Shown piece by piece: positions 1 to 35,230 of a stretch of DNA of 35,230 bases; the stretch's first letter is position 1, and each line of letters begins with the position of its first letter. The translations under genes were made by a program, and so were the position numbers. The DNA lies in NCBI GenBank assembly GCA_021792855.1, contig JAJYTW010000022.1:1-35230 (forward strand), written 5' to 3'. Below the pieces are notes generated by a model. It worked only from the letters and a program-made list of their open reading frames with translations. It was not told where the DNA came from and did not search any database. This DNA comes from Actinomycetes bacterium (GTDB lineage Bacteria; Actinomycetota; Actinomycetes; Streptosporangiales; Streptosporangiaceae).

Positions 1-825
1 CAGGTCGTAGAACAGTTCGGTGACGCCCTGGCCGGCCAGCCAGTCCGCATCGGCGCGGATCTGGCTGATGCTGCCGGACAGCAGCTTGCGTCCGCCGTGC
101 CCGTCGGGCAGCGGGTCGCCGAGCCTGGCCGCGCCGCGGCAGATGATCCGGATCGCGGCCGGGTCCCGGCCGGCCTCCGCGGCGGCGTCCCTGACCACGG
201 CCGCGGTCTGGGCGATCGCGGACAGGTCGGTGCGGCTGGAGGTCACCCAGCCGTCGGCGAGTCGGCCCGCCCGCCGGAGCGCCCGCGGCGCGAGGCCGCC
301 GAGCAGGATCGGCGGGCCGCCGGACTGGACCGGCGCGGGGGCGGTCGTCCCGCGCGGCACCTGGTAGAAGGCGCCGGAGAACGCGGCAGGCTGGGGTCCC
401 CAGAGTGTCCTGAGCACCTCGATGTACTCGGTCAGCCGGTCACCGCGGCGCTCCATCGCCCCGCCGGTCAGCGCGAACTCTTCCGGCATCCAGCCGACGC
501 CGAGGCCGAGTTCGAGGCGCCCGGCGGACAGCACATCCACGGTGGTGGCCTGCTTGGCCAGGTAGCCGGGCGCCACGTACGGCGCGTTGATCACCGCCAC
601 GCCGAGCCGGATCCGGGTGGTCGTGGCCGCGGCGAAGGCCATCGCGGCGACCGGATCGAGGACCGACTGGTAGACGGGGTCCATCTCCGCCCCGGCCGGG
701 ATCAGCAGCCGCTGGAACGTCCACAGCGAGGCGTATCCGGCCTGCTCGGCCCGGGTCGCGAAGGACGTGATGTTCTCGGGCGTGGCCCAGGCCCCCGACA
801 CCGGCAGGCCGAATCCGATCCGCAT
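1..825 (-). CDS. LLM-class (luciferase-like) F420-dependent oxidoreductase, C-terminus truncated by window edge
   Basis: Open minus-strand frame from ATG at 825 to the window edge; translation begins MRIGFGLPVSGAWATPENITSFATRAEQAGYASLWTFQRLL..., with LGVGWMPEEFALTG typical of luciferase-like monooxygenases. Not in the ORF track because it runs off the end. Confidence 0.85.
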   Translation of the reverse strand, partial: MRIGFGLPVSGAWATPENITSFATRAEQAGYASLWTFQRLLIPAGAEMDPVYQSVLDPVAAMAFAAATTTRIRLGVAVINAPYVAPGYLAKQATTVDVLSAGRLELGLGVGWMPEEFALTGGAMERRGDRLTEYIEVLRTLWGPQPAAFSGAFYQVPRGTTAPAPVQSGGPPILLGGLAPRALRRAGRLADGWVTSSRTDLSAIAQTAAVVRDAAAEAGRDPAAIRIICRGAARLGDPLPDGHGGRKLLSGSISQIRADADWLAGQGVTELFYDL

Positions 826-979
826 CCGTCCACCCTAGGACCCGCCCGCCCGGCGCGCTCCGTCGGCGTGCGGAACTCCGGATCGGCCCGGCCGCCCGTC
901 GCCCGGCCGCGCCGTCTGGGAGGCTATGAACCAGAAAACGACAGAACAAAGCTTCATAGGCGTTAACGAGGAGCTTCCG

Positions 980-1777
980 ATGGAATCTGATCCCCGGACC
1001 TGGATCGCCGCGCTGGAGAATTCCCAGCGGCGGCTCGACGGGCTGGTCCGGTCGCTGAGCCCGGACCAGGTCCGCGGCCCGTCCTACTGCGCCGACTGGA
1101 CGGTAGCCGCCCTGCTCTCGCATCTCGGCAGCGGAGCGGAGATCTCGGTCCTGATGCTGGAGTCGGCGCTCGGGCGGACCGGCCCGGTCGGTCGCGAGCA
1201 GTTCGGTCCGGTCTGGGACCGGTGGAACGCGATGAGCCCCGACGAGCAGGCGGCCGGCGTGCTGGCGGCGGACGCGGCCCATCTCGCGGCGCTGCGCGGC
1301 CTGACCGAGCAGGACCTGGCCAGGGTCGAGTTCGACTTCCTCGGCATGACGCTGGACGCGGCCGGCCTGGTGCGGCTGCGACTGGGCGAGCACGCCCTGC
1401 ACGTCTGGGACCTGGCGGTGATGCTGGACGCCGGAGCGCTGGTCGCGCCGGACGCGGTCCGGTTGCTGCTCGACATGCTGCCCGGGTTCGCCGCGCCCAG
1501 GTTCGGCCGGCCGCAGGAGACGCCGCTGCGGGCCAGGATCACGGTGACCGGCCCGGACCGGACCTACCTGCTCGCCGCCACGGACGCGGTGAGCCTGACC
1601 GAGGTGACGGCGGCCGACGCCGAGACCGGGGCCGCGGCGGACACCGAGATCGCCATGCCAGCCGAGGCGCTGCTCCGGCTGGTCTACGGCCGTCTGGACG
1701 CCGCGCACACCCCGGACGAGGTGCAGGCCAAGCCGGCCGACCTGGACCTGCTGCGGGCGATCTTCCCGGGTTTCTGA
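980..1777 (+). CDS. Maleylpyruvate isomerase / mycothiol-dependent (DinB-like) family protein
   Basis: ORF 926..1777; ATG at 980 is preceded by GAGGAG. N-terminal WIAALENSQRRLDGLVRSLSPDQVRGPSYCADWTVAALLSHLGSGAE matches the MDMPI N-terminal pattern. Confidence 0.8.
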   Translation: MESDPRTWIAALENSQRRLDGLVRSLSPDQVRGPSYCADWTVAALLSHLGSGAEISVLMLESALGRTGPVGREQFGPVWDRWNAMSPDEQAAGVLAADAAHLAALRGLTEQDLARVEFDFLGMTLDAAGLVRLRLGEHALHVWDLAVMLDAGALVAPDAVRLLLDMLPGFAAPRFGRPQETPLRARITVTGPDRTYLLAATDAVSLTEVTAADAETGAAADTEIAMPAEALLRLVYGRLDAAHTPDEVQAKPADLDLLRAIFPGF

Positions 1778-1808
1778 CCGCGCGGGCGGCCCGGGCGGGT
1801 CAGCCGGG

Positions 1809-2852
1809 TCAGCCGAGCAGTCGGGTGACCTGGCCGGCGGCCGTGCCGGCGCAACCCCAGGAGAGCGTCACGCCGGCGCCGCCGTGCCCGTAGTTGTGCA
1901 CGACGGCCCGGCCGTCGGCCAGCGTCCCGGCCGCCAGCCTGACCCGCGGCCGGACCGGGCGCAGCCCGACCCGGTGTGCCAGCACCGGCGCCCCGGCCAA
2001 CCGGGGCTCGATCGCCGTGCACTGGGCGAGGATCCTGGCGGCCGTGGCCGGGTCCGGGGCGGTGCTGGCGTCGCCGCGCCGTTGCGTTCCGCCGAGCACG
2101 GCGGTCGCGCCGTGCGGGAAGATGTAGCTGACCTCGTCCGGTCCGCTGCCCTCGCCGACGAAGAACTCGGTCAGGCCCGGGTTGGCCACGACGACCACCT
2201 GGCCACGGACCGGCTCCAGATCGGGGTCGGGAACCAGATCCCGGGCGCCGATCCCGGCGCAGTTGACCAGCACCGGCGCGGTGGTGCGCGCGGCGGCCGC
2301 CGCGAGGCTGGGCAGCGGCGGGCCGAGGCGGACCTCGCCGCCGGCCGCCAGCACCTGGGCGAGCAGGTAGTCGAGGTAGTCGGGCATCGCGATCACCGGG
2401 GCGCGGTAGCGCCAGCCCACGGCGAATCCGCCCGGCAGGGTCGCCGGGTCGCACCGGGACAGTCCGTCGGCCCCGCGCAGGAACGGCGGCACATCGGCGT
2501 CCGATGGTCCGCCGGATTCGCCCGGGCCGCCGGATTTGCCTGGTCCGCCGGATTCGCCCGGGCCGCTCTCGTGCCGTCCGGGCGCGGCGGCCACGCCGGC
2601 CAGGTCCCGTACCCCGGCGGCCGGGTCCGCGGCGAGGCCGCGGAAGTGCTCCAGGGTCTGCGCGGCCCACTCGGGCACCCGGTCGTCGGCCCCGACCAGA
2701 TGCGGTCCCCACAGCGCGCCTGCCGCCGCCGACGTGGTGCGGTGCGGCGGCGCGGCCGCGTAGACCGTCGTGCGCAGACCCGACCTCGCCAGCCGGAGCG
2801 CGGTGGACAGGCCGATCACCCCGGCCCCGATCACGAACGCGTCTGTGCTCAC
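1809..2852 (-). CDS. FAD-dependent D-amino-acid oxidase family protein
   Basis: Translation from GTG at 2852: MSTDAFVIGAGVIGLSTALRLARSG (Rossmann GxGxxG), HRVGLRPVRPRVRLA and VVHNYGHGGAGVTLSWGCA near the C-terminus, as in DAAO. Confidence 0.88.
   Translation of the reverse strand: MSTDAFVIGAGVIGLSTALRLARSGLRTTVYAAAPPHRTTSAAAGALWGPHLVGADDRVPEWAAQTLEHFRGLAADPAAGVRDLAGVAAAPGRHESGPGESGGPGKSGGPGESGGPSDADVPPFLRGADGLSRCDPATLPGGFAVGWRYRAPVIAMPDYLDYLLAQVLAAGGEVRLGPPLPSLAAAAARTTAPVLVNCAGIGARDLVPDPDLEPVRGQVVVVANPGLTEFFVGEGSGPDEVSYIFPHGATAVLGGTQRRGDASTAPDPATAARILAQCTAIEPRLAGAPVLAHRVGLRPVRPRVRLAAGTLADGRAVVHNYGHGGAGVTLSWGCAGTAAGQVTRLLG
2506..2565. repeat. 18-nt tandem repeat (about 3.3 copies) inside the D-amino-acid oxidase gene
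   Basis: ggtccgccggattcgccc / gggccgccggatttgcct / ggtccgccggattcgccc / gggccg; encodes GPGESGGPGKSGGPGESGGP on the minus strand. Confidence 0.9.
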
Positions 2853-2907
2853 GAGCGCACCGTACTCCAGGGATAGAACCCGCGGCGTTTCGGGCAGGAT
2901 AGCTGTC

Positions 2908-3501
2908 ATGGTCCGGCTAATCTCGTTCGCGCTGAAACCGACCATCACCGGCGATCTGGTGACTCTGCGGCCGGTCAGTGCCGACGACGCCGCCGACCTG
3001 GCGGCCGTCAGCCCGGAAACCCTGCGGCTGACCGGAACTCACTCCGGCCCGTTCAGCCTGGACGAGCTCAGGGCCTGGTACGGATCGCGGGCTGAGCACG
3101 CCGACCGCCTGGACCTGGCCGTGGTCGAGCGATCCACCGGCCGCTGGGCCGGTGAGGTCGTGCTGATGAACCTGGATCCGGTGAATCGCTCGTGCGGCTT
3201 CCGGATCCTGCTAGCCGGCCCGGAGTGGTTCGGCCGCGGCCTGGGCACCGAGGCGACCAGGCTGGTCCTGGGACACGCCTTCGACCTGGTCGGCGTGCAC
3301 CGGGTGGAACTGACCGTGTACGCGTTCAACCCGCGAGCCCAGCACGTGTATCGCAAGATCGGGTTCGTGTCGGAGGGGATCAAGCGGCAGGCGCTGCTCT
3401 GGGACGGCGAGTGGGTCGACGCCGAGTTGATGTCGATGCTGGCGCCGGAGTGGGCCAGCCACCGGGGTACGCCGGATGGCGCGGCCGGTCAGGACGGCTG
3501 A
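2908..3501 (+). CDS. GNAT family N-acetyltransferase (RimJ/RimL-like)
   Basis: MVRLISFALKPTITGDLVTLRPVSADDAADLAAV... FGRGLGTEATRLVLGHAFDLVGVHRVELTVYAFNPRAQHVYRKIGF is a typical GNAT acetyl-CoA-binding region. Confidence 0.9.
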   Translation: MVRLISFALKPTITGDLVTLRPVSADDAADLAAVSPETLRLTGTHSGPFSLDELRAWYGSRAEHADRLDLAVVERSTGRWAGEVVLMNLDPVNRSCGFRILLAGPEWFGRGLGTEATRLVLGHAFDLVGVHRVELTVYAFNPRAQHVYRKIGFVSEGIKRQALLWDGEWVDAELMSMLAPEWASHRGTPDGAAGQDG

Positions 3502-4274
3502 CGGCAGCGGGCGGCCGGCGCCGCGGTGATCTGGCCGGCGATCCGCGGGACCGCCGTGCCGATCGGCTCCCTGATCACCTCGGTGGCCAGGTCGTCGTAC
3601 GGCGTCGGGTCCCGGTTGACGATGATCAGCGTGGCGCCGGCGTCGGCGGCGACCGCGCACAGCGAGGCGGCCGGCTCGACCATCAGCGTGCTGCCGATCG
3701 CCAGCATCAGGTCGCACTCGGCTGCGGCGCGGACCGCCGCGGCGAGCACGGCCCGGTCCAGCGCCTGCCCGAACATGACGGTGGCCGACTTCAGGATCCC
3801 GCCGCAGCGCGGGCAGGGCGGATCCGCCTCGCCCGCCCGGACCCGGTCGAGCACGGCCTCCATCGGGGACCGGTCGCCGCAGCCAACGCAGGCGGCGAGC
3901 GAGAGCGTGCCGTGCAGTTCGAGCACCCGGTCGGTGGGTGAGCCTGCGCGCTGATGCAGACCGTCGATGTTCTGGGTGATCACCCAGGTGTCCACCGTCC
4001 CGGCCAGTCGTGCCAGCGCGATGTGCGCCGGGTTCGGCTCCGCCGACCTGGCCGGGTGCTCGAGCCGGGTCTGCCAGGACCGGAGCCGCAGTTCCGGGTC
4101 GGACAGGTAGGCCTGGTAGGTGAACTGCCGCTCGGCGGTCGGGTTCCGGGTCCAGACGCCCTGCGGGCCGCGGAAATCGGGGATGCCGGAATCGGTGGAG
4201 ATCCCGGCCCCGGTCAGCACGGTGACCCGGCTGACGCCGTCCGCCCAGGCTGGTCGATCTGAGGCTGCGGTCAC
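3489..4274 (-). CDS. Sir2-family NAD-dependent protein deacylase (sirtuin)
   Basis: VTVLTGAGISTDSGIPDFRGPQGVW, TQNIDGLHQRAG, LELHG, Zn-binding C-x2-C (CVGC, CPRC), MFGQALD, GSTLMVEPA: full set of Sir2 motifs. Confidence 0.96.
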   Translation of the reverse strand: MTAASDRPAWADGVSRVTVLTGAGISTDSGIPDFRGPQGVWTRNPTAERQFTYQAYLSDPELRLRSWQTRLEHPARSAEPNPAHIALARLAGTVDTWVITQNIDGLHQRAGSPTDRVLELHGTLSLAACVGCGDRSPMEAVLDRVRAGEADPPCPRCGGILKSATVMFGQALDRAVLAAAVRAAAECDLMLAIGSTLMVEPAASLCAVAADAGATLIIVNRDPTPYDDLATEVIREPIGTAVPRIAGQITAAPAARCRQPS

Positions 4275-4342
4275 CAGGCCATGGTCACCAATTCGCTCGC
4301 CGGGCGCAAACCGGGCCCGCCCCGACCCGTATTGTCTCGATC

Positions 4343-5980
4343 ATGAGGGGTCCCTTCGGAGCTACCGTCGCCGACTACACCGGCACCATCCCGCGACTGC
4401 TCGAGCGAGCGGCGCACCGCGATCCGGACGGCATCTGGATCCGCACCGACGAGCAGACCCTGACCTTCGGCGCGGCGGCCGGGCAGGCCGCCGCCCGGGC
4501 CGCCGGTCTCGCCGAGGCCGGGATTGGCCACGGCGACCTGGTCCTGGTGACGGCCAGGACCACGCCGGATTACCTGCTCACCTGGCTGGCGCTGGCCGCG
4601 CTCGGGGCGATCACCGTTCCGGTCAACCCGGCAAGCTCGGCGGCCGAACTCGCCGGTCTGGTCGGCCAGGTGCGGCCGCGGGCGGTGGTGACCGACCAGC
4701 CGCTGCTGGATTCTGGCCTCGGCCAGATGCTCGGTCCAGGCGGTGCGGGCGATGGCGCGGTGCGAACCGTTATCGACGTGGGTGAGCTTGGCGCCGGGCA
4801 CCCCGGCCTGACGGTCGCCGACCTGCCGACCGGTGCTGCGGCGCCCGGGGACCTCGCGGTGCTGATCCCGACCTCGGGCACCACCGGCCGGTCCAAGCTG
4901 GTCATGCAGACGCACCGGGCATACGCGATGGCAGCCGAGGGATTCCCGTTCTGGATGGGGCTGTCATCCGGGGACCGGCTGATGACGTCGCTGCCGCTGT
5001 TCCACATCAACGCGCCGATCTACTCCGCGCTCGGCTCGCTGGTCTGCGGCGCCGGCCTGATCCTGGTGCCGAGGTTCTCCGCGAGCGGTTTCCTGGACGC
5101 CGCCCGCAGGCACGGGGCAACCGAGTTCAACGCCATCGGGGCGATGCTGGAGATCCTGATGCGCCAGCCAGAGCGGCCAGACGACGCCGACAACCCGCTC
5201 CGGCTGTGCTATGCGGGCCCGGCTCCGGAGCGCGAGCGGCAGGAGCAGATCGAGCGCCGGTTCGGGATCGAGATCGTGGTCGGGTACGCGATGTCGGAGT
5301 CGCCGTACGGGCTGATCTGGCCGCACCGGACCCGGCCGTTCGGCACCCTCGGGGCGGTCCGCCAGCATCCTTACCTCGGCACGATCAACGAGGCCAAGGT
5401 CGTCGCGGTGCCCGAGGCCGGCGCGGACGCCGACGGCGCGCCGGGGGCGGCGGGGCCGGCGCCGGAGGCCGAACTCGGCCCTGGCCAGACCGGGGAGATC
5501 CTGCTGCGCAACCCGGTCATCACGCCGGGCTACTGGGAGATGCCGGAGCAGACCGCGGCGATCATGGCCGACGGCGGCTGGCTGCGGACCGGTGACCTGG
5601 TCACCGTGAACTCCGACGGGACCTACACCTTCGTGAGCCGCCGGAAGGAGGTGCTGCGCCGCCGGGGCGAGAACCTGTCGCCGCTGGAGGTCGAGGAAAT
5701 TCTCGACTCGCACCCGTCGGTGCTCGAGTCGGCGGTCGTCGGCGTCGCCTCGGACCTGACCGAGGAGGAGATCAAGGCGTTCGTGGTGCCCGCCCCGGGC
5801 GCGGCGGTGGACTTCGCCGAGTTGCGGGAGTACGCGGCCGCCCGGTTGTCGGCCTTCAAGGTGCCCAGGTACTGGCAGCTAGCCGGCGAGTTGCCGCGGA
5901 CGCCGACCGCCCGGCTGGCCAGGCACCGGCTCCCGGCCGGGCACCAGCCAGGCGAGTACGACGCCGAGGCTGATGCCTAG
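4343..5980 (+). CDS. Class I adenylate-forming enzyme, acyl-CoA synthetase / AMP-dependent ligase
   Basis: LIPTSGTTGRSKLVMQTHRAY (P-loop), GYAMSESPYG, GGWLRTGDLVTVNSDGTYTFVSRRKEVLRRRGENLSPLEVEEIL. Confidence 0.93.
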   Translation: MRGPFGATVADYTGTIPRLLERAAHRDPDGIWIRTDEQTLTFGAAAGQAAARAAGLAEAGIGHGDLVLVTARTTPDYLLTWLALAALGAITVPVNPASSAAELAGLVGQVRPRAVVTDQPLLDSGLGQMLGPGGAGDGAVRTVIDVGELGAGHPGLTVADLPTGAAAPGDLAVLIPTSGTTGRSKLVMQTHRAYAMAAEGFPFWMGLSSGDRLMTSLPLFHINAPIYSALGSLVCGAGLILVPRFSASGFLDAARRHGATEFNAIGAMLEILMRQPERPDDADNPLRLCYAGPAPERERQEQIERRFGIEIVVGYAMSESPYGLIWPHRTRPFGTLGAVRQHPYLGTINEAKVVAVPEAGADADGAPGAAGPAPEAELGPGQTGEILLRNPVITPGYWEMPEQTAAIMADGGWLRTGDLVTVNSDGTYTFVSRRKEVLRRRGENLSPLEVEEILDSHPSVLESAVVGVASDLTEEEIKAFVVPAPGAAVDFAELREYAAARLSAFKVPRYWQLAGELPRTPTARLARHRLPAGHQPGEYDAEADA

Positions 5981-6023
5981 CCGGCCAGCGCGGTCCCGGC
6001 CAGCGCGGTCCCGGCCAGCGCGG
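5981..6023. repeat. 15-nt tandem repeat (about 2.9 copies), intergenic
   Basis: ccggccagcgcggtc x2 then ccggccagcgcgg, directly after the acyl-CoA synthetase stop codon. Confidence 0.9.
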
Positions 6024-6041
6024 CCGGTCAGGGTGACCGGG

Positions 6042-6863
6042 TCAGATCCGGTAGAACAGGTTCAGGAACCGGTCGACGAGCGCGGGATCGCCGCTGGCGG
6101 TACCGCCGTTGATCCGGCCGAACGCGGTGAGCACCATCGCGGCCGGGTCGAACTCCAGCACCGCGGGCAGGGCCATCAGCTCATCGAGGCTGACCTGCTC
6201 GTAGCTCATGCCCTGGTCGCTGATCGAGACCTTGAAGTTGCCGGCGTTCCGGCCGCCGACCTGAACGCCGATGCTGAACGGGGACAGGTCAGCGTCCGGC
6301 GAGATGGTCGACTGCCAGATGATGAACATGAACGGCACCAGCAGGTCGGCCGCGTCGGCCGGCAGCGCGTGCGCCCGGCCGGCCCCCTCCATGATGTCCC
6401 AGGTGTGCACGCCGTAGTCCATGAGCTGGCCAGCCGCGTAGATGAACGCGGGCACCGGCCCCATGTAGAAGTGCGGCACGATCAGCGAGGTCCATTCCTG
6501 CTCGGAGAGTCCGCCGAGCAGCGCCATCATCTGGTCCAGGTCGGCCCGGACCCGGGTCATCAGTTCGGCCTGCGGCAGGTCGCGGAACGACTTGGCGCTG
6601 TCGCCGGCCCGTTCGTGCATGCCGGTCAGGCCGTAGGCGTCCTGGCTGCCGCCGGACCTGGCGATCTCGAACGCCTTGAAGTAGCCCTCGGTCGTGTCGA
6701 CGAGATGGCCGATCACATCCCGGACCTGCCAGTTCTCGCACGCGGTGGGGGCCTCCCAGGCACCCGGTCGCTCGGCCGCCGCGAACATCGCCGCGGCCTG
6801 CTCCCTGACCACGCGCAGGATCGTGTCCTTGCCCTGGTAGGTCATCGCGTTCCACTCGCTCAT
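6042..6863 (-). CDS. Maleylpyruvate isomerase N-terminal domain (TIGR03083-like) protein
   Basis: ATMFAAAERPGAWEAPTACENWQVRDVIGHLVDTTEGYFKAFE-type DinB/MDMPI N-terminus; ATG at 6863. Confidence 0.8.
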   Translation of the reverse strand: MSEWNAMTYQGKDTILRVVREQAAAMFAAAERPGAWEAPTACENWQVRDVIGHLVDTTEGYFKAFEIARSGGSQDAYGLTGMHERAGDSAKSFRDLPQAELMTRVRADLDQMMALLGGLSEQEWTSLIVPHFYMGPVPAFIYAAGQLMDYGVHTWDIMEGAGRAHALPADAADLLVPFMFIIWQSTISPDADLSPFSIGVQVGGRNAGNFKVSISDQGMSYEQVSLDELMALPAVLEFDPAAMVLTAFGRINGGTASGDPALVDRFLNLFYRI

Positions 6864-7010
6864 GCACGCCTCTTCTCGCCGGTTCTGGCTTCGCGACGCC
6901 TGTCCTTGATGGGCGGCAGGCGGCTTTCCTCGAACCTCAGCGCACGGACGCGCTGTCTGTCAAGCGAACAGGTGTGCGCATGCGTGACGATCGCGGTCAG
7001 ATCGGACCGG

Positions 7011-8111
7011 TCAGTGGCTGGGCAAACTAATCCTGGCGAGTGCCTCGCCGTACCGGACGGCGACGAGTTGGGCGATCGCGGGATGGTCGCCCAGCGGGCC
7101 TGACCGCGCTGCCCCGAGCGCATCGGACAGCCGGTCGAACTCGGCGAGGTCCGACTCCGGGCCGATGACGCACGGCGCGATCGCCGGATGCCTTGATCCG
7201 GCCTCGCGCAGCATGGCTAGCGCGGACGCGATGCCGGCCGGATCGCCCACCGCGGCGGGCGCCGCCGGGACGGCGAGCCGCGCGGCGAGCAGCAGTGCCG
7301 TGACCCCGGCGTCGCTGACCGCCTGCGGTCCCCGGTCAGCCACCGTCAGCACGCCGTCCGCGCCGGCCGCGATGTTGATGCCCCGGGCCCGGCCCGCCCG
7401 TGCCAGGCCGGCCTCGGCCAGTCGGTCGTGCAGTGCCTCGGCCAGCAGCGGGTGCGGGCCGAGATGCGAGGCGAGCAGCACCTGGGCGGCGGAACGGCCG
7501 AGCACCGCCTCGATCTGTCCGTCCAGCACCGGATGCGGGCCGGCCAGCAACGGCACCACGACCGCGTCCGGCAGCGGGTCATCGTCATCTCGTTCAGGCG
7601 CCGAGGCGAGCAGCGCGGCCAGGCCGGCCGGCCCGTCATCGAGGTAGCCGATCATGATGGCCGCGCCGGGGCAGGAATCTGCGGCCCCGAGGGCGATCCG
7701 CTCGGCGAGCGCGCGGTCGTCCGCGACCGAGGTTGCGGGGGCAGCGAGAATGAGGGCCGGCGCATCGCTGGACACGCTGATCCGGTGGGCGCTGCGGTGG
7801 CGGCCCCGGCGGCGGACGGCTGCGGTGCGGCGGGGCAGGCTCGGCCCCGGCTGGCCTGGCGGGGGCTGGCCAGCCCCCGGCTGACCCGGCCCAGGGTGGC
7901 CTGGGCCGTCAGCACCGCCTCGGCGGGGGAGTTCGGGTGTTTCCCGGCGGGGGAGTTCGGGTGTTTCCCGGCGGGGCAGGCCCGGGCCGGTGGTCTCGCG
8001 CCTTGGCAGCGGCGCGCCCTGGCCGTCCGGGCGAGTGCCAGGCTCACGCAGCGGGCGGGAGTCCGGGCCTGGCCAGGACTTCGGCATCTGGTCCGGGCTG
8101 TGCTCACTCAC
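7011..8111 (-). CDS. Sirohydrochlorin chelatase-like (CbiX family) protein with long low-complexity N-terminus
   Basis: ALILAAPATSVADDRALAERIALGA...DAVVVPLLAGPHPVLDGQIEAVL...VLLASHLGPHPLLAEALHDRLAEAG resembles CbiX repeats; N-terminal about 110 aa is Pro/Arg/Gly-rich with LPRRETPE repeats. Confidence 0.75.
   Translation of the reverse strand: MSEHSPDQMPKSWPGPDSRPLREPGTRPDGQGAPLPRRETTGPGLPRRETPELPRRETPELPRRGGADGPGHPGPGQPGAGQPPPGQPGPSLPRRTAAVRRRGRHRSAHRISVSSDAPALILAAPATSVADDRALAERIALGAADSCPGAAIMIGYLDDGPAGLAALLASAPERDDDDPLPDAVVVPLLAGPHPVLDGQIEAVLGRSAAQVLLASHLGPHPLLAEALHDRLAEAGLARAGRARGINIAAGADGVLTVADRGPQAVSDAGVTALLLAARLAVPAAPAAVGDPAGIASALAMLREAGSRHPAIAPCVIGPESDLAEFDRLSDALGAARSGPLGDHPAIAQLVAVRYGEALARISLPSH
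7921..7976. repeat. 24-nt perfect tandem repeat (2.3 copies) within the CbiX-like gene
   Basis: cggcgggggagttcgggtgtttcc at 7921-7944 and 7945-7968, partial third copy; encodes LPRRETPE x2. Confidence 0.92.
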
Positions 8112-8184
8112 CGGACCGATGGTAGTGGCATCGGCGGGCTCCGGCCGATCTTCTGCGATGTTCGCACCTATTAGGGGTGGGTGA

Positions 8185-8574
8185 TTACGGTTCGGGGGAG
8201 TCGCTGGACAGCATGCTGCGGTACACCGAGATCAGCGCTGACTTCTGCTGGCCGGTCAGCCGGGAATCGGACTCGATCGCCCGTTCCACGGCCGGTGCGG
8301 CAGGCGCCGTTCCGTCCGCCTGGCCCGTCTGGTCGGCGTGGTGCAGCAGGCCCGCCTGGGTCAGCAGGGTCTCGGCGGAAACGTTCAGCGCCTCGGAGAT
8401 GACCTTGATCACCCGCATCGACGGCTGGTGCAGTCCGCGCTCGATCTGGCTCAGGTAGGGGTTTGATAGCCGGGTCCGCTCGGCTAGTTGGCGGAGCGAG
8501 AGGTTGGCGAGCTTGCGCTGCCTGCGGATGAAGTCGCCGAGCGCCTCCATCTGGTTGTCCCACGGTTCGTTCAC
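8185..8574 (-). CDS. XRE-family helix-turn-helix transcriptional regulator
   Basis: FIRRQRKLANLSLRQLAERTRLSNPYLSQIERGLHQPSMRVIKVISEALNVSAETLL is a clear HTH_3; GTG at 8574 preceded by GGAGGAG. Confidence 0.93.
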   Translation of the reverse strand: MNEPWDNQMEALGDFIRRQRKLANLSLRQLAERTRLSNPYLSQIERGLHQPSMRVIKVISEALNVSAETLLTQAGLLHHADQTGQADGTAPAAPAVERAIESDSRLTGQQKSALISVYRSMLSSDSPEP

Positions 8575-8767
8575 TGTCGTGCTCTCCTCCGGCGGCGATC
8601 CGATCCCGGCCGGCCTGGCCCCGGACCGGCCGGGCGGCCCGAGCCTGGCTGGTCCCGCGCTGGTGCCGGTCCGTGGCCTCGACAGCATGAGACCGGCATG
8701 AAGCCGGCGGATCGCTCCGCCGGCCCGTGCCGTCGTGACCAGCGACCTAAGGGGGCGCCGCTGGCTG

Positions 8768-9601
8768 CTACTTGTCTGCTGGCTTCGTCTTCGGCTTCGC
8801 GGCGCCGGCCGGAGCGCGCCGGCTGCTCGTCGAGGTGCGCTTGGCCGGGCTGGTCTTGGCCGAGTCGGCCTTGGCCGGGCTTGCCTTAGCGGTCCTGGGC
8901 TTAGCCGTCCTGGCCGCGGGCGGGGTCGCCGGCGCCCCGGCCTCCGCTGCCGACTCCTGCTCGCGCTCCTGGGCTGCCGTCGCGGCAGCCGCTGCGGCGG
9001 CCTCGGGCTCATCGGTCCGGCCGGCGGACGCCGGCTTCGCCGTCGGAACGGCCTCGGCCTCGGGCTCGGCTGGCGCCGGCTCGGCCGTGGTGCGACTGGC
9101 GTCCGGCGCGAGCACGGCACTGGCCTGCTGCATCAGCGGCTCGGCGACGGCCCGCACCTGGTCCGTGACCAGCCGCTGGACGAACCGAACCTGACCGGCG
9201 AACTCGTGCGCACCGGAGCGGATCTGGTCCGGGGTCGGCAGCTTGGCCATCCGCTCGCGGATCTGGTCCGACGCGGGCAGCTTGGCGACCCGCTCGCGGA
9301 TCTGGTCCGACGCGGGCAGCTTGGCGACCCGCTCGCGGATCTGGTCCGGGGTCGGCAGCTTGGCCTTCTCGCGGATCTGGTCCGGGGTCGGCAGCTTGGC
9401 GACGAGGCCCGGTGCCTTCTCCCGGAGCTCCGCGGGCGTCGGCAGGCCAAGTGGCGGCCTCGGCAGGCTCGGTAGCTGCGGCCGGATGAGCTGTGCGGTG
9501 GCGGTCACCGTGCGGACGGTGCTCGTCACCCTCTGGCGTCCCTTGCGGGCGGCCGCCAGGACCTGGTCCTGCAGCTCGTGTCCGATGGTGCGGCTGTCCA
9601 T
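8768..9601 (-). CDS. HbhA-like (heparin-binding hemagglutinin-like) Ala/Pro/Lys-rich protein with internal KLPxxDQIRER repeats
   Basis: ATG at 9601 with GGGAGG SD; basic C-terminus ...AKPRTAKASPAKADSAKTSPAKRTSTSSRRAPAGAAKPKTKPADK; adjacent XRE gene, comparable to the Rv0474/hbhA neighbourhood in M. tuberculosis. Confidence 0.7.
   Translation of the reverse strand: MDSRTIGHELQDQVLAAARKGRQRVTSTVRTVTATAQLIRPQLPSLPRPPLGLPTPAELREKAPGLVAKLPTPDQIREKAKLPTPDQIRERVAKLPASDQIRERVAKLPASDQIRERMAKLPTPDQIRSGAHEFAGQVRFVQRLVTDQVRAVAEPLMQQASAVLAPDASRTTAEPAPAEPEAEAVPTAKPASAGRTDEPEAAAAAAATAAQEREQESAAEAGAPATPPAARTAKPRTAKASPAKADSAKTSPAKRTSTSSRRAPAGAAKPKTKPADK
9205..9405. repeat. 39-nt coding repeat array (5 copies, one shortened) encoding KLP(T/A)(P/S)DQIRE(R/K)xA
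   Basis: Repeated (g)atctggtccg(g/a)(g/c)g(t/c)(c/g)ggcagcttggc(g/c)... blocks; translation KLPTPDQIREKA-KLPTPDQIRERVA-KLPASDQIRERVA-KLPASDQIRERMA-KLPTPDQIRSGA. Confidence 0.92.
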
Positions 9602-9629
9602 GTTTCTCGTCCTCCCTGACTAGCTCAGT

Positions 9630-9663
9630 GCTAACTATAGTTAGCGACATATCACTATGTCAA
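9630..9663 (-). promoter_or_regulatory. Near-consensus sigma70/HrdB-type promoter with overlapping 16-bp perfect palindrome
   Basis: Minus strand TTGACA-N18-TATAGT upstream of the HbhA-like ATG; GCTAACTATAGTTAGC (9630-9645) is a perfect palindrome covering the -10. Confidence 0.8.
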
Positions 9664-9741
9664 GCGAGCCAGGTCAGGGGTGCCCTAGCGATGCCGCACA
9701 CGACCTCGCCAGCCCGGCCGCGCCGGTCGGCGGCGGAGCGG

Positions 9742-10410
9742 TCAGCCACCGCCGCGAGCCTTGACCAGGCCGGTCTCGTAGGCGAAGACGACCGCCTGGA
9801 CGCGGTCCCGCAGCCCGAGCTTGGCGAGCACCCGGCCGACGTGGGTCTTGACGGTCGCCTCGGACACGAAGAGCCTGTCGGCGATCTCGGCGTTGGACAG
9901 CCCCTGGGCGATGAGCACGAGGACCTCCCGTTCCCGCCCGGTCAGCCCGGCGAGTTCGGCCGACGACCGGTCATCGGTGGTCGGAAACATCGGCGCGAAC
10001 CGGTCGATCAGCCGCCTGGTCACCGACGGGGCGACCACGGCGTCCCCGGAGTGCACCGATCGGATCCCGAACAGTAGTTCCTCCGGCGGAACATCCTTGA
10101 GCAGGAACCCGCTGGCCCCCGCCTTGAGCGCGGCATAGGCGTACTCATCGAGGTCGAAGGTGGTGAGCATGAGCACCCGCGGCCGGTCGCCGGCCTGGCA
10201 GATCCTCCTGGTGGTCTCGATCCCGTCCAGCTTCGGCATCCGCACGTCCATGACGACGACGTCGGCCCGCACCGAGCGCAGGCTCTCCAGCGCCGCGATG
10301 CCGTCCGCGGCCTCGCCGACCACCCGCATGTCCGGCTGGGCGTCCAGCACCATCTTGAACCCGGCCCGGACCAGTTCCTGGTCATCGACCAGCAGGATCT
10401 GGATGCTCAT
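9742..10410 (-). CDS. NarL/LuxR-family response regulator
   Basis: [37 protein letters not shown]...[14 protein letters not shown]...[48 protein letters not shown]. Confidence 0.97.
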
Positions 10411-11639
10411 GCCACCCCGGCCCGCTCGGCCGAGCGGATCGGCAGGCTGGCAACGACTCCGAACCCGCCGTCCGGCCGCGGTCCCGCGATGACCGAGCCG
10501 CCGTACATCGCGGCCCGCTCCCGCATCCCGGTCAGCCCGTGACCGGCACCGTCGGAGCCAGCCGCCGCGCCGATCCCGTTGTCGGCGATCTCCAGGTCCA
10601 GCCGGTCCCCGGCATACCGCAGCCGGACTGTGGCCTCTGCTCCGGGCCCGGCGTGCTTGCGGGTGTTGGTCAGTGACTCCTGAATGATCCGGTAGGCGGC
10701 CAGCGCCGTCCCGCCGGGCAGTTCCCGCGGCTCGCCGTCGACCGTGCAGGTGACCGGCAGCCCGGCCGCCCTCGCCTGGTCGAGCAGATCGTCAAGCTGG
10801 CTAAGGCCGGGAACCGGGGCGAGTGCCGCCGCGCCGTCGGCGCCGGTCCTGCGCAGCACCCCGAGCAGCGCCCGCATCTCGGTCAGTGCCTGCCGCCCGG
10901 CGGCGGCGATGGCCATCAGGGCCTCCCGCGCCCGGGCCGGATCGGCGTCGATCGCGTAGGCGGCGCCGTCCGCCTGGACCACCATCACGCTGACGTTGTG
11001 GGCGACCACGTCGTGCAGTTCGCGCGCGATCCTGGCGCGTTCCGCCGCCGCGGCGATCTGCGCCTGGGCGTCGCGATCGCGCTCCAGCCTGGCTGCCCGC
11101 TCCTCCAGGTTCGCGTAGTAGGCCCGGCGGTAGCGCATCGAGTCGCCCAGCACCCAGGCGATCAGGCACGGACCGGCGAACATGATCGAGCCGACCAGCA
11201 GCCAGGTCAGCGCGCTGAGCGCGGTCGGCTTCCAGGACAGCATCGCCGCCCCGGAGCCCAGCAGGCAGATCCCCAGGCCGGTGACCGATGCCCGCCGGTT
11301 GGTGTAGGCGGCGAGGGTGTACAGCAGCACGACGATGGCCAGGTCGCTGGCGATCGGGCGGACCCCGACCACGGCTACCCGCGTCCCGACGACAACCGGG
11401 TGCACGCCAATGGCCCCGACTACGACCTGAACGGCGCCGATCGCGACGGTCACGGCGAAGGCGGCAACCGGATGCCCCCGGCGGAAGATCACCGGAAGGC
11501 ACATGCCGAGCGCTACCGGAATGAGCCAGTACCGGCCGGTCCCGATGCCGTTGCCGATGCCCGCCAGGGCGAGCGCGAGTGCGAGCACGCCGTCAACCAG
11601 GCGCGGATGACGTCGCAACCATGCGTAGAAGGCGGCCAC
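10407..11639 (-). CDS. DesK/NarX-type (HisKA_3) sensor histidine kinase
   Basis: Multiple TM segments; ERARIARELHDVVAHNVSVMVVQADGA, YRIIQESLTNTRKHAGPGAEATV, GAGHGLTGMRERAAMYGG; 4-nt overlap with the response regulator. Confidence 0.97.
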   Translation of the reverse strand: MAAFYAWLRRHPRLVDGVLALALALAGIGNGIGTGRYWLIPVALGMCLPVIFRRGHPVAAFAVTVAIGAVQVVVGAIGVHPVVVGTRVAVVGVRPIASDLAIVVLLYTLAAYTNRRASVTGLGICLLGSGAAMLSWKPTALSALTWLLVGSIMFAGPCLIAWVLGDSMRYRRAYYANLEERAARLERDRDAQAQIAAAAERARIARELHDVVAHNVSVMVVQADGAAYAIDADPARAREALMAIAAAGRQALTEMRALLGVLRRTGADGAAALAPVPGLSQLDDLLDQARAAGLPVTCTVDGEPRELPGGTALAAYRIIQESLTNTRKHAGPGAEATVRLRYAGDRLDLEIADNGIGAAAGSDGAGHGLTGMRERAAMYGGSVIAGPRPDGGFGVVASLPIRSAERAGVA

Positions 11640-11736
11640 GTTCCCAGGCTATCCACGTCCCACATGGGGAAACGTCATCCTCGTGGCCGGTCTTGCCGGG
11701 CATGCATCAGCAGTTCGGATGATCCCTGCCAGGCCC

Positions 11737-11800
11737 GGCAGCCGGGGTCAGGCAGCCGGGGTCAGGCAGCCGGGGTCGGGCAGCCGGGGTCGGGCAGCCA
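11737..11800. repeat. 14-nt tandem repeat (about 4.5 copies), intergenic
   Basis: ggcagccggggtca x2, ggcagccggggtcg x2, then ggcagcc. Confidence 0.92.
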
Positions 11801-11819
11801 TGTGCCGACCGGCCGTGCG

Positions 11820-11860
11820 CCGGCCAGTCATGGGCCGGCCAGTCATGGGCCGGCCAGCGG
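11820..11860. repeat. 15-nt tandem repeat (about 2.7 copies), intergenic
   Basis: ccggccagtcatggg x2 then ccggccagcgg. Confidence 0.88.
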
Positions 11861-11874
11861 CGATGCCCGGCCGG

Positions 11875-12102
11875 CTACCTCAGGACGTCCTCATCCCCTG
11901 GCTCGGACCCGCCGAGCACGTCGGCTTCCTCCTCGTCCGGCCCCGGACCGCCGAGCACATCGGTCTCGGCCTCGCCGGGATCGGCGCCGCCGAGCACGTC
12001 CGTCTGGCCCGGCTCAGGCCCGCCAAGCAGGTCGGTCTCGGCCTCGTCGGGTTCGGGTCCGCCAAGCAGATCCGGCCGCTCGTCCCGGTGCTGATCGTTC
12101 AT
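11875..12102 (-). CDS. Small acidic repeat protein (75 aa) with five D[LV]LGG motifs, unknown function
   Basis: ATG at 12102 with strong AAGGAGG SD; MNDQHRDERPDLLGGPEPDEAETDLLGGPEPGQTDVLGGADPGEAETDVLGGPGPDEEEADVLGGSEPGDEDVLR. Confidence 0.75.
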   Translation of the reverse strand: MNDQHRDERPDLLGGPEPDEAETDLLGGPEPGQTDVLGGADPGEAETDVLGGPGPDEEEADVLGGSEPGDEDVLR

Positions 12103-12204
12103 CGTTCCGCCTCCTTCCGGTGGCGCGCTTGCTGTCAGCTACCCCGCTTCCCCCGCAGCGGCAGCCGATGCACGTCGCTCCGAGCTATCGCCCGCCGGCC
12201 GGGC

Positions 12205-12534
12205 TCAGCCGCGTCCGCCGGTGCCGGCTGGCTCCTTCTGGCCGCCGGCCTGAGCCGGCTCGGCCTGGCCGCTGGCTCCGGCGGATTCTGCCTGGCTGCC
12301 GGATTCGGCAAGCTCGTCGTGACCGGGTTCCCTGGCCGGGGGCACGCCCGGGATCGGCATGACCTGCCTGCCGCCCTCGCGCGCCTCGAACGAGCCGCCC
12401 ATGATCTCCCGGTGCGGTGACGACTCTCCGGCCTTGCCATGCGGATGACTATCCGCGTAGAACACCAGGCCGAGCCAGGTCGCCAGGGCAATGACAAACG
12501 CGGCCGCCATGATCCCGATCCAGTAGTTAGGCAT
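12205..12534 (-). CDS. Small single-TM membrane protein of unknown function
   Basis: MPNYWIGIMAAAFVIALATWLGLVFYADSHPHGKAGESSPHREIMGGSFEAREGGRQVMPIPG...: N-terminal TM followed by a MGGSFEAREGGRQVMP segment and a low-complexity tail. Start could also be 12543. Confidence 0.7.
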   Translation of the reverse strand: MPNYWIGIMAAAFVIALATWLGLVFYADSHPHGKAGESSPHREIMGGSFEAREGGRQVMPIPGVPPAREPGHDELAESGSQAESAGASGQAEPAQAGGQKEPAGTGGRG

Positions 12535-12680
12535 CGCCCTCACCTCCCCCTGGTCTCTACATTTCCGCGGCGGCGAGCCTCAAGCCTCGGGCGCGGCGCG
12601 GAACCGGCAACCTGGCCTGGGCGGCCCCGCCCGGGCCAGACTGCCCTGCCCAGGCAGGCGGGGCCGCCTGCTCCGGTTGC

Positions 12681-13886
12681 TCAGGCCGCGCGGGGCGGTT
12701 CGCTGGGAAGCGCCGCCAGGTCGCGGTAGCCGGCCAGGGCCTCCTCGGCGATTCGCTGCCAGGGATACCTGGACCTGGCCCGGTCGGCGGCCGCGATACC
12801 GAACGCGGTGAGCTTCATCGGCCAGGCCAGCAGGTCGCGCATCCTGGGGATGAGCTGCCCGGGGCGCCCGGCCGGAACTAGCACACCGCTGGTGCCGTCC
12901 ACCACGGCGTCCGCTACGCCGCCCGCCGCGACCGCGGCGACCGGAGTGCCGCAGGCCATGGCGCGCAGCGCGGACAGCCCGAGCGGATCGAGCCGGGGCT
13001 GGCTCACGACCAGGTCCGCCGAGCGCAGCAGGTCCGGCAGACCCTGCTGGCCATCTTCGCTGGTGACCTTGACCCGGCCGGTGAGGTTCAGCGGGCCGGC
13101 GATCCCGCGGACGCTGGCCGGCACCGAGGTCCCCGCCCTGGACCGGCGGCGCGGCCCGGTAGCGAGCACCAGTTCGGTCCCGGGCACCTCGGCCAGCAGC
13201 CTGACCAGCGCCGCGGAGACCGCATCCGGCTCGGTCATCCCGACCTGCACCAGGCGCAGTCGGTCGGGCCGCCGGTCGGGGCGGCCCCGCGGGGTGAATC
13301 GTCCGGTGTCCACGCCGCACGGCACCACCCGCACCGATGACGGCGGGACGCCGACCCGGGCAAGCTCCTCGGCCTCGTCGGAACTGGCGGCCAGCACTCC
13401 GGCCACATTCCTGGCGACCAGTGCCTCCATCCGGGCCCTGGCGGCCAGATCCGGGGCGGCGGAAGTCGTCCTGCACTCCGCGGCGGCGAGCGACCCGAAC
13501 GTCTGGATCACCGGCACCTGCTGGTCCCTGGTCGCGATCAGCGCCGCGAGGCCGGCCGTCCAGGAACAGGCGTGCACGATATCCGGCGGGCACCTGCGCC
13601 ACTGACTGGCGAGCTGCCCGGCGAACTCGGCAACCTGGGCAGGCTCGTCGGCCGGAGCGAGCGGCCTGGGCGGCCCCGCGGTGAGATGCCGCACCGTGAG
13701 GCCGGGTGCCAGCGAGCGCTGGTTGGCCAGTCGGGGCGCGTCCTTGCGCGCGTAGATGGTGACCTGGTGGCCAAGCTCGGCCAGCGCGCGGCCGAGACCG
13801 TGCGCGTAGTCGCTGAGGCCGGCGGCCTGCGGGGTCGCGGGGGAGGCGGTGGTCGCGGCCTGGGGCACGACGAGGGCGATGTTCAT
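12681..13886 (-). CDS. GT4-family glycosyltransferase
   Basis: MNIALVVPQAATTASPATPQAAGLSDYAHGLGRALAELGHQVTIYARKD...PPDIVHACSWTAGLAAL...RLDPLGLSALRAMACGTPVAAVAAGGVADAVVDGTSGVLVPAG; SD AAGGAG. Confidence 0.95.
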   Translation of the reverse strand: MNIALVVPQAATTASPATPQAAGLSDYAHGLGRALAELGHQVTIYARKDAPRLANQRSLAPGLTVRHLTAGPPRPLAPADEPAQVAEFAGQLASQWRRCPPDIVHACSWTAGLAALIATRDQQVPVIQTFGSLAAAECRTTSAAPDLAARARMEALVARNVAGVLAASSDEAEELARVGVPPSSVRVVPCGVDTGRFTPRGRPDRRPDRLRLVQVGMTEPDAVSAALVRLLAEVPGTELVLATGPRRRSRAGTSVPASVRGIAGPLNLTGRVKVTSEDGQQGLPDLLRSADLVVSQPRLDPLGLSALRAMACGTPVAAVAAGGVADAVVDGTSGVLVPAGRPGQLIPRMRDLLAWPMKLTAFGIAAADRARSRYPWQRIAEEALAGYRDLAALPSEPPRAA

Positions 13887-14187
13887 CGGTTCCTCTCCTT
13901 CTGGTCGCGGGTAGCGGGGGGGGGCCCGCGGTTGGCGCGTTCATCGGTTGGCGGGGGACTCCTGGTTGGCGGGTCGAACTCCTGGTTGGCGGGAGCCGCC
14001 GCGGACGCCGCGCGCCTGCGTGGGTAGCAGTAGGGCGGATACCGGTGGCAGCCGTGGATAGCGGGAACCATCGCGGGTAGTGCCGGGATTGCGTGCCGGG
14101 TGAATCCGGTCCGCCCGGATTGAGACTGCGGGCGGGTCCGCGGATGCGGGCTGCCGGGCCGGTTGCGACCCGGGCAGGAAACACAAA

Positions 14188-14257
14188 AGGCACACCCGGC
14201 CGCGGTAACTAACCGCGACAAATGCCGACGGCTAACCGCGACAAATGGGGTGTGCCT
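14188..14257. repeat. 10-bp perfect inverted repeat enclosing two 16-nt direct repeats
   Basis: AGGCACACCC (14188-14197) / GGGTGTGCCT (14248-14257); ctaaccgcgacaaatg at 14209-14224 and 14232-14247. On the minus strand the right arm is followed by a short T-run. Confidence 0.85.
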
Positions 14258-14337
14258 GCGTCGTAAGCACTAACTCGACGTTACCTTCCAGGCCCGGGTT
14301 TGTCCAGCCACGGCCGGGCGGTACCCGGACGCCGACT

Positions 14338-15396
14338 TCAGCGCGACCTACCTGACCAGTACCCGGCGACCGGACTGATCCCCGGCGCCAGGTCCGCGGC
14401 AATCCCGGCATCGCGCCGCATGTGCAGGCGGAACGTGGTGCCCCGCGGACCGGACCGCACCTCGGCCAGGTCGCAGTACTGGTTGACCAGCCAGAGTCCC
14501 TGCCCGCCCGGCTGGGCCGGGTCGGGCAGCAGGTGGCCGGCCAGCGGATCGGTGATCTGGCCGTCGTCGTCGATCTGGCAGATCAGTTCGCCCGGGGTGA
14601 GCCACAGCCGGATGGTTCCGCCTCCCGCGGTGTGCGTGAGCGTGTTGGCCATCAGTTCGCCGACCGCGAGCACTAGGTCGCTGACCCGGGCCGGGGACAG
14701 GCCGGCGGCCGCGGCCCGGCGCGCGACCTGGTCGCGGGCGGCCCGCAAATCGGTGCCGTAGCCGAGCAGATAGCTGCCCGGCGGCGGCGGCTCCAGCGGC
14801 CGGTCGCACTCGGGCGGCGTCACGGCCGGACCCTGGTACGCCATGCTCGGCACCACCCGGCGTCCGGTGGCGAGCACCGGGTGGGTCCGCCCGGCTGCGG
14901 TCAGCGCCTGCCCGGGTAGCGCGCCGGCGTCGTAGGCGCACAGCAGAGCCAGGCCCGAGCCGGCCAGCGCGCGGTTGGCCAGCGCCTCGTGCCTGAGCAC
15001 CTCGCGGATCTCGGCGTCGGTGCGGCCGGCCCAGATCGGCTCGGTAACGAACCGGACCGGCCGGGTCCGCTGGGCGGCGAGCGACTGCAGCGCCGGGATG
15101 ATCCTGGCCGGATTCCGGCCGAGGTCGGCCGGATCGGCGAACAGCACCGACCGCGGGTGGCTGCCGAGCAGATCGCGCAGCGCCGCGGCGCGGCCGGCCG
15201 GCAGCGCGATCAGCACGTCCTGCCCGGACGTGATGCCGTCCAGCACGAAGTCGGCGAGGCCGGCTAGCAGGTCGGGGCCGTAGGCGAGCAGGGCCAGGTG
15301 CCGCAGCGCACCCGCGGCCGGCGCGGCGGCGCTGCCTCCTCGTGCGTCTCCCGCCTGGCGGCCGTGCGCTGCGCGGGGACGTCCCTCCGATCGCAC
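14338..15396 (-). CDS. MEDS sensory domain + HATPase_c, RsbA-type anti-sigma regulatory kinase (start uncertain)
   Basis: ALLAYGPDLLAGLADFVLDGITSGQDVLIALPAGRAAALRDLL (MEDS/DcmR-like) and LVLAVGELMANTLTHTAGGGTIRLWLTPGELICQIDDDG...GGQGLWLVNQYCDLAEVRSGPRGTTFRLHM (HATPase N/G1/G2). ORF extends to ATG 15564; GTG 15396 chosen as a plausible start. Confidence 0.88.
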   Translation of the reverse strand: MRSEGRPRAAHGRQAGDARGGSAAAPAAGALRHLALLAYGPDLLAGLADFVLDGITSGQDVLIALPAGRAAALRDLLGSHPRSVLFADPADLGRNPARIIPALQSLAAQRTRPVRFVTEPIWAGRTDAEIREVLRHEALANRALAGSGLALLCAYDAGALPGQALTAAGRTHPVLATGRRVVPSMAYQGPAVTPPECDRPLEPPPPGSYLLGYGTDLRAARDQVARRAAAAGLSPARVSDLVLAVGELMANTLTHTAGGGTIRLWLTPGELICQIDDDGQITDPLAGHLLPDPAQPGGQGLWLVNQYCDLAEVRSGPRGTTFRLHMRRDAGIAADLAPGISPVAGYWSGRSR

Positions 15397-15671
15397 CGGC
15401 CAACGCTGCCCAGCCTGCGCCCGGTTATGCGCGCCGGGCCCCGGCCGGGGCGGGGTGGTTGCTGGTAGCTGGCTCGCGTCGTCCCGCCGGGGCGCTCCCG
15501 CCGGGTGTCGCCGCGGCCTGGATCGGCTGGCATCTCGCGCTGCGCCGCCAGCCGCGCATAGCATTGTCGCGAGGGCCGGTCACGCCAGCCTGGGCGGCGG
15601 ACCGGGACCGCTCGCCGGGCTTCGCCGGCCGGCCTGCCCGGAGTCGGCCGGGACCGCGGAAGGGAAGCGGC

Positions 15672-16034
15672 TTGCAGCAGCTCGCGGTGTCCGCAGCGGA
15701 CCGGGATGGCGTCTGCGTCGTGACCGTGGCCGGCGAACTCGACGTGCTGACCAGCCGCGACCTGGACGCGGAGCTGACCAGGGCCCGCCGCGCGTACGAC
15801 CGGGTTGTCCTCGACCTGTCGGGTGTGGGCTTCATGGACACCAGTTCGCTTGCCGTGATCGTCGGCCACTGGCGCAACCTGGAGGCGGCCGGCGGGTGGC
15901 TGGCGCTGGCGGGCGCGCGCTATCAGTACCTCAAGTCGCTGTGGATCACCGGCCTGGCCGACCGCATTCCGCTGTTCGAGTCCGCGGAGCATGCCGTCGC
16001 CGCGGCTCCGGCGGCCCGCGATCGGGACACCTGA
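15672..16034 (+). CDS. STAS-domain anti-sigma factor antagonist
   Basis: Within ORF 15342..16034; TTG at 15672 with GGAAGGG upstream. VCVVTVAGELDVLTSRDLDAELTRARRAYDRVVLDLSGVGFMDTSSLAVIVGHWRNLEAAGG has the D-T-S-S phosphosite region. Confidence 0.9.
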   Translation: MQQLAVSAADRDGVCVVTVAGELDVLTSRDLDAELTRARRAYDRVVLDLSGVGFMDTSSLAVIVGHWRNLEAAGGWLALAGARYQYLKSLWITGLADRIPLFESAEHAVAAAPAARDRDT

Positions 16035-16069
16035 GCCCGGGCGGCGATTCACCCCGCCCACGGCGGCCC

Positions 16070-16100
16070 GCCCACGGCGGCCCGGCGGCCGCGGGTGGGC
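16070..16100. terminator. GC-rich hairpin between convergent genes (candidate terminator)
   Basis: GCCCAC-GGCGGCC...GGCCGCGG-GTGGGC fold-back between the STAS stop (16034) and the PP2C stop (16121). Confidence 0.5.
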
Positions 16101-16120
16101 AGGCAGGCCAGGCGCCCCGG

Positions 16121-18499
16121 TCAGCGCAGCGTTACGGCGAGCAGGCAGGCGTCGTCGCCGGTGTCCGAGGTCGCCCCGGCCATCACCAGGTCGGTGTACT
16201 CGTCCAGGTCCCGCACCGGCCGGCTGGCGTTGTCGAGCAGGGTCCGGAGCGAGTCGTCGATGGACTGATCCCGGCGCTCGATCAGACCGTCGGTGAATAG
16301 CAGCAGCGTGTCGTCCAGGCGCAGGGTGGTGGTCGCCTGCTGGTACACGGCGTCGGCCGCGGCCCCGAGCAGCAGGCCGCTTGGCTGGCGCAGGGTCCGC
16401 GCCTGGCCGGCCCGGACGAGGACCGGCGGGATATGGCCGGCCCGGGCCCACCGCAGGGTGCGGGTCGCCGGATCGTAGATGCCGCAGATCGCGGTCCCGA
16501 GTATTCCGTCGGTGAGGTAGTACGCGGCGTTGTTCAGCCAGCCGAGCAGTTCCGCGGGCTCGGCCCCGGTGATCGCCAGGCCGCGCAGGCAGTTGCGGAG
16601 CGCGACCATCCCGGTGACGGCGTCGATGCCGTGGCCGGCCACGTCCCCGACCACGAGCATGACCTCCTTGCTGGGCAGCAGAACCGCGTCGTACCAGTCG
16701 CCGCTGACCAGATGCACCTGCCCGGCCGGCCGGTAGCGCGCGGCGACGTCCAGGCCGGCGGCGGCGACCAGGTGGGAAGACTGCGGCGTGATGGCCTCCT
16801 GGAGCCGGGTGGCCAGGCGATGCTCCTCCAGCGCGCGGTCCTGGGTGTCGGAAAGCTGCTCTCTGGTCGCGGCCAGTGCGACCTGCATGTGGTACTGGGA
16901 CGACACGTCCTGGTAGGCGCCCCGGACCGCGACCAGCGTGCCCGCCTGGTCGGTGACCGGCTCGGCGAACGCGCGGATCTGCCGGATGCTGCCGTCGTCC
17001 TCGCGGATGATCCGGAACACGGCGGCGGTCGCCGACGCCTCCCGCAGCAGCGTGGAGCGGAACGAATCCACCACCGCGGCGTCGTCAGCGGGTACGTGCG
17101 CGGCGATCTCGCCGAGCCGGATCGGCTTGCCTGGTTCGCGGCCGAACACCGCGAAGGTCGGCTCGGTCCAGTGCACCGCGCCGGTGATCAGGTTCTCCTC
17201 CCAGCTGCCGATCCGCCCCAGGCGCTGGGCATGCTGCAGGAGCGTGGTGAGCCGCTCGGTTTCGGCCGCGTGCCGCCAGGTCATGACCACTCCGTCGAAC
17301 AGCCGGGCGATCCGGACGGTGGCCGGGGCGCCTGTCATGGTTCCGACCGGCAGCGCGCCGAAATCCCCGGAAACCTGGCGCGGCTCCCCGCTGGCCAGCA
17401 CGTCCAGCGCCAGGTCATACAGACTGCCGGGGAGCGCCGCGGCCGGGAACGCCTCAAGCAGCGTCTGATCGGCCAGCGCCCCGGCCCGCCGTCCGGCCGG
17501 ATCGCGGAATCCCGGGCTGACGTTCGTGATCAGGAAGTCGGTCACCGCGCCGTCATCGCCGCGGAGCGCCCGGGCGAAGATCACCGAGTCGTGCAGGCCC
17601 TCAAGCAGTCCCAGGATCGGCTGGGCCGGGTCAGCGGCGGCCTGCTCGCCGCCCGCCGGCATCGCCCCGAGGGCCTGGCCGCACAGGTCGGCCAGCGCGG
17701 TGATCTGACGCTGCGTCGGCAGGTCGAATTCGGCCAGCGGCCCGGGCCAGCACACTTCCAGCGAGCCGAGCACGCTGCCGGCCGTCCGGATCGGGACAAC
17801 GGCTCGCGCGCCGCCGGTCCATCTGCCGATGAGCGGGACCCGGCCGGCGCCGGCCGCGCCGCGCGGCAGCCAGACCCCGTCCGGATGGCGGGCGGCGCGC
17901 TCGGCCAGCGACCCGATCCCGGGCGGGATCCGCCGCCAGCGACTGGCCTCCCTGGCGCCGAAACCTGCCTGCCCGGCCAGGTCGAGCGCGCCGTCGGGGG
18001 CGATCAGCCAGATCGCCACGGCAACCGCGCCCAGGCTGGTCAGGGCCTCCTCAAGGATGGCGGCGGCGATGCCGGGGGCGTCGGCGGCAAGCTCGATCGC
18101 GGCGGCAGCCAGCGGCGCGCGGTTCGGTGTCCCTTCGCCGCCGGCCGCGGCCGGTAGCGGCTCGGCGGCACCAGCGGCCCTGGCGTCGGCGTCGGCGGGC
18201 GCCTGCTCGGGGTCGCCGCCGTTGCCGGAACCCGGGCGGGCGGCCGGCGGCTGCCAGCCGCCATCGCCGACAATCTGCACCGCGAGGTCGATGACGTCGG
18301 CGCCGGCCTCGGCCGCGATCGTCGCTAGCTGGCTCCTGGCCTCGGCGGCCGAGCAGCCAAGCCGCTCCATCAGGATGCCCCTGGCCAGATCCGTGACCGT
18401 CCGTGCGGCGGCCTCCGCGCGCAGCCGCTCAAGCTCGCGCCGCTGACGCGCGACGAGCCTGGTGAGCTGCTCGGAATGGTCGCTGCTGAGAATCGCCAC
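16121..18499 (-). CDS. ANTAR-GAF-PAS-PAS-SpoIIE/PP2C protein phosphatase
   Basis: GTG at 18499 preceded by GAGCAGGAG. ANTAR-like ARTVTDLARGILMERLGCSAAEARSQLATIAAEAG; GAF region; PAS LGRIGSWEENLITGAVHWTEPTFAVFG; SpoIIE motifs SGDWYDAV, VVGDVAGHGIDAV, LLLFTDGLIERR, TGDDACLLAV. Confidence 0.93.
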   Translation of the reverse strand: MAILSSDHSEQLTRLVARQRRELERLRAEAAARTVTDLARGILMERLGCSAAEARSQLATIAAEAGADVIDLAVQIVGDGGWQPPAARPGSGNGGDPEQAPADADARAAGAAEPLPAAAGGEGTPNRAPLAAAAIELAADAPGIAAAILEEALTSLGAVAVAIWLIAPDGALDLAGQAGFGAREASRWRRIPPGIGSLAERAARHPDGVWLPRGAAGAGRVPLIGRWTGGARAVVPIRTAGSVLGSLEVCWPGPLAEFDLPTQRQITALADLCGQALGAMPAGGEQAAADPAQPILGLLEGLHDSVIFARALRGDDGAVTDFLITNVSPGFRDPAGRRAGALADQTLLEAFPAAALPGSLYDLALDVLASGEPRQVSGDFGALPVGTMTGAPATVRIARLFDGVVMTWRHAAETERLTTLLQHAQRLGRIGSWEENLITGAVHWTEPTFAVFGREPGKPIRLGEIAAHVPADDAAVVDSFRSTLLREASATAAVFRIIREDDGSIRQIRAFAEPVTDQAGTLVAVRGAYQDVSSQYHMQVALAATREQLSDTQDRALEEHRLATRLQEAITPQSSHLVAAAGLDVAARYRPAGQVHLVSGDWYDAVLLPSKEVMLVVGDVAGHGIDAVTGMVALRNCLRGLAITGAEPAELLGWLNNAAYYLTDGILGTAICGIYDPATRTLRWARAGHIPPVLVRAGQARTLRQPSGLLLGAAADAVYQQATTTLRLDDTLLLFTDGLIERRDQSIDDSLRTLLDNASRPVRDLDEYTDLVMAGATSDTGDDACLLAVTLR

Positions 18500-18585
18500 G
18501 CTCCTGCTCTGCGTTGCCCGCCGGTCGGTGGGCAGTCCGCCAGGATATCCGGCGGGTCGAATGCCCAAAAAATCCGGCACAGCGG

Positions 18586-18610
18586 GCGTTGCTTCTCGGA
18601 AAGTGGGTAG
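18586..18610 (+). promoter_or_regulatory. Candidate SigB/F-type promoter upstream of the multi-HAMP kinase
   Basis: GCGT-N15-GGGTAG fits the loose GNNT-N14-16-GGGTA(C/T) SigB-type pattern. Confidence 0.35.
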
Positions 18611-18633
18611 TCGGGCGGCCGGATGCAATCGGT

Positions 18634-18696
18634 CTTCGCCGACGAACCCCTTGCCAAGCGTAGTGTGCAAAGGCAAGCCGTCGTCAATGTTCGAAG
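18634..18696 (+). promoter_or_regulatory. Candidate structured 5' leader (nested inverted repeats)
   Basis: CTTCG(18634-38)/CGAAG(18692-96); CGACG(18640-44)/CGTCG(18679-83); CTTGCC(18650-55)/GGCAAG(18672-77). Confidence 0.5.
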
Positions 18697-18753
18697 TCCC
18701 GGCGGCTGGCCCGGCACTGCTCCGGGTCGCCTCCGCGGGCGGGAGGAGTGCGC

Positions 18754-22290
<3,537 letters not shown>

Positions 22291-22410
22291 CCCCGCCGCC
22301 GCCGGCCGGGCGGCCCGGGATCGACTGCGGGCGGCCGGGACGGCCGCGTGGCACGATGGAGGCAAGGGCCCGCCGGCGCCGCGGCGGCGACCGCCGGGCT
22401 GGAGGAGTCC

Positions 22411-23127
22411 ATGACGCAGCTGGATCTGGCCGATCTGCTGGATGTCGCGGCGTCCTCGCGGGCCAGGTCGCTGCACCAGGTGGCGGCCATGGCCGCCCGC
22501 GTGGCGCCCGGCTGCGCGGCGGCGAGCGCGGTCTGGTGGCTGGCCGGCGAGCCGGTGCTGACCGCCTCGTCCCATCCGGACCTGGCCTGGCTGATTCAGG
22601 CCGAGATCACGGCGGGCCGGGGGCCGATGCTCGAAGCGCTGGCCGGTGCCGGGACGGTGAGCTGCCCGGACCTGCTGGCCGAGGACCGCTGGCCGGAATA
22701 CGCGGACGCGGCACTGGCAGCGGGCGCCAGGTGCACGCTGACGCTGTCCAGGCCGGCCGAGGACGGGCAGGTCTGCCTGACGCTGGCCGGTGCCCGGCCG
22801 GGCGCGCTGGATCCGGACCAGTGCGAGCGGGCCGAGACCCTGGCGGCGCTGGGCGCCGCGGTGCTCGGCGCGGTCGACCGCTACGACGACGCCCGGCGCA
22901 CGGTCAGTCAGCTCAGGGACGCCGCGGCGGCGCGATCGGTGGTCGATCAGGCCAAGGGCGTCCTGATGCGGGCGCTGGGCTGCGGCCCGGACGAGGCGCT
23001 GCGCAGGATCCGGCAGGTGTCCCAGGATCAGAACCTGCGGGCGACGGAGGTGGCACGGGACATCGTTATCGCGACCGCGGGCCGGCCGGCGGCGGGCGGC
23101 GCCCGGCCCCGGCCGGGCCGGCGGTAG
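22411..23127 (+). CDS. GAF-ANTAR domain transcription antitermination regulator
   Basis: ATG at 22411 with GGAGGAG SD; C-terminal AAARSVVDQAKGVLMRALGCGPDEALRRIRQVSQDQNLRATEVARDIV is a canonical ANTAR. Confidence 0.93.
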   Translation: MTQLDLADLLDVAASSRARSLHQVAAMAARVAPGCAAASAVWWLAGEPVLTASSHPDLAWLIQAEITAGRGPMLEALAGAGTVSCPDLLAEDRWPEYADAALAAGARCTLTLSRPAEDGQVCLTLAGARPGALDPDQCERAETLAALGAAVLGAVDRYDDARRTVSQLRDAAAARSVVDQAKGVLMRALGCGPDEALRRIRQVSQDQNLRATEVARDIVIATAGRPAAGGARPRPGRR

Positions 23128-23131
23128 GCCG

Positions 23132-25072
23132 ATGGCACTCGGGGACCGTGGCCGGGCCGGCTCGCCGCCGGAGATGGATCTGCCGGCCGAGACCGCCGGG
23201 ATCGCCGCCAGGGCGGAGGCGATCCGGCAGGCGGCCGCGCTGCCCGGGGCCGAGCCGCGACTGCTGCTCGATGCCGCGCTTACCGAGGTTGAGGCCGCGC
23301 TGGCGGCGCTGCGGGCCGCCGCTGGACGGGACCGGCCTGGGTCCGGCCCGGGCCCGGACCCGCGTCCGGCCGCCCGGGCGCTGCGGGCCGTGTTCCAGCA
23401 GGCCCCGATTCCGCTGCTGGTGCTCGGCCGCGATGGTGTCATCCGGCGGGCGAACCTGGCCGCCGCCGAGCTGATCGGCGCCGGGCCCGGCTACCCGACT
23501 GGCAAGCACGTCACCGCCCTGATCGATCCGCCGGACCGGCCGGCGGTCCAGTCCGGCCTGGCCGCCGCCTGCCGCTCGGACGCGGGCTCGGACCTGTGCT
23601 GCGGTCTGCTTGCCGGGCACGGGATCGTCCGGGCCGACCTGGCGTTCCAGCTGATCCAGGTCCGCGGCGAGGACGATCAGATCCTGGCCGCGGTGACGGG
23701 GATCGCGGACCGGTCGCCGGCCGGCGGGACTGCCCGGTCGAGCGATGCGCGGGCCAGCGCTGCCCGGTCCGGCCCGGCGGGGGACGCCGGGGGCGGGATG
23801 GCAGTTCAGGCGCGGCGCCTGGACCTGATGCTCGCGGTCGGCCGGTTGCTCCTGGACAACCTGGAGTCCACCGCCGCCGTCCTGGTGCAGCGACTGGCCC
23901 GGTTGCTCGCCGACCACCTGGCGGCCTGGGTCCTGGTTGACCTGCCCGGCCCGGACGGGCTGCGGCGCGCCTGCGTGGCCGGCCCCGATAGCGAGGACTC
24001 GGTCGCGCTCGGGGAGCGTGCGATGGAGGTCGGCCCGGTGCCTGGCTCGGTGCCGGCCCAGGTGGCCGAGTCTGGCGACCCGGTGCTGCTGGCCGACGCC
24101 GAGGACGTCGGCCTGCTCGGCCTGACCGGCGACGAGACGCCGTTGCTGCTGGCTCTGCGCGGCACGTGCGTGCTGTCGGCGCCGGTGCCGGCGGATGACG
24201 GCGCGGGTCTCGGGGCGCTCACCCTGGTCCGGGCGGCCGGAGCGGGCCGGCTGGGCCTCACCGACCTGGCCGTTACCGAGGAGATCGCCCGGCAGCTTGG
24301 CCAGGCGCTGGTCCTGCAGCGAGCGGCGCGGCGCCGCCACGCGGTGGTCACCGAGCTTCAGGACAGCGTTCTGCCCCGCCAGCTGCCGGCGGTCCCCGGG
24401 GTCCAGTCCGCGGCCGCGCACCTGGCGCCGACCCGCGGGATCGCGGTGAGCGGCGACTTCTACGACGTTTATCCGATGCGGGACGGCTGGGGGCTGGCGA
24501 TCGGGGACGTCTGCGGCCGAGACCGCGGCACGGCCGCGGTGACCGCTGCCGCAAGGCACACGATCCGGGTGCTCGCGCACCGGTCCGCCGACCCGGCATC
24601 GGTGCTGCGGGGCGCCAACGACCTGCTGCTGGCACAGGCGTTCGACGCCACGTTCGTGACCGCCACGACCGCGCGGCTGACCTGGCGGGACGAGCGGCTG
24701 CGGGTGGTGCTGGCCAGCGCCGGCCATCCCGGGCCGGTCCTGGTCGGCTCGGACGGCCGGGTCCGGCCGGTGGTCGGCGGCGGCGTGCCGCTCGGCGTCT
24801 TCGCCCCGTCGGATCTGGAGATCGTCCGGCACCGGGTCGAGCTCGCGCCTGGCGACCTGCTGTTCTTCTGCACCGACGGAGTCACCGACGCGCGCGGCGC
24901 CGGCCCGGCTAGCTTCGGTGACCAGCTTGCGGACCGGCTCGCGGCCCTGGCCGGGCTGCCGCCCGGCGAACTGGTCGCCGGGCTCCGGCAGAGCCTGCTC
25001 GAGTTCTGCGGGGACGAACTGATCGACAGCGCGAGCATGCTGGTCATCCAGGCGGCCGAGCCGCCAGCCTGA
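23132..25072 (+). CDS. PAS-GAF-SpoIIE/PP2C serine phosphatase
   Basis: PAS RAVFQQAPIPLLVLGRDGVIRRANLAAAELIG; GAF; PP2C SGDFYDVYPMRDGWGLAIGDVCGRDRGTAAVTAAARHTIR, ASAGHPGPVLVG, LLFFCTDGVTDARG. Confidence 0.92.
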   Translation: MALGDRGRAGSPPEMDLPAETAGIAARAEAIRQAAALPGAEPRLLLDAALTEVEAALAALRAAAGRDRPGSGPGPDPRPAARALRAVFQQAPIPLLVLGRDGVIRRANLAAAELIGAGPGYPTGKHVTALIDPPDRPAVQSGLAAACRSDAGSDLCCGLLAGHGIVRADLAFQLIQVRGEDDQILAAVTGIADRSPAGGTARSSDARASAARSGPAGDAGGGMAVQARRLDLMLAVGRLLLDNLESTAAVLVQRLARLLADHLAAWVLVDLPGPDGLRRACVAGPDSEDSVALGERAMEVGPVPGSVPAQVAESGDPVLLADAEDVGLLGLTGDETPLLLALRGTCVLSAPVPADDGAGLGALTLVRAAGAGRLGLTDLAVTEEIARQLGQALVLQRAARRRHAVVTELQDSVLPRQLPAVPGVQSAAAHLAPTRGIAVSGDFYDVYPMRDGWGLAIGDVCGRDRGTAAVTAAARHTIRVLAHRSADPASVLRGANDLLLAQAFDATFVTATTARLTWRDERLRVVLASAGHPGPVLVGSDGRVRPVVGGGVPLGVFAPSDLEIVRHRVELAPGDLLFFCTDGVTDARGAGPASFGDQLADRLAALAGLPPGELVAGLRQSLLEFCGDELIDSASMLVIQAAEPPA

Positions 25073-25096
25073 AGCTGGCGCGCTGGAGTGGACGGC

Positions 25097-25954
25097 TCAG
25101 CCGGCCTCGGCCACGCTGCCTGGCTCGGCGATGCGGTCGCGCAGGTAGCCGAGCGCGTGCCCGAGCAGCCGTGACACATGCATCTGGGAGATGCCGAGCT
25201 GCGCGCCGATCTGGGATTGCGTCATGTTGCCGTAGAAGCGCATCAGCACCAGCCGCTGCTCGCGTTCCGGCAGTTCGCCGAGGTGCTCCCAGACCGCGGA
25301 CATCGCTACCGACGTCTCGACTTGCTCGTCCGAATCGCCGATGACCTCGGCGAGCACGCTGGCGTCGGCGCCGTCGGACAGTGGCGCGCTGAGCGACGCG
25401 GCCTGGAACGCCTGGTCCGCGCGCTGCGCGTCCAGCAGTTCGGCGAGGCTCACGCCGAGATGGTCGGCGAGGTCGGCCGGGGTGACCGTCCGCTGTAGCT
25501 GCTGGGTCAGCTCGCCGTGTGACTTGCGGATCCGCAGCCGCAACTCCTGCGTGGCCCGGCGGACGTGGATCTGCCAGCGCCGGTCCCGGAAGTACCGCTT
25601 GATCTCGCCGCTGACGCACGGCTGCGCATACGCGGCCAGGCTCTCGCCGATCTCCGGATCGAAGTTGTTGATCGCCTTGAGCAGGCCGACGTAGCCGACC
25701 TGCATCAGCTCCTCCTGCGGTTCCGGGCTCTCCCGGTACCGCAGCGCGCAGGACCGCACCAGCGACGCGTATCGGTCGACCAGCACGGCACACGCCTCCT
25801 CGCGGACGGCGGTGCCGATCGGCTGGGACTGGACGAGCGCGACCAGATCGCGGTCCCCGGCCTCGGCGAGCGCGGGCTCGGGGGCGGTTTGGGTCATCAC
25901 GGGGGTCACTGCGGTGCCTGCCTTCGTCGTTTCGGGTGGTCTGCCCGGCGTCAT
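25097..25954 (-). CDS. RNA polymerase sigma factor, SigB/SigF/SigG subfamily
   Basis: LVDRYASLVRSCALRYRESPEPQEELMQVGYVGLLKAINNFDPEIGESLAAYAQPCVSGEIKRYFRDRRWQIHVRRATQELRLRI...LPEREQRLVLMRFYGNMTQSQIGAQLGISQMHVSRLLGHALGYLRDRI. Confidence 0.97.
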   Translation of the reverse strand: MTPGRPPETTKAGTAVTPVMTQTAPEPALAEAGDRDLVALVQSQPIGTAVREEACAVLVDRYASLVRSCALRYRESPEPQEELMQVGYVGLLKAINNFDPEIGESLAAYAQPCVSGEIKRYFRDRRWQIHVRRATQELRLRIRKSHGELTQQLQRTVTPADLADHLGVSLAELLDAQRADQAFQAASLSAPLSDGADASVLAEVIGDSDEQVETSVAMSAVWEHLGELPEREQRLVLMRFYGNMTQSQIGAQLGISQMHVSRLLGHALGYLRDRIAEPGSVAEAG

Positions 25955-25997
25955 CCGGTTTCAGCGTCCGGAACGCCCGGACCGGGCCCTGACTGAC

Positions 25998-26021
25998 ATG
26001 CCCGCTGACAGCGGCCTAAAC
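25998..26021 (-). promoter_or_regulatory. Candidate SigB/F-type autoregulatory promoter of the sigma factor gene
   Basis: Minus strand GTTT-N14-GGGCAT ending 43 nt upstream of the ATG at 25954; compare SigB/F consensus GTTT-N14-17-GGGTAT. Confidence 0.5.
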
Positions 26022-26045
26022 ATCGGCTGCCCGCCGTCCGCCCCG

Positions 26046-27110
26046 CTAGAGCCAGTCCTTGGCCCGGAAAACGACGTACAGCGTGCTGGCGGTGATCACC
26101 ATGATCGCGGCAGCGGTCAGCAGGCCCCAGCCGCGGCCGAAGCCGGGATACGGAACGTTCATGCCGTAGAAGCCGGTGATGAACGTCGGCACCGCGATGA
26201 TCGCCGCCCAGCTAGTCACCTTCTTGGAGATGACGTTCATCCGGTTGCCCTGGATCGTGAGGTTCGTCTCCAGGATCGTGGTCACCAGGTCGCGCAGGCT
26301 TTCGGTCCACTCGGTGGCCCGCAGCACGTGGTCGTAGACGTCCTGGTAGTAGGGGGCCAGCGGCTCGGTGACGATGTGCAGGTCGCGGCGCAGCACGGTG
26401 TTGACCACCTCGCGCATCGGGAGCACGACGCGGCGCAGCAGGACCAGGCTCTTGCGCAGCTCGAAGCTGCGACGCTGGACGGCGTTCTGCTCCCTGGCCG
26501 TGTTCGAGAAGAGCAGGTCCTCCAGGTCCTCGATCGCGTCATCCAGGGACTGCACAGCGGTGAAGTACGCGTCCACGACGTGGTCGAGCAGGCCGTACAG
26601 CAGGAAGCCGACCCCCTGGCCGGCCAGGTCCGGGCTGCCGTCCCAGTAGCCGAGCACGCTGCCGATATCCAGCCCGGCGTCCTTGCGGACGGTGATCAGC
26701 GCCCGCGAGGTGATGAACGCGGCAAGCTCGCTGGTCGCGAGCTCTCCGCTGGCCTCGTCGAGGTGGACGGCGTACGCGGCCAGGAACAGATGGCTGGCGT
26801 ACCGGTCGAGCTTGGTCCGCTGCCCCTCGTGCAGCGCGTCCTCGATGGCCAGCGGGTGCAGGCCGAACTCCTCACTCAGGACGGCCAGGTCGGCCCGGTC
26901 CGGCCCCTGCAGGTCCAGCCAGACGATGGTGTCGTCCTCGCCTAGGTGGTCGCTGATCTCGGCGACCGGAAATCCCTGCGCGACCAGGCTGCCGCCCCGG
27001 TACAACCGGGTGCGCGCCGGGCACTGTGTTGGCGTGGACGTGCACAGGGCCGCGGCCGCGGCGGCCGCGGGGTCGTCGCCGGGCAGGCTGACCCGGCTGG
27101 CGGAGCTGAT
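26046..27110 (-). CDS. CorA-family Mg2+/Co2+ transporter (start codon uncertain)
   Basis: RTRLYRGGSLVAQGFPVAEISDHLGEDDTIVWLDLQGP...FITGFYGMNVPYPG (GMN motif) and terminal TM. Conserved region starts by about 27010; no ATG/GTG lies near the SD-like GAGGAGGG at 27118-27125. Confidence 0.88.
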   Translation of the reverse strand: MSSASRVSLPGDDPAAAAAAALCTSTPTQCPARTRLYRGGSLVAQGFPVAEISDHLGEDDTIVWLDLQGPDRADLAVLSEEFGLHPLAIEDALHEGQRTKLDRYASHLFLAAYAVHLDEASGELATSELAAFITSRALITVRKDAGLDIGSVLGYWDGSPDLAGQGVGFLLYGLLDHVVDAYFTAVQSLDDAIEDLEDLLFSNTAREQNAVQRRSFELRKSLVLLRRVVLPMREVVNTVLRRDLHIVTEPLAPYYQDVYDHVLRATEWTESLRDLVTTILETNLTIQGNRMNVISKKVTSWAAIIAVPTFITGFYGMNVPYPGFGRGWGLLTAAAIMVITASTLYVVFRAKDWL

Positions 27111-27185
27111 AGCCGATCCCTCCTCGGTTGTCGCGGCGTGGCACGCGGTCCCGAAGCCCGAGGATAGCCGCGGCCGGAGTGACCG

Positions 27186-28127
27186 GTGACGGCAAGCGCG
27201 GAGGATCTGGACCGGCTGGGGGAGGGCGGACGGCTTACGGTCTTCGGCCGCACGCTGGCGCTCTCCCATCTGGACAAGCCGCTGTTCCCTGGCCGGGGCG
27301 GTGCGCCGCCGGTGACGAAGCGGGAGCTGATCGGCTACGCGATCCGGATCGCGCCCGTGCTTCTGCCGTACCTGGCCGGGCGTCCGCTGAACATGTACCG
27401 CTGCCCGGACGGGGCCGGCCGGCCGGGTTTCTGGCACCGGCACCTGCCCGGGCATGCGCCCGGGTGGATCCCGCGCTGGCCGCCGGCTAGCCCGGGAGCC
27501 GGCCCGGGCCAGAGCTATCTCGTCGTCGACGAGCCTGCCGCGCTGGTCTGGGCGGCTAATTTCGGCGCCCTGGAGTGGCACGCCTGGACGTCGCCCGCCA
27601 GCGATCCGGACAGCCCGAGCTATGCCCTGATCGACATCGACCCGGGCACCGCGACCTCGTGGGCGGACGTGCTCGTGCTGGCCAGGCTGCACCGGGACGC
27701 CCTGGCGCACCTCGGGGTGCGCGGCCAGCCGAAGGTCACCGGCCGGCGGGGAGTCCAGATCTGGATCCCGGTCGCCGCGGGCACGACCTTCGAGCAGACC
27801 AGATCCTGGGTCGAGGGCCTGTCCAGGGCCGTGGGCTCGGTCGTGCCCGGCCTGGTCAGCTGGACCTGGGAGGTGGCCGGCCGGCGCGGGCTGGCCAGGC
27901 TGGACTACACCCAGAACGCGGCGGCGAAGACGCTGGTCGCGCCGTACAGCCCGCGGGCCGCCGCCGGCGCCCCGGTGTCGGCGCCGATCCGCTGGGACGA
28001 GCTTGACGATCCGGAGCTGCGGCCGGACGGATTCACCATCCGGGACATGCCCGGCCGCCTGGCCCGGGCCGGTGACCTGTTCGAACCGGTGCTGGCGGGC
28101 GGGCAGCGGCTGCCGTCGCTGCGCTAA
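27186..28127 (+). CDS. LigD-type polymerase/primase domain protein (stand-alone AEP PolDom)
   Basis: LSHLDKPLFPGRGGAPPVTKRELIGYAIRIAPVLLPYLAGRPLNMYRCPDG..., SYALIDIDPG, KVTGRRGVQIWIPV, RLDYTQNAAAKTLVAPYSPRA: LigD Pol motifs. Confidence 0.93.
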   Translation: MTASAEDLDRLGEGGRLTVFGRTLALSHLDKPLFPGRGGAPPVTKRELIGYAIRIAPVLLPYLAGRPLNMYRCPDGAGRPGFWHRHLPGHAPGWIPRWPPASPGAGPGQSYLVVDEPAALVWAANFGALEWHAWTSPASDPDSPSYALIDIDPGTATSWADVLVLARLHRDALAHLGVRGQPKVTGRRGVQIWIPVAAGTTFEQTRSWVEGLSRAVGSVVPGLVSWTWEVAGRRGLARLDYTQNAAAKTLVAPYSPRAAAGAPVSAPIRWDELDDPELRPDGFTIRDMPGRLARAGDLFEPVLAGGQRLPSLR

Positions 28128-28133
28128 CGTCGC

Positions 28134-28167
28134 GTGGCCGCCCCGCGCCACGGCGCGGGACGGCCAC
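28134..28167. terminator. Long bidirectional terminator-like hairpin
   Basis: GTGGCCGCCCCGCGCC-AC-GGCGCGGGACGGCCAC: 16-bp stem with one mismatch (G-U wobble on the minus transcript) between convergent stops 28127 and 28178. Confidence 0.75.
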
Positions 28168-28177
28168 CCGCCAGGCG

Positions 28178-28483
28178 CTAACCGCCAAGCAGCTTCGCCT
28201 TGGCTGAGGCGAACTCCTGATCGGTTAGCACGCCCTGCTTGTGCAGGTCAGCGAGCTTGCTGAGCTGATCGGTGACCGACTGCCCGCCGGCCTCGGCCGG
28301 CTGAGAACCCGCCCGTTGCTGTTGCTGTTGTTGCTGTTGCTGTTCCAGGTCGCTGATCCGGGCGTCCTGGCCGGACTCCTGCTGGGCCTGCTCCGCGGAG
28401 CGCCGGGCGCTCCGCTTGCCGACGGCGTAGGCGCCGCCGCCCACCACGGCCGCTCGCAGCAGCGGCCTGCGTCTGACGAACAT
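28178..28483 (-). CDS. SHOCT-domain small protein with polyglutamine tract
   Basis: C-terminal DQLSKLADLHKQGVLTDQEFASAKAKLLGG is the SHOCT motif; N-terminal hydrophobic segment; 9 consecutive Gln; SD AGGAGG. Confidence 0.88.
   Translation of the reverse strand: MFVRRRPLLRAAVVGGGAYAVGKRSARRSAEQAQQESGQDARISDLEQQQQQQQQQRAGSQPAEAGGQSVTDQLSKLADLHKQGVLTDQEFASAKAKLLGG
28316..28342. repeat. Trinucleotide tract (ttg/ctg, CAA/CAG on minus) encoding Gln9
   Basis: ttgctgttgctgttgttgctgttgctg read directly from the sequence. Confidence 0.95.
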
Positions 28484-28532
28484 GACTGTCCCTCCTGCCG
28501 TTCCGGCCCCCGCCGGCCGGACCTCGGCCTGC

Positions 28533-28898
28533 TCAGACCTCCGCCTGCTCGGGTAGCGACAGCCCGAGCGCGATCATGATCTCCGGAGCGGCCGAGATCG
28601 CGCGGGGCCCGCCGACCTGCGGCGCGATCGCGCGCACGACGCCGAGGATCTCCTTCGGCGTGGCGCCGGCGTCGACCGCGTTGGACACCTGCCACAGGTA
28701 GGACGCGGGCGGTGAGTCGAGCGCGATCAGCGCGGCGATCTTGACCAGCGCGAAGGTGCGCGCGTCCAGACCGGTGCTCGCCCTGGCTTCCTCGCGTATC
28801 TCCAGCGCCCCGCCCAGGACGTCCAGGTCGCCCATGGCCAGATCGGTGAGGGCCTGACTGGTTATCTCGTCGACTTCTATCTTGACCGGCGTGCTCAT
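28533..28898 (-). CDS. Carboxymuconolactone decarboxylase / AhpD-like family protein
   Basis: TGLDARTFALVKIAALIALDSPPASYLWQVSNAVDAGATPKEILGVVRAIAPQVGGPRAISAAPEIMIALGL; SD GGAGGG. Confidence 0.85.
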   Translation of the reverse strand: MSTPVKIEVDEITSQALTDLAMGDLDVLGGALEIREEARASTGLDARTFALVKIAALIALDSPPASYLWQVSNAVDAGATPKEILGVVRAIAPQVGGPRAISAAPEIMIALGLSLPEQAEV

Positions 28899-29018
28899 GA
28901 CAGATCCCTCCAGGCTTGGGCGACGGGCCGCCCAGGCGGCGGCCCGCTGTCACTCCAACGCTGCCGCTGCCCGGCCGCCCGCGCACCACCCCCGGCGGGT
29001 GATCGGCCAGGGACCGCC

Positions 29019-31313
29019 CTACTGCTGCGCCAGGATCGCCTCGATCTCGGCCAGCGGATCCCTGACCACCGGGCCGCGGGTCTCGACCAGGGCGAGCAGG
29101 ATCGTGCCGCCGAACGGGAACGGCGCCGTGTAACCGGCCCCGACCGCGGGGCCCCATTCATAACCGCAGGTCAGCCCCACGCCGAGGCCGTTAAAGCCGG
29201 AAGGGGTGAACCGGGGGATCTCGCCCTGGCCGACCTCGCTCCCGTCATAGGTCAGCACGCCGGTGCCGCCGAGGCCGGCGTCCTTGGTGAACACGTACTC
29301 GATGTGGTGCTCGCCCGGCGTGACCGGCCGGTCCGCCCGCACCACATGCCGTTCCTTGCCGTACAGGTTGTGCACGTACCGGATCCGGCCATCCAGGATG
29401 TGCAGCGACCAGCCGCCGAGCGCCGACCCAAGGGCGAGCAGCACGCCGTCGGTCCGGGCCGGATCATCGATACGGATGTCGGCGATCAGCGCGTGCGAGC
29501 GGTTGCGCACGTTGACCGCGACCGATTCGGGAACCGGCGCGCCGCCCGGGAAGTAGCGGAAGCTGTCCCGCGGCGCGCGGCGATCCGGCTTGGGATGAAC
29601 GAGCGCCCACAGCACCCGGTTGTCCAGGGGCAGCACCTGGTTCGCGCGCGCCTGGTCCCACCACAGCCCGATCATCTCCCTGAGCAGGTCCGGGTGCTCG
29701 GTGGCGAGATCGCGGGACTCGGAGAAGTCCTCGGCGACGTGGTAAAGCTCCCAGACGTCGTCGTCGAAGGAGTCGTTCGGGTTCTGGTCGTCATACAGCG
29801 GGCCGACCGGGTGGAACGTCACCGCCTTCCAGCCGCGATGGTAGATCGCCCGGGAGCCGAACATCTCGAAGTACTGCGTCTCGTGGCGCTCCGCCGCCGA
29901 CTCCCCGCCCGCGCCGAGCAGGTAGCCGAAGCTCACCCCGTCCAGCGCCGTCTGCGGCACGCCGTCGATCACCTCCGGCGCCGCGGCCCCGGCCAGTTCG
30001 AGCAGCGTCGGCACTACGTCGATGGCGTGCGTGAACTGATGCCGGATCGCGCCGGCCGCCAGGTCGCCGCGCGGCCAGGACACGATGCACGGGTCGGCCA
30101 CGCCGCCCTCGTGCACCTCGCGCTTCCACCGGCGCAGCGGCGTGTTGCCGGCCATCGTCCAGCCCCACGGATAGTTGTTGTGGGTGAGCGGCCCGCCGAT
30201 CTCGTCGATCCGCCGCAGCATCTCGCCGTCGCCGGCCGGGTCCAGGTTGACCATCCGGACGTCGTTGATCGAGCCCTCGGCGCCGCCCTCGGCGCTGGCG
30301 CCATTGTCGGAGACCACCACGACGATCGTGTCCTCCCGCTCGCCGAGATCGTCGATGAAGGCGAGCACCCGGCCGATCTGCTCGTCGGCGTGGGACAGGA
30401 AGCCGGCGAAGCTCTCCATGAACCTGGCGGCCACCCGCCTGCCGTCGTCGGTCAGCGAGTCCCAGGCCGGCACCCACGGCGGCCGCGGGGACAGCGCGGT
30501 CCCGGCCGGCACCAGGCCGGCCGCGACCTGCCGGGCGAACGTGCGCTCGCGCCAGGCGTCCCAGCCCAGGTCGAACCGGCCGCGGTAGTGCTCGCGCCAG
30601 CGGGGCGGCGGCTGGTGCGGGGAATGGCAGGCGCCGGTCGCGAAGTACAGGAAGAACGGCCGGCCGGCGTCGACGGCGCGCAGGTCACCGAGGTGCTCGA
30701 TGGCCCGGTCGGCCAGATCCTGGGTCAGGTGGTAGCCGTCGTCGGCCGACGCGGGCGGCCGGACCGCGTGGTTGTCGTGGAACAGGGCCGGGGAGAACTG
30801 GTGCGTCTCGCCGCCGTGGAAGCCGTACCAGCGGTCGAAGCCCCTGGCCAGCGGCCAGGTCGCCCGGGACGCCGCCATGTTGGTCTCGTCCTCCGGCGAC
30901 AGGTGCCACTTGCCGATCGCGTAAGTGGCATAGCCTGCCGCCCGGAGCATCTCCGACAGGTAGCCGTTCTCGCGCGGCGGCCTGCCCCAGTAACCGGGAA
31001 ACCCGATGGCCAGGTCCGCCACCCGGCCCATCCCGCTGCGATGGTGGTTCCGGCCGGTCAGCAGGCAGGCGCGGGTCGGCGAGCAGAGCGCGGTGGTGTG
31101 GAAGTTGGCCAGCCGGACGCCGCCGGCCGCCAGACCGTCGAGCACCGGTGTCTCGATGTCGGAGCCGTAACAGCCAAGCTGGGCGTAGCCGACGTCGTCG
31201 AGCACCACGAGAACCACGTTGGGCGCGCCCGCGGGTGCGGTCGGCTCCGGTGGCCACCACGGCTGCGAATCCCGCCAGTCCCGGGCGATCCTGCCGCCGA
31301 ACACCTCGCTCAC
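29019..31313 (-). CDS. Type I sulfatase (arylsulfatase family, formylglycine-dependent)
   Basis: APNVVLVVLDDVGYAQLGCYGSDIETPVLDGLAAGGVRLANFHTTALCSPTRACLLTGRNHHRSGMG contains the C-S-P-T-R signature; GKWHL motif follows. Confidence 0.96.
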   Translation of the reverse strand: MSEVFGGRIARDWRDSQPWWPPEPTAPAGAPNVVLVVLDDVGYAQLGCYGSDIETPVLDGLAAGGVRLANFHTTALCSPTRACLLTGRNHHRSGMGRVADLAIGFPGYWGRPPRENGYLSEMLRAAGYATYAIGKWHLSPEDETNMAASRATWPLARGFDRWYGFHGGETHQFSPALFHDNHAVRPPASADDGYHLTQDLADRAIEHLGDLRAVDAGRPFFLYFATGACHSPHQPPPRWREHYRGRFDLGWDAWRERTFARQVAAGLVPAGTALSPRPPWVPAWDSLTDDGRRVAARFMESFAGFLSHADEQIGRVLAFIDDLGEREDTIVVVVSDNGASAEGGAEGSINDVRMVNLDPAGDGEMLRRIDEIGGPLTHNNYPWGWTMAGNTPLRRWKREVHEGGVADPCIVSWPRGDLAAGAIRHQFTHAIDVVPTLLELAGAAAPEVIDGVPQTALDGVSFGYLLGAGGESAAERHETQYFEMFGSRAIYHRGWKAVTFHPVGPLYDDQNPNDSFDDDVWELYHVAEDFSESRDLATEHPDLLREMIGLWWDQARANQVLPLDNRVLWALVHPKPDRRAPRDSFRYFPGGAPVPESVAVNVRNRSHALIADIRIDDPARTDGVLLALGSALGGWSLHILDGRIRYVHNLYGKERHVVRADRPVTPGEHHIEYVFTKDAGLGGTGVLTYDGSEVGQGEIPRFTPSGFNGLGVGLTCGYEWGPAVGAGYTAPFPFGGTILLALVETRGPVVRDPLAEIEAILAQQ

Positions 31314-31386
31314 CCGCGCTCCCTTCGGTCTCGCCCGCGCCGCCTGCCGGGGCGGGGAGCGGGTGCCACCTGAGTAGTTTGGACCC

Positions 31387-32421
31387 GTGGCGGATCAGGT
31401 CGCGGCACCAGGGGCGCGTCCGGGGTGGCGGGATGGCGTTCGGTACCTGGTCGGCGCGGGCATCGGGGTCCTGGTCCTGGTGCTGCTGTTCGGCCGGCGC
31501 GGCGAGCTCGCATCGGCCTGGCGGGAACTCGGCCGGGCCCGTCCGGCCTGGGTGCTGGCCGCGATCCTCGCCGAGGCCGCCTCGCTCACCCTGTACGCGC
31601 TACTGCAGCGCCGGGTGCTGCGCCTGGCGGACGCGGCCATGCCGATGCCCGCGCTGCTCGCGGTGACCCTGGCCAACGACGCGATCGCGAACACGATGCC
31701 GGGCGAGCCAGCCGTCTCCAGCGCCTACCGGTACCGGTACTACCGGCGCTACGGGGCCACCGGGGCGAGCGCCGGCTGGACGATCTTCACCATCCTGATC
31801 GCGCAGGCGATCGGGATGTCGCTGGTCCTGCTGATCGGCGTGCTGGTCGCGCTCGCGGCCAGCGCGAGCGCGCAGGCCGCCGGGGCCGCGCTGGCCGGAC
31901 TGGTGATCGTGGTCGGGGCCGGCGCGGTGCTGGTCCGCCGGGACCTGGTGCTGGCGCTCGCCGCGGCGAGCGTGCGCGGGGTCCGGCGGATCACCGGCCA
32001 TCCCCGCGGCCGGGCCGGCGCCCGGATCGAGTCGACGCTCGCGCGGATGGGCGAGATCCCGCTCAGCCGGGCCGCGACCGCCGGCGTGGTCGCCCTGGCC
32101 ACCGGCGTGTGGCTGGCCGACTTCTGCTGCCTGCTCTGCTCGTTCGGCGCGGTCCGCGCGCCGGTGCCGTGGGCCGGCGTGCTGCTCGCCTACGGAGTGG
32201 CGCAGGTAGCCGGCTCGCTGCCGATCGTGCCCGGCGGGATCGGGATCATCGACGGCAGCCTCGCCGTCATCCTCGCCGCCTACGGCGCGGGCCGGGTGCC
32301 CGCCCTTTCGGCGACGCTGGCCTACCGGATCGTCAGCTTCTGGCTGGCTATCGCGCTCGGCTGGTGCACGGTGGCCGTGCTCGCCGCGATCACCCGCCGA
32401 CGCCGCCGGATGGGCCTTTGA
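31387..32421 (+). CDS. Lysylphosphatidylglycerol synthase TM region / UPF0104 flippase-like membrane protein
   Basis: About 8 TM segments; ANDAIANTMPGEPAVSSAYRYRYYRRYGATGASAGWTIF, GSLPIVPGGIGIIDGSLAVILAAYG is the typical LPG_synthase_TM motif. Confidence 0.88.
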   Translation: MADQVAAPGARPGWRDGVRYLVGAGIGVLVLVLLFGRRGELASAWRELGRARPAWVLAAILAEAASLTLYALLQRRVLRLADAAMPMPALLAVTLANDAIANTMPGEPAVSSAYRYRYYRRYGATGASAGWTIFTILIAQAIGMSLVLLIGVLVALAASASAQAAGAALAGLVIVVGAGAVLVRRDLVLALAAASVRGVRRITGHPRGRAGARIESTLARMGEIPLSRAATAGVVALATGVWLADFCCLLCSFGAVRAPVPWAGVLLAYGVAQVAGSLPIVPGGIGIIDGSLAVILAAYGAGRVPALSATLAYRIVSFWLAIALGWCTVAVLAAITRRRRRMGL

Positions 32422-32492
32422 TCGGGTAATTCGGCCCTGCCGGAGCCGGTCGACCCGCCCTAGCGTGGGAACGGCTCTTACCGGGGGTGTTC

Positions 32493-34976
32493 ATGAGTAC
32501 CGATGTTCACGCACGGCAGGCGACATCCGGGCCGGCCGATGTGGAATCCGTCCTCGCGACACTGAACTGCGGCCGGGACGGCCTGACCGGGGCGGAGGCG
32601 GCCCGCCGGCTCGCTGATACCGGGCCGAACGCGATTCCCGAGCGGCACCGCAGCCTGATCGCCGAGTTCGGGTCCTACTTCTGGGGCCCGATCCCGTGGA
32701 TGATCGAGGTCGCCCTGATCCTGTCCGCCGTGCTGCGGCACTGGGCCGACACGATCATCGTGGGCGTGCTGCTGTGCGTCAACGCGCTGGTCGGGTTCTG
32801 GCAGGAACGCACCGCGGCGGACGCGGTCGCCGCGCTGAAGAGTCAGCTAGCGCTGCGGGCCACGGTACGGCGGGATGGCGACTGGGCCGAGGTGGACGCG
32901 GCGGATCTGGTCCCCGGCGACCTGGTGCGGATCAGGCTCGGCGACATCGTCCCCGCCGACGTGATGCTGCTGGACGGCGATTACCTGCGGGTCGACCAGT
33001 CGGCGCTGACCGGCGAGTCACTGCCCGCCGACAAGCGCGCGGGGGAGACGGCATACTCCGGGTCGGTGGTCGCGCAGGGCAGCATGACAGCGATCGTCAC
33101 GCAGACCGGCCAGTCGACGTACTTCGGCAAGACCACCAGGCTGGTGGCCTCCGCCGCGCCCGCGTCGCACTTCCAGCGGGCGGTGCTGATGATCGGCGAC
33201 TACCTGATCTGGCTCAGCCTGGCCCTGGTCGCGGTGCTGGTGCTGGTCGAGATATTCCGCGGCGCCGCGGTGCTGACCCTGCTGCAGTTCGCCCTGATCC
33301 TGACGGTCGCCGCGATCCCGGTGGCGATGCCGGCCGTGCTGTCGGTCACGATGGCGGTCGGCGCGACGGCGCTGTCGAAGATGAAGGCGATAGTCACCCG
33401 GCTTGAGTCGATCGAGGAGATGGCCGGCATCGACGTGCTGTGCTCGGACAAGACCGGCACGCTGACCCAGAACCGGCTCACGCTCGGCGACCCGGTCCCG
33501 GCCGGCGGCATCGATGCGGATCAGGTGATCCTGGCCGCAGCGCTGGCCTCGCAGCCGGGTACCGGCGATGCGATCGACCAGGCGGTCCTCACCGCCGCCG
33601 GGAACGGTGCGCTGGCCGGGTACGAACAGTCCAGGTTCGTGCCGTTCGACCCGGTCAGCAAGCGCACCGAGGCGCAGGTGAGCACCGGCGGGACCGCGTT
33701 CACGGTGACCAAGGGCGCGCCGCAGGTCGTGCTCACGCTGTGCGGCGGCGCCGACTCGGGGGCGGCGGCCGAGGTGGACCGGCTTGCCGCCCGCGGTTAC
33801 CGGACGCTGGGTGTGGCCCGGCGGGACGATGGCCAGGGCTGGCGGTTCCTCGGCCTGCTGCCGCTGTCCGATCCGCCGAGGGAGGATTCGGCCGACACCA
33901 TCCGCCGGGCGGCCGAGCACGGCGTCACGGTCAAGATGCTGACCGGCGACAACGTGGCGATCGCGCGGGAGATCTCGGCGCAGGTCGGGCTGGGCACCCG
34001 GATCGAGCCTGCCGGGCAGGTGCTGCCCGGCCAGGCCACCGAGCACGCCGCCGCCTCGGTCGCCGAGCGGATCGAGTCCCTGGACGGCTTCGCCGAGGTG
34101 TTTCCCGAGCACAAGTACCTGATCGTCAAGGCGCTGCAGGCCAGGGGCCACATCGTCGGGATGACCGGCGATGGGGTGAACGACGCGCCCGCGCTGAAGC
34201 AGGCGGACACCGGGGTGGCCGTGCAGGGTGCGACCGACGCCGCCCGGGCGGCGGCGGACCTGGTGCTGACCGCTCCCGGGCTGTCGGTCATCGTGTCCGC
34301 GATCGAGCAGGCCAGGAAGATCTTCGAGCGGATGAACTCCTATGCGATCTACCGGGTCACCGAGACCATCCGGATCGTGCTGTTCGTGGTCGCCGCGATG
34401 GTGGCGTTCGACTTCTATCCGATCACCGCGATCCTGATCATCCTGCTCGCGCTCTTCAACGATCTGCCGATCATGACGATCGCGGTCGACAATACGCAGG
34501 TCGATCCGGCGCCGGTGAGCTGGCAGATGCGCCGGGTGCTCACGGTCGCCACGGTGCTCGGCGTGATCGGGGTGATCGAGACCTTCGGGCTGCTCGCGCT
34601 GGCCGAGGTCTGGCTGCATCTGAGCGTGGTGGAGATCCAGAGCCTGATCTTTCTCAAGCTCGCGGTGGCCGGGCACCTGACCCTGTTCGTGGCGCGCAGC
34701 CGCGGGCCGTTCCTGGCCCGGCCGTGGCCGGCCCCGGCGATGCTCTGGTCGGCCATCGGCACGAAGGTCCTGGCGACCCTGCTGGTCGGGTTTGGGTTCG
34801 GGCTGATCACCCCGATCAGCTGGCCGCTGGTCGGCCTGGTGTGGGGGTACGCGATCGCCTGGGTGTTCATCGAGGACGCCGCCAAGCTGGCCGTCTACCG
34901 GCACCTCAGCCGGACCGGCCGGCATCACCTGAAGTTCCTCGGTCGGCTCCAGGAGCGGGCGCACCCGGGCGCCTGA
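32493..34976 (+). CDS. Plasma-membrane-type proton-efflux P-type (IIIA) ATPase
   Basis: TGESLPADKRAGE, CSDKTGTLTQNRLTLGDP, MLTGDNVAIAREI, GMTGDGVNDAPALKQADTGVAV; short C-terminus and IIIA-like architecture. Confidence 0.9.
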   Translation: MSTDVHARQATSGPADVESVLATLNCGRDGLTGAEAARRLADTGPNAIPERHRSLIAEFGSYFWGPIPWMIEVALILSAVLRHWADTIIVGVLLCVNALVGFWQERTAADAVAALKSQLALRATVRRDGDWAEVDAADLVPGDLVRIRLGDIVPADVMLLDGDYLRVDQSALTGESLPADKRAGETAYSGSVVAQGSMTAIVTQTGQSTYFGKTTRLVASAAPASHFQRAVLMIGDYLIWLSLALVAVLVLVEIFRGAAVLTLLQFALILTVAAIPVAMPAVLSVTMAVGATALSKMKAIVTRLESIEEMAGIDVLCSDKTGTLTQNRLTLGDPVPAGGIDADQVILAAALASQPGTGDAIDQAVLTAAGNGALAGYEQSRFVPFDPVSKRTEAQVSTGGTAFTVTKGAPQVVLTLCGGADSGAAAEVDRLAARGYRTLGVARRDDGQGWRFLGLLPLSDPPREDSADTIRRAAEHGVTVKMLTGDNVAIAREISAQVGLGTRIEPAGQVLPGQATEHAAASVAERIESLDGFAEVFPEHKYLIVKALQARGHIVGMTGDGVNDAPALKQADTGVAVQGATDAARAAADLVLTAPGLSVIVSAIEQARKIFERMNSYAIYRVTETIRIVLFVVAAMVAFDFYPITAILIILLALFNDLPIMTIAVDNTQVDPAPVSWQMRRVLTVATVLGVIGVIETFGLLALAEVWLHLSVVEIQSLIFLKLAVAGHLTLFVARSRGPFLARPWPAPAMLWSAIGTKVLATLLVGFGFGLITPISWPLVGLVWGYAIAWVFIEDAAKLAVYRHLSRTGRHHLKFLGRLQERAHPGA

Positions 34977-34991
34977 CCGCACTCCGGTGGG

Positions 34992-35230
34992 CTAGCCGGT
35001 GAGCAGGGTGCGGCGCTCGGCCTCGATCGCCGCCAGCCGGGTCCGGCGCGGGTCGCCGGATTCGGTCAGGTGCCGTTCCTTCTCGGCCAGGGCGGCCGCG
35101 TAGGCGTCCGGCGCCGAGGCGAGCCGCTGTAGTTCGCCGGTGACTGACCGCAGTTCGGCGCGGAGCGCGTCCAGCCGGGCCTGGGCGTCCGCGACGTGCA
35201 GCCGGGCCGCGTCCGCCTCGGCGCGTTCCC
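34992..35230 (-). CDS. C-terminal end of a coiled-coil-rich protein (truncated by window edge)
   Basis: Minus frame open to the edge: ...ERAEADAARLHVADAQARLDALRAELRSVTGELQRLASAPDAYAAALAEKERHLTESGDPRRTRLAAIEAERRTLLTG*. Confidence 0.6.
   Translation of the reverse strand, partial: ERAEADAARLHVADAQARLDALRAELRSVTGELQRLASAPDAYAAALAEKERHLTESGDPRRTRLAAIEAERRTLLTG

What the first reader, a model, noticed from the sequence alone, without database searches (positions are those of the whole stretch)
14338..26021. Dense partner-switching and ANTAR signalling island around a SigB/F-type sigma factor
Seven neighbouring genes encode every class of component expected for sigma partner switching: RsbA-type MEDS/HATPase kinase, STAS antagonist, two PP2C phosphatases and a SigB/F sigma factor. 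They are interleaved with a giant multi-HAMP hybrid kinase and two ANTAR-containing proteins (RNA-binding antiterminators by family). Domain content is read from the translations. That they form one circuit coupling kinase input, sigma release and RNA antitermination is inference from adjacency. This is my best candidate for an undescribed system.
Basis: partly seen in the sequence, partly recalled or inferred. Interest (0 to 1): 0.8.

Follow-up and report, generated by a model that had tools for sequence, protein, structure and literature searches.

The report
Conserved osmostress-type sigma partner-switching island
A run of seven neighbouring genes in an uncultured actinobacterium most likely forms one stress-signalling unit that releases a backup sigma factor; it is an enlarged relative of the known Streptomyces osmotic-stress (osa/SigB) loci, with one unexplained addition, a GAF-ANTAR protein that is nearly always paired with one of its phosphatases.

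Summary
Seven intact genes at 14338-25954 encode an RsbA-type MEDS-HATPase kinase, a STAS antagonist, two PP2C phosphatases (one with an N-terminal ANTAR), a poly-HAMP hybrid kinase, a GAF-ANTAR protein and a SigB/F-type sigma factor. Catalytic residues are in place. The cluster recurs in identical order in a congener (G002) and in pieces across relatives, whereas nine genes flanking it here almost never co-occur.

It has two modules. Module B is the poly-HAMP kinase with its divergent ANTAR-PP2C. In Nocardiopsis terrae, module A genes lie beside an osaB-osaA-osaC-type cluster. The window's kinase groups with kinases encoded beside an ANTAR-PP2C, the layout inferred for Streptomyces SCO7327 (OsaD)-SCO7325 (RsbV).

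So this is a new variant of the known osa/SigB partner-switching kind. RNA antitermination is not supported: the phosphatase's ANTAR has lost the known RNA-contact residues, the GAF-ANTAR keeps only some, and no hexaloop targets or SigB-type promoters are enriched upstream of the genes. What remains open is the near-constant GAF-ANTAR/PAS-PP2C pairing (32 of 36 loci).

The parts
12681..13886 (-).
   Evidence: Pfam GT4; MshA model 149.5 bits vs cut-off 462.5; within 12 kb in 10 of 36 PAS_PP2C loci
14338..15396 (-). MEDS-HATPase, RsbA-type anti-sigma kinase (proposed anti-sigma factor for the 25097-25954 sigma)
   Evidence: RsbA_anti_sig 305 bits; N, G1, G2 boxes intact; model: HATPase = RsbW fold, MEDS = RecA/FlaH-like; MEDS-less members of the same subfamily sit beside the sigma gene in five relatives
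15672..16034 (+). STAS anti-sigma-factor antagonist; phospho-acceptor is Thr in F-M-D-T-S
   Evidence: STAS 5.5e-17; ant_ant_sig 65.6 bits; site Thr or Ser in all 17 aligned sequences
16121..18499 (-). ANTAR-GAF-PAS-SpoIIE (PP2C) phosphatase
   Evidence: Pfam; PP2C metal Asp residues intact; ANTAR RNA contacts lost
18754..22290 (+). Soluble poly-HAMP - GAF - HisKA - HATPase - REC hybrid kinase, OsaD-like
   Evidence: Pfam; 92-aa repeats at residues 29, 121, 213, 305, 397, 489 and a 276-bp DNA repeat; His and Asp intact; tree
22348..23127 (+). GAF-ANTAR protein, likely same operon as the kinase
   Evidence: ANTAR 3e-18, GAF_2 0.004, AlphaFold pLDDT 89 with a GAF-like N domain, long helix and ANTAR helices
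23132..25072 (+). PAS-[cryptic GAF]-SpoIIE (PP2C) phosphatase, 4 bases after the GAF-ANTAR gene
   Evidence: Pfam; alignment of 13 orthologues with PP2C Asp residues invariant
25097..25954 (-). SigB/F-type sigma factor, convergent with the phosphatase
   Evidence: Sigma70 r2/r3/r4; SigBFG 229.3 bits vs 234.35; own clade apart from the genome's canonical SigF

Best explanation
The island is a partner-switching sigma module with several sensory inputs. Under calm conditions the MEDS-HATPase protein binds the SigB/F-type sigma factor and keeps it off RNA polymerase, and phosphorylates the STAS protein on the Thr of its F-M-D-T-S loop. Stress activates one or both PP2C phosphatases (PAS/GAF input; ANTAR-GAF-PAS input). 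They dephosphorylate STAS, which captures the MEDS-HATPase and frees the sigma factor. The soluble poly-HAMP hybrid kinase, an OsaD-type protein, is the likely osmotic or envelope-stress sensor that feeds the same switch, probably through the divergently encoded ANTAR-PP2C. Shown: gene content, intact active sites, co-conservation. Inferred: every interaction, the direction of signalling, and the nature of the stress.
For: Intact catalytic motifs in kinase, STAS, both PP2C, HisKA and REC. Identical gene order in a congener and partial order in other genera; flanking control genes co-occur 0-1 times of 36. The kinase-sigma pairing is supported by five relatives where a MEDS-less HATPase of the same subfamily (138-145 bits with a model built from the window HATPase, against 20-45 for most other RsbW-like ATPases) lies beside the sister-clade sigma gene. 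The genome's other SigB/F sigma (C59) overlaps its own gene that looks like a short anti-sigma ATPase, which leaves this kinase for this sigma. HATPase model matches RsbW, SpoIIAB and the SigF anti-sigma complex. Poly-HAMP kinase and ANTAR-PP2C are neighbours in 11 of 12 loci. Nocardiopsis terrae joins osaB-osaA-osaC homologues to GT4/RsbA-kinase/STAS/ANTAR/PAS-GAF. Literature: SCO7325 is an RsbV acting on SigB, OsaC modulates SigB (PMC8346170); OsaA has over ten HAMPs (PMC9739842); SCO7327 is named OsaD (PMC9739823).
Against: Several relatives lack one or more members near by, so the unit is not obligate; fragmented assemblies explain only part of this. No SigB-type promoter (GTTT-N-GGGTA) is enriched upstream of the genes, so autoregulation is unsupported. 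The sigma/kinase/STAS interactions are untested. The genome has other phosphatases and kinases that could cross-talk, as in Streptomyces.
Confidence: 0.62

Rival explanations
1. Two independent units that happen to be neighbours: a sigma/STAS/RsbA-kinase/PAS-PP2C switch (module A) and a poly-HAMP kinase/ANTAR-PP2C pair (module B) acting on other partners, such as a BldG-like hub elsewhere.
For: Each module occurs without the other in many loci: module A without B in L021-L023 and L035-L039, module B without A in L055, L056, L059, L061, L062, though several of these contigs are short.
Against: The modules meet in the window, G002, G033, G017, G018, Trebonia kvetii and, with osaBAC as the kinase unit, Nocardiopsis; OsaC is reported to act on SigB in Streptomyces.
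Confidence: 0.27
2. One reading: a circuit that couples kinase input, sigma release and RNA antitermination by two ANTAR proteins.
For: GAF-ANTAR lies near PAS-PP2C in 32 of 36 loci, and its nearest solved structure by sequence is 6hmj, titled an RNA-binding LOV receptor.
Against: ANTAR-PP2C lost the EutV RNA contacts (E160, Y164, M172, N173, R175, R177 replaced by A, R, A, E, G, D); GAF-ANTAR lacks K143, K147, E160, Y164 and M172. Hexaloop hairpins upstream of island genes are at chance level.
Confidence: 0.08
3. Chance clustering of abundant signalling genes.
For: Partner-switching families are numerous in some actinobacteria (45 RsbW, 44 PP2C in S. coelicolor, PMC8346170).
Against: This genome has few (10 SpoIIE, 7 ANTAR, 4 MEDS, 2 SigB/F) and the order is conserved between genera.
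Confidence: 0.03

Closest known systems
Streptomyces coelicolor osaC-osaA-osaB (SCO5747-SCO5749)
   Same: Very long soluble poly-HAMP hybrid kinase with REC, divergent from a multidomain PP2C; linked to SigB.
   Different: No OsaB-type response regulator here; the phosphatase carries ANTAR instead of the OsaC layout; the window kinase is in another clade than Streptomyces OsaA; sigma, STAS and RsbA kinase are in the same island here.
S. coelicolor SCO7325 (RsbV) - SCO7327 (OsaD) - SCO7328 (RsbW homologue) locus
   Same: Poly-HAMP hybrid kinase with STAS and RsbW-type genes; a comparable locus in another actinobacterial family (L060) reads HATPases, sigma, kinase, ANTAR-PAS-PP2C, STAS, and its kinase groups with the window's.
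   Different: S. coelicolor sequences could not be fetched; the correspondence rests on gene order and numbers. GAF-ANTAR, PAS-PP2C, GT4 and the MEDS-HATPase are extra here.
Bacillus subtilis SigB RsbV-RsbW-RsbU/RsbP switch
   Same: Same component classes; HATPase model matches RsbW.
   Different: MEDS domain on the kinase, Thr instead of Ser in STAS, ANTAR proteins, hybrid kinase.
RsbA family anti-sigma regulators (NCBIfam NF041045)
   Same: Window kinase is a full member, 305 bits vs 210.
   Different: Nothing essential; the MEDS domain is absent from the deeper relatives' kinases.

Membership tests
SigB/RsbW partner switching | RsbW-type HATPase with intact N, G1, G2 boxes | tested here: met
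SigB/RsbW partner switching | STAS antagonist with phosphorylatable Ser/Thr after Asp | tested here: met
   D-T-S
SigB/RsbW partner switching | PP2C phosphatase with metal Asp residues | tested here: met
SigB/RsbW partner switching | SigB/F/G-family sigma factor | tested here: met
   229 bits, best-scoring subfamily but 5 bits under the curated cut-off; clade
SigB/RsbW partner switching | Kinase binds sigma and phosphorylates STAS | not testable with these tools
   needs biochemistry
osa locus (OsaA/OsaD kinase) | Soluble kinase with many HAMPs, HisKA, HATPase, REC | tested here: met
osa locus (OsaA proper) | Groups with Streptomyces OsaA and has osaB next to it | tested here: not met
   separate clade, no OsaB-like gene in the island
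osa locus (OsaD-like) | Groups with kinases encoded beside ANTAR-PP2C | tested here: met
osa locus (OsaD-like) | Orthology to S. coelicolor SCO7327 itself | not tested
ANTAR RNA antiterminator (EutV/NasR type) | RNA-contact residues of EutV | tested here: not met
   GAF-ANTAR keeps R142 and a basic R177 but not K143, K147, E160, Y164, M172; ANTAR-PP2C keeps fewer
ANTAR RNA antiterminator (EutV/NasR type) | A1/G4 hexaloop targets near regulated genes | tested here: not met
   no enrichment upstream of island genes; rest of genome not scanned
RsbA anti-sigma family NF041045 | Score over curated cut-off | tested here: met

The most novel reading that the evidence does not exclude
The GAF-ANTAR protein is a true working part of the switch: an actinobacterial ANTAR clade with its own conserved motif (R-x-x-x-DQAKG ... 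SQ) acts together with the adjoining PAS-PP2C, either binding a different RNA to set the level of switch components or controlling the phosphatase by protein contact. That would be a partner-switching system with an ANTAR regulator as a standing member.
Probability: 0.25. Interest if true: 0.65.

Novelty: new variant of a known kind. Interest (0 to 1): 0.42.

Why it matters
It links the poorly understood poly-HAMP osmosensing kinases of actinobacteria to a specific sigma factor, kinase and antagonist in one conserved locus, which makes the unknown signalling path of OsaA/OsaD-type kinases testable gene by gene in a culturable relative (Trebonia kvetii, Nocardiopsis terrae). It also points to a nearly constant GAF-ANTAR/PP2C gene pair; a search of the open paper library found no paper joining ANTAR domains to partner switching in actinobacteria.

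Tried and rejected
Kinase/phosphatase fusions: the 2071- and 2087-aa open frames around ANTAR-PP2C in G020 and G032 looked like fusions with the poly-HAMP kinase; the frames differ, so they are separate genes. SigB-type promoters upstream of island genes: none above chance. ANTAR hexaloops upstream: none above chance. Rfam: no hit. CorA, LigD, sulfatase and the two-component pair at 9742-11639 as island members: rejected, they do not co-occur. GT4 as MshA: rejected, far under the cut-off. Wider class and order searches failed because the genome server did not answer.

Full report
What is there. The window is a whole 35-kb contig of a 4.7-Mb, 93% complete assembly in 380 contigs; the closest named relatives are Streptosporangiaceae MAGs and Trebonia. 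Codon-position statistics and a codon-usage gene caller support seven coding genes in 14338-25954. Orientation: MEDS-HATPase (-), STAS (+), ANTAR-GAF-PAS-PP2C (-), then poly-HAMP kinase, GAF-ANTAR and PAS-PP2C as a likely + strand operon (gaps of 57 and 4 bases), and the sigma gene (-) converging on it.

Active sites. STAS has F-M-D-T-S at the phosphorylation loop; the kinase keeps its N, G1 and G2 boxes; both phosphatases keep the metal-binding Asp residues; the hybrid kinase keeps the HisKA His and the REC Asp. In PAS-PP2C the last Asp-Asp of relatives reads Asp-Ser in the window; the first, invariant Asp is kept. The hybrid kinase is made of 92-residue repeats at exact spacing (29, 121, 213, 305, 397, 489), seen in DNA as a 276-bp tandem repeat, and shows no clear membrane helix.

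More than chance. The assembly holds 10 SpoIIE, 7 ANTAR, 4 MEDS and 2 SigB/F-type sigma genes (in one search the other sigma hits score far lower). In the congener G002 the order sigma, PAS-PP2C, GAF-ANTAR, poly-HAMP kinase, ANTAR-PP2C, STAS, MEDS-HATPase, GT4 is identical. Over 36 loci with a PAS-PP2C orthologue, genes within 12 kb are: GAF-ANTAR 32, sigma 14, STAS 14, GT4 10, MEDS-HATPase 7, poly-HAMP kinase 6, ANTAR-PP2C 4; nine flanking genes of the window score 0, except LigD 1. Contigs are short in several loci, so the counts are lower limits. ANTAR-PP2C has the poly-HAMP kinase beside it in 11 of 12 loci; the exception is cut by a contig end. The locus set was chosen from PAS-PP2C and ANTAR-PP2C hits, so these are conditional frequencies, not a census.

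Which kinase serves the sigma. In five deeper relatives (L035-L039) the sigma gene is followed by a short HATPase without MEDS. It scores 138-145 bits with a model built from the window's HATPase and its relatives (these five may be among the sequences the model was built from), while most other RsbW-like ATPases in the loci score 20-45; the one tested with NCBIfam matches RsbA_anti_sig over the HATPase part at 104.7 bits. The sigma factors of those loci and of the island form one side of a 98/94 split; the genome's canonical SigF (contig C59) lies on the other. Root position is by midpoint only. The C59 sigma overlaps a 119-residue gene that by eye resembles a short anti-sigma ATPase (not confirmed by HMM). 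This makes the MEDS-HATPase the best candidate anti-sigma factor for the island sigma. AlphaFold gives pLDDT 83; the HATPase part resembles RsbW (TM 0.87 on the target) and the anti-sigma of the SigF complex, the MEDS part RecA/FlaH-like folds.

Relation to osa. In some 30-40 Streptomycetaceae loci a poly-HAMP kinase of about 1800 residues is followed by a protein of about 220 residues and faces a divergent PP2C protein; size and layout fit published OsaA (1829 aa, over ten HAMPs), OsaB and OsaC. In Nocardiopsis terrae (L140) the homologues of these three stand directly beside PAS-GAF, GAF-ANTAR, STAS, MEDS-HATPase and GT4. The window's kinase is not in the Streptomyces OsaA clade but in a clade (100/99) with L060-L062, which carry ANTAR-PP2C next to the kinase; L060 also has a sigma gene, two HATPases and STAS. 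In S. coelicolor, SCO7327 is called OsaD (PMC9739823), SCO7325 is an RsbV acting on SigB and SCO7328 an RsbW homologue (PMC8346170).

ANTAR. EutV binds its RNA through R142, K143, K147, E160, Y164, M172, N173, R175 and R177 (PMC8934654). Mapping by the profile alignment and the family alignments: GAF-ANTAR keeps R142 and a basic residue at R177, but has A/S, Q, A or P, L/F and Q at K143, K147, E160, Y164 and M172. The ANTAR of ANTAR-PP2C has A, R, A, E, G, D at E160, Y164, M172, N173, R175, R177 in the window. The solved protein 6hmj, the nearest structure by sequence, shares the DQAKG motif and is described as an RNA-binding LOV receptor, so RNA binding by GAF-ANTAR is possible, with other specificity. 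Hairpins with A1/G4 hexaloops upstream of island genes are at chance level, and no SigB-type promoter is enriched.

Verdict. It is a new combination within the known osa/SigB partner-switching kind. The RNA-antitermination part is unsupported. The remaining open point is why a GAF-ANTAR gene accompanies PAS-PP2C so faithfully, even in Actinomadura where the rest of the module was not detected near by.

Noticed in passing
12681-13886, and L023, L031, L035-L039, L051, L058, L069, L140: A GT4 glycosyltransferase (MshA-like fold, not MshA) is a conserved neighbour of the sigma/PP2C module; possible output such as an osmolyte or envelope sugar.
   Followed up: partly
L066-L078 (Actinomadura and others): GAF-ANTAR and PAS-PP2C occur as an adjacent gene pair with no recognised orthologue of the sigma, STAS or kinase near by.
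   Followed up: partly
L142:7677-8974 (G000 contig C59): The genome's canonical SigF-type sigma overlaps a 119-aa gene that resembles a short anti-sigma ATPase by eye.
   Followed up: partly
window 9218-9400: 39-bp tandem repeat, 4.8 copies, inside the 8768-9601 gene.
   Followed up: no
window 28315-28344: Short repeat coding a poly-Gln run in a small protein (28178-28483).
   Followed up: no
window 18915-20295: 276-bp repeat, five copies, the DNA trace of the poly-HAMP array; array length differs between relatives.
   Followed up: partly
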